From positions 1 to 60,358 of IMG/VR virus record IMGVR_UViG_3300042884_000410: a stretch of 60,358 nucleotides of DNA, one strand, 5' to 3'. Below are positions 1-60,358 of the stretch, piece after piece. The position numbers and the translations under genes were made by a program. The notes beneath the pieces are model-generated. The model searched no databases, was not told the origin of the DNA, and saw nothing but the letters and a program-made list of their open reading frames with translations. How positions within the stretch are numbered: position 1 is the first letter of the stretch; every line of letters begins with the position of its first letter. This stretch comes from a virus.

Positions 1-303
1 ACAGGGGGGGAACTAACACATAGGCACGGGGGCGCGGGGGGGCCCGGGAGCCCGCACGGAGCCCGCACAGGCCCGCGCTTCTTCGTGCGCATGGGGCAGC
101 GCGGGACCGCTCAAAGGCCCGCAGAACCGCAGCCTCGCAGCCTCGCGGGCATTCCCGGGCGGGGGCATGGTGCAAAAGGTCCGGTTGGCCCCTGTTTACG
201 GGGGCCAACCACAGCCGTTTTCTGACCAGTTTCGGCTGACCACCACCCCACCCACCACCCCACCGCTGATCGGCCCACAGGCAGGCAGCCACGGGCTCAG
301 GAA
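1..303. repeat. Left copy of terminal direct repeat
   Basis: This 303-base segment recurs at the right end of the window with the same length. The first ~90 and last ~130 bases are identical. About 12 substitutions fall in the middle, clustered around 91-175. It is very GC-rich, opens with G-runs, and holds a perfect 10-bp hairpin at 183-210. No credible gene lies in it: the reading frames crossing it have no ribosome binding site and low-complexity translations. It is probably the terminal redundancy or packaging end of the phage genome, or an assembly overlap from a mixed population. Confidence 0.85.
183..210. other. Perfect 10-bp hairpin inside the terminal repeat
   Basis: GGTTGGCCCC (183-192) pairs with GGGGCCAACC (201-210) around an 8-nt loop. 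The hairpin is retained unchanged in the other repeat copy at 60238-60265, although that copy carries substitutions just upstream. A short T-run follows about 8 nt later, so it could be a weak plus-strand terminator. A packaging or end-recognition structure is equally possible. Confidence 0.5.
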
Positions 304-403
304 AGCATCGCAGCGCGGCAGGCAGGAAAGCAGCGCGGTCGGTGTGCGGGAAAGCAGCGCAGCCCACGGGAAGCATCGCAGCGCGGGAAAGCAGCGCGGT
401 CGG
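299..403. repeat. Iteron-like tandem repeat cluster beside the terminal repeat
   Basis: Five imperfect copies of a GGAAAGCA(TCG)CAGCGCGG unit start near 299, 324, 348, 368 and 385. Two copies share GGAAAGCAGCGCGGTCGG exactly, and two others carry the TCG insertion. The cluster begins exactly where the 303-bp repeat ends. Such iterons are typical of replication origins or terminase/pac recognition sites. The stretch 304-499 holds no gene that I can support. Confidence 0.6.
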
Positions 404-499
404 CAGGCTTCCCGGTCGGTCGGCATCTTCCCCGCATTGTTCGCCCTGGCCGCGCTGTTTTTCGCGCTCTCTCGCGTGTGCGCTGTCTTACGCACGCGG

Positions 500-580
500 A
501 ATTTCTGAAAGAAATTTGGCCCAGTTGGTTGGTGTCGACATCGATCACTTCGGTCGGTGCCGGCAATCCTCTTCGGAGCC
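500..580 (+). ncRNA. Leader RNA element, family A copy 1
   Basis: AATTTCT (500-506), loop GAA (507-509) and AGAAATT (510-516) form a 7-bp hairpin. It is followed by GGCCCAGTTGGTTGG, the family A box. A second hairpin, CGATC-ACTTC-GGTCG, follows at about 542-556. The element lies directly upstream of the gene at 587. The hairpin stem differs in sequence from the other copies but keeps full pairing. This copy lacks the T-arm-like hairpin seen in the copies at 1354 and 2197. Confidence 0.6.
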
Positions 581-586
581 ACCAAC

Positions 587-1354
587 ATGGCAAAGCCCAC
601 CAAGCCCCTCGGGATCGTTCTCCACCGTGGCCGCTCTCCGTTTGCAGACGGCCAGTATGTCGTGATCGCCCTCCTGGGCAAGTCGAGCAACGAGAAGACG
701 GGGGGCATGATCCAAACGTATGTGATCGTTGACGATGCGGCCAAGCCCACCGAAACGGTTAAGGCGGGGACCGACAGCATCGTGTGCGGCGACTGTCCCC
801 TCCGTGGCATCCTCGGGAAGATGGGCCGCGCCTGCTATGTGAACCTTGGGCAGGGGCCGCGAGCGGTTCATCAAGCGTACCTTGCGGGCAAATACGCGGA
901 GTACGATCCCGCGATCCACGACAGATTTTTCGCCGGGAAGATGATCCGGTGGGGCACCTACGGCGAGCCGGTTTTGATCCCCCTGGCGACGGTTCAACAC
1001 CTCAATGGGCTGGCGAGCGGGTGGACGGGCTACACCCACCAGTGGAGCAAGCCGGAATTCGCAGCCTACCGAGACGTTTTCATGGCCAGTGTCCACGACA
1101 GCCGCTCGGCTGACCACGCGAAGCACCTCGGCTGGCGGTACTTCAGGTCGGCGGTTGACGCTACCCCCGGCCCTGGCGAGATCGTGTGCCCCGCCTCGAA
1201 AGAGGCTGGCAAGCGCACCACCTGCGCCGACTGTGGCATCTGCAACGGTCGTGGTCCGAATGACACCCCCAACCGGGTTTCGGTCGTGATCGCGATTCAC
1301 GGCGGGTTCGGTGTGATGGCAGCCGCCAAACACACCCCCGCCATCGCGTCTTAA
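587..1354 (+). CDS. Conserved phage-type protein with Cys clusters, unknown function
   Basis: The product is 255 aa. ATG at 587 (MAKPTKPL) is preferred over the ATG at 557 because the latter lies inside the leader RNA. Visible features are an N-terminal segment reading KTGGMIQTYVI, then CGDCPLRG at residues 67-74, CYVNLGQGP at 83-91, and a C-terminal cysteine cluster (CP...CADCGIC). The cysteines suggest zinc binding. The pattern CGDCP..CYVN.GQGP recalls a conserved phage protein group of unknown function; this is from memory, not a search. It is the first gene of the left plus-strand arm and is followed immediately by a family A leader whose hairpin overlaps its stop codon. Confidence 0.8.
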   Translation: MAKPTKPLGIVLHRGRSPFADGQYVVIALLGKSSNEKTGGMIQTYVIVDDAAKPTETVKAGTDSIVCGDCPLRGILGKMGRACYVNLGQGPRAVHQAYLAGKYAEYDPAIHDRFFAGKMIRWGTYGEPVLIPLATVQHLNGLASGWTGYTHQWSKPEFAAYRDVFMASVHDSRSADHAKHLGWRYFRSAVDATPGPGEIVCPASKEAGKRTTCADCGICNGRGPNDTPNRVSVVIAIHGGFGVMAAAKHTPAIAS

Positions 1355-1437
1355 ATCCCCGAAGGGGATTCAGCCCAGTTGATTGGCAGCGGTTGGCTGA
1401 CGGAAGCCACACCCCGGTTCGATTCCGGGGGACCGCT
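1354..1437 (+). ncRNA. Leader RNA element, family A copy 2 (tRNA-like)
   Basis: Hairpin AATCCCC (1354-1360), GAA, GGGGATT (1364-1370); box CAGCCCAGTT (1371-1380). AGCGGT (1388-1393) pairs with ACCGCT (1432-1437) and encloses two hairpins. The first is TGGCT-GACGGA-AGCCA (1394-1409). The second is CCCCGG-TTCGATT-CCGGGG (1412-1430), a textbook tRNA T-arm. There is no normal tRNA acceptor stem or anticodon arm order, so this is a tRNA-like three-way junction rather than a tRNA gene. It lies between the genes ending at 1354 and starting at 1478. Confidence 0.7.
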
Positions 1438-1477
1438 CTGTTTCGCGTTCGGTTCACCACACCAGAGGGCATTCACG

Positions 1478-1702
1478 ATGGCACGACACCACGACAGCGA
1501 CGGTTACATCTCCGCAAAGCACACCGCTGTGGCAATGGCGCAGCACACCAACCAAACCCGCTATGTGATCGAAATCGACAGCGGAGAGGGGCGGGCTTTC
1601 ACCTCCTGCGGAGAGGACTACATCGACGGGCCGGAATACATCGCGTTCGACGGGATGGTGTATGCGACCGTCTACCCGGACGGGGAAATCCACGCGGAGT
1701 GA
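1478..1702 (+). CDS. Small early protein, unknown
   Basis: The product is 74 aa (MARHHDSDGY...DGEIHAE), acidic overall. ATG 1478 follows GAGGGCATTCACG; the same start context precedes the gene at 1800. The longer frame from 1379 would translate the structured leader RNA and is rejected. No family is recognised. It is the second gene of an early array in which each gene has its own leader RNA. Confidence 0.7.
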   Translation: MARHHDSDGYISAKHTAVAMAQHTNQTRYVIEIDSGEGRAFTSCGEDYIDGPEYIAFDGMVYATVYPDGEIHAE

Positions 1703-1709
1703 AGCGACG

Positions 1710-1758
1710 GCGGCTGGCAGACGGGAGCCACCACCCTGGTCCGATTCCAGGGGGCCGC
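1710..1758 (+). ncRNA. Partial family A leader (T-arm three-way junction only)
   Basis: GCGGC (1710-1714) pairs with GCCGC (1754-1758). Inside are TGGC-AGACGGGA-GCCA (1715-1730) and a T-arm-like hairpin CCCTGG-TCCGATT-CCAGGG (1734-1752, counting the stems). The upstream 7-bp hairpin and CAGCCCAGTT box are absent. The downstream sequence to the next start shares GAGGGCATTCACGATGGC with the region before 1478. Confidence 0.6.
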
Positions 1759-1799
1759 ATTGGTTACGGGTTCGGGTTCACACACTGAGGGCATTCACG

Positions 1800-2198
1800 A
1801 TGGCTGAAACACTGACGATTGGCGACGTTGTTCTGACGGTCTGCGGACGGGATCGGGACTGGAAGGGCCGCACTTGTTACGAGGTGTCGATTGCCTTCCC
1901 CGAAGGGTATTCCTACACCGACAAGCACGGGGAAACGCAGTTCATCGACCGGGGATTCATCCACCGGGAACGTGACCTGCGGTCTGGCTGCCACGGCGGA
2001 ACGGAACGCGACGGCATGGAATCCCTCCTGGGATTTCTGACGGCGGCGGCGGAATCGCATGGCTACACCGTGCGGACGGGCCGCGAGAGCGACAACAGCG
2101 ACCTGTTCCCCGCCTTCATCGTGGAATGGGCTTACCAGAATGCTGACGAGATCAGCATCGCATCCTTCGATACGGATCGCCCTCTCACGGGTGCGTAA
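1800..2198 (+). CDS. Small early protein, unknown
   Basis: The product is 132 aa (MAETLTIGDV...), acidic at the C-terminus. ATG 1800 is chosen because it sits in the repeated start context; the longer frame from 1662 would run through the leader RNA. No family is recognised. Its stop codon overlaps the first hairpin of the next leader RNA (2197-2213), as also happens at 1354. Confidence 0.75.
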   Translation: MAETLTIGDVVLTVCGRDRDWKGRTCYEVSIAFPEGYSYTDKHGETQFIDRGFIHRERDLRSGCHGGTERDGMESLLGFLTAAAESHGYTVRTGRESDNSDLFPAFIVEWAYQNADEISIASFDTDRPLTGA

Positions 2199-2277
2199 TC
2201 TCCGAAGGAGATTCAGCCCAGTCCATTGGCAGCGACGTTGGTTGACCGCAAGGGTGGTTCGATTCCGCCCTGTCGCT
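2197..2277 (+). ncRNA. Leader RNA element, family A copy 3 (tRNA-like)
   Basis: Hairpin AATCTCC (2197-2203), GAA, GGAGATT (2207-2213). Compared with the copy at 1354 one pair is exchanged compensatorily. CAGCCCAGT follows. AGCGAC (2231-2236) pairs with GTCGCT (2272-2277), where copy 2 has AGCGGT/ACCGCT, again covarying. Inside is a T-arm-like hairpin GGGTGG-TTCGATT-CCGCCC (2252-2270). The hairpin before it is weak (TTG/CAA). Confidence 0.7.
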
Positions 2278-2312
2278 CTGGTTCGATTGTCCACACCTTG
2301 GGAGACACGACG

Positions 2313-2708
2313 ATGCACACGCCAAACATTCCGCAGAAAACTCTCCCGGCCCACTTCATGGTCGGTGACGATGGCAACCTGTACCGCGAGGTCAGGGTTG
2401 CAGGGGGGCTTTCGTTTGTCCCGGTTCGGCTTCTCTACCGCTACCACCACCGGACCATCCGGTCTGTGGCTGACATGAAAGCCTGCCTGCGGGCCGGGAA
2501 ATACGCTTGGCCCGGTGGCTATGCCTGCTACTTCATCACCTCTGACGGGGAAATCCTGTCCTTTGAGGCAGTGCGGGAGGAACTGACGCAGGTCATGGAC
2601 GCAATCAAGCACAACCTGCGGTCTGGCTGGAAGGTGGTCGGCATGGCCTGCACCGCAGAGGACGACGAAACCGCACGGTGCTGCCACACCGGCAAGGAAA
2701 TCGACTGA
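2313..2708 (+). CDS. Small early protein, unknown
   Basis: The product is 131 aa (MHTPNIPQKT...). ATG 2313 follows GGGAGACACGACG; the frame upstream from 2226 overlaps the leader RNA. The C-terminus carries CTAEDDETARCCH, a possible metal-binding patch. No family is recognised. It is separated from the next gene by a different structured leader (family B). Confidence 0.75.
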   Translation: MHTPNIPQKTLPAHFMVGDDGNLYREVRVAGGLSFVPVRLLYRYHHRTIRSVADMKACLRAGKYAWPGGYACYFITSDGEILSFEAVREELTQVMDAIKHNLRSGWKVVGMACTAEDDETARCCHTGKEID

Positions 2709-2715
2709 CGGCACC

Positions 2716-2788
2716 CTGCCACCCCCTCTGTTCAGAGCAGAGGGGAGAGTTGGGGATCGTTGGGTTACACACACGAAGGAGGTGGCAC
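2716..2788 (+). ncRNA. Leader RNA element, family B copy 1
   Basis: CCCCTCTG (2723-2730), a 7-nt loop TTCAGAG, and CAGAGGGG (2738-2745) form a perfect 8-bp hairpin. AGTTGGGGATCG follows, then a strong GGAGGTG ribosome binding site before ATG 2789. The same plan, with a different but fully paired stem, recurs at 3491-3559. There is no U-tract, so it is not a standard terminator. Confidence 0.55.
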
Positions 2789-3031
2789 ATGCCACGGATC
2801 GCAGTCTGCTTGAACATCGCGGAGATCAATGACCCGCACTTCTCCGGGGAGAACGATTACCCGGACTACTGCCGCCGGTGCTATGCGAAGGCCAGCGAGG
2901 CGAAGATTGCCCAGGAATACGGGGTGCCGCTGGAGGCAGTGGAAAAGATTGGTGACGAACACCCTGGGTATGAGGGTGAGGACTACACATGCACGGCTTG
3001 CAACAAAACCCTGACCGGAAAGGATGACTGA
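2789..3031 (+). CDS. Small zinc-ribbon-like early protein
   Basis: The product is 80 aa, with an unusually strong GGAGGTG site before ATG 2789. It carries YCRRCYAK near residue 31 and CTACNKT near residue 69, a spaced CxxC pair typical of a small zinc ribbon. The middle, KIAQEYGVPLEAVEKI, resembles an HTH-like helix pair. It may bind nucleic acid (inference). It is followed after 2 nt by the gene at 3034. Confidence 0.75.
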   Translation: MPRIAVCLNIAEINDPHFSGENDYPDYCRRCYAKASEAKIAQEYGVPLEAVEKIGDEHPGYEGEDYTCTACNKTLTGKDD

Positions 3032-3033
3032 CC

Positions 3034-3258
3034 ATGACTGACCAGTTCACCAAGCCGATTGACATCGACATCGTAGCCCGCAACCTGTTCGGGATTACGG
3101 GGCCGGAACTGCGGGCCATCATGCAGAAAGCTGGGATGCCCTGCGATGGGCCGACCGTGAAGCTGTTGGATGCCGTGAAAGCAGGAAGCATGTGCCCCCC
3201 CGTGCGTGACGAGAGGGCCGAAGAATTGCGGATGACTCGTATGAGAAGGGAGCGATGA
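3034..3258 (+). CDS. Small early protein, unknown
   Basis: The product is 74 aa, starting MTDQFTKPID. The C-terminus is rich in charged residues (RDERAEELRMTRMRRER). It overlaps the next gene by a few bases, indicating translational coupling. No family is recognised. Confidence 0.65.
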   Translation: MTDQFTKPIDIDIVARNLFGITGPELRAIMQKAGMPCDGPTVKLLDAVKAGSMCPPVRDERAEELRMTRMRRER

Positions 3259-3479
3259 TGACCCACACAACGACGGTTGACCTGACCAGAGGTGAGCTTT
3301 CCATCCTTGCTACCTCTCTGGAAAGAGAGTGGCAGCGGACGAGCAAGCTGTGGACCGATGGTAACCGGGACGGTTGGTATGACGAGAAGGCGAAGGAGCG
3401 GGTGGAAGTCCACCTGTACGAGACTGACAAGCTGTTCAACAAACTCAGGAAGCTAATCAAGGAGATGGACAATCGCTGA
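3255..3479 (+). CDS. Small early protein, charged helical
   Basis: The product is 74 aa, starting MMTHTTTVDL; ATG 3258 is an alternative start. It is predicted mostly helical, with a basic/acidic C-terminal half (LYETDKLFNKLRKLIKEMDNR region). No family is recognised. It overlaps the preceding gene and is followed by the second family B leader. Confidence 0.65.
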   Translation: MMTHTTTVDLTRGELSILATSLEREWQRTSKLWTDGNRDGWYDEKAKERVEVHLYETDKLFNKLRKLIKEMDNR

Positions 3480-3490
3480 TCTGCGGCCCA

Positions 3491-3559
3491 CTGCCAACCC
3501 CCGTGACTGAGACACGGGGGCCAGTTGTGGATCGGGGTTCGACTAACAAGGGAGGTGTA
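3491..3559 (+). ncRNA. Leader RNA element, family B copy 2
   Basis: CCCCCGTG (3498-3505), a 7-nt loop ACTGAGA, and CACGGGGG (3513-3520) form a perfect 8-bp hairpin. CCAGTTGTGGATCG and a T-loop-like GGGGTTCGACT follow, then GGGAGGTG before ATG 3560. The stem covaries with the copy at 2723-2745, and the box AGTTG-N-GGATCG is conserved. Confidence 0.55.
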
Positions 3560-3793
3560 ATGGTTCCGTATTTCACCACGACGGCACGGCTGAAGGAGCG
3601 GGTGGGTTGTTACGGTCTGTCGATAGAGACTGGTGCGGCTGGCGAGGAGGTGGGCGTGAAGCTGTATGTGGCTCCAGGTTTTTCCGCCTCGCAATCCGAC
3701 GCCTGGGAGATCACGACGGGGCGTATGAAAGGTTCATTCATCGACGGCAAGTTGTTGTCGTTCGACCTACCCACCAGTGAAGGAGGTGAGTGA
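3560..3793 (+). CDS. Small early protein, unknown
   Basis: The product is 77 aa, starting MVPYFTTTAR at ATG 3560, directly behind a strong GGGAGGTG site. The longer frame from 3503 would cover the family B hairpin and is rejected. It ends EGGE and overlaps the next start (TGATG). No family is recognised. Confidence 0.7.
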   Translation: MVPYFTTTARLKERVGCYGLSIETGAAGEEVGVKLYVAPGFSASQSDAWEITTGRMKGSFIDGKLLSFDLPTSEGGE

Positions 3794-3996
3794 TGCAGAC
3801 ACAAAAGGTTAGCGAACTGAATGTGGGCGACCGCATTCGCTTCAACGACGAAGACTATGTGGTGTCAGGCGTGGACTGGCTGGCGCGTCATGACTGTGCG
3901 GTGTACCTGTGCAACGAGCAGGCAACCGACTGGCGATTGCCGCTTCAAGCTGGCGACAAGGTAGAGGTTGTGAGTTTCTCAACGGAGGACGAGTGA
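3793..3996 (+). CDS. Small early protein, SH3-like barrel candidate
   Basis: The product is 67 aa, starting MQTQKVSELN. The run VGDRIRFNDEDYVVSGV and the closing AGDKVEVVSF look like a small beta barrel of five strands. No family is recognised. It is coupled to both neighbours by stop/start overlaps. Confidence 0.65.
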   Translation: MQTQKVSELNVGDRIRFNDEDYVVSGVDWLARHDCAVYLCNEQATDWRLPLQAGDKVEVVSFSTEDE

Positions 3997-4229
3997 TGAG
4001 CAAGCGTGACGGGTGGCGGGTTGGGCATTCCGTTGTCGCATGGGAGTTGGCACTGCCGTATAGCAATGCTCGGCTCCGGTGTCTCAACAGCCCTTTGCTG
4101 CACAGGCGCATGGCAACCATCATGGATGACGCATGGGCAGATGATGCCGATCACCTACGGTGGGTGAACACGGCGAAGGTGGCAGAGATCGTGAAGTGGG
4201 CGGAAGCAATCGAAAGGAATGGTGAGTGA
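3996..4229 (+). CDS. Small early protein, unknown
   Basis: The product is 77 aa, starting MSKRDGWRVG at ATG 3996, which overlaps the previous stop (TGATG). An upstream in-frame ATG at 3909 lies inside the preceding gene and is not used. It is Trp-rich and helical in its second half. No family is recognised. Confidence 0.65.
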   Translation: MSKRDGWRVGHSVVAWELALPYSNARLRCLNSPLLHRRMATIMDDAWADDADHLRWVNTAKVAEIVKWAEAIERNGE

Positions 4230-4486
4230 TGTGGCAGAGCGAGGAGAGTGGCAGGGAGCGGGATGCTCGTTGGCGCAAGCGTGTCAACCAACTGGCCGAT
4301 GAGGCGGCGCAGCACGGCGACCTACTTGGTGCCGCACTGTGTGCCAAGGCATTGGGTGATGATCTCCGTGGGTATGCACTGAACGAGGCACAGCGGGAGA
4401 ACGTGGAGTCAGCAACGAAAGAGGAAGTGATTCGACAGGTCAACCATATGCTGCACGATGAGGCAGCAAGAAAGGCAGGTGGCTGA
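4229..4486 (+). CDS. Small early protein, helical
   Basis: The product is 85 aa, starting MWQSEESGRE, Ala- and Glu-rich, likely all-helical. ATG 4229 overlaps the previous stop codon, and its own stop overlaps the next start. No family is recognised. Confidence 0.65.
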   Translation: MWQSEESGRERDARWRKRVNQLADEAAQHGDLLGAALCAKALGDDLRGYALNEAQRENVESATKEEVIRQVNHMLHDEAARKAGG

Positions 4487-4695
4487 TGAGCGGACACAAG
4501 GTGATCTATCACACCGTCCAGACCCAGCACCGACTGAGCGAAAGCTCGGCACGGGGTGAGGTTGTCGGTGTGTTTGAGGTGTGGGCGAGGGACACAGCCA
4601 TCGGAAATTCATGGCTTGTGGCAAAGTGCGAGACTCGTTCAGAGGCGGATGAGATTACGAAGAAACACAAGGCAGGAAAGGAAGGCGAGCGATGA
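4486..4695 (+). CDS. Small early protein, unknown
   Basis: The product is 69 aa, starting MSGHKVIYHT. The middle, ARDTAIGNSWLVAKC, looks like a beta hairpin; the C-terminus is lysine-rich. No family is recognised. It overlaps the following secreted-protein gene by 4 bases. Confidence 0.65.
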   Translation: MSGHKVIYHTVQTQHRLSESSARGEVVGVFEVWARDTAIGNSWLVAKCETRSEADEITKKHKAGKEGER

Positions 4696-5000
4696 GAACG
4701 ACGATGACCCTGGTGCTGGCACTGGTAGCTGGCACCGCATTCGGTCAGTACCCCGTGCCAGGATGGGGCTACTTCAACAAGGCTGAAGCCATGCAGCAAC
4801 AGGCATGGCAGAACCAGCAATGGCAGCGTGAGCAGCGGGAGAAGGAAGCGAACTACCTATGGGGCGGCGACCCTATGGAGTACGCAGAGCGAGGTGCCCG
4901 CATTCGGATGATGAAGGAACAGACCCGGGCCCTGCGGTTGCAGAATGACTACCGCGAGAAGACGGGCAACCCCTTCATCGACAACAATCCGTTTCGTTAG
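4692..5000 (+). CDS. Putative secreted protein with Gln/Glu-rich helix
   Basis: The product is 102 aa. Residues 1-20 (MRTTMTLVLALVAGTAFGQY) form a signal peptide with cleavage likely near GTAFG-Q. The mature part has a Gln-rich stretch (AMQQQAWQNQQWQREQ) and a charged helix. The style resembles small exported planctomycete proteins (impression, not a search). It closes the first early gene run; a promoter starts in the base after its stop. Confidence 0.7.
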   Translation: MRTTMTLVLALVAGTAFGQYPVPGWGYFNKAEAMQQQAWQNQQWQREQREKEANYLWGGDPMEYAERGARIRMMKEQTRALRLQNDYREKTGNPFIDNNPFR

Positions 5001-5029
5001 TTGACAATGTACGCATGTATATGTAGACT
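5001..5029 (+). promoter_or_regulatory. Sigma-70-type promoter for the DUF932 gene
   Basis: A perfect TTGACA at 5001-5006 is followed after exactly 17 nt by TAGACT at 5024-5029. The region is AT-richer than its surroundings. Transcription would begin near 5036 and run through the leader element at 5040-5130 into the gene at 5150. This suggests separate, host-polymerase-driven expression of that gene. Confidence 0.7.
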
Positions 5030-5039
5030 CGCGGGCACG

Positions 5040-5082
5040 AAGTAACGGAGTTACTTCAGCCCAGTTAGATAGCAACGACAAG
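5040..5082 (+). ncRNA. Leader RNA element, family A copy 4
   Basis: AAGTAAC (5040-5046), loop GGA, GTTACTT (5050-5056), then CAGCCCAGTT (5057-5066) and AGATAGC. This is the same hairpin-plus-box plan as the copies at 500, 1354 and 2197, with a completely different but fully paired stem. The downstream part is a terminator-shaped hairpin instead of the T-arm junction. The GGA triloop would be a suitable CsrA target. Confidence 0.65.
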
Positions 5083-5130
5083 GACAGACCCCGGCAGCCA
5101 ACTTCGGCTGACCGGGGTCTGTTCGTTTTT
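5074..5130 (+). terminator. Intrinsic-terminator-like hairpin in the 5' leader (possible attenuator)
   Basis: ACAGACCCCGG (5084-5094) pairs with CCGGGGTCTGT (5112-5122), continued inward by CAGCC/GGCTG. The outer AACGA (5074-5078) can pair with TCGTT (5123-5127), and GTTCGTTTTTA closes the structure. It lies between the promoter at 5001 and the start at 5150, so it would act as a conditional terminator on the DUF932 transcript unless it ends transcription coming from upstream genes. Confidence 0.6.
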
Positions 5131-5149
5131 ACCCCCAAAGGAAATGACC

Positions 5150-6019
5150 ATGACCCCTCTCAACAGTTCGATTGTCGAGCGTGTCCGCAACTTCTTCCCC
5201 GATGTGACCAAGCAGTCGCTGTACTCGCCGGACATGAAGCCCACTCCTCACTGCGGCCTGTTCCGCAATGACACCGGGGCTTGCTTCGGTCCTGCGGTCA
5301 GTGCCAACTACGAGCTTCACACCACCGATGACATCTGTGCCCTGGTGGAAGCGAGCGAGCCGGTGCTGGGTGAGTGCGGCGACGTTCAGTTGGGCTTCCG
5401 CGATGGACACTATGTCTCCATCCAGCCCACCAAGGAGCATCTGTTTACCGTTCACAAGAACGACACGGTGTTCCCCCGGCTGATCGTGACGGCCCGCTAT
5501 GGCGAGGCTTTCACTGCCACCATCGGGTTGTTCCGGGTGGTGTGCGGCAACCTCGCCATCTTCCAGAAGGTGGCGGGAACCTCGGTGCGGATCAGGCACA
5601 CCTACTCCCTCCGCTCCAAGATGGAAGACCTGATCGAAGACTTCCACTCCCTGCGGAATGGGGTGGGCAACCTTGAGGTGGCCATCAGAGAGATGGCTGA
5701 CCGCAAGGTGCGTCTGGCTGATTTCCTCGACGGCATCTACGGCACTCCGCTTGAGAGTGCAACGGAGCGGTCGATCACCATGCACCGCAACCGCACTGAG
5801 CAGATCGTGCGGCGGCTGATGCGTGAGCAGGTTGCATTGGGTGAGCCCACTGCAATCAACGAGGTCAGTGCATGGGCCGCATTCAATGCGGTCCAGGGGT
5901 TCATCCAGCATGACTCCCGCCGCAAGGGCAAGCCGGGTGATTTCGACCGGGCCATCATGGCTCTGTCGGACGCGAAGGTGATGCAGGCACAACACCTCGC
6001 TCTCACCATGTCGGTCTAG
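5150..6019 (+). CDS. DUF932 family protein
   Basis: The product is 289 aa from ATG 5150, or 291 aa from ATG 5144. The later start is preferred because AAAGGA lies 7-8 nt upstream of it. Recognisable features are the region around VQLGFRDGHYVSI, the segment LFRVVCGNLAIF near residue 125, and IRHTYSLRSKMEDL. Together they match the DUF932 (phage/plasmid-like) family, whose function is not established. It has its own promoter and a terminator-like leader, setting it apart from the small genes before it. A large hairpin follows at 6032-6064. Confidence 0.8.
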   Translation: MTPLNSSIVERVRNFFPDVTKQSLYSPDMKPTPHCGLFRNDTGACFGPAVSANYELHTTDDICALVEASEPVLGECGDVQLGFRDGHYVSIQPTKEHLFTVHKNDTVFPRLIVTARYGEAFTATIGLFRVVCGNLAIFQKVAGTSVRIRHTYSLRSKMEDLIEDFHSLRNGVGNLEVAIREMADRKVRLADFLDGIYGTPLESATERSITMHRNRTEQIVRRLMREQVALGEPTAINEVSAWAAFNAVQGFIQHDSRRKGKPGDFDRAIMALSDAKVMQAQHLALTMSV

Positions 6020-6031
6020 TCACAAGGCAGT

Positions 6032-6064
6032 GCGGGGCGGGGAGTGCGTTGCTCCTCGCCCCGC
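6032..6064 (+). other. Strong intergenic hairpin without U-tract
   Basis: GCGGGGCG (6032-6039) pairs with CGCCCCGC (6057-6064). A G-T pair and GGAG/CTCC extend this to 13 bp around loop TGCGTTG. No run of T follows. It could stabilise the DUF932 mRNA, slow the polymerase or serve as a processing site. Confidence 0.5.
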
Positions 6065-6084
6065 TGGCCACAAGGGGAACGAAC

Positions 6085-6396
6085 ATGAACAGGCTGACTG
6101 AATACCGAATGAGCGAGCGACGGCTACTGAAACCGGGCACACGATTCACCGCACGGGGCGGGCCGGTCTACCAGCTAGCCGATGGGACTGCCGTGCCCCT
6201 GGCATCACGCGGACCCTTTGAGTTCATCGCCTACTGCCAAGCGGATGGGTACGACTTCATCCAGGCACGGGACAGGGATGGGTGTAGTGCGGTGCTGCAC
6301 CTGTCTGGGCACCGGCAGACTGTCAGCCCAGAGATTATCGGCAGGCCATACCAACTAGGGAAAGTGTTCCGTAAGAAGCAACCACGGAGGAAGTGA
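6085..6396 (+). CDS. Basic early protein, unknown
   Basis: The product is 103 aa from ATG 6085, behind AAGGGGAA. The alternative start at 6049 would sit inside the hairpin. Arg/Lys-rich, ending FRKKQPRRK, so it may bind nucleic acid. No family is recognised. Its stop overlaps the next start. Confidence 0.65.
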   Translation: MNRLTEYRMSERRLLKPGTRFTARGGPVYQLADGTAVPLASRGPFEFIAYCQADGYDFIQARDRDGCSAVLHLSGHRQTVSPEIIGRPYQLGKVFRKKQPRRK

Positions 6397-6572
6397 TGTT
6401 CAAGCACAGCTATAGGCACGGACTGGCCCAGGCTGAGAGCGAGATGATTCGGCAGCTTCGGCTCAAGGGATTCGCTATCGTAGTGATGAAGGCCGGGGCT
6501 CTGGAACGAGGCGCAGTGGAGGAAGCCATGCGGAAGGCAGCCAAGACAACCATGAAAGAGAGGGTGACATGA
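6396..6572 (+). CDS. Small basic protein, unknown
   Basis: The product is 58 aa, MFKHSYRHGL...MKERVT. ATG 6396 overlaps the previous stop, and its TGA at 6570 overlaps the next ATG (ATGA). Predicted helical and basic. The tight coupling on both sides is the main support. Confidence 0.6.
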   Translation: MFKHSYRHGLAQAESEMIRQLRLKGFAIVVMKAGALERGAVEEAMRKAAKTTMKERVT

Positions 6573-6826
6573 CCGCACTGATTGAGATCGCGTATCTGTA
6601 CTACTGGTGGACTACGTTCAGCACCTCGTCCACCGATGGTGCGACCTACCGGCAGCGGGCCTGGGTGACTGCCGCCATGATCGTGTTCCTGATTGTGGCC
6701 GGTCACTCCGCGAGCAAGGATTTGTTTGCGGTCCTGGCTGGCTGGGCAGTGGCAGTGGAGGTGGTGTGTTTTGTCCTGGCGTTCATGGACATGGATGACA
6801 GACTCTTTCCCCGGGAGGTGAATTGA
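6569..6826 (+). CDS. Small membrane protein, two predicted TM segments
   Basis: The product is 85 aa. Hydrophobic stretches lie at about residues 32-44 (WVTAAMIVFLIVA) and 52-72 (LFAVLAGWAVAVEVVCFVLAF), with an acidic tail. It overlaps both neighbours. It could be a holin-like or superinfection-exclusion protein, but its place in the early arm favours a membrane role early in infection or in lysogeny (inference). Confidence 0.65.
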   Translation: MTALIEIAYLYYWWTTFSTSSTDGATYRQRAWVTAAMIVFLIVAGHSASKDLFAVLAGWAVAVEVVCFVLAFMDMDDRLFPREVN

Positions 6827-7023
6827 TGGACCCATACGAAGAACGGAGCTTGCCCAAGGTGGACTACAAGTCGCTGGAGTGGCGGATGTACCACGCACTG
6901 TCCGCTTGCTACAGCTACCTGGATGAGAACGATCCCAAGCAGAAAGCATTGAAGCAGCTTTGCAATGATCTACCTCGGGAGTACGAGGAGCGGGCTATGC
7001 GTAACCACAAGGAGAGGAACTGA
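6826..7023 (+). CDS. Small helical early protein, unknown
   Basis: The product is 65 aa, MDPYEERSLP..., ending MRNHKERN. ATG 6826 follows GGGAGGTGAATTG. Charged and mostly helical. No family is recognised. It is followed after 2 nt by the LexA-like gene. Confidence 0.65.
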   Translation: MDPYEERSLPKVDYKSLEWRMYHALSACYSYLDENDPKQKALKQLCNDLPREYEERAMRNHKERN

Positions 7024-7025
7024 CC

Positions 7026-7274
7026 ATGACCAACCCGTGGAAGCAAGAGCTTGACCCGCTGACTGAACGTCAGGAAGAGATACTCAGGTACATCGCAAGG
7101 CACATTGACCTCAATGGATTTCAGCCGTCGATTCGGGAGCTTGGAGAAAGGTTCCGCATCCGCTCTCCCAATGGAGTGGTCGGCCACCTCAAGGCAATGG
7201 AACGCAAGGGTTACTTGTCTCTTAATTCAATGACAGCCCGTGGGATTTCTTTTATGTGGAAGGAGTGGGTCTAA
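7026..7274 (+). CDS. LexA-like winged-helix DNA-binding protein without peptidase domain
   Basis: The product is 82 aa. LTERQEEILRYI opens the domain, PSIRELGERF is helix 2-3, and VVGHLKAMERKGYL gives the recognition helix and wing. This matches the N-terminal DNA-binding domain of LexA. The autoproteolytic Ser-Lys half is absent, so regulation by self-cleavage is not expected. It could act as a truncated repressor competing for LexA-type sites, or simply regulate phage genes. Its stop overlaps the start of the serine recombinase, suggesting joint expression. Confidence 0.8.
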   Translation: MTNPWKQELDPLTERQEEILRYIARHIDLNGFQPSIRELGERFRIRSPNGVVGHLKAMERKGYLSLNSMTARGISFMWKEWV

Positions 7275-8128
7275 TGAAGGCATACATCTACACCCGTGTC
7301 TCAACCACGGATCAGAACCTGACACCTGAGTGGCAGGCCAACGTGTGCATTGCGTACTACGAGAACAGCCTCAAGAAGAAGGGTTACGAACTGGTCGGTG
7401 TGTTCCATGACCACGGTGTGTCGGCCTACAAAATCAACTGGCGTGACAGGCCGAAGGGCAGGGAAGTGTTTGCCATGATGAAGCCTGGGGACATCATCAT
7501 CTGCCCCAAGCAGGACCGTGTCTTCAGGACAACACGCGACAAGGAGAATACCCTTCACTTCCTCCAGCAAACCGGGATCAACATCGCGATCCTCGACTGT
7601 ATGCTGGACACCACCACCGCAGCCGGGAAGTTTGCGGCTTCCATCATCGCTGCCGGTGGCCAGTTTGAGAGCGACACCAAGAGCGAGAGGGCACGGGCTA
7701 CCGCTTCGGTACGCAAGGCACACAAGCTGCCATCGAAGACAAGGCCACCGGCTGGGTGGAAGTATGACAAGCTGATTGACGAACTGATCCCCGACTGGGA
7801 CGAGCGGCGTCTGCTCGCCACGATCTATGACCTGAGGGATCGCGGCATCCAGCACGTTGCTGGCTCTGCCCGCACCCTCAAGGACAAGGGGATCAAGAGG
7901 GACTGCGGCTACGGCTACAACAAGGCGTGGCTCTGCCGTGCATACGGGCAGTTCCTGAGGAACTTCCCTCAAGAAGGGTTCGTCAAGTCACGCGGCAACA
8001 CCAAGGTGGCAGTGAAGGCGGGGCGGGTTAAGTCCTCTCTGTCCCGGGCGGAACGCGAGAGAGTCCTGCGTTCAACCGAAGTCGCCCCAGCTTTGCGGCC
8101 ATTAGCTTCGCAACTTGGCGGGTACTGA
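7274..8128 (+). CDS. Serine recombinase (resolvase/invertase family)
   Basis: The product is 284 aa. The catalytic serine is S10 in YIYTRVS, and DRVFR is at residues 81-85, followed by TRDKENT and the FESDTKSER helix (131-139). These are the signatures of the resolvase N-terminal domain. The C-terminal ~140 residues hold a basic DNA-binding part. It may resolve genome multimers or invert a segment; the phage has a separate tyrosine integrase for integration. ATG 7274 is preferred over 7256. Its last 101 bases overlap the sigma-like gene on the opposite strand. Confidence 0.85.
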   Translation: MKAYIYTRVSTTDQNLTPEWQANVCIAYYENSLKKKGYELVGVFHDHGVSAYKINWRDRPKGREVFAMMKPGDIIICPKQDRVFRTTRDKENTLHFLQQTGINIAILDCMLDTTTAAGKFAASIIAAGGQFESDTKSERARATASVRKAHKLPSKTRPPAGWKYDKLIDELIPDWDERRLLATIYDLRDRGIQHVAGSARTLKDKGIKRDCGYGYNKAWLCRAYGQFLRNFPQEGFVKSRGNTKVAVKAGRVKSSLSRAERERVLRSTEVAPALRPLASQLGGY

Positions 8129-8582
8129 TGCCCCTGTCCCTGGCCATCTGCCGGATGCTGGTTCCCTCTATGACATGATCCGTGATCCACTGCCGATCCT
8201 CGGCGGGCATGGCATGGAGGGCAACCAGCATCTCGGCGGGTGGCCCATCTTCTTCACGGGCCGGGAGTTTTCTTTCAACAACTTCCAGCGTCACCCGGTA
8301 CACGCTCCTAGACAGGGCACCCAGCCCACCATTGGAGCGTATCTCTGACCTACAACTCTTCAGTAGCTCATGCAGAATCGCCCGTGAGAAGTAAGCACTC
8401 ATCCCCCTGGCGGGATCGTAAGTGCGGGCGGCTACCACACAGGCAAGGCGAGCGGCAGACTCCAGGTCTTCCCTATCTACCACCTCCCGAAGGCACGGGT
8501 AGGACTCCAGAAAGTAGTGCAGGCACGGAGGGATTAGCTCCAGTGCCCGCTCTGCATAGCCCTGTTGTACTCGGGTCAGCAT
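8028..8582 (-). CDS. Phage-encoded sigma-70-like factor
   Basis: The product is 184 aa. Residues ~36-82 resemble sigma region 2: DREDLESAARLACVVAARTYDP, followed by MSAYFSRAILHELLKSCR. Residues ~122-170 resemble region 4: LHAMPAEDRQWITDHVIEG, then TSIRQMARDRGISTRQVAKL, a helix-turn-helix. Region 3 and 1 are missing, as in small alternative sigma factors. It is the last gene of the leftward early operon. I infer that it directs RNA polymerase to the CATAAATA promoters of the late genes, in the manner of T4 gp55. Its 3' end lies antisense to the serine recombinase gene. Confidence 0.7.
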   Translation of the reverse strand: MLTRVQQGYAERALELIPPCLHYFLESYPCLREVVDREDLESAARLACVVAARTYDPARGMSAYFSRAILHELLKSCRSEIRSNGGLGALSRSVYRVTLEVVERKLPAREEDGPPAEMLVALHAMPAEDRQWITDHVIEGTSIRQMARDRGISTRQVAKLMAAKLGRLRLNAGLSRVPPGTERT

Positions 8583-8585
8583 TAT

Positions 8586-8762
8586 CTACATGCGCGCAGA
8601 GGTTGCCTCCCTATACACGCGGCTGCAATGAATCTCATAGCAGTCCCGACAACGCACATCTTCCGTGGTCATGCCGTATGGGTCAACAGTAACCGTGGCC
8701 TTCTTGCCACAGTCAACGCACTCACCAGGGAACCCGGGTTGGCTTGTCTCTTCGCTTGCCAT
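8586..8762 (-). CDS. Small zinc-ribbon protein
   Basis: The product is 58 aa, MASEETSQPG... It carries CVDCGKK near residue 15 and CRDCYEIHC near residue 38, a classic four-cysteine ribbon. The stop lies 3 nt from the start of the sigma-like gene, so the two are coupled. The partner could be RNA polymerase or DNA (inference). It overlaps the end of the upstream gene by 41 bases. Confidence 0.6.
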   Translation of the reverse strand: MASEETSQPGFPGECVDCGKKATVTVDPYGMTTEDVRCRDCYEIHCSRVYREATSARM

Positions 8763-9066
8763 GAGCGTACTCCTCTATCTTTTTACGGGCCACTTCGGGG
8801 GAAACCTGGAGGAGTTCGCAGCAATCCTCCATCGTAACCACGCCAACCCCACCGTTCAGCCACCGCTCGGCGGCAGCCCAGTCATCCCGTTGCTGCATGG
8901 CCCAGGAGCGGCAGGCAAAAGCCTCAACCCCCCGGGCCTGCCGGTAAAGGTTACGGCTCTCTGCCATCTTCTGGGCGGCATCATGCAGGAGCCCCACGCA
9001 CAGTAACCTCCAGCCCCCTTGCAGGGTCAGGTTGTCGAGGTGCCGTGTCTCTATGTCGCCAGTCAT
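8722..9066 (-). CDS. Phage protein with HTH-like C-terminus, unknown
   Basis: The product is 114 aa. The C-terminal part, VVTMEDCCELLQVSPEVARKKIEEY, reads as a helix-turn-helix. The N-terminal half is helical and Trp/Arg-rich. ATGA overlap with the DUF5664 gene. It could be a small transcription regulator next to the sigma gene. Confidence 0.65.
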   Translation of the reverse strand: MTGDIETRHLDNLTLQGGWRLLCVGLLHDAAQKMAESRNLYRQARGVEAFACRSWAMQQRDDWAAAERWLNGGVGVVTMEDCCELLQVSPEVARKKIEEYAHGKRRDKPTRVPW

Positions 9067-9347
9067 TTCTTGGCCTCCGTATCTATCGCCATCAGGAGGT
9101 TCGCTGCGGCGTGACCCAGGTGATCCTCTGACTGGTCGCCAGCCAAGAAGCTGTAGATGTGGCTCAACGCATGGTTCAATATGTCGCTGACCGGGAACCC
9201 CTTCTCCCAGTTGTTGGTGCCGTACTTCTCCGCACCCTCTGCCATCGTCAGGGCGACTCGCTTGAGCCCGATGAGGGGGACGAGGTCATAGCGTTCGGCA
9301 AGGTGGGATCGCCGCGCCCCGGTGTCATAGAGCTTGAAAGCATCGAC
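9063..9347 (-). CDS. DUF5664-like protein (dATP/dGTP pyrophosphohydrolase type), start uncertain
   Basis: The conserved part reads YDLVPLIGLKRVALTMAEGA, then EKYGTNNWEKGF and ILNHALSHIYSFLAG, then the DHLGHAAANLLMAI helix. This matches DUF5664, a helical nucleotide-pyrophosphohydrolase-like family. No ATG, GTG or TTG occurs in frame where the protein should begin (near the codon at 9347). The frame stays open upstream inside the resolvase gene. A frameshift from that gene, an unusual start, or an indel error are the options. The ATGA overlap with the next gene supports that the frame is real. Confidence 0.6.
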   Translation of the reverse strand, partial: VDAFKLYDTGARRSHLAERYDLVPLIGLKRVALTMAEGAEKYGTNNWEKGFPVSDILNHALSHIYSFLAGDQSEDHLGHAAANLLMAIDTEAKK

Positions 9348-9667
9348 ACCAGCCGGGGAAGGTCGGTCAACCTCAGTGTGATCAGCCAGTCTGTCCGTTT
9401 CTTCTTGTGACAGACCACGGCTAACTTGCTCATGCCAGCTTCTTGCACGGCTCGCTCCATCGTTGGGTGGATCGATAAGGCTTCCACCATCTTGCTCTCC
9501 ACATGGAGAAGCGGAACCTCCGCTATCACTAGGTCCGCTGCCCCACCCTCCACACAACCGTTGAACTGCTGCGACCGACGCGCCGATTCCCATCCCATCA
9601 CCTCCCTTAGTGTTTGTGCTAGTAACCTTTCTGCCCTCGCCCCCTTGGCCCTGCTATTCAACGGCAT
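9248..9667 (-). CDS. Holliday-junction-resolvase-like PD-(D/E)XK nuclease
   Basis: The frame gives 139 aa. ATG 9667 follows GGAGG at good spacing. E13, D45 (GGAADLVI) and E57-x-K59 (HVESK) form the nuclease active site in the order seen in archaeal Hjc and related phage resolvases. The last ~25 residues (after LPRLVS) are low-complexity and lie over the DUF5664 frame, so the true product may be shorter or continue by frameshift into it. It would process branched DNA made by the ERF/RecE-like pathway. Confidence 0.7.
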   Translation of the reverse strand: MPLNSRAKGARAERLLAQTLREVMGWESARRSQQFNGCVEGGAADLVIAEVPLLHVESKMVEALSIHPTMERAVQEAGMSKLAVVCHKKKRTDWLITLRLTDLPRLVSMLSSSMTPGRGDPTLPNAMTSSPSSGSSESP

Positions 9668-9914
9668 GACCACCCTCCGCTTCTCTCTTAGCAATCTGCT
9701 TCTTCAACCAAGCTGGCAGCTTGGGTTTGTGCCCCAGGAATACATACCTGTGCTGCACCCGGAGCGATCCCTCATGAGTGGTCTTCAGTGCGTGTCTGTA
9801 GGTGAACCTCCTGCCTTCGCAGTCATAGGTCAGGTACTCCACCAGATCAGACTCATGCAGCTTCTCGGCCCTCCCACACAGCGGGCCACCCACATAGACA
9901 ACTCGACGTTTCAT
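9654..9914 (-). CDS. Small phage protein, unknown
   Basis: The product is 86 aa, MKRRVVYVGG..., basic. The N-terminal VYVGGPLCGR turn and the central YRHALKTTHE stretch are reminiscent of small phage beta-sheet proteins. No family is firmly recognised. It overlaps the resolvase start by 14 bases and the next gene by 4. Confidence 0.65.
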   Translation of the reverse strand: MKRRVVYVGGPLCGRAEKLHESDLVEYLTYDCEGRRFTYRHALKTTHEGSLRVQHRYVFLGHKPKLPAWLKKQIAKREAEGGHAVE

Positions 9915-10300
9915 GCTTGCTCCTTCACGAAGACACCACCCGAAACCATCTTGCCCTTCCGATCCTTGATCTCCTCATGGGCCGCAGCCAAACACACAGG
10001 CAGCGTCAGGCCGCACAGCTTGGACAGGATGACCAGCACCACGGTGCAGTCACCGATGCCGTCCACGATCCCAGCCTCATCACCCTTGACGATGGCATCA
10101 CACAACTCACCCACCTCAGACACCAACTTGAGAGCCTGGGCCTTGGCGTTGCTGTGCGTGAGGATGTGCCGGTCCTCGGCCCACTTCTCCACCAACTCAA
10201 TCAGGTAGTCCGCACTCTTCACGGCATCTCTCCTCGGGGTTAGGGCAGCGGAAACGATCTGTTGCTTGACTGTCATGCAGCGGTGTAGGTACTCAGGCAT
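9911..10300 (-). CDS. MazG-like nucleotide pyrophosphohydrolase
   Basis: The product is 129 aa from ATG 10300; ATG 10276 is an alternative. The helix AQALKLVSEVGELCDAIVKG holds the ExxE-type metal motif, and VDGIGDCTVVLVILSKL holds the DxxD-type second half. This is the MazG/all-alpha NTP-PPase arrangement. It would hydrolyse nucleoside triphosphates, either modifying the dNTP pool or lowering alarmones during infection. It overlaps the upstream gene by 8 bases. Confidence 0.75.
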   Translation of the reverse strand: MPEYLHRCMTVKQQIVSAALTPRRDAVKSADYLIELVEKWAEDRHILTHSNAKAQALKLVSEVGELCDAIVKGDEAGIVDGIGDCTVVLVILSKLCGLTLPVCLAAAHEEIKDRKGKMVSGGVFVKEQA

Positions 10301-10553
10301 TCTCCACCTCGGCCACGAACAGGGGCCCGTGCTTCCCCATGTACGCGCCCAGCGTATTGAAGTGCAGGAACTCCTCGGCTCCCTCCCTGTCCATGCCGTC
10401 ACGATCCATGAGAATCTGGACGCACTTCTCAAAGGAGTAGACGGCGACCTGGGAGTGATGGTGGTTGGCGGTGACACCGATGAAGGCAGCCTCCAGTCCA
10501 TCAGCCAGGAGCATCTCGGGATTGATCTCAGCCAGCTTGTCTCGGTCCATCAT
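10293..10553 (-). CDS. Phage protein, unknown
   Basis: The product is 86 aa from ATG 10553 or 10550, starting MMDRDKLAEI after GGAG. It reads FIGVTANHHHSQVAVYS and EFLHFNTLGAYMG, suggesting an alpha/beta fold found in small phage proteins. I do not recognise a function. Its start overlaps the stop of the HNH gene. Confidence 0.7.
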   Translation of the reverse strand: MMDRDKLAEINPEMLLADGLEAAFIGVTANHHHSQVAVYSFEKCVQILMDRDGMDREGAEEFLHFNTLGAYMGKHGPLFVAEVENA

Positions 10554-10990
10554 TCTCCTCGCTCTAGGTAAGGGGCTCGGGATGTAAGGAGTCGAGCGTT
10601 GGCTTTGCGTTCCTCGGCCACCCAATCAGGCAGCGGCTTAGGGTCCTCCTTCAGGCCAGCCCTCCGTAGCAGCTTGGCCAGGAAGGCGAGGTCGAACATC
10701 TCTTCCCCGTCCTCCTCCAACTTGGCAGTGAGGATGTGCCCCAGCGTCAACTCCCTGCGGGAATCACCGTCATGGTGCAGACGATGGCAGTCCTCACAGC
10801 ACGCGAGCAAATTCCTGTGATCGTGAGGATCAAGGCCGCGCCGCCCAACGATGTGGTGCAGGCAGATTGTCTTGCCCCACTTCTTCACATACTTGGGGTG
10901 CCAGCAAATGGCACAGCGTTCAGCCATCACGGCATAGGCTTCTAGCTGCCGATGGATTCGGTCTGACTTCTTACTCACAGAGTCTCCCAT
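10550..10990 (-). CDS. HNH nuclease-like protein
   Basis: The product is 146 aa. CAICW near residue 26 and CLHHIVGRRGLDPHDHRNLL (residues 43-62) followed by ACCEDCHRLHH give a complete HNH zinc-binding motif: two CxxC knuckles, HH and the final HRLHH. It could act in DNA packaging, in recombination, or as a homing-type endonuclease; the neighbours favour a DNA-metabolism role. Confidence 0.8.
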   Translation of the reverse strand: MGDSVSKKSDRIHRQLEAYAVMAERCAICWHPKYVKKWGKTICLHHIVGRRGLDPHDHRNLLACCEDCHRLHHDGDSRRELTLGHILTAKLEEDGEEMFDLAFLAKLLRRAGLKEDPKPLPDWVAEERKANARLLTSRAPYLERGE

Positions 10991-11436
10991 TTGATGTTGT
11001 CGAGCGGGCAGAAATAGAACTCTTGAGTGTGGTCAACGAACCGGCTGTCAGTCCTGGTGGATACCGTCCACTTGTCACGGGTGTCAGTCTTGACGATGGC
11101 CGCGTGGGTCATGTCGCTATTGAGGATCACATAGGCATAGGGCTTGGGCTTGGCACGGTCGAAGGAGTGACGGGAACACACGATGAACTTGTCCCCGAAT
11201 GGCCAGTCATGCTGACCCGTGAAGTTCGCCGTGAGCCGCTTCACCTCGACACGTTGCTGGATGTAGAGGTCGCCACTGTCTGTGTGATCCTGCCACTCGC
11301 TGCGGGTCTTGGCCTTGGTGATGGGCATGACCACCACCGGGAAGCCACGCTCCTTCAGCCAGCCAGCCACGCGCCACACGGCAGCATGGGACTCATCAAG
11401 GAACTTCAGGAACAGTGAGTGATTGGTGTCTACCAT
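10975..11436 (-). CDS. PD-(D/E)XK nuclease-like protein
   Basis: The product is 153 aa from ATG 11436. D56 in GDLYI and E64-V-K66 in VEVKR form the restriction-fold core. Later segments FIVCSRHSF and YAYVILNSD look like the following strands. It may be a VRR/restriction-type endonuclease. The longer upstream frame to 11742 reads through another gene and is rejected. The C-terminus ends FCPLDNIKWETL and overlaps the HNH gene start by 16 bases. Confidence 0.65.
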   Translation of the reverse strand: MVDTNHSLFLKFLDESHAAVWRVAGWLKERGFPVVVMPITKAKTRSEWQDHTDSGDLYIQQRVEVKRLTANFTGQHDWPFGDKFIVCSRHSFDRAKPKPYAYVILNSDMTHAAIVKTDTRDKWTVSTRTDSRFVDHTQEFYFCPLDNIKWETL

Positions 11437-11500
11437 TGTCGGTCCTGTGTGTATTGAAGACAGGGTTTTGGTGGACCGGACCCTGCGAACCGGGATGGAA

Positions 11501-11854
11501 CTAGAAAGCGTCATCGAAGGCGGCGGCGGATGCAGACTGTTGCTGCTTCTGCCACTTCTGCCAGCCATTGCCTGGGAGGAACGAGCCATCCTTGCCCTTG
11601 CGGCGCGGGAACAACTTGTTGCCCACCCTCGTCTGCCCGAATCCCAGCGTGGCACCACAGTCCTTGCAGACCATTTCGTGGTACACGTTGCCGTCACGCT
11701 CACGGACTGCGGGCACGGTGTTGGCACTGTCGCAGGCACCACACACAGAGTTGCTGAACACCTCCACGGCGGCAGCCAGTTCCGTGAAACAGTCCTTTAC
11801 ATCAGCACCCTCAACCTCAATCTCCAGCCGGTCGGACTTGTGTCGAATCCTCAT
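11501..11854 (-). CDS. Zinc-knuckle protein with acidic aromatic tail (SSB-like tail)
   Basis: The product is 117 aa from ATG 11854, which overlaps the stop of the upstream gene. It carries CGACDS near residue 38 and CKDCGA near residue 62. The tail ends AAAFDDAF, like the acidic tips with which single-strand DNA-binding proteins recruit partners. The location between helicase and nuclease genes fits an ssDNA-binding accessory role, which is an inference. Confidence 0.6.
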   Translation of the reverse strand: MRIRHKSDRLEIEVEGADVKDCFTELAAAVEVFSNSVCGACDSANTVPAVRERDGNVYHEMVCKDCGATLGFGQTRVGNKLFPRRKGKDGSFLPGNGWQKWQKQQQSASAAAFDDAF

Positions 11855-11982
11855 TGGTTGGCCTCCTTGTGCCATTGGTCAATCACTCTGTCGTTCACTA
11901 CCACTCGGTTCTGAATCTCCCTGCACATGGCTTGGAGTTCTTGGATTGTCAGTTTGCTCAGGTCAATTGTTTCTGTTGGCAT
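11851..11982 (-). CDS. Small protein, unknown
   Basis: The product is 43 aa, MPTETIDLSK...HKEANQ. It has a good AGGGGG site and overlaps the next gene (CAATGAGG), which indicates translational coupling. Helical and amphipathic. It is the first gene of this stretch after a ~540-bp non-coding region. Confidence 0.55.
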   Translation of the reverse strand: MPTETIDLSKLTIQELQAMCREIQNRVVVNDRVIDQWHKEANQ

Positions 11983-12526
11983 TACCCCCTCTTTTTAGTA
12001 ATCGGCCCCGGTCTATTAACCCTAGTAGGGTGTATCTATGTATCTAGTTATCTTGTTACTGAGTAAGACACTCTTAACAGTGTCCGCTCTTAGGAAACAG
12101 GACGGGTGCAGGGAAAGGTCCGTAGTCGGTTCCCTTTCGGGCAATCCGACTGCGACCCTTTCTCCTCACCGATCTCCTGTCACCTGAGAGCCCAGATTTT
12201 GTGTCCGCTCTTGAGGTATCCAGTGTCTTCAAGGGTCCCTGCTCATAGCATTCACAGGGCTCGTCATCTTCTTTTCCCGATGCTCCGGGTGCAGCTAGGC
12301 TATTTGACTATTAGGGCTTGCCTTTGGGTTGTGCTGCGCCGACCGTCACCACCACGATTACCCGTGGCCCTCCGTCTGATAACCCTTTAAATGTAAGCCC
12401 ATCAGATCAGGGCCAACATCGACCGACTGCCTTGTTCTCCGTCCCCTTCAGGCGTATGGGGTAGTGTGATCAATAGCGTTACCCTGCCGTTGAATTTCTG
12501 GCAAGGGTTTGGTCAAAAGATTTCTG
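11983..12526. other. Non-coding region, 544 bp, structured
   Basis: No convincing gene lies on either strand; the plus frame 12106-12390 has no ribosome binding site and improbable composition. Contents: an AT-rich tract at 11995-12075; an inverted repeat at 12067-12084; two copies of GTGTCCGCTCTT (12080, 12201). In minus-strand orientation there is a long hairpin with a GAAA tetraloop (AGTCGG...CCGACT, about 12120-12160) and CCACG-GGTAAT-CGTGG near 12350. It could be a replication origin, a promoter/operator region for the downstream genes, or a structured RNA. Confidence 0.5.
12067..12084. promoter_or_regulatory. Inverted repeat, candidate operator
   Basis: GACACT-CTTAAC-AGTGTC is a perfect 6-bp dyad with a 6-nt centre. 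It lies just upstream, in minus orientation, of an AT-rich tract that could hold the promoter for the operon starting at 11982, and it overlaps the first GTGTCCGCTCTT repeat. Confidence 0.45.
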
Positions 12527-14104
12527 TTACCACTGGCCAACAGATTCCTCTGCTAGCACAGCTTCTCTCCGATCCACCTCTTGCTTCACGGCAGCCGACC
12601 ACATGGCATTCAATTTCCCCTCCCTCAACATCCACTGGAGGTAGGACAAGGGCACCACAGGGTCGCGCAGGGGCCTTCCTCGCCATCTGCCAAAGGGCAC
12701 CCTGAATCCACGCACGGTGGGAGTCTTGGCATCAGGGCGGGCGAACAGGTCGCGGGACCGGGAATCGAAGGTGACCCCGATGACCAGCTTCTTCCTCCGC
12801 TCCTTCTCGGCCTCCCGCTCCAGCCGCTCCATCTCCTTGAGGGCATCAAGCTCTGCCTGCAAGCTGGCATCCAGTTCATCAAGGGTCACTTCCTCGTCAG
12901 CGTTCTCCTCCTTGATCTTGTCGATGATCTCCTTCGGCCCGCTCAGGAGCATCTCAATGGCAGTGACCGGGGAGTGGAACCGGCTGGTGTTCGTGATGTC
13001 GTGGAAAATCCAGTCCGGCTTGGCACTGGCAGCGATGGCAGCCAGCCTCTCCTCTGCCGTGTGCAGTCCATCTAGGGTCCCGGTCAGTGCCCTGGTCCCC
13101 CGTCCCAGACCTTGAAGGAACGTGCCCTTCGATTTCGTGGGGGCCGCATTGAAAATCTCGTTGACCTGAGGGCAATCCCAGCCGCGCCCAAGCACCCGGC
13201 AATTGGTAATGAGAGTGTTCTCGCCGCTCTCAAACTTCTTGATCTCGGCCTCTCGCTCCTCGGGGTTCTGCTCCCCCCAGACGCACGAAACCTTGAGCCC
13301 ATAGCGGTCGGTCAGCATCTCCCTGATGGCCTTTGCCTGGGGCACAGACCGGCAGCGGATTACACCGTGACTCTTCTTGTGGTGCTGCTTCACCAGTTGA
13401 CATATGTCATGCCGGACAGACTCGGACATGAGGATGCCGTCGATCTCATGGGGCAGGAAGTCCACCTTCGTCTTGGTAAGGGCATCGAAGTTAATGGACT
13501 TGACGGTGTGGACAATGACCCTCGGCTTTACCAGCCAGCCCTGCTTGAAGGCTTCCATTAGCTCCATTGAGTAGGGGCATGAGGTGTAGAAGCCGAACAG
13601 CGGGCTGTGTTTGTCGGCTCGGTGGGGTGTAGCTGTTACTCCCAGCACCCTCGCCCCGGCGGCGATGAACTCCTGCATCATCTCCCTGAACTTCACAGAG
13701 AAATGAATGTCAGCCTCGTCAATAATGATCAGGTCAACGTGCCCGACAAACCGCTTGTACCTGCCATTCATTTTCAAGGTCTGGTGGGTAGCCACGATCC
13801 ACTCGTCGCCAGCATCCGCCTTGAGGATGGCCTGTTCGACCGATGCCACCCGGCCCCGCAGCCTGCGGATGGTGGCCACGGTCTGCTTGTTCACGGCATC
13901 CTGGCCCGACACCACCATCACCCTTGCCCCTTCGCGGGGCAGGGCGACGAACGCGGTGGTCTTCCCGACACCCGTAGGCAGGACGAGAAGAACAGCTTGG
14001 TGCCCATCTCGGTATGCCTGCCGGATGGCGACGATGGCTTCCTTCTGGTAGGGGCGAAGCACATCGGTGTCGAACAGGGGCAGGAAGACTTGTCCTTTCT
14101 TCAT
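12527..14104 (-). CDS. SF2 DNA/RNA helicase with C-terminal DUF3820-like domain
   Basis: The product is 525 aa. LRPYQKEAIVAI is the Q-like motif, LPTGVGKTT (42-50) Walker A, IIIDEAD (126-132) motif II, and VTATP (156-160) motif III. LITNCRVLGRGWDCP and FLQGLGRGTRA are motifs V and VI. This is the UvsW/RecG-like branch of superfamily 2, used in replication fork and recombination remodelling. A charged coiled-coil follows, then VPFGRWRGRPLRD...PLSYLQWML, a DUF3820-like tail. Its start overlaps the csrA stop codon, so the two are co-translated. Confidence 0.85.
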   Translation of the reverse strand: MKKGQVFLPLFDTDVLRPYQKEAIVAIRQAYRDGHQAVLLVLPTGVGKTTAFVALPREGARVMVVSGQDAVNKQTVATIRRLRGRVASVEQAILKADAGDEWIVATHQTLKMNGRYKRFVGHVDLIIIDEADIHFSVKFREMMQEFIAAGARVLGVTATPHRADKHSPLFGFYTSCPYSMELMEAFKQGWLVKPRVIVHTVKSINFDALTKTKVDFLPHEIDGILMSESVRHDICQLVKQHHKKSHGVIRCRSVPQAKAIREMLTDRYGLKVSCVWGEQNPEEREAEIKKFESGENTLITNCRVLGRGWDCPQVNEIFNAAPTKSKGTFLQGLGRGTRALTGTLDGLHTAEERLAAIAASAKPDWIFHDITNTSRFHSPVTAIEMLLSGPKEIIDKIKEENADEEVTLDELDASLQAELDALKEMERLEREAEKERRKKLVIGVTFDSRSRDLFARPDAKTPTVRGFRVPFGRWRGRPLRDPVVPLSYLQWMLREGKLNAMWSAAVKQEVDRREAVLAEESVGQW

Positions 14105-14322
14105 CAGACACCCCCTTCCTGGCGACGACGCTCCTCCCGCTCGGCCTGCGCTTGCAGCCTGCCGTACTTCCCGACCAACTCCTCCCTGAGAATCGTGTAC
14201 TCAGGGGGCGCGTCGATCCCGATCCGCACGGCACCACCTTGGGTGATGTGCGTCACCGTGATCTTGATGTTCCCCGGTTCGATCACGATGGTCTGATTCA
14301 CCCTGCGGCCTAGCACCAACAT
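14104..14322 (-). CDS. csrA: CsrA-type RNA-binding translational regulator
   Basis: The product is 72 aa. It begins MLVLGRRVNQTIVIE and continues NIKITVTHI, VRIGIDAPP and YTILREELV, the complete CsrA/RsmA fold, including the key arginine (R46 in LREEL). A charged tail EREERRRQEGGV follows. CsrA dimers bind GGA in hairpin loops of mRNA leaders and change translation or stability. ATG 14322 follows GGAGG; a GTG at 14325 is also possible. Being phage-encoded, it may control host carbon/motility genes or the structured early leaders of this phage. Confidence 0.9.
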   Translation of the reverse strand: MLVLGRRVNQTIVIEPGNIKITVTHITQGGAVRIGIDAPPEYTILREELVGKYGRLQAQAEREERRRQEGGV

Positions 14323-14912
14323 CACTCACCTCCGTGTGTAATTGGTTCGATTCCCAACGCTCCATCCAACACCGATGACTTCTTTGGTGGTCGCCCCCGA
14401 CGCTTCCTCACTGAAGCATCTGGCTGGCTGCCATCGACAGGTCTGTCTCCTTCTTGTTGGCGAACCTCCCCACCCACCGGGTTGACCATTCGTGCGTTGT
14501 CCACTGGTCTTGAACCCACTTGATCCGCTCGGCCAGATCGTCCGGCACTGGCCTCATCAACCCGCTCCTGGCTGACCGCCGATACTGGGTGTATTGGCTC
14601 CGCAGTTCGTGGAGCCGCAGGTCCGGCATCCGCTTCCTGACCTCTAGGAAGTCCAGCCCCTGCGACACCAGTTCCGACAGAAGCACCTCGTCCTCGTCCG
14701 TCATCTCTCTCAAGCAACCCATCGAAGAAGTTCTCCGCTTGTTCATCCAGGGCCGACTGCATCGTTCGCAACTCCGCGAACAGCAACGGCAAGACTTTCA
14801 TCAGCACGTTGGGCAACTCATTAAGGGTGGCGCGACACAAGTACCCTTCAAGCTGGTCGATGTCGGCTTTAGACAGCACCGGCCACCTCCTCTTCCTTGG
14901 GGAGAAGGGCAC
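14322..14912 (-). CDS. Protein with AT-hook-like C-terminus, partly overlapping another gene
   Basis: The product is 196 aa. The N-terminus (LSKADIDQLEGYLCRATLNE) and first ~65 residues look like ordinary folded protein. Residues ~70-150 are Gly/Arg/Ala-rich and lie over another gene in a different frame. The last ~30 residues contain RKRRGRPPKK, an AT-hook. Its stop meets the csrA start. Either both frames are used, or the C-terminal part belongs to a frameshifted product. It may be an accessory protein of recombination. Confidence 0.55.
   Translation of the reverse strand: MPFSPRKRRWPVLSKADIDQLEGYLCRATLNELPNVLMKVLPLLFAELRTMQSALDEQAENFFDGLLERDDGRGRGASVGTGVAGAGLPRGQEADAGPAAPRTAEPIHPVSAVSQERVDEASAGRSGRADQVGSRPVDNARMVNPVGGEVRQQEGDRPVDGSQPDASVRKRRGRPPKKSSVLDGALGIEPITHGGE
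14408..14704 (-). CDS. Small HTH-like protein encoded inside another gene
   Basis: The product is 98 aa from ATG 14704, behind GAGAGAG. MTDEDEVLLSELVSQGLDFL and RMPDLRLHELRSQ suggest a helical DNA-binding domain. Codons are strongly G/C in third position, as in true genes of this phage. This supports the frame over the overlapping longer one. A start 14 codons upstream (14746) is possible. Confidence 0.6.
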   Translation of the reverse strand: MTDEDEVLLSELVSQGLDFLEVRKRMPDLRLHELRSQYTQYRRSARSGLMRPVPDDLAERIKWVQDQWTTHEWSTRWVGRFANKKETDLSMAASQMLQ

Positions 14913-15570
14913 CGAACTGGCGGCGCAACTTGCTGATCTCGTCAGCCGTCAGGTCACCTGTCTCAGCCAGCGACTCAGCCTGGGCGAAGACCTTGGCAAG
15001 CTCGGCGGGCAGCTTGGTCAGGGTCTTGCACTTGTTCTCAACCCTCTTGTACAGATCGTTCTTCGCTGCCTTGGGTGCAGGGGCAGGAGCCTTCTCCTTG
15101 GCCACCTCGGCGTTGACTTGAGAGTGAGCTTCCTCGGCTTGCTCCAAGTCTTCGGCACCAACGCTCCAGCCACCGGCAAGCTGGAGGAACAACTGCTTCT
15201 TCGTGTAGGTGCTGGCAGCCTCAAGGGACTGGTTGTCCTCACGCCTGTTGCCGTTCTTGTCGATTTGATCCCGCATCGGCAGGACGCACGACACCCACTC
15301 ACCCGTCTTGTGAACGAGGCGACCGACCATCACCAACTCGGTGCCCATGTAGCCTGTCTGAAACAACGGCATGGGGAAGCCATGCTTGTTCAAGGCAGGC
15401 AGCAAGGCAACACAGATGTCACCGAGAGTCGAGTAATCAAACTTGCCGTACTCATTACGGCCAGTCTTCTTGATCGGCTTGTACTCCATCTGGGCCAGAG
15501 CCAAGGCAGTTACTAGCTGCTTGGTTTCCGGGGATGAGGTTACGCCGCGAATGTAGTTGTCGATCTCCAT
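14869..15570 (-). CDS. ERF-family single-strand annealing protein
   Basis: The product is 233 aa. It has LALAQMEYKPIKKTGRNEYG, then FDYSTLGDICVALLPALNKH and TELVMVGRLVHKTGEWVSC, with EAASTYTKKQLFLQLAGGW closing the domain near residue 135. This is the ERF superfamily pattern. It anneals complementary ssDNA during phage recombination. The Ala/Lys-rich C-terminal part is likely flexible. It is followed downstream by the overlapping gene at 14322-14912 and preceded by a RecE-like exonuclease, the usual partner. Confidence 0.8.
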   Translation of the reverse strand: MEIDNYIRGVTSSPETKQLVTALALAQMEYKPIKKTGRNEYGKFDYSTLGDICVALLPALNKHGFPMPLFQTGYMGTELVMVGRLVHKTGEWVSCVLPMRDQIDKNGNRREDNQSLEAASTYTKKQLFLQLAGGWSVGAEDLEQAEEAHSQVNAEVAKEKAPAPAPKAAKNDLYKRVENKCKTLTKLPAELAKVFAQAESLAETGDLTADEISKLRRQFGALLPKEEEVAGAV

Positions 15571-15587
15571 GTGTTACTCCTTTGTTA

Positions 15588-16460
15588 CTATTCGACCTGT
15601 GAAAAAACCCGATCCCCAAAACCAGGCATGGTCAATTCATTAACCTTGCCGTAACCGTCCTCCATCCAATCGCCGGTTGCCCTGCGACGAGCGATGTCAG
15701 TGAGAAGTTCATCCAGCCTGCGGCGGGCCCAATCCATGTAGGAAGGCGGCAGGGTGATGACCTGGGTGAGAAATGGGTGGACCGTCTGGGTCACCACGAA
15801 TTGCATGGGGGGCTCGGCCATCCCCGACACCACACAGCCCTGTTCGTAGAGGGCCGCACTGATGCCATACCCATAGAGCTTCACCGACCGGGCCCAGTCC
15901 TTGAGAATGTTCTTCTCAGAGGTGGTCTTGTAGTCCCCCAACTGTCCGCTGTTGCAGATGAAGTCAGGGCGGCAGCGGGCCATGACCCCAGCCGTGGACT
16001 CCCACCGGATTGAGGCTTCCCTATGGAGGATGTCCTCTTCAAGCTCTACTGCCTGGGAGTTCCGCACGAAGCGGTCGTGCATCTTCCCAAGAATTTCCCC
16101 CATCTCGGGGGACAAGATGATGGCATCTGGGGGCAGGGTGGCGAGCCACTCCTTGGTTGCCTTCTTCGTTGACAACCCCCCAGATGCGGTACAATGCTCC
16201 TCAGGGGCAGTGACCGCCCGCTCTGAGAACTGGTCGTAACCAATCTCCCTGAGCGTGTGCCAAGCACTTCCTAGCTGGAGGGCTGCCGACTTGGAGTCGG
16301 AACCCCACCCCATCTCCACGTTGTCATGGAAGACCGTGGCTGACTCTGCCAGACGAATCTGGGTGGAGCCAAGGTGAACCAGATCACCGTGATAGGTGGT
16401 GATCGGCTCGTCATAGAGAACCGAAAAGCGGGCGAGGCCATGGACAAAAGGATCGGTCAT
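15588..16460 (-). CDS. RecE-like PD-(D/E)XK exonuclease
   Basis: The product is 290 aa. LGSAWHTL (63-70) is the first conserved helix; RPDFI (164-168) and GDYKTT (175-180) with D166, D176 and K178 form the catalytic centre; the following VKLYGYGISAALY helix is typical. This matches the RecE C-terminal / YqaJ-like nuclease group. It would resect double-strand ends to give ssDNA for the ERF protein. It overlaps the HNH gene by 4 bases. Confidence 0.75.
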   Translation of the reverse strand: MTDPFVHGLARFSVLYDEPITTYHGDLVHLGSTQIRLAESATVFHDNVEMGWGSDSKSAALQLGSAWHTLREIGYDQFSERAVTAPEEHCTASGGLSTKKATKEWLATLPPDAIILSPEMGEILGKMHDRFVRNSQAVELEEDILHREASIRWESTAGVMARCRPDFICNSGQLGDYKTTSEKNILKDWARSVKLYGYGISAALYEQGCVVSGMAEPPMQFVVTQTVHPFLTQVITLPPSYMDWARRRLDELLTDIARRRATGDWMEDGYGKVNELTMPGFGDRVFSQVE

Positions 16461-17221
16461 GCCGCCACCCCCTTTCCCATTTCTTGGGACAGGGCAGTGA
16501 ACAGAGCCAAGGCTTCCGGCTGGATCGAGTCTCCCTTTGTGGCGTTCTCCTCAAACCAAAGGGGTTGCAGGTTCCTGAAGTTATTGGCTGCAAGGAACTG
16601 GGTGCGGTCGGTCAGGTCTGCCGCAGCAAGCGGGTACAGGTGGTCTATGCACCACTTGCCATGGCCGTTCCCCCAGTTTTCCCATGACATACCGGGCTGG
16701 AACTGGGCCTCAAGCCACCCCTTCAGAAACTCCCCAGTACAACCAAGATCGCGGACGGCAGAGCCAGCCTTCAGCCCTAGGGTTACTGCATCGCTGACGC
16801 GGCTGCGAAGGTACTTCCTGATCCTGTACTGGATGTCTTCATCACGACGCTCACGCTCGCGGCAGGCCCGCTTGACCTTGGCCTCTGGCTTGGCCCTGTA
16901 TCTGCGGTCAGCCTCTCGCCTCTTCTGTCGATTGGCCGGGGCAGAGGACCACTTTGCGTCCCGCGTTCGACTCTTGGCCCTCTGGTCGGGCCGAGCCGCG
17001 AGCCGCCGCATGTACAGGAGATATGCCGCCCACTCTTCGGGGGTGGCCTCTGACTTCTTCTTGTTGCATTTCCGGGGGGCTACCCCCTGTGCAATGAAGA
17101 GCTTGACCGATTCGTTGAAAGCGGGCGCGGGGACTCGAACCCCGGCATCTAGCTTGGGAAGCTGCGGGCCGTGAGAAACGGCAGCTTCAGCACAACTGGA
17201 GTTATCCATGAGGGTCAACAA
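16457..17221 (-). CDS. HNH endonuclease-like protein with basic N-terminus; N-terminal extent uncertain
   Basis: The frame gives 254 aa. The C-terminal part reads GCTGEFLKGWLEAQFQPGMS, then HGKWCIDHLYPLAAADLTD and RNLQPLWFEENATKGD, a phage HNH-type nuclease. The middle is highly basic with repeated RYRAKPE-like units. The first ~38 codons from 17221 run through the tRNA-Gly-like attP core, so the true start may be further in. It is the first gene of the leftward early operon. Confidence 0.65.
   Translation of the reverse strand: MLTLMDNSSCAEAAVSHGPQLPKLDAGVRVPAPAFNESVKLFIAQGVAPRKCNKKKSEATPEEWAAYLLYMRRLAARPDQRAKSRTRDAKWSSAPANRQKRREADRRYRAKPEAKVKRACRERERRDEDIQYRIRKYLRSRVSDAVTLGLKAGSAVRDLGCTGEFLKGWLEAQFQPGMSWENWGNGHGKWCIDHLYPLAAADLTDRTQFLAANNFRNLQPLWFEENATKGDSIQPEALALFTALSQEMGKGVAA
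17120..17163 (-). other. Probable attP core: 3' half of a tRNA-Gly(CCC) gene
   Basis: On the minus strand the segment reads AGC-TTCCCAA-GCT (anticodon arm half with CCC anticodon, 17151-17163) and then, after a short variable loop, CGGGG-TTCGAGT-CCCCG (T-arm, 17128-17144), CGCCCGC (acceptor 3' strand, 17121-17127) and the discriminator T. That is the 3' half of a glycine tRNA, without its 5' half. Tyrosine-integrase phages commonly carry this as attP, so integration restores the host tRNA gene. It lies 200 bp from the integrase start. Confidence 0.8.
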
Positions 17222-17360
17222 TCCTTTGTTTTCAACGGGAAAAACAGGGGGCTACGTTACCCCCTGCAATGCGGAGCCACCTAGAGGGGGCGGTGGCAAG
17301 TCCCCCAGATCGTGGCACTGTTGGTCACACCAAGAGAGTGACCACCATGAGAGGGATGCA
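17222..17360. promoter_or_regulatory. Divergent control region upstream of the integrase
   Basis: CAGGGGG-CTACGTTA-CCCCCTG (17245-17266) is a perfect 7-bp hairpin. TGGTCAC (17322-17328) and GTGACCA (17338-17344) form an inverted repeat just before the ATG 17361. Beside it, at 17159-17189, GAAGCT...AGCTTC flanks a GCCGT-GAGAA-ACGGC hairpin next to the attP core. These could be integrase arm-type or excisionase/operator sites. No clear -35/-10 pair is seen. Confidence 0.5.
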
Positions 17361-18182
17361 ATGACCCTGACTGAGGTTGCGGTTGAGTACCTAGCGAGTA
17401 GGGACTTGTGCCACAACTACCAGCGGCATTTGATGCGAACGGCTGAGATGCTTCAGGCATCTGGGCTAACCTCCGTGGCCGACTTGACTCCTCAACGGGT
17501 CACCCGTTGGCTCGACTCTCTTGCGGTCAGTAAGACCACGAAGTCGAACTACCGTCGCCAAGCCCTCACGATTATTCGTGCGGCACTCGGTCCCGGTTGT
17601 GCAGATTTTATCGAAGGGGTCAGGCGTGTCAAGCACTCGGTTCCGCCGCCAGTGGCATGGACGAGAGAAGAGTTGTCGAGGTTGCTGCACGTTGCTCGAC
17701 ACCTCCCCGGCAAGCTGCAATGCGGATGCCCGGTCCACGTTTTCTTCACAGCTTGGTTGCTGGCAGGGTACTCCTGTGGGCTGCGCTTCAGTGACCTGTT
17801 GAACCTGAGGTGCAGTCAGATCAGGGACGGCAGGCTCTACACCATCCAGAGCAAGACGGGGGACTCCTTGGTACAGGTGTTGCCCCACGAATGCGTGGAT
17901 GCCCTCAACGAACTGATGGAGCTATCGCCAGACGGCAGGGTCTTCCGCTGGGCACTGGCAGAGAAGTGGCTGCGGATTCGCTGGGACCGCATGGTGGCGG
18001 CAGCGAAGCTCACAGGCACCTGCAAGTGGATGCGGCGCACGGGAGCCACTTGGGTTGAGGCTACCCAGCCCGGGAGTTCCAGCCGATTCCTTGGGCATCG
18101 GAGCCCTGAACTGGCCATGAAGCATTATGTGGACCGGACGCTCCTGCCCAACTCCTGCCCCATGCCCCCGCCCATCCGCTAA
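17361..18182 (+). CDS. int: Tyrosine integrase
   Basis: The product is 273 aa from ATG 17361; the longer frame to 17208 runs through the control region and is rejected. An N-terminal SAM-like core-binding domain (~1-85) is followed by the catalytic domain. Catalytic residues: R142 (GLRFSDLL), K165 (QSKTGD), R225 in KWMRR (the usual HxxR motif has K222 in the histidine place), H246 (LGH) and Y256 (HYVD). It probably integrates at a host tRNA-Gly gene through the attP at 17120. Tail-to-tail with the 18179 gene, overlapping by 4 bases. Confidence 0.88.
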   Translation: MTLTEVAVEYLASRDLCHNYQRHLMRTAEMLQASGLTSVADLTPQRVTRWLDSLAVSKTTKSNYRRQALTIIRAALGPGCADFIEGVRRVKHSVPPPVAWTREELSRLLHVARHLPGKLQCGCPVHVFFTAWLLAGYSCGLRFSDLLNLRCSQIRDGRLYTIQSKTGDSLVQVLPHECVDALNELMELSPDGRVFRWALAEKWLRIRWDRMVAAAKLTGTCKWMRRTGATWVEATQPGSSSRFLGHRSPELAMKHYVDRTLLPNSCPMPPPIR

Positions 18183-21100
18183 AGAAGGAAGGGATTGCCC
18201 AGGTCGCCAAAGTTTTTGGCCTGAGCTTTCTTCGCCGCCCTGGCTTCCTTCCTCATCTGCCTGTCGAGCCGGTAGAGGAGAACGTCATCGGGGCTGGCGT
18301 ATGGGAGCATTTCCTCTGGAATGTACTTGGACTCAAATTTCTTGATTGCTGGGGAATCAGAGAGCATATCGGTCAGTTCACGGCTGGCATCCATCCTCGC
18401 CGCATCCTCAGAGATGTTCGTGATCTTGCTGCCGGTCAGCATATTGAAGGCATTCTGACCCAGCCGCGCCGACAGGTTGGGCACCCGCTCATCGTCCATC
18501 AGACGGTTCGTAAGCTGAAGCACTCTCGGTGCGTGGGGAACGAAGTCGAGCAGCATATTGCTGCCCTTCAACAGGTAGTCCGGTGTGCTGTATGGGTCCA
18601 CGCCAGCCGCCCGCCCCAGCTTTTGGATCGTAGGCTCAAACTCATTCAGCGATTTACCAGTGTGGAGGTTACGGCCAGACAGTAACTCCACACCGTCGCG
18701 GATGATCGGGTGCATTAGCTGACTGGTAGTATCAAGGAAGGTGTTATATGCACTGTCCCCGTACTTCACGCTACCATCAAGCCCCTGCTTGATGTTGAAC
18801 ATATTGATAAGACTGCGACCGGGAACGTCGATGGAGTTCAGGAAGCTGTTGACACCCGGGGTTTCTGGGGCCAGTGCGTCGATCACACTCCCCAGCCCTG
18901 GGACACCACGCAATCCCTCCAGGCTGAACCCTACGCTCTCCTTGATTTGCTTGGGCGTATAGGAATCATCGGGGTTGTCAGCGTCAGTCTGATTAACAAC
19001 GGCATCCGGTGCCCGCAGTGCTATGTTTGTGTAGGCACCACCCGGTCGGTTCCATATCTTCTGTGCTACATATGCACCAATTCTGGAATTGTAACTCCAG
19101 AAGGGCACGAAGCTCTTAATGAACCCCTTCTCAAACCTTGTTAGTGAACCGTAGTCCACCTGAGCCGCCATGATTCTGCGACTCGCCTCTGGCACACTGA
19201 CCCCTTGAAACATTAAACCGGCGTAACCCCCAACCCGATTGATCGTGTCGGTAGTGTCACCAAGTTTGGCACCCCACCTCAACAGCGGGTCAGTGAGTTG
19301 GCGGTCAGCTATGTAGTCAGAGAAGTTCTCGCCACCGAACGGGTTGATCGCCCCAGCAAACCTTCTGAGAGGGTCTGTGTATGACCTGAGTCCACCTCTA
19401 TAGAACTCGGAGTAGGCGGCATTGCTCGGGCTGAGAGGGGTTCTACCGCTCAGTGCATCACCGACTTGATAGCCAACGGTGGTGACAGGGCTGGCACCAG
19501 GGAGGACGGCATCGCGGATCGACTCGCCTGTCTGGCTGCCGGTCCATCGGGCACCAACGTCCTCAACCCTGCGGCCACCCAGAATCCCAGACGCGCCCAG
19601 GTCATCGCGGAACGCTGCGATGGCAGCATCCATGTTGGTTTCGGCCAGAGTTTTGTAGCGGGGCATCTGGGCGACGAGTGGACCCAGCCGGTCGGTCTGA
19701 CCCTGCAATAGATACTTGGCGGCGGCATACCCATTCCGCAGATCGTTGACGTTGCCCACCTCAATGGTGTTGCTGATCGCACCTGAGAACCAGTCACGCG
19801 CAAAACGGGCAGGCCATGTGAGGATGCTCGACTTCCACATATTGGTCAGATCGTCCATGAATTTCCCAAGGACACCCTGCACTTCGGGCATCGCGTAGTA
19901 GTCGGAAATCCTGTTGAATCGGTCAACGATTCTCTGGTCGATTGACACGTTGGCGAGATCGGCAGCGGTGAGTGTCTGCCCCGTCCCGGCCAGTCGAGCA
20001 TTGATGCGGTCGAGGATTTGCTGTTGAGCCCCCTGCAACACACCATTGGTATTGGTGGTGCGAAGGTCGAGGTCTGTGAGCGTCCGCAGCATGGAGTCAT
20101 GCCTGCCGCCCGGGACTTGCAGATAGTTCTCAAGGTTGGCCGATGACCCCAGAGCGTCATAGAGAACCCGCGACCTACCGATGGCCCGCTCCCGGCCACG
20201 CACATACCGGCTGGCATCCTCTAGGAAGTGCCGGTCGAACAGCCCTCGACCAGAAGCACGGGCCTCGGGACTCATGGACCGGATGTCCCTGGCCAGCTTG
20301 ACCGCTTGAGCCCGCGTGTAGGCAGGGCCAGCACCCACCCGGGAATTGACTGTCTGAAGAATGTGGTCGGCAGCAATGGCATCGTTGGCCGCGCCGGTCA
20401 CCGCAGCATCCCGGGACAGTTCGTTGATGGTATTCGTACCACCCGGAACTTGGTAAGCCGCATCTCTCGCAAGCTGATCGCCGGTCATTACAGACCAGTC
20501 TTTGCCAGACTTGCCGCCCATGTCGGGTGCGTTGCGGCCAAACACACCATCGTCCACGCCACGCGGGAAATACTTTGTACCGTAGGGATCGTTCAACTCG
20601 CCGGAACCAATGCCAGCTTCCCGGCTGCGGGTGATGTAGTCATCGGCTGTCTGCCGCCACTGTGTAACGAAGCTATCTAGATTGTTGCTGGTGACGAGTG
20701 CTTGGTCAGCCGCACTAGCTGTTCCCTCAATGACGTTGCGGACGGCAGTCGAAACCTGGGGGTCACCGAATGCGGCGGGCGAACGATCTGCCAACTCCCG
20801 GGCCATGCGAGTTGTCCACCGGGAAGCTGCCTCGGCGGCGGCTCGGTCGGATCGGACGAGACTCTTAGAGAGGATTTGCTGACCCTCTTCAGTCGCACCC
20901 TGCACGTTGTCGCCAAAGATGTTGCTGGCAGACACTCCATAGCGACCAAGTTTCGACCACCGCAGTGCCTGACCAGCCCGGTCAAACAGGGCAGCGGACC
21001 CAGCACCTAGAGCCCTGCCGCCAAAGGCATCGGGAATCTGGGCACCCACCGGGCCACCAAGAACCTTAGGCAGCCACAACCCCACATCGTTGTAGAGCCG

Positions 21101-21817
21101 GTCGTTGGCCACATCCGCATAGCCCATGCGGTGGTTCTTCTGGAGCCACTGTTCGATACCCTCTCGGGCTGCGTCTGGGTTGGCCTGGGCCTCGACCAGT
21201 TCCCTGAGCGTGGTGTTCCTGCCTGCCGTGCGACTGCCGACAATCGGGCGAGACAACAGGTCATCATCGGTCAGGTCTGCGATGCCCTTACCGAAGTTGT
21301 CATGCAGGGAGCGGGTGGCGTTGCGGGCGTAACCCATGTCGCCAAGCCGGTCGATGTCGCGGGCACCACGGGCAACGTCATCGACCAGATTGCGACCGGC
21401 AACTCGGGTCACATCGTCTGCGATACCAGCCGCCCTGGCTGCGAGAGTAGCCTTGCTGGCAGCACCCGCACCAAACGAGACAAGATTCAGGGGGTCAGTC
21501 CCAGCGTCGAAAGCGAACTCTGCGATTGGCCTGCCCCACCCACCCCAGGCATCCTCGCTCGGACGAATGCCATAAGCATCCATCGTTTCGCCAGTCTCTG
21601 ATCCAGAGAACAGGGGCCGTCCCATCAAGAGGTCATTCTTGAGGGAGTTGGCCCCGTTCAACCACCCAAGCAGCTTGCTTGAGGTGGGGCGGGTTCCGCG
21701 AGTCAGACCCTCCAGTGCCTCATCCCGCTGCCATGCGGGGAGGTCTGCCAGTGCAGGCGTGTCATCTGCTATTGGCAGGAACGGATTGCTGTCGAGGAGC
21801 GGGTTGCGCCATGCCAT
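18179..21817 (-). CDS. Very large putative internal virion protein
   Basis: The product is 1212 aa, MAWRNPLLDSNPFLPIADDT... Ala/Arg/Asp-rich and mostly helical, with repeated RDxxxxSPEAR-type segments; the C-terminus ends KKAQAKNFGDLGNPFLL, where NPFLL echoes the N-terminal SNPFLP. No enzymatic motif is seen. Its size, position at the end of the late operon and place after other large Ala-rich proteins fit a podovirus internal core or ejection protein. It is the last late gene. Confidence 0.55.
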   Translation of the reverse strand: MAWRNPLLDSNPFLPIADDTPALADLPAWQRDEALEGLTRGTRPTSSKLLGWLNGANSLKNDLLMGRPLFSGSETGETMDAYGIRPSEDAWGGWGRPIAEFAFDAGTDPLNLVSFGAGAASKATLAARAAGIADDVTRVAGRNLVDDVARGARDIDRLGDMGYARNATRSLHDNFGKGIADLTDDDLLSRPIVGSRTAGRNTTLRELVEAQANPDAAREGIEQWLQKNHRMGYADVANDRLYNDVGLWLPKVLGGPVGAQIPDAFGGRALGAGSAALFDRAGQALRWSKLGRYGVSASNIFGDNVQGATEEGQQILSKSLVRSDRAAAEAASRWTTRMARELADRSPAAFGDPQVSTAVRNVIEGTASAADQALVTSNNLDSFVTQWRQTADDYITRSREAGIGSGELNDPYGTKYFPRGVDDGVFGRNAPDMGGKSGKDWSVMTGDQLARDAAYQVPGGTNTINELSRDAAVTGAANDAIAADHILQTVNSRVGAGPAYTRAQAVKLARDIRSMSPEARASGRGLFDRHFLEDASRYVRGRERAIGRSRVLYDALGSSANLENYLQVPGGRHDSMLRTLTDLDLRTTNTNGVLQGAQQQILDRINARLAGTGQTLTAADLANVSIDQRIVDRFNRISDYYAMPEVQGVLGKFMDDLTNMWKSSILTWPARFARDWFSGAISNTIEVGNVNDLRNGYAAAKYLLQGQTDRLGPLVAQMPRYKTLAETNMDAAIAAFRDDLGASGILGGRRVEDVGARWTGSQTGESIRDAVLPGASPVTTVGYQVGDALSGRTPLSPSNAAYSEFYRGGLRSYTDPLRRFAGAINPFGGENFSDYIADRQLTDPLLRWGAKLGDTTDTINRVGGYAGLMFQGVSVPEASRRIMAAQVDYGSLTRFEKGFIKSFVPFWSYNSRIGAYVAQKIWNRPGGAYTNIALRAPDAVVNQTDADNPDDSYTPKQIKESVGFSLEGLRGVPGLGSVIDALAPETPGVNSFLNSIDVPGRSLINMFNIKQGLDGSVKYGDSAYNTFLDTTSQLMHPIIRDGVELLSGRNLHTGKSLNEFEPTIQKLGRAAGVDPYSTPDYLLKGSNMLLDFVPHAPRVLQLTNRLMDDERVPNLSARLGQNAFNMLTGSKITNISEDAARMDASRELTDMLSDSPAIKKFESKYIPEEMLPYASPDDVLLYRLDRQMRKEARAAKKAQAKNFGDLGNPFLL

Positions 21818-23202
21818 CAGTCAGCCCACGGGGTAAGGCCACGGATTGCGTTGCCAATGCCAAATCCAAGGTTGTCGCCAAACTGAGCATACGAAGCGTT
21901 CTTCCCAAAGATTCTCTGGAAGTGCTTCTGGTTATCTACCGTGTCGGGCAGGCCAGCATACTGCATGAACTGGGAATAGCTCATGTTGCCAGCCACCTGT
22001 TGGAGTTCAGACAACTCATCCGGGGAGAGCTTGTCCAGCCGCTTCGCCATGTCTCGGACGATGGGCTGGTAGTGGTTCTCCACTGCCTTCTTTGCTGCCG
22101 CCGCATCACCGTTGCTTCTCTGCATGTGCAGGGTTTCAATGGCAGTTTTGCGTCCTTGCCCAGGAGGCATCGCGGCAATCTCCTTCATGCCCTTGTCCAC
22201 AGACTCCAATGCTGTCGGAGGTACTGGCTTCTGGGAGGCGAGTTCACCCTTCGCCTTCTCGGAAGCATTGTGCTGATCGGTCATGTTGCGGGCGGCATAG
22301 AGGAAGCTCTGCCCGTAAATCTGTCCGTACATGGCAGCCTTCGCACTGGCATCGGCTAGGTCGCCCCGTGCCGCACTGGCCGACACATCTTCCATAGCCA
22401 TGATGTATCCGCGAGGTACACCCATCTGCCGTGCAATGTTGTTCTGCTTGGCTTGGTTGTCCACGTTGATGCCGATCTGGGCAGCTTTCTGTGCGTCCAG
22501 ATGATCGGTCAACGCACGGGTGGCAACAGCCCTTGCTGAATGAGAAGGCCCACCTTGGTCATACGAGGCAACCATGTCGGTGTACATGGCGGGGTTCGCA
22601 GCGATTTCATTCCGGTAGCGATTAGCTTGCTGCTTCAGAAACATCTTCCGCCGCCAATCATCGGGCACGCCCATGCCATTGGTTCGTGGCTGCGGCGCAC
22701 CTTCCCCTGTCTTGACCCACCCGCCACCGTAGTCTCGGTAGCCAGCCGCCAGCATCTCTTCCCTTGTTGCCGTCTTGGGATCGACCGTGGGAAGGGGAGG
22801 GGGGGGTGGTGCCGATGGCTGCGGGGGAGCCGGGGCAGGCTGCGGATCACCACCACCACCAATTCCATTGAGTACAGTGCCAAGCCCATAGCCGCCAGCC
22901 GCCACTGCGGCAGCGATCTGAGCCGCCCTCTGCCAGCCACTCACGCCAGGAGCCCGGGGCGTTGGCGTTGGAGGGGCTGTCGGCCCGGGGAGATTTCTAG
23001 TCGGGGGAGGCGACGGCAGGTTGCGGCCAGTGGGAGTCGGCGTAGCTGGAGTAGGTGCGGCTGGGGTGGGTGCAGCGGGAGTAGGCGGCACAACACCTGG
23101 GCGACCAGCGGGAGTGCCTGGGGCACCAGACGGCAGCGGAGAAACAACACCCGCAGCGGCATCGGTAAGCCACTTGATTCCATTTCTGATGGCACGGCTC
23201 AT
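21817..23202 (-). CDS. Putative internal virion protein with Pro-rich linker and TM-like segment
   Basis: The product is 461 aa. It starts MSRAIRNGIKWL, has ~70 residues of Pro/Thr/Ala repeats (TPAAPTPAAPTPATPTP), then a hydrophobic stretch AAQIAAAVAAGGYGLGTVL (~residues 92-110), more Pro, and a helical C-terminal part. The MSRAxR start is shared with the proteins at 23205 and 57444. It could penetrate the host membrane on DNA ejection (inference). Overlaps the next gene by 1 base. Confidence 0.55.
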   Translation of the reverse strand: MSRAIRNGIKWLTDAAAGVVSPLPSGAPGTPAGRPGVVPPTPAAPTPAAPTPATPTPTGRNLPSPPPTRNLPGPTAPPTPTPRAPGVSGWQRAAQIAAAVAAGGYGLGTVLNGIGGGGDPQPAPAPPQPSAPPPPPLPTVDPKTATREEMLAAGYRDYGGGWVKTGEGAPQPRTNGMGVPDDWRRKMFLKQQANRYRNEIAANPAMYTDMVASYDQGGPSHSARAVATRALTDHLDAQKAAQIGINVDNQAKQNNIARQMGVPRGYIMAMEDVSASAARGDLADASAKAAMYGQIYGQSFLYAARNMTDQHNASEKAKGELASQKPVPPTALESVDKGMKEIAAMPPGQGRKTAIETLHMQRSNGDAAAAKKAVENHYQPIVRDMAKRLDKLSPDELSELQQVAGNMSYSQFMQYAGLPDTVDNQKHFQRIFGKNASYAQFGDNLGFGIGNAIRGLTPWAD

Positions 23203-23204
23203 GG

Positions 23205-26177
23205 CTACCTCGTCCAGTTCTGGAGAATTTGCGTGTTGGGATTCAGGTTCATGTTGAAGTTACGCAGGGCACGAATCCGGTCCTCGGGCTTGGCACCCAG
23301 GTCTTGGCTTCCCTCGCCACCACGGGGAACGTAGGGGAAGGGGAATCCCTCTGGGCCTTGAGGTCCCATCGGCGGGATGTTGCCCGGGGGTGGCGGCTCA
23401 ATGCCACCACCAACCGGCGGCTGCCCACCACCAACTGGAGGTTGACCGCCACGAATCAGGAGTTCACGAATCCCCAACGCGCCACCGACAAGTCCAGCCC
23501 GCTTGGCCCACTTCTTCCACTGAGGCTCGGCCTGCGGCGTTGCATCAGGGGTGCGCAAGGACGGGTCTTCAGGACGGTTGATTACCACATCTTCTAGGTC
23601 AGGCTCTCTCTTAACCTCAACCGGATCAGGCTCTCTCTTGATCTCAAACTCTGCATCAATCGGCTCGTTGTTGAGGTCGAGGTCCCTGCGGGGCGGCAGA
23701 ATCTCGTCAGCATCAATGGGTGTGGAGGATGCCGCCAGCTTGCCACCTTGAAGGTCGGCAGTAGTGCTTGGGATCAACGCACCACCTGGGGCAGCACTCT
23801 GACTACCGGGCACCATAGAGCCACCGGCAGAGCCAGGATGGGCAGGGGTGACAGGAATCAAGTCGCCGCCGGTCTGTGCCGGGAACGGATTGAACGGACG
23901 AGTGACCGTGCCAGTCTCAGGGTCCATCGTCTGCATGGAGTTGACTTTGGACATGGTGTCCAGACGCTCTGCCAACCGCAGCCGCCTCTGGAGTTCCGCG
24001 ATCTGGGTAGCCCTCTCTGCCGCAGCACTGGTGCCAGGGGCCTCGGGGATCGCGTTGCCGTTGACGGGGTTGCGGTTCTCAATCAGTTCCCGCAACTGTT
24101 GGCGAAGAACAGAGGACCGCTCCGTTTCCCCGCCAACCGTCTTGTTCCATTCCTTTGCAAACAGCAGCCTTCGCTCTAGGTCGGAGTCGCTGACCACCCG
24201 GTTCTCACGGTTGTAGGCAGCAAATGGACGCTGGCCATCAGGGAAGAGCTTCCGTTGTCCGTCAGCCCCGCGCCCCACCTCGTTGTATGCCCCAGGCTTG
24301 TGGCCCGTTACTTCCCTGGTCTGGGTCCGGCCCACGCGACTCCTGTCACCAAGGTCGCGTCCACGGGCAAAGTTGGGGTCCACCTCTTCAGTCGAGATCG
24401 GGCCACCCTCACCACCAACTTGCTGTTGAAGATCGGCAAGCTCTTCGGGGCCAACATCTTCGCCCAGTTCCATGCCGGGATTGCCACTGTCCAGAGGTGC
24501 CCGTGGCTTCTGCGGAGTCCTGACCAACGGCTGGCTCTCATCGAAGTAGCCAGTGCCCGTGTCTGGGTCACCCTGCTTGATGCGACGAAGGGCTGCATCC
24601 TTCTCCTGTTCGTAACTGGTCAGCTTCTCGTCATAGGAGCGACCATCAACGTCAGGAGTGCCTCGACGGTTTGCAGTGCCAATAGCGTGGACGTTGCGGT
24701 CGGGGACGCTGGCTGGGTCCTGAGTGGTAGCAACACCTTCACCGATTCCACCAGCCGGGGCCACAGGCTCATCCGTACCCGGGCGGGTGCTGGGCCGGTA
24801 GTTTTCACCCCAGCCCTGATGCCCGAAAATATCCTCAAACTTGCGGGTGAGCGAAGCAATGGTTTGCTCCTGCATCAGTGCCCGCTCTGCCGTCTTGGTG
24901 GCCCGCACCGTGTCAGGCATATTCTCTTTGACCAGTCGACCTGCCGTCGAGGGCTTGACGTTCCCCTGTTCATCTCCATTGACGATCCGGTCGATCAGGT
25001 TGTCAGGGTTGTTGGAGTAGTCATCAATCAGAGCGGTTGCATCCGCCCTCTGGCCGGGGGTGATCGGGGTGATGTTCAGCCCCTCTGGGTCAGCACTCTC
25101 CACGAATGCACGGGCAAACTCCTCTGCGGAGTTGTACTGTTGGTTGGGGGTTGTGAACTTCCCCTTCTTCACGTTCTGGAATGCACGAAGAGCATCGCTG
25201 TGATCAGCGGGCCGGACTCTGGTGATGTGTCTCTTCATCTTGCTGCCGGTGTTGCCGGGAGCAAAGACGCTCGGGTTGTCCTGGTTGCCGTCCGCAGCCT
25301 CAAACATCAGCGGGTCATCTGACCTTCGGCTATCGACCACACCGTGCGAGTTGCTGGTTTCAGCCAGCCGGTGCATCAGGCGGGTGACTTCTTCCTTGGG
25401 AGTGCGAGTGCCCGATACAAGGGCAGTCCCAGCACGGCGACCAGGAGGGGTATTTAGGGCATCGTCATAGATCGGTCCAACTCGCAGCCCCTCTTCCGCC
25501 CTCTTGATAGCCGCCTTGGTCTGCCTGTCATAAGCCTGATTGAGGTACTCAATGGTGAAGTTGCCGTTCTTGTCTTCCGTGACCGTTTCCTTGCCACGGA
25601 ATGCAGGCACATCCTTCTTCGTCACCCGGCTATCAGACTGATACTGCGGCTGAAACGCATGGGGCTCCAGGTCAGCCTCTGCGCTCAGTGTCTCAAGACG
25701 AGTGCCGCCGCCCGGGGTGACAGGCTTGTTCATCACAAGCGAAGGCTCTCCCGGTTTCAGGGAGGCATCGGGGTCTGCGCCATCGAACACGGTGGCCATC
25801 ATCATCTTGCCTTCCGGGGTCAAGCTGATGGGGCGGGCCTTTCCCGTCTTGGGGTCAACACCGCTCGGAACTTGAGGGTCGCGCGTCGAAAGAGCAATCG
25901 ACTTCATCAAGTTGGACTTAGCCCGGGGCGACATACTGTCAACGATCTGCCGCAACTGGGCGAGGTCTTCCGGGGCACCGCTGTAGATCAGATTGCGAAC
26001 AACGTCGATGGGAAGATTGGCATCCACATTGTGGAGGTCGGTGTCACCGGGCTGGGCCTGAGCCATAGCCTTGCGCGCGGCATCATCACCCATCCTTGGA
26101 GGGCGGGGATTATCCGGGGCGTTTCCGCCGGTCATGACACGGATGTTGTCGGTGGCTTTTCGTGCTGCCCTACTCAT
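23205..26177 (-). CDS. Large putative internal virion protein
   Basis: The product is 990 aa, starting MSRAARKATDNIRV. Highly charged, with repeated PGxxLxP and GGxxI segments; toward the C-terminus KRAGLVGGALGIRELLI is a short hydrophobic patch and GGGQPPVGGGQPPVGGG a Gly/Pro linker. No enzymatic motif is recognised. It is one of three consecutive large virion-type genes. Confidence 0.55.
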   Translation of the reverse strand: MSRAARKATDNIRVMTGGNAPDNPRPPRMGDDAARKAMAQAQPGDTDLHNVDANLPIDVVRNLIYSGAPEDLAQLRQIVDSMSPRAKSNLMKSIALSTRDPQVPSGVDPKTGKARPISLTPEGKMMMATVFDGADPDASLKPGEPSLVMNKPVTPGGGTRLETLSAEADLEPHAFQPQYQSDSRVTKKDVPAFRGKETVTEDKNGNFTIEYLNQAYDRQTKAAIKRAEEGLRVGPIYDDALNTPPGRRAGTALVSGTRTPKEEVTRLMHRLAETSNSHGVVDSRRSDDPLMFEAADGNQDNPSVFAPGNTGSKMKRHITRVRPADHSDALRAFQNVKKGKFTTPNQQYNSAEEFARAFVESADPEGLNITPITPGQRADATALIDDYSNNPDNLIDRIVNGDEQGNVKPSTAGRLVKENMPDTVRATKTAERALMQEQTIASLTRKFEDIFGHQGWGENYRPSTRPGTDEPVAPAGGIGEGVATTQDPASVPDRNVHAIGTANRRGTPDVDGRSYDEKLTSYEQEKDAALRRIKQGDPDTGTGYFDESQPLVRTPQKPRAPLDSGNPGMELGEDVGPEELADLQQQVGGEGGPISTEEVDPNFARGRDLGDRSRVGRTQTREVTGHKPGAYNEVGRGADGQRKLFPDGQRPFAAYNRENRVVSDSDLERRLLFAKEWNKTVGGETERSSVLRQQLRELIENRNPVNGNAIPEAPGTSAAAERATQIAELQRRLRLAERLDTMSKVNSMQTMDPETGTVTRPFNPFPAQTGGDLIPVTPAHPGSAGGSMVPGSQSAAPGGALIPSTTADLQGGKLAASSTPIDADEILPPRRDLDLNNEPIDAEFEIKREPDPVEVKREPDLEDVVINRPEDPSLRTPDATPQAEPQWKKWAKRAGLVGGALGIRELLIRGGQPPVGGGQPPVGGGIEPPPPGNIPPMGPQGPEGFPFPYVPRGGEGSQDLGAKPEDRIRALRNFNMNLNPNTQILQNWTR

Positions 26178-26452
26178 GCGTCTTCCTTCTTCTTCTTGCG
26201 GCGGAACGGAAGATCGTTGTCACCAAGATCGTCCTTCGTGACTTTTGGAGTCTTGGGCTTGCCGTTCTTGGCTTCCTTCAGATCAGCGAGGGCATCGGAC
26301 TTCTCTTCATCCTTGTCCGCATGTTCTTCCTTCTCCTCGTCTGTCTTCTTGCCGTAGGGGAGTTGATTACGCACAAGCCCATTCAGCATCTTGCGAAGCT
26401 GCTTAGGGGTGAGGTCATCCAGATCAAGACCGCTAATCGCTTGGTGGCTCAT
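26174..26452 (-). CDS. Small, highly charged late protein
   Basis: The product is 92 aa from ATG 26452. The N-terminal part, ISGLDLDDLTPKQLRKMLNG, looks folded and HeH/SAP-like; the rest is Glu/Lys-rich and ends FRRKKKKEDA. It may bind DNA or serve as assembly chaperone. It overlaps the next gene by 4 bases. Confidence 0.6.
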   Translation of the reverse strand: MSHQAISGLDLDDLTPKQLRKMLNGLVRNQLPYGKKTDEEKEEHADKDEEKSDALADLKEAKNGKPKTPKVTKDDLGDNDLPFRRKKKKEDA

Positions 26453-26460
26453 CACTACTC

Positions 26461-26922
26461 CTATGCAAGACCCTTACCCAACATGGCAAGACGCAGACGT
26501 TGCTGTGCCTGTTGGCGAGCGTATCGAACAGACGCTCGGTTGGTTTGTTGATTGAACTTGTATCCAAACATCGCATCGTTCGCGTCAGTCATCTGGCCAT
26601 AGTCGAAAGCCATAGCCCCTTGGCGAAGCATCTCGTTGTCGAATTTCGCCTGAGAGTTAAAGCCCTGGTCTTCCGCACGAACTGAGGCAGCACCCTTGGC
26701 CCCCTCGGCGGCACCGGCTGCCTCGGCCTGGGCGGCATACATCCGTTGGTTGGCACCAACGGAAAAGCCCTTGCCAGCGTTGGCCTGCAAGGCATCCCTG
26801 CCTGCGGTCTGCCCCTTCTGCAAGCCACTGGCATAGACGTTGTTCGCCATGTCCTCGGTAGCTGAGTCGGCAATCAGCCGGGGCGGCTTGATGCGGAACG
26901 GTGTGTTGCTTGCGCCTAGCAT
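26461..26922 (-). CDS. Late structural-type protein, unknown
   Basis: The product is 153 aa from ATG 26922, located right after the previous stop. It is Ala/Gln-rich with AAQAEAAGAAEGAKGAAS, helical, ending RLRLAMLGKGLA. Possibly an internal virion or tail component. The longer frame to 26958 overlaps the previous gene. Confidence 0.55.
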   Translation of the reverse strand: MLGASNTPFRIKPPRLIADSATEDMANNVYASGLQKGQTAGRDALQANAGKGFSVGANQRMYAAQAEAAGAAEGAKGAASVRAEDQGFNSQAKFDNEMLRQGAMAFDYGQMTDANDAMFGYKFNQQTNRASVRYARQQAQQRLRLAMLGKGLA

Positions 26923-26924
26923 GG

Positions 26925-27344
26925 TTACCCAATCATTCCGATGAGGCTGGTCTGCCAATCGCTCTGCAATCCGATCTGTTGCTCAAGCAGCTTGGCGGCG
27001 AGAGAGGACTGTTGGTTACGCTGCCCCATCAGTTGCTTGTAACGCCCCATCTGAGCCTGCCTCCATTGCTGGCCCATCTGCTCGCCTTGCTGTGCCTGCT
27101 TGTTGCCCATGTCCGCGTTGGCCTTCATGGAGTCCCGGTTCACCTGGGCGGCATTGGAGAAAGCCATACCCTTGGCGTAATCGCTGGCAGCCCGGTCCCC
27201 GGTAGCCGTCCCGGTTTTCGGAGTGAAGGCAGAAGACTCCTTGAGAAGCCCCTGGCGGATAGAGCCAGTGCTGATCCCCTGCCCATTGGTGGGCATCTTG
27301 GGGGCTGAATTCGGTGTGGGTGCTTGTGGGAGCGGCGACTTCAT
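26925..27344 (-). CDS. Late structural-type protein, unknown
   Basis: The product is 139 aa, MKSPLPQAPT..., Gln/Ala/Met-rich helical (QAQQGEQMGQQWRQAQMG). It is similar in style to the gene before and after, suggesting a set of small internal virion proteins. Confidence 0.55.
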   Translation of the reverse strand: MKSPLPQAPTPNSAPKMPTNGQGISTGSIRQGLLKESSAFTPKTGTATGDRAASDYAKGMAFSNAAQVNRDSMKANADMGNKQAQQGEQMGQQWRQAQMGRYKQLMGQRNQQSSLAAKLLEQQIGLQSDWQTSLIGMIG

Positions 27345-27347
27345 GGA

Positions 27348-27875
27348 TTAACCCAACAGTGAGCGGGCGAGTGGGCTGTTGCCGAAAGGGTGAGGGGTGA
27401 CCGTCCGGTTCCCCTGCCCGTCATATCGAAGAGTGCGGCCACCTATCCCTGCCATCCCCAAGAGAGAGCGATTACGGGCCTGACGGGCGGCATCTGAAGG
27501 GGCGGCAGAGTAGGCTTGTGATGCCGCACCCCGCTGTGAAGCACCTTGCTGCCGCAGCATTTCTAGCTGGTACTCATGTGCTTGCTTGCGGGCCTCTCGG
27601 GCCTGAGCCACCCGTGAGTCATGCTCTCTCTGCCAAGCATCCTGGGTGGACTTGTACATATCTGCCTGCATGGCAGCGTGTTCTTGAAACATATTCATGC
27701 TGTTCTGCGGCTTTCGGGAGGGGGCAGCCTGGGCAGCCTGCGGTCGAGGCTGGGCGGCTGGCTGCGGTGCCTCTTTCTCGTCTTCCTTCTCGTCATCCGC
27801 TGGCTTGGCGGGGGCAGGCTGCGCGTTGCCCCAGTTAAAGCTGCCAAGAACGGAGTTGGCCCAAGGGTTTTTCAT
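27348..27875 (-). CDS. Late structural-type protein directly behind a late promoter
   Basis: The product is 175 aa from ATG 27875; a GTG lies one codon upstream. Residues ~20-60 are Pro/Ala/Glu-rich; the middle is a long helix (HEYQLEMLRQQGASQ). It is the first gene after the CATAAATA promoter at 27881-27916, in a run of short internal-protein candidates. Confidence 0.6.
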   Translation of the reverse strand: MKNPWANSVLGSFNWGNAQPAPAKPADDEKEDEKEAPQPAAQPRPQAAQAAPSRKPQNSMNMFQEHAAMQADMYKSTQDAWQREHDSRVAQAREARKQAHEYQLEMLRQQGASQRGAASQAYSAAPSDAARQARNRSLLGMAGIGGRTLRYDGQGNRTVTPHPFGNSPLARSLLG

Positions 27876-27880
27876 CACCT

Positions 27881-27916
27881 TATTTATGTCCCGCTCGCAT
27901 CAAACTGAAACGCTAC
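27881..27916 (-). promoter_or_regulatory. Late promoter copy (drives internal virion protein genes)
   Basis: Minus-strand reading: GTAGCGTTTC (27916-27907), 18-nt spacer ending CGGGA, then CATAAATA (27888-27881). ATG 27875 lies 6 nt further. It matches the copies at 43638, 55207 and 58847. It overlaps the end of the upstream gene. Confidence 0.75.
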
Positions 27917-28325
27917 TTTGGGCTTTTCTCTCAGCCAGCGTAACCGCAGCCATAACCAAGGCCCTCCCGGCCATGCGGACAAACGGCAGGCCCCGCTTCT
28001 TGGACTCCTCTGCCAGCCAATCGACCACGGTTTCGATGTTGTCCCGGGTCCATTGGCAGCCCATCTTGTCCATGTGGGCAGCCTTGGCGTTACAGCTACA
28101 GTTTGGGGTAGCCGTAATCCCAATCCTCTTGAGCAAGCCCTTGAGTTGGGTGCCTGCCAGACAAGGCGGCAGCTTGGGGCCAATGGCATGGGGGTAGCTG
28201 GCGTGAGTCTCGTCTATGACCCACAAGTCCCCTTTCTGCTTGACTACACAGGGCATGACTTCTTCAAGGGTGTAGCCCCGCTCTTGGCATCTGGCTATCA
28301 GGTTGTCTTTGTGGCAGGTAATCAT
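27900..28325 (-). CDS. CxC-containing protein of a planctomycete-style family
   Basis: The product is 141 aa. GTQLKGLLKRIGITATPNCS followed by CNAKAAHMDKMGCQW and VVDWLAEESKKRGLPFVRM match a small protein type that I associate with planctomycetes (GTELK..LG.....C.CN.RA..MD, WL..EA..R.LPF). This is from memory. Function unknown; the cysteines may bind metal. Its 3' end covers the late promoter. Confidence 0.6.
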   Translation of the reverse strand: MITCHKDNLIARCQERGYTLEEVMPCVVKQKGDLWVIDETHASYPHAIGPKLPPCLAGTQLKGLLKRIGITATPNCSCNAKAAHMDKMGCQWTRDNIETVVDWLAEESKKRGLPFVRMAGRALVMAAVTLAERKAQSSVSV

Positions 28326-29206
28326 GGGAGGGGGTTCTCTCTTGTGCCACCAAACTCAACCCGGCAAGTGCTTTGGCGGTCAAAGGCAATGTTTCTGGGA
28401 GTTAGGAGCGTTAGGTCTGGGGCGGGGGCCGTGGTGCGCAGTGCCCCAAAAGTCCACCCCGAAGCAAAGGGCGGCAGCGGCTCAGAGTTGCCTCGACTGA
28501 ATATGGCACTTACGCACTGCGAGGAGGTTATCTGAATCTGCGCCCAGTTGCATGACTCAAAGGACTCCGTGCCGCGATAAAGATATACCTTGTGTGCGGA
28601 CCACCCGTCAGGAAGAGACAACTCACCAATCCAAGTAATAGGCTCGGCTGGCACCGGGTCTTTCAGGGTCAGATTTACCGTCTGATTAAAGAAGGCCGCA
28701 TACCCTGTTTGCCCTCCCACGCAGGGTGGCTTGAAAGCTCGGTCAATGAATCCACACAGGTTGACAGTAGCGGTCCTTGGGACAGGAACCCCGCAGGAAA
28801 CTGGCGGTGGCGGCTCGCACACCACGCCTTCGGGAGGGCTGGAGCCCGTGTAGCCGCCCTGCTCGGAACAATCTTTGGCGTAAGCTGGCTTGTTGACCCA
28901 CACCCCGTCCTCGCAGAACCAGCAATCACATAGGGGATTGGGGTTGGCCGCATACCATTGATTGCAGGCCGACTCGCTCTTGCAGTCGTATGGAAACCCA
29001 TTGCAAACGTCAGGGTCATCTGGGTCTAGCAAGAGTGTTGGGCGACAGTTTCCTGTAGAGCAAGGGTCGGGTGGCCTCCAGATGCAGAGCCCGAATAGGC
29101 AGGGGTCACCAGTGGGACAGCACTTACAGCTTGCGGGGTCAGAGGACTTAACCAGCTTCCCGTTCTGCTTGACCAGCTTGCCTTCTTTTTTCAGGAACTT
29201 GCTCAT
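28322..29206 (-). CDS. Cys-rich virion-type protein
   Basis: The product is 294 aa. The N-terminal ~140 residues hold about 20 cysteines (CKCCPTGDPCLFGLC, CDCWFCEDG), then a beta-rich C-terminal half (TVNLTLKDPV, TWIGELSLPDGW). It belongs to a set of Cys-rich late genes. Extracellular, disulfide- or metal-stabilised tail component is the likely role. Confidence 0.6.
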   Translation of the reverse strand: MSKFLKKEGKLVKQNGKLVKSSDPASCKCCPTGDPCLFGLCIWRPPDPCSTGNCRPTLLLDPDDPDVCNGFPYDCKSESACNQWYAANPNPLCDCWFCEDGVWVNKPAYAKDCSEQGGYTGSSPPEGVVCEPPPPVSCGVPVPRTATVNLCGFIDRAFKPPCVGGQTGYAAFFNQTVNLTLKDPVPAEPITWIGELSLPDGWSAHKVYLYRGTESFESCNWAQIQITSSQCVSAIFSRGNSEPLPPFASGWTFGALRTTAPAPDLTLLTPRNIAFDRQSTCRVEFGGTRENPLP

Positions 29207-29853
29207 GAGTCTGGGCAGTCCACCGTGTCCTCAAGCATCTTTTCGATCTTGTCCAGCCGCCCTCTGATCTCTTTGAGCATTCGGGCTTGAGAGTCCACGA
29301 CAGCGCAGAGAGACTGGCCGTTGAGCATTCCCGTGCCGCCATACCCGGGGCAGCACTTGGGGTTGCACTTATCACACCCCTCGCAGCCGCCCCCCGTCTT
29401 AATCCCGCAATCATTGAGCTTTTTCTTCAGTGAATCGCAGGGAACTCTGCCTAGGTCTACGCCACTACCACCGCCGACAACCGTAGTGCTGTAATCATAG
29501 AATGTGTTGTAGTTGTCGCTGCTACCGTCTTGGCCGTCTTGGCCAGCGGCTCCAGTGGCACCCCTCGCCCAAGCACTTAGACCATCCTTGCCTGCCCTAC
29601 CAGCGAGTCCCGGCTTGCGATCCTCTTCAGGGGCACCAAAGCGGTTCCTGAAGGCAGCACCTTCGCTGTTGGCCCGGGAGATGTTGTCGAGGTTGGTGGA
29701 CGAGTTATCGCCGCCGCCACCGTTTGCACGGTAGTCATAGTACAGAGACAATGCCGATGACAGACGGGCGGCTATGTCCTGTGCATGACCCGGAGGAATG
29801 CCTGTCTGGGTAAGCAGACCTTGGATTTCGTTGATAGCTTTTTCGTAGGACAC
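29203..29853 (-). CDS. Virion-type protein with short collagen-like stretch and Cys-rich motif
   Basis: The product is 216 aa. The N-terminus is helical (ISRANSEGAAFRNRF), then PGLAGRAGKDGLSAWARG and GAAGQDGQDG are collagen-like, then CEGCDKCNPKCCPGYGG is a dense cysteine cluster, ending in a coiled coil (LKEIRGRLDKIEKMLED). Start/stop overlaps with both neighbours. Possibly a trimeric tail spike or connector. Confidence 0.6.
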   Translation of the reverse strand: MSYEKAINEIQGLLTQTGIPPGHAQDIAARLSSALSLYYDYRANGGGGDNSSTNLDNISRANSEGAAFRNRFGAPEEDRKPGLAGRAGKDGLSAWARGATGAAGQDGQDGSSDNYNTFYDYSTTVVGGGSGVDLGRVPCDSLKKKLNDCGIKTGGGCEGCDKCNPKCCPGYGGTGMLNGQSLCAVVDSQARMLKEIRGRLDKIEKMLEDTVDCPDS

Positions 29854-32756
29854 TACTCGCTCCCGGCGGCTGCAACTCCATCTAAATCTACAGAGTGGAT
29901 TACAACGGGGCCAGAGTTGCTTTGCTGCCCATGTAGGCGAACAGATACATGGGAGTCATTGCCATAGAAAGCCTCTATGGTCTTGCCCGCAAACAGGGCT
30001 CTGGCAATGCCGTGCGACTCAGCCTCTTGGTGGGGCAGCTTGACCATGTTGACAAAGGCTTCCGGTGCCTCCATGTCATGGATGAACCCCACCCCGCGAT
30101 CCCTCATGGCTACGTTGCCTCGGGGGGTGTTGCTGCCGTTGTAAAAGTTGGACAGTTTCAGCAAGGAATCGGAGTCAGTTGGCCGATAGACCACGGCGAC
30201 ATTGCGGGAGTTTTGCTGACCACCGTTCTTGGCAGTGGAATCGGTGATGAACTCCATGTTCCCGGTGCGGAATGCGTAATCCACGGGGGTGCCATCGTCC
30301 GTAAGACCATCGGCAAACAAGTGGAGGTTCGACTCGCTGGCAGTGATGGCTTGGATAGAGCCATCTTCCATCCGCGCCTCGGTGGCGGCACTGAAAACGT
30401 AGGGGTACTTCTCCTGCCAGTAGGTCTTGGAGTCGGGGTCATAGACAATCTGGCGGGATGGGTAGATGCCCTCGTCCCCGTTGAATGAAACGTGGATGCG
30501 GATGACCCCCAAGTTCTTGTCGGCCCTCACGAAGAACCATTCCCGCTTGCTGAAATCAATGGTGTCCACGGTCGGATCGGGACTGGTGCGGAACAAGCTG
30601 GCAATGTTGTCCGATATGTCCTCGACCTGACCCTGAGGATCAAGCGTGTAGAAGCCGTTGTCATCCAAGAGGTAGCCAGTACCCATCCAGATGTCCCAGC
30701 ACCTCTGATTCAGGCAGCCTCGGTAGGCAACCAGCGAGGTGGTGGCATCCATCTCGGGACGGGAGACAAAGTTCAGCCGGTTGATGTGCCTCGACTGGCA
30801 GACCATCAGGGCTCCCGCGTAGGGTATCAGTGCCGTGATGTAGTCCGTATCGCGGACGTTGGTCTGTAGCGGTAGCTCGTTGGTTTCGGGGACAGCCTCG
30901 GGCTTGTCGGCCTCGGAGAACAGCAAGGTATTGGGGCGTTTCCCTGTGGTATCTACTCCAAGGAAAGTGCGGTCCTGAAACACCACCCCCACCGCGAAGT
31001 CCGCGCTGGCGATCCCGTACTTGTTCATATTCAGGCTGCCGTCTGAGTAGAGAATAGGCTGGGTTTCGTAGCCTTCTCTCTTGGTGTCCTGCACTAGGTC
31101 GGCATCTGACAGAAGGTCTTCGTAGGTGGTGGTCGAGGCAGGCAGCTTGACAACCCTGAATAGCTGGGTGGCCTGATTGCTACTGGACCGCCAAAGCTCT
31201 ACATGAGTGGCAGTTGCTGGAGGGGTGCCCGGTAGCGTCCATGTGAGCTTCTTCGCCACATCACCGCAGTCCACTTCATTGACGGGACTGAGGTTTGAGT
31301 AGATCGGTCCACCGCTCTCCTTGCTCACGCTCTCGTCTGCGTATCTGTAGTAACACTGATATTTGCCCCGGAAGTGGGCCCTGACGATAGCCAGCCCCCT
31401 AGCACCACCAACGTCCCCGTCCTCGTTTACCAGCTTGGGAGGAAAGAGGTAGAGTTTTTCTGGCTCCGCAAGGATCAGCTTGGTGACCTTGCCGTCACAA
31501 TCGACCTCGGTGTTGATGATGTCGCCACCCTCAGTTGTGAAGACTGGCGGGGTCAGGTATCCAGAGCCACCGTTGGCTACCTTGGTCTTAATCCTTCTCT
31601 GCTTGTATGGGTTTGCCTCAATGATCGAAGTAAGATCAGGCGCAGTGGGGCCATACCGGGTGACACCCTCCGCTTTTAGCTGGCATTGCTGATAGGTATT
31701 GCAGTCTGGGCCGGTTTGGCCAAAACTACTCGTCCAACTGTTTGCCACATGAATCTGCGCAGTGACAACATCCCCTGCTTTGTAGCCTGAGCCAAAGTTA
31801 TAAGCCTGAACGCGAACACCAAAGTCGCTCAGTTCCGTGCCGTCTGCGTTCTGGTCGAGGCAGTTGCCGTTGTATAGGCCACCGTCAAGCCAGAAAATAG
31901 CACTGGCACCACTGCCAGAACCACCCGTTGCGTTGACAATGATGCCCTGCCCCTCGCGGGCGTAGGTAGACAGGCAGAGCCAGAACCAAGTGGGTAGCTC
32001 GGATATTTCCCAGTAGACGATGCCGGTGTCTTGATCACCTATTCCATGACCATCTTCTAGCTCAATGCTGGCTGATGCGCCCGTTCCAGTAGCTGGTCCG
32101 TTGGGTGTGTCAGTGAAAGTGACACAGGGTACTTTTTCGTAACCAGAGCCATTGCTGACCATCTCAGTTTCTGACACTCGCGCGTCAGAGATGCGAGAGA
32201 GTGCCGTAGCCTGCTTGCCACCAGCGGGAGGAGCGGCAATGCTGACAGCCGGGGGAAGGTTGTATCCGTTGCCAGCATCGATGATGTCTACGCGGGCAAC
32301 GTAGTAGCTGGCAGTGGTGTCGATGGTGATTTCGGGCTTGTCCTTTGGGGCATCCAAGCCAACTGGTCGAACAGTCCCCGATGAGTCTCGCACCAGTCCA
32401 CGCTTGCCGTAGCCTTGATAGATGTAGACCTCACCACGGCGACCTTGGGAGAAGGCCACTGGGTGATCTCCGGTGAACTGACCAGCCAGCTTGGTGGTTT
32501 CGATGCCCTCATCGAACTGCACGATGTCCCCGTTTTCGCCCTGACCAAGAATGATGTCGGTCTTGGCGGTGCCGGTGGACAGCCCCCATAGCTCGACCAT
32601 CCGCTTGCTGGTGGGGATGATTTTCTTTGAGCCGCCGCGAACGGCAATCTGGCCGGGGGTCAGGCAGGTGAAGTTGACCTGCTCGACAGCACCACCCGGG
32701 GGCAGGATGTACCGGGAGAATGCCGGGGCCCAGCCCTTGAACTTGTTTATCTTCAT
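29853..32756 (-). CDS. Large tail protein, nozzle/tube-B type, with GxGY repeats
   Basis: The product is 967 aa from ATG 32756, which overlaps the upstream stop. Its opening reads FKGWAPAFSRYILPPGGAVE and QVNFTCLTPGQIAVRGG, a pattern seen at the start of podovirus tail-tube B / nozzle proteins. Four GxGY repeats follow: GNGYNLPPAV, GSGYEKVPCV, GSGYKAGDVV, GSGYLTPPVF. The second half resembles a beta-sandwich/propeller body (FVSRPEMDATTSL region). The gene directly downstream of the tube-A-like gene supports this. Confidence 0.6.
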   Translation of the reverse strand: MKINKFKGWAPAFSRYILPPGGAVEQVNFTCLTPGQIAVRGGSKKIIPTSKRMVELWGLSTGTAKTDIILGQGENGDIVQFDEGIETTKLAGQFTGDHPVAFSQGRRGEVYIYQGYGKRGLVRDSSGTVRPVGLDAPKDKPEITIDTTASYYVARVDIIDAGNGYNLPPAVSIAAPPAGGKQATALSRISDARVSETEMVSNGSGYEKVPCVTFTDTPNGPATGTGASASIELEDGHGIGDQDTGIVYWEISELPTWFWLCLSTYAREGQGIIVNATGGSGSGASAIFWLDGGLYNGNCLDQNADGTELSDFGVRVQAYNFGSGYKAGDVVTAQIHVANSWTSSFGQTGPDCNTYQQCQLKAEGVTRYGPTAPDLTSIIEANPYKQRRIKTKVANGGSGYLTPPVFTTEGGDIINTEVDCDGKVTKLILAEPEKLYLFPPKLVNEDGDVGGARGLAIVRAHFRGKYQCYYRYADESVSKESGGPIYSNLSPVNEVDCGDVAKKLTWTLPGTPPATATHVELWRSSSNQATQLFRVVKLPASTTTYEDLLSDADLVQDTKREGYETQPILYSDGSLNMNKYGIASADFAVGVVFQDRTFLGVDTTGKRPNTLLFSEADKPEAVPETNELPLQTNVRDTDYITALIPYAGALMVCQSRHINRLNFVSRPEMDATTSLVAYRGCLNQRCWDIWMGTGYLLDDNGFYTLDPQGQVEDISDNIASLFRTSPDPTVDTIDFSKREWFFVRADKNLGVIRIHVSFNGDEGIYPSRQIVYDPDSKTYWQEKYPYVFSAATEARMEDGSIQAITASESNLHLFADGLTDDGTPVDYAFRTGNMEFITDSTAKNGGQQNSRNVAVVYRPTDSDSLLKLSNFYNGSNTPRGNVAMRDRGVGFIHDMEAPEAFVNMVKLPHQEAESHGIARALFAGKTIEAFYGNDSHVSVRLHGQQSNSGPVVIHSVDLDGVAAAGSE

Positions 32757-33826
32757 GCGATGGGATTCCCGCAACTGTCATAGACCGTATCGGAGGTGCC
32801 GCCGTTGACCTCACCTTCGGGGATACAGCACACACCTTCCGCGTTGGGCCCGCCGGTCGTGCAGCACTCGGTCCCCTGATCCACACCCGGTCGGAGATAC
32901 CAGAGCGCGTAGTAGCCGCCACCACCAGCTTGGCCACCATTGTGGTTTCGCTGACCAGAGAGAACGGCAATGGCATCGCTCTCAAATGCCATCCTGAGGT
33001 CACGCCCGTAGACTCCAGTCGCACCCTCAATGTTCTTCCCAGTCATCCTCGCCATCCAGACTTCCGCTCCACTCAGGAGGGCCGTGTACATCCCGGGCGA
33101 GATGTCCAGATAGTCGGTGATTACGAACTTAGTGCCCTCTGGATAAGCCATCGCTCCAGCCGGGGAGTGGGCATACAGCTTGCCCGTGTTGGCAACACCG
33201 TAGATAAGCCCCTCGTCCGCGTAGGCATTCATGCCAGTCAGAGATTCAGGATGCTTCTTGGGGTCAGCACTCACTCGGATGACGCTGCCAACCATCAGAT
33301 TGGTGAAGGTAGTGCCTGAGCCATAAGCCTCTTGGCCGGTCCAAGAAATCGTTCCGTTTCGGGTCTGCGGCTCCCAGCCCGTGAACCGGAGGTCACGGGG
33401 GCGGCGACGGTAGGTGACCGACACACAGCTATCAGATGCCCAACCGTTGTAGACAATGAGGTCATAGCGGTCAGGAACCTGAGTGGAAGGGGCGACCGTC
33501 CAAGCAATGCGGGCAAACCCCCGGAACTGCAAATGAATCAGACGGTTGAACTCGGTAGGGCTCAGGTACTCAGCGATCACGCCAGTCTGGGGCAAAATGA
33601 ACGAATCTACGGAAGTCACGCCCCACGGCAGGGTATGCCTGGAGATGGTGTCCTGCCCGCAGATGTCGATCATCTCCTCGGCCTGATACCACCTCCAGTC
33701 ACGCACAGACACAAGGTCCCGGTAGGCAGAGAACAGAGCCTGCCTCAGGACACGATTCTCCTGATCCTGTGCGCCGCCCCCGGTGGAGTCCATGAGGTAG
33801 CTGATTGCGTCAAAAGCTGTGTACAC
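32753..33826 (-). CDS. Connector/tail-tube-A type protein with Cys-rich tail
   Basis: The product is 357 aa. MYTAFDAISYLMDSTGGGA and VLRQALFSAYRDLVSVRDWR give the helical N-terminus typical of head-tail adaptors of podoviruses (gp11-like). The final ~45 residues contain ECCTTGGPNAEGVCCIPEG and DSCGNPIA, a CCxPxG motif also seen in planctomycete-type proteins. It directly precedes the nozzle-like gene. Confidence 0.65.
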   Translation of the reverse strand: MYTAFDAISYLMDSTGGGAQDQENRVLRQALFSAYRDLVSVRDWRWYQAEEMIDICGQDTISRHTLPWGVTSVDSFILPQTGVIAEYLSPTEFNRLIHLQFRGFARIAWTVAPSTQVPDRYDLIVYNGWASDSCVSVTYRRRPRDLRFTGWEPQTRNGTISWTGQEAYGSGTTFTNLMVGSVIRVSADPKKHPESLTGMNAYADEGLIYGVANTGKLYAHSPAGAMAYPEGTKFVITDYLDISPGMYTALLSGAEVWMARMTGKNIEGATGVYGRDLRMAFESDAIAVLSGQRNHNGGQAGGGGYYALWYLRPGVDQGTECCTTGGPNAEGVCCIPEGEVNGGTSDTVYDSCGNPIA

Positions 33827-33833
33827 AAATCAC

Positions 33834-35417
33834 CTACTTGGAGTAGAGGGATACGCCCGTGGAACTGGTCATGAGGAACTGGCCGTTGCCATAAGCCACG
33901 CTTGTCCAGTTGGCAGACCTAGGCAGGGTCACCTTCGTCCAGTTGATGCCGTCTGAAGAGATGGCTGAGATTGCGGATGGGCCACCAACTGCAACCCAAG
34001 TCCCATTGCCAAACGCAACTCCCGTCCAGTTCAGCGTTGCAGGCATACTGACAACTGCCCAGTTGATGCCGTCAGTGCTGGTGACCGCATTGGCACCGTC
34101 GCACACTGCCACGAACCGGCCATTCCCGTAGGTAACGTCGTTCCAGACCGCAGCGAACGGGAGGGTTGTCCCTACCCAGCCCTTTGCGTCTGCCGCACGA
34201 ATGCACTTATTGGTGGTGGCCCGCGTGACTGTGGCTAAAGAGTTCCTGAAGTAACCCGCGCCGACAGCCACAGACAGTGTGGTGCTGTTTGCCACCCCGT
34301 TGACATAAGCAAGATCGTACTGCGTGTTGGGTGTGGTGGTTGCGATGAGCCCAGATACCGCACCCTTTGCCCACGACAATCCGTCCGCTGAGTAGTAAGG
34401 CACCACATTGTCTTCAATTACGGAGAAGGCTGGCTTTGCAAAAGAAAAGAACTGGCCGTTCAGGTATGAACTCCACTTTGTCCCCAAATAAGAAACTGGC
34501 AATGGGGATCGGAGAGTCCAGTTGATGCCGTCTGGGCTTGTGCATGGGGTCACGCCGTTTATGCCTGACCATGTGCCTTTACCGAAAGCGGGCACTGTCT
34601 CAAGGGTGCTGATTCCGGTCCATGTCAGGCCATCGACAGAAAAGCCGCCGCCAAGACCTGAGAATTGATCTTCGTAGAACTGGATCAGCGACGGTGCCTT
34701 ACTGAAGCCATCTCGCCATGTCGAGCCCGGGATGCTTGGCTTAACAGTCAGGTCGGACAACAGGGAGTAGGCAGGCCCCAAGGTGGCCGTGCTGGCCTTG
34801 CATCGGTAGGTCTTGCCGTTGTCAGCAAGGACTGCCTTGAACTTGAGAGACTGGCCGGGTGCCACATCTGTCCAATTAGCCCCGCCGTCTGTGGTCATCT
34901 GCCACATATAGACGATGGGAGTCTCGGTGGACTGAGCATTGGCATAAAGGCTGACATCATCACCAACGTAGACACTCTGGTCTGACGGAGAAGACACGAA
35001 AGTGAGGGTGTCGGTGCCGCCGCCGCCACTGCTTGGCAGGACTAGGTTCAGGGTCTGGGTGGGTGGTGTGCCCGTGATGGTTGCCAGCGGGACCGGGCCT
35101 GTGGTCACAGAGCCAATGACCAATGAGTACAAGGGAGCCGCAGGGCCAACAGCACCAGCGGGGCCAGCGGGGCCAGCCTCGCCCGGGGGGCCAGCTACAC
35201 CGGGCTCGGCCTGATAGGGCAAGTCCATGTAGGTGCTAGTGCCGTCACCGATCTTCCACTTGCCGGTGTCGGACTCATAGGCAGTCGCCCCCGCACTAAG
35301 CACGGGGTTAGATATGAACCACTCCGAAGAGGTCTTGGAGGGCATAGCAAACGGAGATGGAGAGCCGCAGCCGCAGCCAGAGGTAGTGCCGGTGCAGGTG
35401 CTTGGTACAAAGCTCAT
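33834..35417 (-). CDS. Tail fibre/receptor-binding protein: MTD-type anchor, collagen-like, Ig-like and propeller-like repeats
   Basis: The product is 527 aa. The N-terminus holds CTGTTSGCGCGSPSP, then WKIGDGTSTYMDLPY, a short motif used by many phage fibres, then GEAGPAGPAGAVGPA. An Ig-like domain (VYVGDDVSLYANAQS, DNGKTYRCKAS) follows. The C-terminal ~250 residues have at least four repeats of ...SPDGINW...YGNGxFVAV..., a beta-propeller-like module. A receptor-recognition role is likely. Confidence 0.75.
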   Translation of the reverse strand: MSFVPSTCTGTTSGCGCGSPSPFAMPSKTSSEWFISNPVLSAGATAYESDTGKWKIGDGTSTYMDLPYQAEPGVAGPPGEAGPAGPAGAVGPAAPLYSLVIGSVTTGPVPLATITGTPPTQTLNLVLPSSGGGGTDTLTFVSSPSDQSVYVGDDVSLYANAQSTETPIVYMWQMTTDGGANWTDVAPGQSLKFKAVLADNGKTYRCKASTATLGPAYSLLSDLTVKPSIPGSTWRDGFSKAPSLIQFYEDQFSGLGGGFSVDGLTWTGISTLETVPAFGKGTWSGINGVTPCTSPDGINWTLRSPLPVSYLGTKWSSYLNGQFFSFAKPAFSVIEDNVVPYYSADGLSWAKGAVSGLIATTTPNTQYDLAYVNGVANSTTLSVAVGAGYFRNSLATVTRATTNKCIRAADAKGWVGTTLPFAAVWNDVTYGNGRFVAVCDGANAVTSTDGINWAVVSMPATLNWTGVAFGNGTWVAVGGPSAISAISSDGINWTKVTLPRSANWTSVAYGNGQFLMTSSTGVSLYSK

Positions 35418-35689
35418 TGTTGCTCCTCAGTTGTCAGTGCCGCCCGGTACGCATCACACTCTGCCTTGACTGCCGCCAGTGCCGCATCTTGCTCGGCAGC
35501 GAGAGAAGCCTCATCGGCTCGGAGTTGATCCATCTCTGCCAGAACTTGCGCTTGCTTGTCCTGTGCGGCTTTGTCCTGTGCCTGCAACTCGGCCTGCATC
35601 TCGGCCTGCCGCTTGGCCTGTTCGGCTGCGGCCATGTCGATGACAGGTTCGGCTACGGTTTCGGTCACTACTTCGTTTTCAGTTGTCAT
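35414..35689 (-). CDS. Small coiled-coil late protein
   Basis: The product is 91 aa from ATG 35689, Ala/Gln/Glu-rich with a continuous coiled-coil (AEMQAELQAQDKAAQDKQA). It could be a fibre chaperone or a trimerising tail component. The longer frame to 35764 has no support. Its stop overlaps the next gene start; the 95 bases to 35785 hold nothing recognisable. Confidence 0.6.
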   Translation of the reverse strand: MTTENEVVTETVAEPVIDMAAAEQAKRQAEMQAELQAQDKAAQDKQAQVLAEMDQLRADEASLAAEQDAALAAVKAECDAYRAALTTEEQQ

Positions 35690-35785
35690 GGCTAACCCTA
35701 GAGAGCTGTTAGTGCTGCTTTTTCCAGCTACCACTGGCGACACAGATATAAAGAAAGTTGGCATCCCACTTCATGTCGCCCACAT

Positions 35786-38011
35786 TTACTCGAAAACGAA
35801 CCATGTGTTCGCGGCCACTTTGAGCAGCGTGAGCTTGAAGTTATTGGCAGGTGGCGACAGCGTCTGCGGCCCGGCCCCACCTGCGTCGCCATTGGAGCCA
35901 CCTGTGAGTGAACTGTTCCACCGCATCGTTTGGCCCACTGGACACTGGATCGTGGTAGTGGCTGACAAGCTGCAATCGAACACCTTGATCTGAGTGCCAA
36001 CAGGGCAAACGCTATCGGCTGGCAGAGTGAACACTACAGCAGTGGAATTGGTGGAGTTGTTGGCTATGTCCCTGCCAACATCGCTGGCACCTATGGTGCG
36101 GCTGGCTTGATAGAAGTTGGTAGAGTTATTGACGGGAGTGGGAGTTGATGGGGTGAACGCATCCCCCACCCTGTCGTTTGACCACACGCCATTTTCGGTG
36201 GCTGAGTAGTACCGTATGGAGTAAACGAAATTCGTAACCCCAGACCCTTCTGCTGGGCCTAGCACCGCATGTTTCTCGTTTGGGCCGAGAGTCATCGAAA
36301 CCCAATCGGAGTACAGAGCCACGCCACCAGTAAATATTCCGGTCGCGGTGTTGAACTTGCCGAGAGTCGTTACGGCAAATGTCCCGCCATACTGCACATC
36401 TAACTTAGTCCTGAACCTATGATGGACTCCAAGGAGGGTTGCGCTTGCTGTGGGCGGGGTATTGAGGACTAGTATCGGCCTGTTGGAGCCAAGAGCACCA
36501 TTGCCCGTGGTGCTGTTGATGTCCCATGCGTTCTCCAGCACGGGGGCTTGGATGCCCGGGTTATTTGTGATCAACGGCTGGTTGACCCAGTTCGTTCCGT
36601 TGTATTGGATTACCTGTCCGAATGTGGGGGTGGTTACAGCAACGTCCGTAAGGTCATCCAGCTTGAGGCTGGCTGAGGCCACAGAGAGTGTGCCATCCAC
36701 AGCCAGCGTCAGCCCGGTGCCAGCCTTGACGGCACCAGCTTGACCAATGGCAGCTAATGGCAGCGGCCCCAGTGCCGAGTAAGTGGGCAGCTTGTGTTGA
36801 TGATCGGCACGGGCGTAAGTGGTCGCGCTACCAGCGGCGGCAACAGAGGACAGGTCGAGCGGGGCGGTGCTGGCGGCGGCTGGCACTCCATTGATGGCCG
36901 ACGCCGGAATGGACTTGGCAGCAAAGTTATGGGCGGTGCCAGTGGAGGTGATGTTGCCAACTACCTCTAGGGTAGACCGCAGCTTGGTTGCTCCACCGAC
37001 CTCTAGCAGGACTGTTGGGGTTGACCACCCAATGCCCACGTTGGACTTGAAGTACGAATCGGCATCACCCTGAAACTGGACAGCGTATGACCCGTCAGCC
37101 TTCGGAACATCAACGTACAGACCAATGTTGCGGGTGCCGCCGCTGACAGTGGAACGAAGGCCAAAATTCTGCGTTGCAGTGGCGGTGACAGTGGCAGCAA
37201 CGCCAATTCCCGTACTAGCAGTGCCAGTGACCTGACCAAGAACGCCCGCGACGGAGCCGCTGGTGAGGCTTGTGCCGGTGCATTTCGCTTGGATGCCATA
37301 GCCGGTTTCGCCGCTACCGACGTTGGATGTCTCAAACTGACCAGCGGTTCCGAGCCGCGCCCGCTGAACAAGAATCCCGTCCTTGCTGGTGATAAACCCA
37401 GAGTTGTTAACAGAGAAATTGCCGTTGGCGGAAACAACGCTACCAGCGCTATCGACCGTGAAGTTCGTAGCCGTGCAGGCGAAAGTGCTGGTATTGAGAG
37501 TGATCCGCCCCTTAGCGGTCGTGTCGCCCGCAGCCGGTGTAACGTCACAAGCGACGATGATGCTCGCCGGATTTGCGACCGTGCCGTTAGGCAGCAAGCC
37601 GTAATACGCAATCGTCCCAAGATTGTCGTTTGCTTGAACGCTGGACGGTGCCGCAACCGTACCGCGAGTACGAAAGAATCTCACTTGCGGAGTGCCCGTT
37701 CCGTTCGCATCGCCGCGTCCTTGAATGGCTACCGCTGGCTGAAAGCCCTGCCCCGATATTTGGATATGACCGGCGGGCGAAGTCAGTGCAGCCGATGGCG
37801 TGACGGCCAGCGGCCCCGTCATCGTATCGCCAGCCAAGTTGACATAGATCGCATCTAGGTCTGGCTGAGAGACAAGGAGCTTTCCGTCTGTGCCGATTTT
37901 TGCGAGGTTCTTGGCATCGGCACTGACTACGGTCGGGCCTTCTGCCCCATCGGCTCCCTGAAGGGGTAGCCACTTGGTGCCGTCGAAGATGTGTGGTTTT
38001 GGATCAGCCAT
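35786..38011 (-). CDS. Long tail fibre protein
   Basis: The product is 741 aa from ATG 38011. The start HIFDGTKWLPLQGADGAEG matches an N-terminal anchor shared by other fibres. The body is beta-rich with repeated VNSTTSAG/TATAT segments (GDTMTGPLAVTPSAAL), then KLRSTLEVVGNITSTGTA and a DHQHKLPTYSALGPLPL region; C-terminal end WFVFE. A long trimeric fibre is likely. It starts where the HNH gene ends. Confidence 0.7.
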   Translation of the reverse strand: MADPKPHIFDGTKWLPLQGADGAEGPTVVSADAKNLAKIGTDGKLLVSQPDLDAIYVNLAGDTMTGPLAVTPSAALTSPAGHIQISGQGFQPAVAIQGRGDANGTGTPQVRFFRTRGTVAAPSSVQANDNLGTIAYYGLLPNGTVANPASIIVACDVTPAAGDTTAKGRITLNTSTFACTATNFTVDSAGSVVSANGNFSVNNSGFITSKDGILVQRARLGTAGQFETSNVGSGETGYGIQAKCTGTSLTSGSVAGVLGQVTGTASTGIGVAATVTATATQNFGLRSTVSGGTRNIGLYVDVPKADGSYAVQFQGDADSYFKSNVGIGWSTPTVLLEVGGATKLRSTLEVVGNITSTGTAHNFAAKSIPASAINGVPAAASTAPLDLSSVAAAGSATTYARADHQHKLPTYSALGPLPLAAIGQAGAVKAGTGLTLAVDGTLSVASASLKLDDLTDVAVTTPTFGQVIQYNGTNWVNQPLITNNPGIQAPVLENAWDINSTTGNGALGSNRPILVLNTPPTASATLLGVHHRFRTKLDVQYGGTFAVTTLGKFNTATGIFTGGVALYSDWVSMTLGPNEKHAVLGPAEGSGVTNFVYSIRYYSATENGVWSNDRVGDAFTPSTPTPVNNSTNFYQASRTIGASDVGRDIANNSTNSTAVVFTLPADSVCPVGTQIKVFDCSLSATTTIQCPVGQTMRWNSSLTGGSNGDAGGAGPQTLSPPANNFKLTLLKVAANTWFVFE

Positions 38012-38523
38012 TAGACAGCCTCGCCGCAGTATGGAATGAGCTTGATTGTGTCGGGATGGATCGTGCCGGTGTGATGGAACTTCATGTGGTCGCGGTCGGT
38101 TGGGAAAACCCAGAGGTTGGCGGGTCGGTTGTCTGACCGGCATCCATTGACATGGTGGACTACTTCAACGCTGGTGAGCGGCCGGGCAAGGACGGCTTCG
38201 GCAATCATTCTGTGCTGCTTCTGCGATGCGATTATTCGATACCCTTCCGAGTCGAGGCCCGTTGCGAATTTGGACACCGAGACTCGCTGTCGGCGGCGAA
38301 TTGCTTTGGCAGCCTCACTCCTCCCGCGAACTCCACTGCCGTCTTGCCTGAGCCACCTCTGAACCGTCTGCCCCGAAACACCGATCTCTCGACCAATCTC
38401 GACACACGAACGCCCCTCGTCCCAGTGCTGCCGCCGAAGGTCTGCGGCAGAAAGGCTACGCGCAGGCCACCTGTGCTTATTGAGCGTCGAGGAGTTAGGT
38501 CGTGTCTGGTTTGGCCCTGCCAT
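38011..38523 (-). CDS. HNH homing-endonuclease-like gene between fibre genes
   Basis: The product is 170 aa. A HTH (IGREIGVSGQTVQRWLRQDG) is followed by SKFATGLDSEGYRII, QHRMIAEAVLARPL and VVHHVNGCRSDNRPANLWVF, a typical HNH nuclease core with H at two sites. Embedded in the fibre cluster, it is probably a selfish endonuclease. Its stop and the start of the long fibre overlap by 1 base. Confidence 0.8.
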   Translation of the reverse strand: MAGPNQTRPNSSTLNKHRWPARSLSAADLRRQHWDEGRSCVEIGREIGVSGQTVQRWLRQDGSGVRGRSEAAKAIRRRQRVSVSKFATGLDSEGYRIIASQKQHRMIAEAVLARPLTSVEVVHHVNGCRSDNRPANLWVFPTDRDHMKFHHTGTIHPDTIKLIPYCGEAV

Positions 38524-38591
38524 TTCATATACCTCTCGGGGGTGGTGGCATCATTCCACCAGTATACCCCCGTGCAGTTTGCTAACCCCAG

Positions 38592-39209
38592 TTACGTCGT
38601 GGAGAACCAGATCGCGCCCTTCGCGGCACCGACCGGCTCGTTCGGCTGCGGCCCGTATACCTCCTGACTGAGGCCGTCCGCGCCATCGGCACCGTCCGCA
38701 CCAGCCTCACCCTTCTCGCCGGGATCGCCCTTCGCACCATCGGCACCGGCGACACCGTCATCACCGTCCGCACCAGCGGGGCCTTGCGGGCCAACCGGGC
38801 CACGCACGGGGCCGACGTTGATCCACGCCGCCGAATCCCACACGATCCCGTCGCCGGGCTGGGCAGGGCCGCTCGCGCTGGCGGGAGTGCCAACCGGAAC
38901 CGGATCACCAGCAAGCCACATATCACCAACATCGGGAGCAGCATCAGGCGGGTAGGTAGTGGCAGTGCCCTTGATGGTCACGCCGCTGCCCGAGTCGCCC
39001 TTGTCACCCTTCTCACCGGCAGGGCCTTGCTCGCCCGGATCGCCCTTCGGGCCAGCCTCACCAGCGGCACCGTCCGCACCGGCAGGGCCAGCGGGGCCGA
39101 CCTCGCCCTGCGCGCCGTCAGCACCGGGCTGACCATCCGCACCAGCCGTACCAGCGGGGCCACGCAGAGAAATCCACTCAACGCCATTAAAGCAAAGGAC
39201 ATCAGCCAT
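38592..39209 (-). CDS. Collagen-like fibre protein
   Basis: The product is 205 aa. It opens MADVLCFNGVEWISLRGPAG (fibre-anchor variant), then collagen-like GxY repeats in two blocks (AGADGQPGADGAQGEVG and VGPQGPAGADGDDGVAG). PPDAAPDVGDMWLAGDPVP is a module found in the other fibres. It forms a trimer on the virion surface. Confidence 0.75.
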   Translation of the reverse strand: MADVLCFNGVEWISLRGPAGTAGADGQPGADGAQGEVGPAGPAGADGAAGEAGPKGDPGEQGPAGEKGDKGDSGSGVTIKGTATTYPPDAAPDVGDMWLAGDPVPVGTPASASGPAQPGDGIVWDSAAWINVGPVRGPVGPQGPAGADGDDGVAGADGAKGDPGEKGEAGADGADGADGLSQEVYGPQPNEPVGAAKGAIWFSTT

Positions 39210-39222
39210 GTTCAGGTTCCTT

Positions 39223-39474
39223 TCAAGTTAAGTCATCAAGAGTTCGGTAGGTCTTCAGTTGGTCGAGAGTTCGGTAGGTCTTCTTCGCGTCTTCGTTAAT
39301 CCAGTGGTCACCCACGCTGGCAGTGGTGGGCATGGTGGTCTGAACGAAGACGTTGATTGATTTGCCATCAGCACCAGCGGGACCGGCTGGACCCTGTGGG
39401 CCAACACTGCCGCCGCCACCCGTTGAGATCGGCTGCCAGCCCGTGCCGTCAAAGTAGTAGAGGTTGTTTGCCAT
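39223..39474 (-). CDS. Short collagen-like fibre protein with internal duplication
   Basis: The product is 83 aa. NLYYFDGTGWQPISTGGGG is the shared anchor; SVGPQGPAGPAGADG is collagen-like; TTMPTTASVGDHWINED matches a module in the 41189 fibre. The end repeats KTYRTLDQL KTYRTLDDL, produced by a tandem duplication of a GAGTTCGGTAGGTCTT unit in the DNA. Confidence 0.7.
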   Translation of the reverse strand: MANNLYYFDGTGWQPISTGGGGSVGPQGPAGPAGADGKSINVFVQTTMPTTASVGDHWINEDAKKTYRTLDQLKTYRTLDDLT

Positions 39475-41189
39475 TACGCAACCTTTGCTTTGAGTTCTGC
39501 AATGTCAGCTTGTGCTTGCGTGAGTGCCGCCCGCAATGCCGTCAACTCGTCCACTAGGGTCAACTCATCAGCCACGAACTTTGGAGCAAAGTTACCGTCA
39601 ACGTAGTCCTTGCGGGTCAGGTGACTGGCTGCCGTAGGGGCCGCAGCGGTGGACTCCACGTTCGCGGAAATAGACACAACGCCAGAGGCATTGGTTACGG
39701 TCGGGCCACCTGAGCCAAACCGAATGGCTGTACCAGTTGCCCGCACCTCAAGCAGCACCACCGCAGCGACACTGGTAGTGGTCACAAGCAGCAAGTTGGA
39801 GTTGTTGTTGCGGAAAGCAACGCCACCGCTGGAGCCAAAGATGTTGTAGGTCGTGGCCCAAGTCATCGTGTTGACTGCGGTCGGGGCCACAATGGTGCCC
39901 GTCATAGTCCCGCCGGTAGTCTTCAGGAATGCCGTGCTTCCTGAGACAGCCCCATCAACGTACTTCTTGTTGGTGAGGTCCTTATCATCGGCGGGAGTGA
40001 ATGGTGTCTGCGGGTTGGCACCGAGGAACTGCACAACAGCCGTGTCTGGAGCAGCAACAAAAGCCTGCTTGCCACCCGGCATATACAGACGGTAATAGGA
40101 ACCGTCGTAGTAGGTGTAGACATCAGTGCCATTGAATCCGGCGGGCCCAGCGTTTGGCGCGTATCGCAGGGGTCCGTTCATGACATCCCCTGCCTTGCTG
40201 ACATAGTTGCCAGCAAGGGAAGCCGTGCAAACTCCATTGGCATCAATTGCCAAGCCAGTGCCGATCTTGATGCCGCCCAGAATTGCAGCACTAGCCTTAG
40301 GCAAAACATAGTCACTACCAGCACTTGCACTGATGGTGCCGTCAGCCGTGACCGTGATTCCACTACCAATCTTCACCCCACCAAGAACAGTGGCAGTGGC
40401 AATAGCGGTAGGTCCAGCGGGTCCGACTTCACCCTGCGGGCCAGCGGGGCCAGTGACAGAATCACCCTTGGGGCCAGCAACCCCGGGCTCGCCCTGAATG
40501 CCTTGGGTGCCTTGGGGACCCGCCACACCCTGTGGGCCTTGCACTGGGCCAGAGTCTTGCCATGCTGCCTTAGTGTCATCCCAAACAAAACCCCTAGCTG
40601 GCTCTGGGGTCGAGACAACATAGAGATCGCCCTGAGTGGCAGAAGCTGGAAGGTCGCCTTGGGCAGCGACCGTGCCCATGTACTTAATGCCAAGACCCGG
40701 CTGACCTTGAATACCTTGAGGACCCTGAATGCCTTCTGGGCCTTGAATGCCCTGCTCGCCCTGAGGGCCAGCTTCACCAGCCACGCCGGGATCACCCTTC
40801 GGACCAGCAACTCCCGCCTCACCCTGCGGCCCAGCGGGACCAGCTACACCGGCTTCACCCTTCACACCGGGCAAGCCCTGCGGAATCTTGAACGACAGGG
40901 ATGCCTTGTTCTCGTTGCCGATATTGATCACTTCGGCTGGCAGCCCACCTTCAATCGTGATCGTTTCGGCTACTTCGATTGTGGCAGCAAGGCCCGGTTC
41001 GCCTTGAGGGCCGGGTTCACCCTCACCCGGAGAGCCGGGAGGTGCAGTGCCGTTGGGCTGAATCCACAAGTCACCGACAGCCGCCGGGGTGGTGGGCATG
41101 GTGTCAGACACAATGTGTGCGGAGTCAGAGCCGCCACCTGTGGAGATCGGCAGCCACTCGCTTCCTGACCAGTAATACATTGCAGCCAT
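39474..41189 (-). CDS. Long collagen-like fibre protein
   Basis: The product is 571 aa. Anchor [20 protein letters not shown]; then [20 protein letters not shown]; collagen-like blocks of GxY ([28 protein letters not shown]). The C-terminal ~250 residues are beta-rich with repeats around [19 protein letters not shown] and [19 protein letters not shown]; the last part is a coiled-coil ([18 protein letters not shown]). Confidence 0.75.
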
Positions 41190-41365
41190 TACTTGTACTT
41201 CTCCTCATCTTCACGGAGTTGTCGAATGTGTTCGTCAAGCCACTTCTGAAGGGCACGATGCTCTGCGTCCATCCACCAGCCAATGGCTAGGCCGACTAGG
41301 TATCCAGAGATGAATAGCCCGCCTAGGACAATGACTGCCCAGACGATAACTGTGTCGATCTGCAT
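41189..41365 (-). CDS. Small membrane protein inside the fibre cluster
   Basis: The product is 58 aa, [10 protein letters not shown]... Residues 5-30 ([20 protein letters not shown]) form one strong TM helix; the cytoplasmic part is highly charged and helical ([16 protein letters not shown]). Start and stop overlap both neighbours by one base. It is a possible holin or spanin-like protein. Confidence 0.6.
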
Positions 41366-42894
41366 CAGTAGGCTGCCTTCCAGCGAATGCCTGAGAAGTT
41401 AGCCTCACTTGACTTCGCACCGGGACTGCATGAAATGTCGCGGTTTTTGTTGCTAACGGTGCAGTAGCCGTAGGTAACGGCAGTCCCAACGAGCCGCATG
41501 GCAAGCGGGTAGCTGGCTTCAAGTTCCGCCATCGGGAACTGTGGCGGCAGTCGCAGAGGCACCCACGCGCCGCTGCCAGCACCGAACGACAGGGTGCCCT
41601 TGAGTTCGATGAACCCACCGATCATCCTCGCCTGAATCTCGGTAGAGACAGACTCCTTCGCCCCATCCATGCGAACCATCCATGTCCAGTCAATGTCTGC
41701 CGGTGGCATTTTCGTGCCACCCACCAGCATCAACTTCACAGCGTCGAGGATGGAGGTCTTGAAGCCAGCCAGTGCGGGGTCGTTGATCGAATTGGCACCA
41801 ACAGGACTGATCGCCGCCAGCTTGTCATCGACTTGCTTGCGGGAGTACAGCATCAGGGCCATCTGGTTATCGAAGTCAACCTTGCTGAATGCTTGGTCAA
41901 TCCGCATGAAGCGGTCATCAACCTGTTTCTGGGTGTAGACGTCGGCCTGATAGGCGAACCGATCAATATCCACAAGCGTCAGAAACTTGGCATCGCACTC
42001 AGCCTTCGTGTAGGCATCAATCGTCGGAGCGGCCTTGCTCTCAAGGGCATCCATGCGGGACTTGAGGGGATCGAAGTCAGACTTCATCACCACATATTCG
42101 ATGCTCGACCCAGTAGCCAGCACCAGCCGCTCGCCGTAGCCCTCTCCCGTGTCGGTGTAGGTCAGGGCGGCGGGCGGCTCGTTCTTGTCACCGAATCCGT
42201 AGCCCTGTGCCGTAACAACTTTGGCTAGAAGGTTCTGCGTGTTGTCACTGATCTTGGCATAGGCAGTCAGGTCAACCGGGCCAACCTGAGAAATGATTTC
42301 AGTGATCTGCTCGGGGGTAAGCTGCCCGCTCACAGCACCAGCAATGGCTTCGTCCACTTCGGGCTTGGTGTAGGTGCCATCCTTCACCTCCATGATGCTG
42401 TTCATCAGGGTGGTGCTAAGACCTGACACGGCGGTCTTGTCGGCCTTCAGGTCGAGGGCTGCATCAACGTCAGGCTTCTGGGCCACAGTTGCGAAGCCCT
42501 GATTCAGGAGCCGGAAATACTCCCTGAACTCAGACTCCAAGGTGCCGTACTGGCCCTGAAACTGCGAGAACTCAGACTGGTCAGCCTTGCCAGCGAGCTT
42601 TGCATCAATCTGAGTGCTTAGTTCGCCAGCAACAAATGGAACTAAGTCGGCAACACCCTGCACTCCAAGATTGGCATCAGTCACGCCTTGCTGAAGGGCC
42701 GCAACCTTTGCGTCTACTTCTTGCTTCGTGTACCGCTCTTGAAAAGCCATCGTGGACATGGCCTTGATCTCGCCTGTTTGACCATCGACATATTCGGTGG
42801 TCGCATAGGCAGACAGGTCAGCATCAGTGCCGCCGCCTAGAGGAATGGCAACCCACTCCTGCTTGTCCTTGTCGAAGTAATTCAGGCTTGGCAT
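41365..42894 (-). CDS. Long coiled-coil tail fibre
   Basis: The product is 509 aa. Anchor-like MPSLNYFDKDKQEWVAIPLG, then long coiled-coil stretches with repeated KQEVDAKVAALQQG and YTKPEVDEAIAGAVSG units (TKxEVDxxI heptads). The C-terminal ~110 residues are a beta-rich head with GGFIELKGTLSFGAGSG and LRLPPQFP. A trimeric fibre with a receptor-binding tip is likely. Confidence 0.7.
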   Translation of the reverse strand: MPSLNYFDKDKQEWVAIPLGGGTDADLSAYATTEYVDGQTGEIKAMSTMAFQERYTKQEVDAKVAALQQGVTDANLGVQGVADLVPFVAGELSTQIDAKLAGKADQSEFSQFQGQYGTLESEFREYFRLLNQGFATVAQKPDVDAALDLKADKTAVSGLSTTLMNSIMEVKDGTYTKPEVDEAIAGAVSGQLTPEQITEIISQVGPVDLTAYAKISDNTQNLLAKVVTAQGYGFGDKNEPPAALTYTDTGEGYGERLVLATGSSIEYVVMKSDFDPLKSRMDALESKAAPTIDAYTKAECDAKFLTLVDIDRFAYQADVYTQKQVDDRFMRIDQAFSKVDFDNQMALMLYSRKQVDDKLAAISPVGANSINDPALAGFKTSILDAVKLMLVGGTKMPPADIDWTWMVRMDGAKESVSTEIQARMIGGFIELKGTLSFGAGSGAWVPLRLPPQFPMAELEASYPLAMRLVGTAVTYGYCTVSNKNRDISCSPGAKSSEANFSGIRWKAAY

Positions 42895-42896
42895 GG

Positions 42897-43622
42897 CTAT
42901 CCCTTTGGATTGATCCAGATACTAGAGGTGGTCGTTGGAGCTAGGTCAGACACCACGAACGGCGGCTCGACAGTGGGAGCAATGCCGCCACCAGCCGGGT
43001 TCAGCCAGAGCGTGGAGAGGTTGCCCGGTGCGGTGGTGCCAACGTAGATGTTGCCGCTGTTGGCAAGCACCCACTCTTCGGTGGCTATGCTCTCCTCGAC
43101 AATGCCCTTGAGTGGAGTGCCGTCCACCCGGAGTGAGAGCTTGGCAGTGCCGTCTGGATTGGCAGTGATAAAGAGAGTGTTGGGGCCGTCCAAGTCGATG
43201 GCCTTAGGGGCAATGACCTTGCCGCGAATCGCAGCCAGAACGTCGATGTTCGCAGCTTCGATGTCGGCTGTGGGGTCAATCCACAGGTCACCGATCTCTT
43301 GCCCGGGTGGCGGCTCGACCTCGGAGACAATGTGTAGGGCATCGTGGCCGGGAGGGCCTTCTGGACCGGCTGGACCCTGTGGCCCGGGAGTGCCAGCGGT
43401 GCCGTCACCACTCGATATCCAAGGAAGCTGGGACCACTTAACCCACCCGTCGCCTACCTTGAGGTTCGGGCCATCGGTGGCACCAATAACGTAACCCATC
43501 TCGCCAGAGGCAAGGATCGGGTCATTCTTGAGCCAGTTCTCAGCCGTGTCCTGGCGGAACCTGATCCTCTGGTAGCCCCTCTCATCAGAGGCACAGTTGG
43601 GATGGGTGCTAGGCGTGGACAT
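42897..43622 (-). CDS. Fibre protein with MTD-like anchor and collagen-like stretch
   Basis: The product is 241 aa from ATG 43622, behind GCAGGAGC. Anchor RFRQDTAENWLKNDPILASG and LKVGDGWVKWSQLPW is the phage fibre/MTD N-terminal type. PGPQGPAGPEGPPG is collagen-like; EPPPGQEIGDLWIDPTAD repeats a module in other fibres. It is first behind a late promoter. Confidence 0.7.
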   Translation of the reverse strand: MSTPSTHPNCASDERGYQRIRFRQDTAENWLKNDPILASGEMGYVIGATDGPNLKVGDGWVKWSQLPWISSGDGTAGTPGPQGPAGPEGPPGHDALHIVSEVEPPPGQEIGDLWIDPTADIEAANIDVLAAIRGKVIAPKAIDLDGPNTLFITANPDGTAKLSLRVDGTPLKGIVEESIATEEWVLANSGNIYVGTTAPGNLSTLWLNPAGGGIAPTVEPPFVVSDLAPTTTSSIWINPKG

Positions 43623-43637
43623 AGAATGCTCCTGCAC

Positions 43638-43673
43638 TATTTATGTCCCGGCCAGACAAAACTGAACCGCTAC
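43638..43673 (-). promoter_or_regulatory. Late promoter copy (drives fibre genes)
   Basis: Minus-strand reading: GTAGCGGTTC (43673-43664), an 18-nt spacer ending CGGGA, CATAAATA (43645-43638). It shares 34 of its positions closely with the copy at 27881. A ribosome binding site and ATG 43622 follow. Confidence 0.75.
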
Positions 43674-44206
43674 TTGCCACGTTTCCAGGCAGGCGCGTGT
43701 TTGTCCTTGACCTGTCGAACAGCTTCCTGGCGGGTCAGCTTGGGGTTACTCGCCATAGCCTGCTTGGCCAGCTTGTCCACGATCTTGGCATTTAGGGCTG
43801 GCTTGACGGGCTCGACCTCATGCCCCTCCACATTCACGATCCCGCTGACGTTGAGGTTACGCGACTTGGCCACCCGCTTGATGTCGCTTACAGAATCCAC
43901 CCAAGCACCAGGGTCCATGTGCCCGCGTTTGTCAGCCAGCCCGCCCAGGTAATACTTGCCGCTGATGTTGATGCCCGATGCCTTAGCTTCCCTGGCCATC
44001 TTCTTGGCCATCCTGGGCGGGATGCCGTCCATCCAGTTGCCGTCGAGCCTGCCCTGCATGAAGGCCCGGTCGGTGCCTTGGGTGCCTGGGGGTTGCTGGA
44101 GGGCGCACATCTCAGCGAACCGGGGAGACTGCCCAGCGTTGACCATGCGGATGTAATGCTCTCGGACCTCCAGGCTGGCCCGCTGAATGTCAAAGGGAAG
44201 GTTCAT
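43670..44206 (-). CDS. Late protein, unknown
   Basis: The product is 178 aa from ATG 44206 (GTG one codon upstream possible). It reads GNWMDGIPPRMAKKMAREAK and YYLGGLADKRGHMDPGAWVD; the C-terminal part is highly basic. Near portal and terminase; may be an internal or assembly protein. Its 3' end covers a late promoter. Confidence 0.65.
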   Translation of the reverse strand: MNLPFDIQRASLEVREHYIRMVNAGQSPRFAEMCALQQPPGTQGTDRAFMQGRLDGNWMDGIPPRMAKKMAREAKASGINISGKYYLGGLADKRGHMDPGAWVDSVSDIKRVAKSRNLNVSGIVNVEGHEVEPVKPALNAKIVDKLAKQAMASNPKLTRQEAVRQVKDKHAPAWKRGK

Positions 44207-44433
44207 CACATCTCCGGTCTGGGGCCTTGGCCTGACAAAAACTTCTCCAACGCAACCAATGTGGGTTCGGAGATCAACTCTTGATTGTTGAGGAGAGCGT
44301 CCTGAAGGCCACCAGAGATTCCCCCTGGCACAGCCATCGGGTCAGGAGTTCCGCCCTGCCTGACCTTCTCCCGCTCGTTATCCAGAAGAATTTTGAGGGC
44401 AATCACTCTGGGATACCCAGATATGCGACTCAC
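44206..44433 (-). CDS. Small late protein, unknown
   Basis: The product is 75 aa, starting at GTG 44433, which overlaps the portal stop. Helical with Pro/Gly turns (DPMAVPGGISGGLQDALL). No family is recognised. Possibly a portal-associated small protein. Confidence 0.6.
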   Translation of the reverse strand: MSRISGYPRVIALKILLDNEREKVRQGGTPDPMAVPGGISGGLQDALLNNQELISEPTLVALEKFLSGQGPRPEM

Positions 44434-46538
44434 GGCTGCATCTCCGGGGGAACCTGATTCGGCTCAGGTGGTGGTGGCGGAACCTCCCCGCCACCTTCCG
44501 GGGCCGGGGAGGCGGCATCGGCTGGTCCGGCTGGTGGCTGGGGAGGCTGCGGCGGCGGCTCGGGGATCATGTAAGGCGTGTAATCAACGTCGATGGCCTC
44601 GCAGTAATCCCTCAGAAGGGCATTCATCGGCCCCGGCATCCCCTGCATCACAAGTGGCTGGAGGACCGGGCCCAGCGTCTGGAGAGCGATCTGGAGAGCT
44701 TCGATGCGACCAGCCTTGTTCGGCTTCCTCGCGCTGCCAGCTTCGATCCGGTAGTCATAGTTCATGGCAAGCTGGCCCAGGCTCACTTGCTCTTGGAGAC
44801 TCTTCCAGACAGACGCACCGATGGGGCCAAGCACAGGAGCGATGTCCTCTTCTTGGAGCAACCAACGGGCAGCCAGAGCTTCACGGCGGGCCAGCATGGA
44901 CATAGCGTCCTCCAGCACGTTCGCCATATCGTCTGGCCTGACCGAAATCTGTTCCGACTTCACCTGCGCTTCTGCGGCACTTCTATAGGAATTTCTCGTC
45001 ATACCGTAAGTGAGTTCTGTGAGTCCGACTCTTTTGTCGAACATCTCCGAAACGGCTTGAACGATTTGCCATAACTCAGGCGTGACCTGAGGAAGCTGTA
45101 GCACAGACACGATGTCATTCACTGACCGTCCAAGAGTCTCGGACAACTCAATGAGCGAGAACCCCGATTGCTCATGTCGGAGCAACTGTTCCTTGATGTC
45201 ATCCCCCGCTGCCTTGCTCACGCCCACCATCGTCTTAGACGAGATCATCACCCGGGTGGCAAGGAAGGAAAGTGCCCAGTTCAGGAACTTGAGTTCCGGC
45301 ATCCCCGGTTTCATGTGACTGATCGGCCACACTGACCCAGGCTTGCGGTGGCACTGGAACGGGGTGAAAGGCCAGCCGTTGTGATCCGCGTAAAACGGGA
45401 TGGGCCAGCGAGTCCGCGTGAACAAACTGTTGGGAAGACCTGTCTCGTCTGGTTCCTCTAGGGCAATGCCCTTGGGGACATTCAAGGGGTAATCGACACC
45501 CTCTGCCACCACCAGATAACAGTTCGGGCCCAGCCCATCGAACATCTGGGCGTATTCTTTCGGGGAGCCCTTGAGATTGTGGCCGAATCCAGTCTTTGAC
45601 CAGATTTTCCAGTAGACGATCAGGTCGTTCGTCTTACCGTTCTTTTTCTTCATCTTGTAGCCACGGTCTTCTTCCATAGACCGGGCCACGAAGCTCTCCA
45701 TGTGCCCCTTCAGTTCCGACCGCTCCAAGCCGTACTTCTCAGCCACCTCGGCAATCGGGTGAACACAGCGACGGGCACACCACAGGATGTCTTCCTGTTC
45801 GTCCGCATCCGGGTCAAGAAGCAAGTTGTCCACGTTGTCGTGGAATGAACCGATGAGCCCAACCGGCGGGCCATCCTCGCCACCCATCTCAATCAGTTCG
45901 GTCCACCACACACCCATCCCCTTGAGGATGCCCTCGTCCACCACCTTGCGGGTGTGTTCCTTCAGGTTCAACTGGCCGGGGGTGTAGTTCAAGTACGCGC
46001 TGATGATCTCAGAGAACGCTTCCCGCTGTTGCTCGACCATGCCAATCTGTTGGCTGGCCTGGATGTACTGCTCAATCTCCGGGGGAAGGATCGGCTGCCC
46101 AGTCATCGGGTCAGTCTGGGGCTGCTGGTTCGCGTCGATCCCAACAGCTTCAGGCGGGACGGCTGGGAACTTCTTTGCCGTCACCGTCCGCACCGGGTTG
46201 CGGGCATAGATGACTGAGCCAATGAGCTTCACAGCCTCAAAAGCACGGTTCACAGTCATCCGAAAGCTGGGGGGAGAAATCTTGGAGTAGGGGGCCGCGC
46301 CCTCTTTCCAGAAGAAGTTCTCTCCACCATCGAAGAAATTCATCGCTTCCTTGGCATCGTCCGAAAAAGCCTTCTTTGCCTTGCGGGCAAGCTCCAGCTT
46401 CTTCAGCCAGCCTGTGGAGATGCTTCTGAGGGCATCCTCCATCTGACGCTGGGGCACAACATCCGGCGGCGGGTCAGCCAGTTGGCTTGGATCACCACCG
46501 GACATGGGAACGTCTGGATCGATGTTAGCTTCGCTCAT
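44430..46538 (-). CDS. Portal protein
   Basis: The product is 702 aa. MEDALRSISTGWLKKLELAR begins the folded part. SFRMTVNRAFEAVKLIGSVI and RNPVRTVT resemble the clip/wing part of podovirus portals; GVWWTELIEMGG and DNVDNLLLDPDADEQED are further typical segments. The last ~60 residues are Pro/Ala-rich. It forms the dodecameric DNA entry channel at the capsid vertex. It lies between the terminase and the tail genes, the usual place. Confidence 0.8.
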   Translation of the reverse strand: MSEANIDPDVPMSGGDPSQLADPPPDVVPQRQMEDALRSISTGWLKKLELARKAKKAFSDDAKEAMNFFDGGENFFWKEGAAPYSKISPPSFRMTVNRAFEAVKLIGSVIYARNPVRTVTAKKFPAVPPEAVGIDANQQPQTDPMTGQPILPPEIEQYIQASQQIGMVEQQREAFSEIISAYLNYTPGQLNLKEHTRKVVDEGILKGMGVWWTELIEMGGEDGPPVGLIGSFHDNVDNLLLDPDADEQEDILWCARRCVHPIAEVAEKYGLERSELKGHMESFVARSMEEDRGYKMKKKNGKTNDLIVYWKIWSKTGFGHNLKGSPKEYAQMFDGLGPNCYLVVAEGVDYPLNVPKGIALEEPDETGLPNSLFTRTRWPIPFYADHNGWPFTPFQCHRKPGSVWPISHMKPGMPELKFLNWALSFLATRVMISSKTMVGVSKAAGDDIKEQLLRHEQSGFSLIELSETLGRSVNDIVSVLQLPQVTPELWQIVQAVSEMFDKRVGLTELTYGMTRNSYRSAAEAQVKSEQISVRPDDMANVLEDAMSMLARREALAARWLLQEEDIAPVLGPIGASVWKSLQEQVSLGQLAMNYDYRIEAGSARKPNKAGRIEALQIALQTLGPVLQPLVMQGMPGPMNALLRDYCEAIDVDYTPYMIPEPPPQPPQPPAGPADAASPAPEGGGEVPPPPPEPNQVPPEMQP

Positions 46539-46873
46539 CTGCTACCGTACCTTCTGCAACAGTACCACTGACCGCTCGGGCTCTGTGCGTAACCAACGTC
46601 AACGTCAGGCATCCCTGAGGTGGCGTAACAACAATTTCGATAGGCCGCATCTGGCGTGGAGCCCATGCCCAGACCCTCTGGGCCAGAGTTACCACCCAGG
46701 TGCTGGAGCCGCCCCATGCGGGCACAGGCTTCCGCGACACCCTGAGCGGTGTTAGTAGCCGCCCGTGCCATGTTCTGGACCGGCTGGCCTTGCTGGTACT
46801 GGCGACGAGGCTTTGCGTGAGCCACCCCCGTCAAGATCGAACACATAGCGAAAGCCGTAAGAAGGCGACTCAT
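46535..46873 (-). CDS. Secreted Cys-containing protein of planctomycete style
   Basis: The product is 112 aa. Signal peptide 1-20 (MSRLLTAFAMCSILTGVAHA). The mature part reads RMGRLQHLGGNSGPEGLGMG, NCCYATSG and GYAQSPSGQWYCCRRYG. The pattern (HLGG..EGLG.., ..NCCY, ..A..P.GQWY) is familiar from planctomycete secreted proteins. Role unknown; the ATGA overlap with both portal and upstream genes shows it is part of the late operon. Confidence 0.6.
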   Translation of the reverse strand: MSRLLTAFAMCSILTGVAHAKPRRQYQQGQPVQNMARAATNTAQGVAEACARMGRLQHLGGNSGPEGLGMGSTPDAAYRNCCYATSGMPDVDVGYAQSPSGQWYCCRRYGSR

Positions 46874-47277
46874 TCGGCCACCTCCACTTCCACAGCGTCT
46901 TCCTTGCGGGGGCGACCTGGGCCACGGCGAACAGGCTCGTCACTGGGGGTGCGGGCCTCGGCCATCTTGAGCTTTGTCAAGAAAGGCTTGAGTTCCTTGA
47001 GAATCTCGGTGGTCGGGTGGACCGTGAAACAGCCCCACTGGAGCCAGTTGCCAGCGATCTCAGACTCACGCCAGAACGGATCGTCCTTGTGGCGAACGCT
47101 CTTCTTCTCAACAAGACCTGAGTTCTCGGAGAAGATCAGGATGGAGATTGTCTCTCGCCCCTTCTGAGTCACCCAACCCAAGCTGGGAGGGCTGGCGTTT
47201 GACATGGGGTCATCGTGCCAAAGCACTAGGTCGCCAATCGACAATTCCGAAATAACCTGAACTGAAACAATATGCAT
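46870..47277 (-). CDS. Late protein with AT-hook-like C-terminus
   Basis: The product is 135 aa. The N-terminal 100 residues resemble a small beta barrel (LSIGDLVLWHDDPMS; GRETISILIFSENSG). The C-terminus contains RRGPGRPRKED, an AT-hook. GGAGG precedes ATG 47277. It may bind DNA during packaging. Confidence 0.65.
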   Translation of the reverse strand: MHIVSVQVISELSIGDLVLWHDDPMSNASPPSLGWVTQKGRETISILIFSENSGLVEKKSVRHKDDPFWRESEIAGNWLQWGCFTVHPTTEILKELKPFLTKLKMAEARTPSDEPVRRGPGRPRKEDAVEVEVAE

Positions 47278-47332
47278 GGTTTTGCCTCCACCACGGGGAA
47301 AGGTACTGGCAGTAGCGTACTGACCCCCGGAG

Positions 47333-47350
47333 GGCGGGCAATAGTTACGC
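47333..47350. repeat. 18-bp conserved repeat, copy 1 (terminase 3' end)
   Basis: GGCGGGCAATAGTTACGC, identical to 55971-55988. It overlaps the terminase stop codon (47345-47347) on the minus strand. A 17-bp version is inside a coding sequence at 52318-52334, and GGCGGGCAAT recurs at 59116. It may be a protein-binding site or RNA processing signal at gene ends. Confidence 0.55.
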
Positions 47351-49006
47351 GACGTATGTCTGGGAGGTGTAACTTGAGGGGGCTAGGTACACCACGCTGG
47401 CTTCCTCGCCACGATCCCGCCGCCTCTTGGCAAGCCACGGCTCCCACCACGCAACCTCGGCCTTAACCTCTGGCTTGTGGTACTTGGGGTCTGCGGCAAA
47501 TATGTAACGCATACAGTCCATCAAGTGAGACACAGACCGGGGGTGGGGCTTGTCGAGGACGATTGAGTGACCACCCACAACTGTGGACTGCCGCTTGTAC
47601 CGCTTGATCTCTCGGATGAAGTTGGGCATGGCCCCTTCAAGGACTCGGAGGTAAGGAGTCCCCTTCGACCGGATGTGCATGGCGTTACGGACGCTCTCAA
47701 TGCCAGCCATGATGTCATCGCTGCCGTGCATGAATGACGAGCCGGTGGCCTTCGACCGCACCCCAAGTAACTCAAGCTGTTCCGCGTACTGTTGGCCGGG
47801 GGACTTGCCGCCGCCGATGTCGGTCAGGCGGGCACCATGCGAGTCGATAATGAAGGCATAGAACTGGGGCTGCCCTGCCAGCTTGGCCGCGAACTTCTCG
47901 GCAAACACCACGGCGGAACAGTTGGGGATATAGAGTTCGTCATAGATCAGGACGAAATCCCCGGAGGGCGGGACTGCCGCGAACATCACAGCACAGATCG
48001 CATGGCCCGGGTCAATCGCCGCATACCGGCACCAGTCTGCGGGAATCTGACCTTCCGGCAGTTCCCTGCGGGAGAAGCCGTGGATGCCCATGTTGAAATT
48101 GCCGTACATCAAAACAGAGTCGAAGGTGAACTCGCCCTCCGCTCTCATCCTCAGGACTTCCTCGCCCTGCGCGGCCCACTGCTCCACTGCCAAGGCACGG
48201 GCCTCTTTGGAGATGTGTTCGTTGTCGAGGAACCTCAGGACAAACTTCTTGGGGTTGCTGTGCCCTTCCTCTGCCGCTTTATCCGCCCGTTCGCACAGGC
48301 CAAAGAGTGCGTCATTCTTTGAGTGCGGGGTTGCCGACCACACCAGCCTTCCCTTGTAGTCCGCAAGACGAGCCTGCAACTCAGCCAGCCAAGTGCTTTC
48401 GGATGACAAGTCCTCGTCAATCCACGCAAGATGGGCCCGGTAGCCCTGAGGAGGATCGCCCTCAGACGAGAAGAAATAAATCTGCCAGCCGTTGGTCAGC
48501 TCGCATGACTGCATATATTGAGCGGACTTGAGGACCCAACTGATGTTCTTGATCATCCGGGGTGGGATCAAGGGAGGGGATGGCTTGGCTTCTGACTCCC
48601 GGGCCCTGTCCGCAACCGGGTCATACGCGCGCCACTCTTTAGTATGGGCATCCTGAATGATCTTAAATGCGCCAGCCTTAAATAAGCCTCTGACGCAGAC
48701 CATCCCGATGTGCCGCCAGTCGGCCCCCACCACCACCGCAGTGCCATTCTCTTTCGGGTACTTGCCCTCGACGGGGTGCGTCCCGGTTACCGCCCAGGCG
48801 AACTCAAGCATGGCAGCCGTAGTCTTGCCGCTCCGATTGCCGCCCAGCACGATCCGCTCGGAAGCCATGTCATCGTGGAAGGGCTTCTGATTGGCATTGG
48901 GCCGGTAGAGCCGGACAGACTCAAGCTGGCGGGATGCCAACTCCCTCTGGAGGTCGAGCATCTCCTGCCTGGAGTGCTGCGAGACATTATCAAGAGGGTT
49001 CGCCAT
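47345..49006 (-). CDS. terL: Terminase large subunit
   Basis: The product is 553 aa from ATG 49006, behind GGAGG. GGNRSGKTT (55-63) is Walker A; AHLAWIDED (191-199) is Walker B with D197 E198. A later segment AAIDPGHAI begins the nuclease domain. It is the ATPase-nuclease motor that packages DNA. It overlaps the small-subunit candidate by 17 bases. Confidence 0.88.
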   Translation of the reverse strand: MANPLDNVSQHSRQEMLDLQRELASRQLESVRLYRPNANQKPFHDDMASERIVLGGNRSGKTTAAMLEFAWAVTGTHPVEGKYPKENGTAVVVGADWRHIGMVCVRGLFKAGAFKIIQDAHTKEWRAYDPVADRARESEAKPSPPLIPPRMIKNISWVLKSAQYMQSCELTNGWQIYFFSSEGDPPQGYRAHLAWIDEDLSSESTWLAELQARLADYKGRLVWSATPHSKNDALFGLCERADKAAEEGHSNPKKFVLRFLDNEHISKEARALAVEQWAAQGEEVLRMRAEGEFTFDSVLMYGNFNMGIHGFSRRELPEGQIPADWCRYAAIDPGHAICAVMFAAVPPSGDFVLIYDELYIPNCSAVVFAEKFAAKLAGQPQFYAFIIDSHGARLTDIGGGKSPGQQYAEQLELLGVRSKATGSSFMHGSDDIMAGIESVRNAMHIRSKGTPYLRVLEGAMPNFIREIKRYKRQSTVVGGHSIVLDKPHPRSVSHLMDCMRYIFAADPKYHKPEVKAEVAWWEPWLAKRRRDRGEEASVVYLAPSSYTSQTYVA

Positions 49007-49646
49007 GCGGAACCTCCACAAGGCGGCGCATGGACATGGCCTGCTCTATTTCCACTACGGGAATCTGGTTGGCCTGAATCATCCCATCGGGGATTTCCAC
49101 CTCAGTGGACTGGTTCAGGTACTCCAGATTCTTCTGCGACTCCGCAGCCAAGGCAATCTTCTGGGCAAGCCTCTGCTCCAACTCATCGTCAGTGAGGAGC
49201 GACACTGGCTTCTGAACCGCCCCGCTATCCGCCACGTTGTTCGTGAGCCTGACCACAGTCTCCAGGATGCTGGTGCGGATACGCCCGCCTGGAGGTGCTG
49301 AGTGGTAGGTGTGGGCTAGCTCATTGGCCAGCCCGTTGACACCACCGAATAACCCGTAGATCGACTCCAGCAACTCAGTAGAGTGCGGGATGTTACTGCC
49401 ACCCTTGCGGACCATCGGGGCCCGCATGAACGCTTCCGCTGCCCGCCGGGAGGTTGTCTCTACCTTCTGCCGGTGCTTGACCAGCTTGTAGCAGGCTTTG
49501 CAGATCGGCTGGAGCGTGTGCTGGGTTCCGGGGACCAAGGGCCACCGTCGCCGGTCGAGCGGCTTGACTAGGCCACACGCTTCGCAGGCACGGCTATCGA
49601 CAAGAGGACCGTCCGGCTGAACGTCTGGTATGTCGATCTCTTCCAT
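48990..49646 (-). CDS. Terminase small subunit-like or DNA-recognition protein
   Basis: The product is 218 aa. ACEACGLVKPLDRRRWP and CKACYKLVKHRQK form a four-Cys zinc finger in the first 65 residues. The rest is helical (LLESIYGLFGGVNGLANEL). Directly upstream of the large terminase, it fits the place of the small subunit, although the zinc finger is unusual for that family. Confidence 0.55.
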   Translation of the reverse strand: MEEIDIPDVQPDGPLVDSRACEACGLVKPLDRRRWPLVPGTQHTLQPICKACYKLVKHRQKVETTSRRAAEAFMRAPMVRKGGSNIPHSTELLESIYGLFGGVNGLANELAHTYHSAPPGGRIRTSILETVVRLTNNVADSGAVQKPVSLLTDDELEQRLAQKIALAAESQKNLEYLNQSTEVEIPDGMIQANQIPVVEIEQAMSMRRLVEVPHGEPS

Positions 49647-49649
49647 GCT

Positions 49650-49865
49650 TCACCTATCAAGCTGGAGTGAAGACACGCTGGGGTCAGGTCGAACGCCAGA
49701 AGCCATCTTCTGCATCTTCACCAGAGGGCTCTCTTCCTCAGGTGGCTGGCCATCTTGTCGGGCCATCAGGTCGCCAACGCTCTGACCAGTCAGGAAGTTC
49801 CCAAGTCCAGCTACCGCATCAGAGGGCAGCCGGGAGTCGAGGAGCTTGCGGATCATGTCGCTCAT
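49650..49865 (-). CDS. Small late protein, unknown
   Basis: The product is 71 aa, MSDMIRKLLDSRLPSDAVAG..., helical with an acidic loop EEESP. No family is recognised. It overlaps the preceding gene by 4 bases and sits just before terminase small subunit. Confidence 0.6.
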   Translation of the reverse strand: MSDMIRKLLDSRLPSDAVAGLGNFLTGQSVGDLMARQDGQPPEEESPLVKMQKMASGVRPDPSVSSLQLDR

Positions 49866-50269
49866 TCGATCCCGTTCTCCCTTCCCTTGCGGCGGGCATA
49901 CTCCTCGTCTGTTTCCTGTCGGAGAAAGCCGTAGCCGCCGTTGTTGTTCTGCTGCTTCTTCCTGAGCAAGGCATCATCCAGAACGAGCGGGTCCTTCTTG
50001 GGGTAGTACGGCTGGGGCATCATGTTCTGGTAGTCCGGCCCCTCTCCGGGGACGGGTTTTCTTGGCCGATATGGCATCGGCATAACGTCAGGGCCAGCGT
50101 TCGGGTCAACCGGCTGATTGATGTACGGCATCTTCCTGATAGTGCCATCGTCATTCTCAAGGTCACGGAGCCGCTGCTTGTGAAGCTCCTGTCCCAACAG
50201 GGCGCGAATGCGATCCTCTGTGGTGGTTGCCTTGGGCTGCTTGAGATATTGCTCGTATGGATTCGGCAT
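49862..50269 (-). CDS. Late protein, unknown
   Basis: The product is 135 aa from ATG 50269. YEQYLKQPKATTTEDRIRAL is helical; the rest is Pro/Asn/Tyr-rich (PYRPRKPVPGEGPDYQNM). A capsid or packaging component is plausible. The longer frame to 50359 reads through the terminator hairpin and is rejected. Confidence 0.55.
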   Translation of the reverse strand: MPNPYEQYLKQPKATTTEDRIRALLGQELHKQRLRDLENDDGTIRKMPYINQPVDPNAGPDVMPMPYRPRKPVPGEGPDYQNMMPQPYYPKKDPLVLDDALLRKKQQNNNGGYGFLRQETDEEYARRKGRENGIE

Positions 50270-50310
50270 GGCATTGACCCTCGGAAGATTCCCGTGAAAC
50301 CTTGCGTAAA

Positions 50311-50347
50311 GCCCGGGGGGAGTGGCGTGACTCACTCGCCCCCGGGC
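50311..50347 (-). terminator. Strong hairpin, probable minus-strand terminator
   Basis: GCCCGGGGG (50311-50319) pairs with CCCCCGGGC (50339-50347), continued by AGTG/CACT, with an 8-nt loop. On the minus strand TTTAC follows, a short U-tract. It would end or attenuate transcripts from the gene at 50369. Confidence 0.5.
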
Positions 50348-50368
50348 CCCACACAACACACACTCAGA

Positions 50369-50788
50369 TCAGTTACCGAAGAAAGCCTTGGCAGTCACGC
50401 CTTCCGCAGCCGCAGCACCGGCAGCTTCCTGAGCCTTAGCAGCGGCCTTGGCAGCCTTGCGACCAGCCGAAGCCTCTTCACGCATGGCCTTGGCAACCTT
50501 CTTCGATGCCTTGTGGGCACCACGGCGGCTCATCGGAGCCTTGCCAGCCGGGGAGCCTTCGCCCACCGACACCTCTTCGGTCACGGTCACTTCGCAGGGA
50601 CCATCGACCTCGACAGTTTCCTTGACCTTGACGCTGGGGGCCACGGTCACATCCTGCTCGACTTCGACAGCCACCGGGGCGGCGGTCTTCTTGGTCTTCT
50701 TGGTCCCGTGACAATCGCCAGCATTGATGATGCCAGCGGTCAGGCTGCCCAACAGGAGGGCAGTGGCGAACAACAGATACTTCTTCAT
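50369..50788 (-). CDS. Putative secreted protein, Ala/Lys-rich
   Basis: The product is 139 aa. Signal peptide MKKYLLFATALLLGSLTAG-IINAG (1-23). The mature part has CHGTKKTKKTAAPVAVEVE, a Val/Glu beta-like stretch, then SRRGAHKASKKVAKAMREEA helices. It resembles short exported planctomycete proteins in style. Function unknown. A terminator follows. Confidence 0.6.
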   Translation of the reverse strand: MKKYLLFATALLLGSLTAGIINAGDCHGTKKTKKTAAPVAVEVEQDVTVAPSVKVKETVEVDGPCEVTVTEEVSVGEGSPAGKAPMSRRGAHKASKKVAKAMREEASAGRKAAKAAAKAQEAAGAAAAEGVTAKAFFGN

Positions 50789-50793
50789 GGGAA

Positions 50794-51387
50794 TTACTCC
50801 GGGGAGGAAAGGGAAAGCTCAAGGGACATCAACTCTTCACGTTTCTTTTCGTAGGCGGCAGATGCTTCTTCGGGGGTTGCGAAATTTCCGATGAACTTTC
50901 CGGCAGCCTTCGCAGCGTATGGCCTGACCCTTGGCTTTCCATTTCCGTTGAACGGCACAAAAGACACCCCTCTGGGCAGGCCGGATTTCTTTGGCCTATT
51001 TTTTTGATTCAGGGCCTGAAGGCTAGGTGTGGCAATTCGCAAATTCTCTAGGCGGTTGTCTTTGGGGTCGCGGTTGCAGTGGTCGATTGTCAGAGGAAGT
51101 GCCGGGAGCGTTCTGCCAGAAAGTTCCCAGATGAAATTGTGGAGAGGGATTTTTTTGACTCTGCCGTTCTCGGTTCGTCGTGTCACCGCATAGCCACCCC
51201 GGAGTCTCCAGATCAGATTGCCGACTTTCTCTTGAAAGCACTCGTCAACAACAAAGCCGTCTGGCAGGCCCGTGGTGCTGCCTCGACGCTTTCTTTGGCC
51301 GCAGGAGATACAGCGGGGCCGATACTTGCTCTGCGTATCGCAGCCGCAGTCACAGCACTTGCCGGGGTATTTCCACTCTCTCTTCAT
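50794..51387 (-). CDS. HNH/AP2 homing endonuclease
   Basis: The product is 197 aa. The N-terminus holds CCDCGCDTQSKYRPRCISCG (zinc ribbon). PLHNFIWELSGRTLPALPLT, then IDHCNRDPKDNRLENLRIAT is the HNH core. KSGLPRGVSFVPFNGNGKPR and AAYEKKREELM form an AP2 DNA-binding domain. Likely a mobile endonuclease inserted in the late region. The intervening gap to the CAP gene is 4 bases. Confidence 0.85.
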   Translation of the reverse strand: MKREWKYPGKCCDCGCDTQSKYRPRCISCGQRKRRGSTTGLPDGFVVDECFQEKVGNLIWRLRGGYAVTRRTENGRVKKIPLHNFIWELSGRTLPALPLTIDHCNRDPKDNRLENLRIATPSLQALNQKNRPKKSGLPRGVSFVPFNGNGKPRVRPYAAKAAGKFIGNFATPEEASAAYEKKREELMSLELSLSSPE

Positions 51388-51391
51388 GCCA

Positions 51392-51847
51392 TCACCTGAA
51401 AGTTTGCGTCCACGAAGAATTGACCTGCCCGGTTCCGATGTAAGTATAACGACTAGAAAGCATATTCCTGCGGTGTGGCGGGCTTCTTATCCACGCTTGA
51501 ACTGCCGCCTCTGGTGTTGCGTAACCTTTGCAAATGTTCTCGCCGTAAGGACCGCGACTATGAACCATCCTGCCGTTAGCCATGACCCCCGACCAGTTGC
51601 GAGAAAACTTCATCATGGCCGGGTCAGGAATTAACGACTTCAGGCCATGTTTGTTTCGGAAGTCATTTGTTAGCTGGATTACCTTCATCTCGTAAACATT
51701 TCCGATTGGCAGGGCCTTCTTGACTACCTTCTTGGGAGGCGGGCAAGCTGCGGGCTCATCGGGTATCAGTAGGGGAACAACTTGGTTGAGACATAGCAAC
51801 GCAAAGGCTGCCATAGCCAATCCGAATGCCGCTCTCAGCGGAGTCAT
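51392..51847 (-). CDS. Membrane-anchored CAP/SCP-domain protein
   Basis: The product is 151 aa. A TM helix lies at ~9-28 (AFGLAMAAFALLCLNQ). Residues ~50-145 are a CAP domain: VIQLTNDFRNKHGLK, MVHS with H96, GENICKGYATPEAAVQAWIR with E103, HRRNML (125-130) and YIGTGQV. CAP proteins are widespread secreted proteins, sometimes peptidase-like or ligand binding. In a phage it may act on the envelope at lysis or entry. Its start overlaps the stop of the small membrane gene (ATGA). Confidence 0.75.
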   Translation of the reverse strand: MTPLRAAFGLAMAAFALLCLNQVVPLLIPDEPAACPPPKKVVKKALPIGNVYEMKVIQLTNDFRNKHGLKSLIPDPAMMKFSRNWSGVMANGRMVHSRGPYGENICKGYATPEAAVQAWIRSPPHRRNMLSSRYTYIGTGQVNSSWTQTFR

Positions 51848-52140
51848 TTTGGATTACTTTCCAGCTTGAACTTCTCCATCTTCTCTGGCGGCTTGGCATC
51901 GTAGATCACCGCATACACAAGGTCCCTGGTTACATTGGCCGCAACATCACAACCCTGTCGCTCCAGGCTGTTCTTGAGTTCCAGTAGTTGAATGACCGTT
52001 CCGATCTCACGGGACTGTTCGCGGTTTCTCCTCCACAGGAGAGAGGACAGCCACAAGCTGATGGTCTTGGTTACAAACGGGCTCGTCAGGAGCAATACGC
52101 CAACGATCAAGATCAGGTTCTGTGGTGTGGCCCAGTCCAT
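51844..52140 (-). CDS. Small membrane protein (holin candidate)
   Basis: The product is 98 aa. One or two TM segments at ~8-40 (LILIVGVLLLTSPF and KTISLWLSSLLW), then a charged, probably cytoplasmic part rich in Arg/Glu. Flanked by an HExxH membrane protein and a CAP protein, it fits the place of a holin, but the long cytoplasmic tail is unusual. Confidence 0.6.
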   Translation of the reverse strand: MDWATPQNLILIVGVLLLTSPFVTKTISLWLSSLLWRRNREQSREIGTVIQLLELKNSLERQGCDVAANVTRDLVYAVIYDAKPPEKMEKFKLESNPK

Positions 52141-52141
52141 C

Positions 52142-52927
52142 TTATTCCTTTGTTAGGGAGGCGAATCTGTCCGACTGCCATTCGATGAAGTTGGAGAGGT
52201 TCTGGATGTCCGCGTAATCGGGGTCACGCTTCTTGACCACGGACAACATCACCCGGCAGTACCTCTCCATCTCCCTGGCAAAGTCTTCAGTCTCGCTACG
52301 TTTCTCCCATCCAAGTTGGCGGCGGGCAATAGTTCCCGTGATGTAGGCATTCCACTCGTCCAGCAAATAGATCGGACTCTTGTTCCAGTCCTTCCGTTGC
52401 TCGACCATGTAGAGCTTGTAGATCGGCCCCCGCTGGTTCTTGGGGACCGTGTTGGCTACCTGTTCGATGGTTATCTCTGGGTGCCTGAGGACGATCCCAT
52501 TGCCGTTCCCTACATAAATGCCGTGTTTGACCGTGCTAGCGTGAAGTCGGTTGCTCACCCCGTGATTCATTTCGTGCGCCCAGGTCACCAGATCACCGGG
52601 CTCTGTGGGGTCAGCCCAGTAGTGAGGGTTCTCCAGGCGGCAGTAGAGGTCAGTAAGAACGTCGCACTTCTGCGGTGTTGGCTTCCTGAGGGGCGGGCAG
52701 ATTCCAGTGACAAAGGGAAGGTCCGGCTTGACCAGCACCGACACAGTTTTGGGTTTGGGCGGGGGTGGGTCAGGAAGCCGGACTTGAGTTGGTTCTGTTC
52801 TCAGTTGGTAGGGCTGAAAAGATTTCGGCTGGCGGGGAGCTTTGGGCTCATCCCGCCAGCCGAAGATCGCAAGCACTAGGCCAACCAGAATGGCAATCCG
52901 CCCAGCGGTGATTGCTAGGGATTCCAT
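52142..52927 (-). CDS. Membrane-anchored HExxH metallopeptidase-like protein
   Basis: The product is 261 aa. A TM helix lies at ~7-24 (TAGRIAILVGLVLAIFGW), then a Pro-rich linker (DPPPPKPK). HEMNH at 118-122 is the zincin motif (H118, E119, H122), and E191 in DEWNAYITG is a good third ligand. The domain faces outside the membrane if N-in. It may be the lysis enzyme, a spanin-like envelope hydrolase, or a host-surface protease. No standard endolysin was seen elsewhere. Confidence 0.65.
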   Translation of the reverse strand: MESLAITAGRIAILVGLVLAIFGWRDEPKAPRQPKSFQPYQLRTEPTQVRLPDPPPPKPKTVSVLVKPDLPFVTGICPPLRKPTPQKCDVLTDLYCRLENPHYWADPTEPGDLVTWAHEMNHGVSNRLHASTVKHGIYVGNGNGIVLRHPEITIEQVANTVPKNQRGPIYKLYMVEQRKDWNKSPIYLLDEWNAYITGTIARRQLGWEKRSETEDFAREMERYCRVMLSVVKKRDPDYADIQNLSNFIEWQSDRFASLTKE

Positions 52928-52938
52928 TCTTGGGTTGG

Positions 52939-53670
52939 TCAGGCAGTGGGCTCAGGCGTGACAGCCGGATCGACAACCGGGTCCACCACCGGAGCAACTT
53001 CCGGGGCAACAACCGGCTCGACCACCGGGGCCGGGGCAACCTCGACCACGGGCTCAACAGCCGTGGAAGGAGCCGCAGCCGGATCGACGGCAGCGTCCTC
53101 AGTCGCAGGAGCTTCCTCGTCGGCACCCTTCGTCACCGGCACCACCGAAGCACCAGCTTGCACGTTGACGAGCGTCCGAACCTTGCCCTTCACAACGGGC
53201 GAGATCGCAACGCCAATCGAAGTACCAGCCGCACCAACCGCCGCAGTACCACCAGCACCGATACCCACCAGCGCACCGGGGGCAAAGGTAGCCGAGGTCA
53301 TGATGGCAGTCGGGCCAACGGTCACCAGCCAGAAGATGTCACCAACGGCAACACCTGCGGGCGGGAGATACTCGTCAACCACACCAATCGGAGCGTCGGC
53401 AACCGAAGTCGCTGGGCCGTCCACCTCGTCAAGGATGGCCGACTTCTTGAACTTGACAACCGTGCCACCGAGAAGGGGACCAGCCGAGGTGTTACGAACC
53501 GCGATGCAAGTCACAAGCCGGTTGCTCAGGAACACACCGGCATTGTTCGTCCTGGGATCGGTGTCGGTGAACACCTTAGACGAGCCGGTGACATTCGTAC
53601 CCTGAAGGGCAGAAGTAACACCGAGCGTCTGACCCCGGCCAAACCAAGGATCGGCACTGATAATGGACAT
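52939..53670 (-). CDS. Capsid accessory (decoration) protein
   Basis: The product is 243 aa. The N-terminal ~180 residues are beta-rich, Ala/Gly/Val-rich and resemble head decoration proteins (FLSNRLVTCIAVRNTSAGPL; GVVDEYLPPAGVAVGDIFWL). The last 65 residues are a Pro/Val/Ala/Glu repeat (VEPVVEVAPAPVVEPVV), possibly an extended surface arm. It lies directly downstream of the major capsid gene. Confidence 0.65.
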   Translation of the reverse strand: MSIISADPWFGRGQTLGVTSALQGTNVTGSSKVFTDTDPRTNNAGVFLSNRLVTCIAVRNTSAGPLLGGTVVKFKKSAILDEVDGPATSVADAPIGVVDEYLPPAGVAVGDIFWLVTVGPTAIMTSATFAPGALVGIGAGGTAAVGAAGTSIGVAISPVVKGKVRTLVNVQAGASVVPVTKGADEEAPATEDAAVDPAAAPSTAVEPVVEVAPAPVVEPVVAPEVAPVVDPVVDPAVTPEPTA

Positions 53671-53700
53671 GAAGTTCTACTTTCAGGTGAGGGGTTGGGA

Positions 53701-54834
53701 TCAGGCAATCGCTTGCAGCTTAAAGAAGTTACGCGGAGATTTCAGCTTCATGTTCCCGAGGACACTCACGACGTACCTGTACGCCTGTGTATCTTCGTTA
53801 TAGAATGGACCCTCGCTTGTCAGGAGATTGCTCTCCATGCAGTAGAGTTCCATGTTGGCGACTGACAATCCGTACCCGCAGCCTGCCGGAACGGCATACT
53901 CGGTCGTGATGTCGCATCCATCCTGCATGAAGGAGTCATTGAAGCCGTACTGCTTCAGGCCGGTGTTACTGGAGATGAGAGCCCGCTCCTTGCTGTCGAG
54001 CTTGTTCATGTAGCTGATGTACAGCTTACGATCAAGCACAACCATGTCGATCTGGCTCTCCTTAGTATCATTGCGCTTGGCCTGCTGAATGCCCTCGCGC
54101 ACAGCCTGGACACACTGATCATCCCAGGTGAACGAGTCGCCACCCGTGGAGTTCTTGCCCTTGAAGTAACGGCTGGTGTAGTTGACCACAATCGGCGACC
54201 AGTGATCATACTCAGGATCAGCCACACCGTTGGGCCACGAACCCTCAAGCTGCGAGCCAGCCACGGCACCAAGGCCAGTGCTGAGTCCAGCGTAGTTGTC
54301 GGCGGGCCAGCCAAACGGATCGTCAGGGTTCGCAGTCCGCTTGCTACCATCGGTGATGTTGACCGTACCGTCGATGGCGAACATGGACTCAAGACCGTGG
54401 AAACGAAGCTCGTTACCAGCCTTGTTACCGTCGATGTAGATTTCCTTGGACAGATGCTCGCTCATCGACTCCTCAAGCCGCGTGGCCATGCCACCAGCGA
54501 CGTTGATAAGTGCGGCCTGACCACGGTTCGTCAGCATCTCGCGCTTGAAAATCGAGTCCGTAACTTGATAGCCACGGTAAGGGAGGGTCGCGGTCGAGAA
54601 GAGATTCTGACGGGCAAAGACTCGGGGAGTCTCACCGTTGTTACCAGACACCGGCTGGTTCCGCATACGGACCTGCCAGTTGAGATTGAGGCCAGCACTG
54701 TTCATCACCACATTGCCTGAGCCTTCCAGCATGGCGAAGACCTTAAAGCGACGGAACGTGGTCTGTTCAGTCTCCCGAAGGTAGTTCTGGATCGTAGTCT
54801 GAATAACCCGGGCCCAGTCAGTGCTATTAGCCAT
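53701..54834 (-). CDS. Major capsid protein
   Basis: The product is 377 aa. GGMATRLEESMSEHLSKEIY is the long spine-like helix, and the surrounding segments (RNQPVSGNNGETPRVFARQN; QIDMVVLDRKLYISYMNKLD; DGCDITTEYAVPAGCGYGLS) follow HK97-fold capsid proteins. Good AGGAG ribosome binding site. It follows the scaffold gene by 14 bases. A late promoter inside the scaffold gene (55207-55243) gives it a separate transcript. Confidence 0.85.
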   Translation of the reverse strand: MANSTDWARVIQTTIQNYLRETEQTTFRRFKVFAMLEGSGNVVMNSAGLNLNWQVRMRNQPVSGNNGETPRVFARQNLFSTATLPYRGYQVTDSIFKREMLTNRGQAALINVAGGMATRLEESMSEHLSKEIYIDGNKAGNELRFHGLESMFAIDGTVNITDGSKRTANPDDPFGWPADNYAGLSTGLGAVAGSQLEGSWPNGVADPEYDHWSPIVVNYTSRYFKGKNSTGGDSFTWDDQCVQAVREGIQQAKRNDTKESQIDMVVLDRKLYISYMNKLDSKERALISSNTGLKQYGFNDSFMQDGCDITTEYAVPAGCGYGLSVANMELYCMESNLLTSEGPFYNEDTQAYRYVVSVLGNMKLKSPRNFFKLQAIA

Positions 54835-54848
54835 TTGGCTCTCCTAGT

Positions 54849-55919
54849 TCAGATGTAACCGGCGGCATTAAGGTTTTCCGCCAACATTTGCTCAAACGTC
54901 AGTTTCTGCTTCGGCTGTCGAGGATCATTGTTGGCGGCACCGGCTGACCGACTCGGATTTCGGCTGGCTTCCCGGCGTAAGTAACTCATGTTCTGTGCGG
55001 CAAGGTCTTGAGGTGCTGGTGCTTGGGCCACGGGGGCTTGCTGCACTGGCGGTGCCGCCTGGGGTGGTTGGGGCTGGTACTGCGGCTGGGGTGGGGCAGA
55101 CTCTTGGGAGTACCGTTGCCGGAACAACTCAAGCTCTACCTTCTCAACTGCATACTCAGCCCGTTCCTTCCCGGGCGGAATTCCTCGCGCTCTTGCTTCG
55201 TCTACATATTTATGGAGTAGTAAGCCCGCTGGTGAAACGCTACCTGTGTTTTGGTCATACAACCAGTCAGCGTTTTCCTTCTCGAAATCGGTTACATAGT
55301 TCTCCCGATCACGGGTGGCGAGTTGCTCATTGATGATCTCCTGAGCCTGTTTTTGAGCCATTTCCGCAACCATCGGACCAATGGCATCCTCTGGGTTACT
55401 CAGGAACTTCTGGGCAAAGTCGGCCCGGTAGTTCTGCCATTCGGAAAGTGCCAGCCGCGCGTCATACGGAGCATCAGGGTGGATTACATCCCGCCCGCTC
55501 TCGTCCTTGGTCAGGTAACGCTTGTAGCTTTCCTTCAGTTCTGGAGGGTTCCACCACTTCTTGGCCTGGGGGGCAGCCTGTTGCGGAGCTTGCTGTTGGG
55601 GCTGTTGCTGCGCCTGTTGCTGGGATTCAAGCCACTTCTGGTACTGGGGCCGATTGGAGATGTACTCCTGAGTAATCGGCATGATCGACTGGTACTGTTG
55701 CAACTGGCGGGTGGCAGCTTGCTCCCGCTGCATAGCCTGATAGAGGCTCGTTGCTATTGCCCGGTCATCCTGGCCCTGAAACTGGGGCAGTTGCTTGAAG
55801 CTGTCCCAAGGCGAGTGTGCGACTTCAGCCTGGGGGGCGGAGTGTGATTCCGGCTGCGAGTCCGCAACAGGAGCATCGTTCTCAACGGGAACGGAATTCT
55901 GCTCAATGTCTTCTGACAT
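54849..55919 (-). CDS. Scaffolding protein
   Basis: The product is 356 aa from ATG 55919, behind GGAGG. Gln-rich (QQQAQQQPQQQAPQQAAPQ), highly charged and helical, with a C-terminal basic tip (DPRQPKQKLTFEQMLAEN). It lies directly upstream of the major capsid gene. It guides assembly of the capsid shell and is likely removed later. A late promoter lies inside it. Confidence 0.75.
   Translation of the reverse strand: MSEDIEQNSVPVENDAPVADSQPESHSAPQAEVAHSPWDSFKQLPQFQGQDDRAIATSLYQAMQREQAATRQLQQYQSIMPITQEYISNRPQYQKWLESQQQAQQQPQQQAPQQAAPQAKKWWNPPELKESYKRYLTKDESGRDVIHPDAPYDARLALSEWQNYRADFAQKFLSNPEDAIGPMVAEMAQKQAQEIINEQLATRDRENYVTDFEKENADWLYDQNTGSVSPAGLLLHKYVDEARARGIPPGKERAEYAVEKVELELFRQRYSQESAPPQPQYQPQPPQAAPPVQQAPVAQAPAPQDLAAQNMSYLRREASRNPSRSAGAANNDPRQPKQKLTFEQMLAENLNAAGYI
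55207..55243 (-). promoter_or_regulatory. Late promoter copy inside the scaffold gene (drives capsid gene)
   Basis: Minus-strand reading: GTAGCGTTTC (55243-55234), a 19-nt spacer, CATAAATA (55214-55207). It lacks the CGGGA before the -10 box, but the two boxes match the other copies. The capsid gene starts ~370 nt downstream. Confidence 0.6.
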
Positions 55920-55970
55920 GGTGGCCTCCATTTAGGAAGTAAGACCACCGAATTGTGTCAAGGGTCTGGC

Positions 55971-55988
55971 GGCGGGCAATAGTTACGC
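55971..55988. repeat. 18-bp conserved repeat, copy 2
   Basis: GGCGGGCAATAGTTACGC, identical to 47333-47350, and preceded by GGC as at 52318. It lies 7 bp after the stop codon of the 55996 gene, between that gene and the scaffold gene. Confidence 0.55.
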
Positions 55989-55995
55989 CAAGTAA

Positions 55996-57447
55996 TTACT
56001 TAGCGAGTAACCCACCAAGAAAGCCACCAGCCTTGGTTACATTTGTCTGAGGACGAATAATCTGGTCGTTCATGGACTCAAGACGCTTAACTGCTTGCTG
56101 TCTCTGAGCCTCTTCCATCTTGTCCTCTGCATCGAACTGCTCCTTTGATCGCGTGTCGCCAGGAGCAACGTAACTCATAAAGGCATCTCCAAAGTTGGTG
56201 ATGTCACCAGCTTCTTCCATCGCTTCTTGGCCCAGGCGACCTAGATACGTTGGCTTTTGGGCCAGATGGTTGGTGATGCTGTTTGCCGTGGAGTTGGCGA
56301 ACTGCTTGAGCCCGGGAACGGGAGCCTTGGCGACACCACGGGCAACACCACGGACAAGATTAGGGATGGCTTTCGTGGACCCAGCCATGATGGACCCGTC
56401 CAGAAGACCGTTGGCGAGCCCCATGCCAGCGTTGATCAGCGGCTGGATGAGCGGAATCTGCCCCTTCCAGTCCTTGGGGAGGTACGGTTCCGCGATTTTG
56501 CGGAACATATCCCCTGCATACATACCCTCGGAGTCCCGGTGGGCAGCCCGCCCCTCCTCAACAAATGCGTTGTTCGCCCGCCAGCCGTTGTCCTTAGCCA
56601 GAACCGGGGAGCTACGGTTGAAGTCCGCACCGTAGGACCGGACGGCAGTGTCACCAGCCGCAGCACTTGCGTCAGTTCCCCGTAGTAGTGCAGTCCCTAG
56701 ATTGCTCCACCCGTCAGAGAGAGCCCCGCCCATCTTGGTAGTGAAGGCTCCAGCAAAGTTCTCTGGATTGCCCATCTCCCGGCTCACAACATTGCCGTCA
56801 ATCGGCTTGAATCCAGAGGGATAGCCAGTGGGATTGCCGACTGGATCACCGTACTGGTCTGTGTGCTGATGGGAATTGTCCGGCGAGTAACCCATCTGAG
56901 TCGGGTAGGGGATGCCCATGATGTGACCGGCAGAGGCTTTCCGGTCGATGGAATTGCCGTAGGTCTGCGCCGCCCGCTCCATGTTGTCCTTCTGAACCTC
57001 CTCATCGGTGCTTTGCCGCTGAGAGAAGTTGGGGACAAATCCGCCTGGAGAGGACATTCCACGGGATGGGGTAGTTGCTTTTGCCGTGTGGGCCTTGAGC
57101 ATATCGTCATGCAGACGCATTCTGGCTTCCGCCTGGGCCGTCATCTTCCCGCCCGGGGAATACTCATAGGAGTCTGGGGTCCTGCCGTTCAACTGGTCGG
57201 GAAACCATTGCTCTCCCCGGTATCCAGCGAGCATGTGGTCTTGTTGCTCAAACTCATTCGCACTCTGGGGAACGTAGCTGGGGTGGCCGATCTTCATGTG
57301 GCCACGGAGCATCTCGGCTCTCGGGTGCTGCTTGCCAGCCGCGTGGGCAGCCGCCATAGCTTCGGCATCGAACCCAGCTTGTAGCTCCGGGGGCAGCCGG
57401 GAAATGTCCTGGGAGTAGGCGTGGCGAAGTGCTTCTTCAGGTGTCAT
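55996..57447 (-). CDS. Large late protein, putative internal/virion protein
   Basis: The product is 483 aa. N-terminus TPEEALRHAYSQDISRLPPE; middle with Asn/Gln/Tyr-rich segments (SFADGYxxN); LINAGMGLANGLLDGSIMAG and LVRGVARGVAKAPVPGLKQF are Ala/Gly-rich helices near the C-terminus. No enzymatic motif is seen. Its stop overlaps the 57444 gene region by 4 bases. Confidence 0.6.
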   Translation of the reverse strand: MTPEEALRHAYSQDISRLPPELQAGFDAEAMAAAHAAGKQHPRAEMLRGHMKIGHPSYVPQSANEFEQQDHMLAGYRGEQWFPDQLNGRTPDSYEYSPGGKMTAQAEARMRLHDDMLKAHTAKATTPSRGMSSPGGFVPNFSQRQSTDEEVQKDNMERAAQTYGNSIDRKASAGHIMGIPYPTQMGYSPDNSHQHTDQYGDPVGNPTGYPSGFKPIDGNVVSREMGNPENFAGAFTTKMGGALSDGWSNLGTALLRGTDASAAAGDTAVRSYGADFNRSSPVLAKDNGWRANNAFVEEGRAAHRDSEGMYAGDMFRKIAEPYLPKDWKGQIPLIQPLINAGMGLANGLLDGSIMAGSTKAIPNLVRGVARGVAKAPVPGLKQFANSTANSITNHLAQKPTYLGRLGQEAMEEAGDITNFGDAFMSYVAPGDTRSKEQFDAEDKMEEAQRQQAVKRLESMNDQIIRPQTNVTKAGGFLGGLLAK

Positions 57448-58694
57448 GAGAGTAGAGCCGTCCGTAGGTTGGGCTTGGTGGAGCCGGTCTTGTAGTTGAT
57501 GTCATCAATGTCATTGAGCGCATCTGGACCGGCGTTATTCAGGATGTCCTGAAGTGCCCGAATTTGATGCTCATACCCGTGGGCCGGGGCTCCCATATTG
57601 GGGTGCCCGTCGAGATTGATGGAAGGATCAGCACCCGTTGGCTTGTAGGCCCGAACGTAATCAAGCCAGTTCTTCAGGGTGTTCTTGTCCACACCCACAT
57701 CCCGCATCCCGGGCTCGACCGTTTCGGTCATTCGCTTGGTGTGAAAGATGAGATTTGCTAGCTCCTCGCCTCGGCTCGACATATACCGGGCATCCGGTGC
57801 AGAAAGCAGATCGCGGCGGATGTCTCCAATAGCGGGGCGGGTGTGCTGGGTGGGGTTCCCAAACTCGTCAAGAATCTGTTGCGAAGACCACGCTTGGCTG
57901 GGCATCTGGTTGTGGAAGATGCTGTGGATGACTTCATGCTGACCAGTGTTCATGCCACGGCGAACTGACTCGTTCCATTTGGATGCGTGTTGGTCCCCGG
58001 TCCTATTCAGGAAAATCGACTTATTCACCCCATCGGCAAACCCTTCGGTGCCTTTGCTCTCGTCAAACTGGTCATTGAGGGAACGATAAGCCATCCACGG
58101 ACTGTTGAGTTGGTCTTCTAGGTCATCCAGGTGATAGACAACCGACTTATTGAGCCCGCCAGCGTCGTTTCTCAGAGCTAGTCTGGTGCCGACACGATCA
58201 CTCTGGGCACTGTTCCCAGTGATCCCATCTAGGCCACTCCAAGGAGTGAAGCGTGTAACTCCCACCTTGTCGGATATGCCCATCAACTCAGGGCCCTGAA
58301 GCTCTGGGTCAAAGTTTGTGTGGATCGTTCCCCGGTATCGGACGGTGGGGGAGTTCCCAAGAACGCTATTAGCCAAATCCTTGGTGGGCCTGCCGTCCCG
58401 CTTGAACTGGCTCCACATCACTTCGTTCGCACGAATGGCAGCGTCTGGATTGCCGGTGAACCTGACCGCATCCAGGGCAACACCAGCGGGGGCAATGTTG
58501 TTGTCCGTGAAGTGGCGGCGATCATCCAGCTTGTCTTTAGCAATCAATTCCCCGTGGTCAGCCGACTTGGGGTTGTAGGCCCGCTCGTCGCTGACCACCC
58601 TCCTCATGTTGTCTTGCTGGAGCGCAACAACCTGATCCGGGGTCAGAGTCCGTGGAACCTGTTGGGTGAAAGCTCGTCTGGCGGCTCGACTCAT
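57444..58694 (-). CDS. Late protein with HExxH metallopeptidase motif
   Basis: The product is 416 aa from ATG 58694, behind AGGAGG; the longer frame to 58784 overlaps the small membrane gene. It starts MSRAARRAFTQQ. HEVIH at 253-257 is a zincin motif; EELANLIFH with E310 or E311 is the third-ligand helix. It may be a virion maturation protease or an entry enzyme. The MSRAxR start is shared with two internal proteins. Confidence 0.7.
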   Translation of the reverse strand: MSRAARRAFTQQVPRTLTPDQVVALQQDNMRRVVSDERAYNPKSADHGELIAKDKLDDRRHFTDNNIAPAGVALDAVRFTGNPDAAIRANEVMWSQFKRDGRPTKDLANSVLGNSPTVRYRGTIHTNFDPELQGPELMGISDKVGVTRFTPWSGLDGITGNSAQSDRVGTRLALRNDAGGLNKSVVYHLDDLEDQLNSPWMAYRSLNDQFDESKGTEGFADGVNKSIFLNRTGDQHASKWNESVRRGMNTGQHEVIHSIFHNQMPSQAWSSQQILDEFGNPTQHTRPAIGDIRRDLLSAPDARYMSSRGEELANLIFHTKRMTETVEPGMRDVGVDKNTLKNWLDYVRAYKPTGADPSINLDGHPNMGAPAHGYEHQIRALQDILNNAGPDALNDIDDINYKTGSTKPNLRTALLS

Positions 58695-58707
58695 TAGCCG
58701 TGCCCTC

Positions 58708-58842
58708 CTACTTGTTGTTCCGCTCACGCCACCGGGCGACAAGCTCCGCAATCCCACCCACAAGCGCAACGCCACCCACGACAAAAGCGAGGTAGCACAC
58801 CATCGCGTAAGTCAGGTCAACGACGAAGCGGGCGGGTTCCAT
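58708..58842 (-). CDS. Very small membrane protein behind the first late promoter
   Basis: The product is 44 aa, MEPARFVVDLTYAMVCYLAF... with one long hydrophobic segment (VVDLTYAMVCYLAFVVGGVA) and a basic tail (ARWRERNNK). The start lies just 5 bp after CATAAATA, so the transcript may be nearly leaderless. A holin or small membrane regulator is possible. Confidence 0.6.
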   Translation of the reverse strand: MEPARFVVDLTYAMVCYLAFVVGGVALVGGIAELVARWRERNNK

Positions 58843-58846
58843 GCCC

Positions 58847-58882
58847 TATTTATGTCCCGGCTGGCGGATTTTGCTCCGCTTC
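58847..58882 (-). promoter_or_regulatory. Late promoter copy (start of the late operon)
   Basis: Minus-strand reading: GAAGCGGAGC (58882-58873), an 18-nt spacer ending CGGGA, CATAAATA (58854-58847). The AGCG box and -10 box match the other copies. It overlaps the 3' end of the 58850 gene and drives the genes from 58842 onward. Confidence 0.7.
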
Positions 58883-59062
58883 CTTGGCTTTGCGGTTGGC
58901 TCGGTACTGCTTCATGTAGGCAGCCTTCTTGAGCTTGAAAGCCTTGTAAGCAGCGGGGTCCTGCTTCAGCAACCGGCGACGTTCGTGGTAGCCACGGCGA
59001 TCAGACTCAAGGTCAGCGTCAGCGTTGATGGCGAGATAGGCAGCGGACCTGTGCAGCGGCAT
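58850..59062 (-). CDS. Small basic protein, candidate regulator
   Basis: The product is 70 aa. The C-terminal half reads RRRLLKQDPAAYKAFKLKKA and AAYMKQYRANRKAKE. The DPxxYKAFxxKKAAY motif has a close relative in the divergent gene at 59177. Both flank a 114-bp control region with a dyad. A DNA-binding switch protein is possible. Confidence 0.6.
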   Translation of the reverse strand: MPLHRSAAYLAINADADLESDRRGYHERRRLLKQDPAAYKAFKLKKAAYMKQYRANRKAKEAEQNPPAGT

Positions 59063-59176
59063 TGGGAATCTCCCGGGGGTAATCGAACCTCGTTGATTAC
59101 AAGCACCCTCGGGGAGGCGGGCAATCCTTTGGGGAGTAACTATGGACCCCCGCGTAACTCACCGGATACTCAGGGC
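59063..59176. promoter_or_regulatory. Divergent control region with near-palindrome
   Basis: GTAATC-g-AAC-ctc-GTT-GATTAC at 59079-59100 is an almost perfect dyad. In the minus leader it includes GGTTCGATT, the T-loop string of the family A leaders. GGCGGGCAAT (59116) is part of the 18-bp repeat, and a rearranged AGTAACTAT follows. No full sigma-70 promoter is evident. It may be the genetic switch between the two arms. Confidence 0.55.
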
Positions 59177-59584
59177 ATGAGCAACGCATCGCGGTGCCGG
59201 ACCTATTACCAGAAGCTCAAGGCAGACCCAGAGAGGTGGAAGGCATTCATGGAAAAGAGAGCCGCCTACAAGACCGGGGCGCGTGAACCATGTGAACCAT
59301 GTGAACCTAAGGGGAAGCCAACCTCGGAGGAACGGGCGGCATTGCTGGCAGCGTTCGATGAGCCTGCCCCGTCAGTAGCGCACCTCGGTGGCAAACACGC
59401 AGCCCCATCCACCGTCTATCACGGCATCCCACCTGAGGCACTCATCAAGCAATACCAAGAACACCACGCCAAGCAGCTTCCCCAGCAAGTGCCCCTCCAC
59501 GAACACCCCTTCATCAAAGCCCTCCAAGAGAGACTCCCATGCACCCTAGTCAAGGAACTGCCCCCCAAGGAGAAACCACAATGA
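59177..59584 (+). CDS. Early protein with DPxxWKAF motif, candidate regulator
   Basis: The product is 135 aa from ATG 59177. YYQKLKADPERWKAFMEKRA matches the motif of the divergent 58850 gene. A short EPCEPCEPK repeat follows, then an acidic helix and a Gln/His/Pro tail. Together with the dyad between them, the two proteins may form an opposing pair. The longer frame from 58841 is rejected. Confidence 0.65.
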   Translation: MSNASRCRTYYQKLKADPERWKAFMEKRAAYKTGAREPCEPCEPKGKPTSEERAALLAAFDEPAPSVAHLGGKHAAPSTVYHGIPPEALIKQYQEHHAKQLPQQVPLHEHPFIKALQERLPCTLVKELPPKEKPQ

Positions 59585-59889
59585 CTGACCCAGTGGCATG
59601 GGCCGTAACCATTGGCCCGCCTGACGATGTGTCGGTGTACGAGGCTTATGCGGCCCATCAAAAGGAAGAGGCAGTAGCAATGGCCGACGAGTGCAGGTTT
59701 GGCGACAAGGACAAGCCGCTGCCTCTGGCTCCGCTCTACTTCCTGCCCGCCCTCACCGCAGAGGAGCGGGAAGCGATTAAGCATGCCATCGGCATAGTCG
59801 ATTGGCACAAAGCCTACTTCTCCCACCTGAAGCATGATGAGCCGCTGCCGTCTGCCACCCTCCGCAAGCTACTGGAGAGGCTGACATGA
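59581..59889 (+). CDS. Early protein, unknown
   Basis: The product is 102 aa from ATG 59581 (overlaps the previous stop). It reads ECRFGDKDKPLPLAPLYFLP and TAEEREAIKHAIGIVDWH. No family is recognised. Its stop overlaps the next small gene. Confidence 0.65.
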   Translation: MTDPVAWAVTIGPPDDVSVYEAYAAHQKEEAVAMADECRFGDKDKPLPLAPLYFLPALTAEEREAIKHAIGIVDWHKAYFSHLKHDEPLPSATLRKLLERLT

Positions 59890-60014
59890 CCTCCGCAATC
59901 CTGCAAATCTGTTCCGTGGTGCTGGTAGTGAGCATCACCGCGATGGTGGCCACAGGTAGCCTCTGCATGGTGTGCATGATGATCCGGGTTCTTGTGGGGA
60001 AAGACACAGACTGA
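59886..60014 (+). CDS. Very small membrane protein
   Basis: The product is 42 aa, with a long TM helix (ICSVVLVVSITAMVATGSLC) and a CMVCMM segment; the tail is RVLVGKDTD. ATGA overlap with the previous gene supports it. Function unknown. Confidence 0.55.
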   Translation: MTSAILQICSVVLVVSITAMVATGSLCMVCMMIRVLVGKDTD

Positions 60015-60027
60015 GCGACCTGGATGT

Positions 60028-60044
60028 AATCAAGATTCTTGATT
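60028..60044. other. Perfect 8+1+8 palindrome before the right terminal repeat
   Basis: AATCAAGA-T-TCTTGATT at 60028-60044, followed by a run of A, 11 bp before the start of the repeat at 60056. It could be a terminator-like structure, a binding site for packaging proteins, or an operator. It is not seen at the left end because the window starts inside the repeat. Confidence 0.5.
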
Positions 60045-60055
60045 TGGGAAAAAAG

Positions 60056-60358
60056 ACAGGGGGGGAACTAACACATAGGCACGGGGGCGCGGGGGGGCCC
60101 GGGAGCCCGCACGGAGCCCGCACAGGCCCGCGCTTCTTCGTGCGCATGGGGCCGCGCGGGACCGCTCAAAAGCCCGCAGAACCGCAGCCACGGGCGTTCC
60201 CGGGCATTCCTGGGCGGGGGCGTGGTGCAAGAGGTCCGGTTGGCCCCTGTTTACGGGGGCCAACCACAGCCGTTTTCTGACCAGTTTCGGCTGACCACCA
60301 CCCCACCCACCACCCCACCGCTGATCGGCCCACAGGCAGGCAGCCACGGGCTCAGGAA
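60056..60358. repeat. Right copy of terminal direct repeat
   Basis: Same length (303 bp) as the left copy, with 12 substitutions between about 91 and 175 of the repeat (for example CAGCCTCGCAGC against CAGCCACGGGCG). The 10-bp hairpin (60238-60265) is intact. The copy ends exactly where the iteron-like cluster begins at the left end. Confidence 0.85.

Follow-up and report, generated by a model that had tools for sequence, protein, structure and literature searches.

Small tRNA-like elements between the early genes of a phage: candidate processing signals that share gene gaps with hammerhead ribozymes

Introduction

Why would a phage carry small tRNA-like structures between its early genes? 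The question is raised by the IMG/VR virus record IMGVR_UViG_3300042884_000410, a stretch of 60,358 bases that we analyzed in full and refer to as the window. It encodes a P22-type portal, a terminase, a serine recombinase, a possible tyrosine integrase and tail genes, and its early genes are oriented rightward from about 0.5 to 8.1 kb. A first-pass annotation had described three leaders in this region as possible tRNA mimics that might be recognized by RNase P or RNase Z. Relatives of the window terminase at 77–99% identity are other IMG/VR contigs, and an alignment search placed relatives at 51–53% identity on contigs of Planctomycetia/Pirellulaceae metagenome-assembled genomes (MAGs). This suggests that the host is probably a planctomycete, these terminase relatives being the sole basis for the assignment. 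No close prophage of the phage was found in cellular genomes.

The punctuation of transcripts by tRNA-like structures is already known in mitochondria and for MALAT1. In plant mitochondria, the tRNA-like t-elements found at gene borders set mRNA ends via RNase P and RNase Z (PMC11658184), and mascRNA is cut by both enzymes, so that in animals a reduced structure is enough for processing if it has a short D-arm with GG (PMC11693755). Phage transcripts processed by host RNase P include the C4 antisense RNA of P1/P7 and M3 RNA (PMC11143913). Hammerhead ribozymes flanking prophage genes have been proposed to cut long phage transcripts into gene-length mRNAs (PMC3088659), and the reason for phage hammerheads between genes has stayed open. 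We found no description of tRNA-like punctuation in phages in the open-access papers searched, which included few subscription papers and no preprints.

Results

Three elements combine an acceptor-like stem, a small arm and a T-arm

The three structures all lie on the plus strand. Element 1 (1388–1437) has an acceptor-like stem at 1389–1394/1431–1436 with an outer pair 1388/1437, a D-like arm at 1395–1408 with the loop GACGGA, and a T-arm at 1412–1430 with the loop TTCGATT. Element 2 (1709–1759) is closed by 1710–1715/1753–1758 and contains a D-like arm at 1716–1729 and a T-arm at 1734–1752 with the loop TCCGATT. Element 3 (2231–2277) is closed by 2232–2237/2271–2276 with an outer pair 2231/2277, and contains a weak inner arm at 2238–2251 (TTG/CAA) and a T-arm at 2252–2270 with the loop TTCGATT. 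The closing stems around T-arm hairpins reported by the first-pass annotation are thus present at all three places; their length, given there as 5–6 bp, is 6 bp (GCGGTT/GACCGC, GCGGCT/GGCCGC and GCGACG/TGTCGC), and two of the stems gain one more A-T pair on the outside.

In each window element, the 6-bp T-stem joins the acceptor stem without a gap and forms a 12-bp stack, which is the length of the stack in tRNA (7 + 5). Across all copies, including those of related phages described below, the plan consists of a 6–7-bp acceptor-like stem, one small arm and a canonical T-arm, with an acceptor/T stack of 12–13 bp. We consider the small arm to be D-like because it directly follows the 5′ acceptor strand and because its loop contains GG, as observed in elements 1 and 2, whereas no GG in a clear D-loop is present in element 3 or its homologues. 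The spacing between the D-like arm and the T-arm is just 0–4 nt and the anticodon arm is absent. The annotation had located a hairpin in the anticodon-arm position of two elements: the hairpins exist, but they are better read as D-like arms. Its statement that there is no D-arm and no normal acceptor stem does not hold, since in most copies the acceptor/T stack is as long as that of tRNA and a GG-containing D-like arm is present.

RNA folding reproduced the structure described here in elements 1 and 2 and gave a very similar fold in element 3 (z-scores of −3.06, −1.38 and −2.00 for elements 1–3). A strict descriptor of the stems and T-loop matched exactly three times in the 60 kb, on one strand and within 900 nt, as compared to five matches in 1.05 Mb of shuffled sequence, which indicates that the three elements are not chance folds. 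The three structures are confirmed as real.

The elements are placed between a stop codon and the next ATG, on the sense strand and 33–41 nt before the ATG in the six genomes whose early region we mapped (the window, G001, G002, G003, G004 and G006). Element 1 precedes a 74-aa gene (1478–1702, plus strand) that is 76% identical to the gene of G002 in the same place. Element 3 precedes a 131-aa gene (2313–2708, plus strand) whose homologue in G003, 71% identical, likewise follows a tRNA-like element. The tail that follows the acceptor stem reads NCUG(G), not RCCA. We also observed that the leader behind each element (1437–1477, 1759–1799 and 2277–2312) repeats the T-loop-like words GGTTCGATTG and GGGTTCGGGTTC.

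Covariation and relation to tRNA

Related phages carry further copies: two to four in each of four close relatives (L090–L093) and in a fifth, G006, and a single one in the fragment G011. Model R1, built from eight copies, recovered copies outside its building set, namely element 3, L228:1962–2010 (41.7 bits) and L229:2318–2367. We then assessed covariation on 12 distinct copies from the window and five relatives. Standard pairs made up 96.8% of the pair cells, and 31 cells had changed on both sides, relative to 9.1 ± 2.3 in shuffled data; none of 500 shuffles reached 31. Sliding the pairing partners out of register destroyed the signal. These counts come from a model-fitted alignment, and an earlier MAFFT alignment, made with eight copies, led to the same conclusion. 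While the stems vary, the T-loop TTCGA (TCCGA once) and, in 10 of the 12 distinct copies, the loop motif CGG are kept.

The elements are not tRNAs, as the annotation had held: ARAGORN detected no tRNA or tmRNA in the window and no tRNA in the relatives, and none of the three elements matched Rfam at curated cut-offs. It is very improbable that they are degraded tRNA genes or chance folds. By BLAST, their T-arm letters match the T-arms of actinophage tRNA genes, as decay from a tRNA gene would predict, but these are the only letters that match tRNA genes, and a permissive Rfam scan found no tRNA-family match at E-values up to 5. On the strength of this absence and the compensatory changes we reject a degraded tRNA gene, and the shuffle control and the fact that all six mapped genomes have elements at sites A and C also stand against such an origin or chance. 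The best sub-threshold Rfam match of any copy was that of L228:1962–2007 to RF01684, mascRNA-menRNA (32.8 bits, E = 0.0061, cut-off 42.5). No C4 antisense RNA family was matched in the permissive scans.

Searches with R1 found no match in 18 records of the 51–54% terminase clade, in the neighborhood of more distant homologues of the gene at 557–1354, or in 199 genomes of the family Pirellulaceae. A T-arm pattern returned the near clade together with tRNA genes and chance matches, and a stretch of element 1 used as a search pattern returned the near clade and one chance match. Since the R1 searches beyond the clade came up empty, the tRNA-like element is known here, as far as these sequences go, from this phage clade alone.

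A hairpin-box precedes most elements

Directly upstream of elements 1 and 3, and of all copies found in relatives, lies a 39-nt hairpin-box: a 7-bp stem of free sequence with a GRA-type triloop, followed by a box that reads CCCTSTTGG-TTGG or CCTCTGG-TTGG (CCCAGTTGRTTGG in the window). Element 2 has no hairpin-box, and the annotation, which had set all three leaders behind a box, was right for the other two. The copy before element 1 (1354–1392, plus strand) has the hairpin AATCCCC-GAA-GGGGATT, which starts on the stop codon, and its last bases overlap the acceptor strand; the copy before element 3 (2197–2235, plus strand) overlaps the stop codon of the preceding gene. Hairpin-boxes precede terminators as well as tRNA-like elements. 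In the window, the copy at 5040–5078 (plus strand) is followed by an intrinsic terminator (about 5091–5130) before a DUF932 gene, and the copy heading the early genes (500–538, plus strand) is followed by a long imperfect hairpin (533–565) and no tRNA-like element. We counted 49 matches in 14 loci. The hairpin is fully paired in 36 distinct copies, with a single G-U, and the box is uniform within one genome and differs between genomes. A scan of IMG/VR with the box pattern gave six matches, all due to chance, and model R2 gave only weak, scattered, chance-like matches in Pirellulaceae genomes.

The hairpin-box may act as a site for a regulator or for antitermination, or as a 3′-end element; several other roles were discarded. 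Its GGA/GAA triloop recalls an N4-type DNA-hairpin promoter, but for a promoter that reads into the genes the conserved box is on the wrong side, and none of the window proteins matched an RNA polymerase family, although several large ones have no match at all. A CsrA site does not fit, three of the four window loops being GAA. Reading the box as a D-arm (GCC..GGY) held in just 27% of cells in the register tested, and we do not claim it. No sigma-70-like promoter was found at the boxes. In the related loci L231, L235–L239 and L241, a gene near the terminase is immediately preceded by a hairpin-box, a copy that R2 does not find in the window; the leader behind this box contains GAGCGGAACCGCT and its Shine-Dalgarno sequence lies inside a GTAAC..GTTAC hairpin.

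The frequent pairing of box and element raises the possibility of a switch, in which a phage or host factor (or a protein that binds tRNA, such as EF-Tu or a synthetase) would bind the tRNA-like part and control read-through or translation, the box being its site. A box precedes two of the three elements in the window and every copy found in relatives, and the wording of the box, uniform per genome and different between genomes, is as expected for a co-evolving factor. Yet element 2 has no box and boxes also occur before terminators without a tRNA-like part, and we consider such a switch unlikely.

Alternating structured elements in the early gene gaps

In the six mapped genomes, structured elements occupy most gene gaps, and they fall into two classes with a tendency to alternate. 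The first is the hairpin-box followed by a tRNA-like element or a terminator; the second comprises type II hammerheads, a motif that we label M3 and the window's box-less element 2. At the gap where the window has element 2, G001 and G002 (loci L090/L091) present a type II hammerhead. The flanking genes are conserved: the upstream gene is the 1478–1702 gene compared with G002 above, and the downstream gene (132 aa, 1800–2198, plus strand) is 84–86% identical to its counterparts behind the hammerhead in G002 and G001. In G004 and G006, more distant homologues of the same downstream gene (44–48%) are likewise preceded by hammerheads. Other gaps show further exchanges. A hammerhead and M3 replace each other before a gene that is 96% identical in G004 and G006, and, in an alignment made by eye, one apparently homologous terminator follows a hairpin-box in G001/G002 and a hammerhead in G003/G004/G006. 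As judged from these genome comparisons, no other evidence speaks as strongly as the positional swap for a task common to unrelated RNAs at these gaps.

The hammerheads of the relatives have the core CUGANGA / GAAA / UH; stem II is open, and weak in some copies, while stems I and III are closed. They match RF02276 at 27.5–32.3 bits (E down to 0.0012), below the gathering cut-off of 37 bits. The core descriptor found no hammerhead in the window. M3, the third intergenic motif, occurs at 2706–2766 and 3481–3541 of the window and in L228, L229, L230, L232 and L233; it is an interrupted hairpin with conserved strands CGG..C..CCA / TTGNGGATCG and has no Rfam match. It could be a further RNA that is cleaved.

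More distant phages (about 49% protein identity), which lack tRNA-like elements, carry type II hammerheads near the homologue of the 557–1354 gene, preceding its neighborhood (L012 7473, L013 7324, L014 7359, L015 7122, L020 1505 and L031 7411). The sister-clade phages L012–L024 have another long conserved leader within about 330 nt upstream of that homologue, reading GATCnCGGGCAGGTGGC ... GCTGCCTGCCCG.RTTCGG.TGCCG.

The map also bears on whether the elements act as DNA. They could be conserved borders that promote the exchange of gene cassettes by homologous recombination, and at site A the same element is indeed followed by different genes in different genomes. We regard this as quite improbable: the stems change on both sides and keep their pairing, which a homology linker would not need.

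Discussion

With a probability of roughly 55%, we propose that the elements serve as mini-tRNA processing signals at which host RNase P and/or RNase Z cuts the polycistronic early transcript between its genes. Once a gap is transcribed, its RNA would fold so that the 6–7-bp acceptor-like stem stacks on the T-arm, as in the structure described above. The D-like arm, with GG in its loop, may then dock on the T-loop and create the elbow of a tRNA although the anticodon arm is missing. RNase P and RNase Z recognize RNAs that combine an acceptor/T stack with an elbow. The predicted cut sites are the 5′ side of the acceptor stem for host RNase P and/or, for RNase Z, the position between the discriminator base and CUG. 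The upstream mRNA would be released with the hairpin-box at its 3′ end and the downstream mRNA would receive a leader of about 33–41 nt, the early transcript being split, presumably to the benefit of the phage, into gene-sized mRNAs. The elements would thereby do the job of the type II hammerheads found at the same or neighboring gaps of sister phages. Indeed, since a hammerhead replaces an element in a sister-phage gap, the elements probably mark cut sites of long messages.

Punctuation by RNase P/Z, one of several roles offered by the first-pass annotation, is the best-supported of them, given the covarying tRNA-like folds, their placement in gene gaps and the hammerhead swap; the cleavage itself we infer. 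Several points speak against it: the tail is not RCCA, element 3 lacks a clear GG and the Rfam scores fall below curated cut-offs. E. coli-type RNase P favors an RCCA tail. In a Pirellulaceae MAG, none of the 13 plus-strand tRNA genes read encodes CCA, so that the NCUG(G) tail is no objection in itself and the lack of CCA is in keeping with tRNA precursors of the host style. It is also possible that the tRNA-like part acts jointly with the box in some other way, because most copies are tied to a box and boxes also precede terminators.

Alternatively, the elements might be structural leaders that remain uncut and shield the downstream mRNA from ribonucleases or insulate the translation start from the preceding gene. 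The uniform spacing of 33–41 nt to the ATG and the stable folds are consistent with this, and a hammerhead could take the place of such a leader, since the 5′ end that it leaves is structured as well. But any stable hairpin would do for that purpose, yet the T-loop of tRNA and the CGG are kept, and exchange with a self-cleaving ribozyme points to cutting. We therefore think uncut leaders rather unlikely.

The design of the elements resembles human mascRNA or the tRNA-like domain of tmRNA, not a decayed tRNA. With mascRNA/menRNA (RF01684), found in the vertebrate MALAT1 and MEN-beta transcripts, they share the acceptor/T stack, a canonical T-loop, no need for an encoded CCA and a short D-like arm with GG directly behind the acceptor strand (10 of the 12 distinct copies; not the element 3 type). 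They differ in having no anticodon-side arm at all and in their phage/bacterial setting, with several copies between protein genes, and homology is not implied. The tRNA-like domain of tmRNA likewise has an acceptor stem, a T-arm and part of a D-loop without an anticodon arm, but the phage elements have no message part. Plant mitochondrial t-elements also place a tRNA-like structure at mRNA borders, but they are homologous to tRNA genes and have a typical tRNA-like structure, whereas the phage elements have neither an anticodon arm nor a tRNA-family match. The C4 antisense RNA and M3 RNA of phages have other folds and roles and are not repeated gene punctuation. The type II hammerheads (RF02276) occupy the same gaps in sister phages but are self-cleaving and of another fold; unlike them, the tRNA-like elements would need host enzymes.

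More tentatively, and with considerable doubt, we suggest that these phages evolved a repeated mini-tRNA module that enlists host RNase P/Z as an exchangeable substitute for a self-cleaving ribozyme, with the M3 motif as a further cleaving RNA in these gaps, such that nearly every early gene would be cut out by one of several unrelated RNA devices.

Because element and hammerhead exchange at one gap, the processing hypothesis can be tested directly with purified RNase P and RNase Z. If the hypothesis is true, the elements would constitute a minimal natural substrate for both enzymes. Our results further suggest that unexplained intergenic RNAs such as the M3 motif may be additional cleavage devices.
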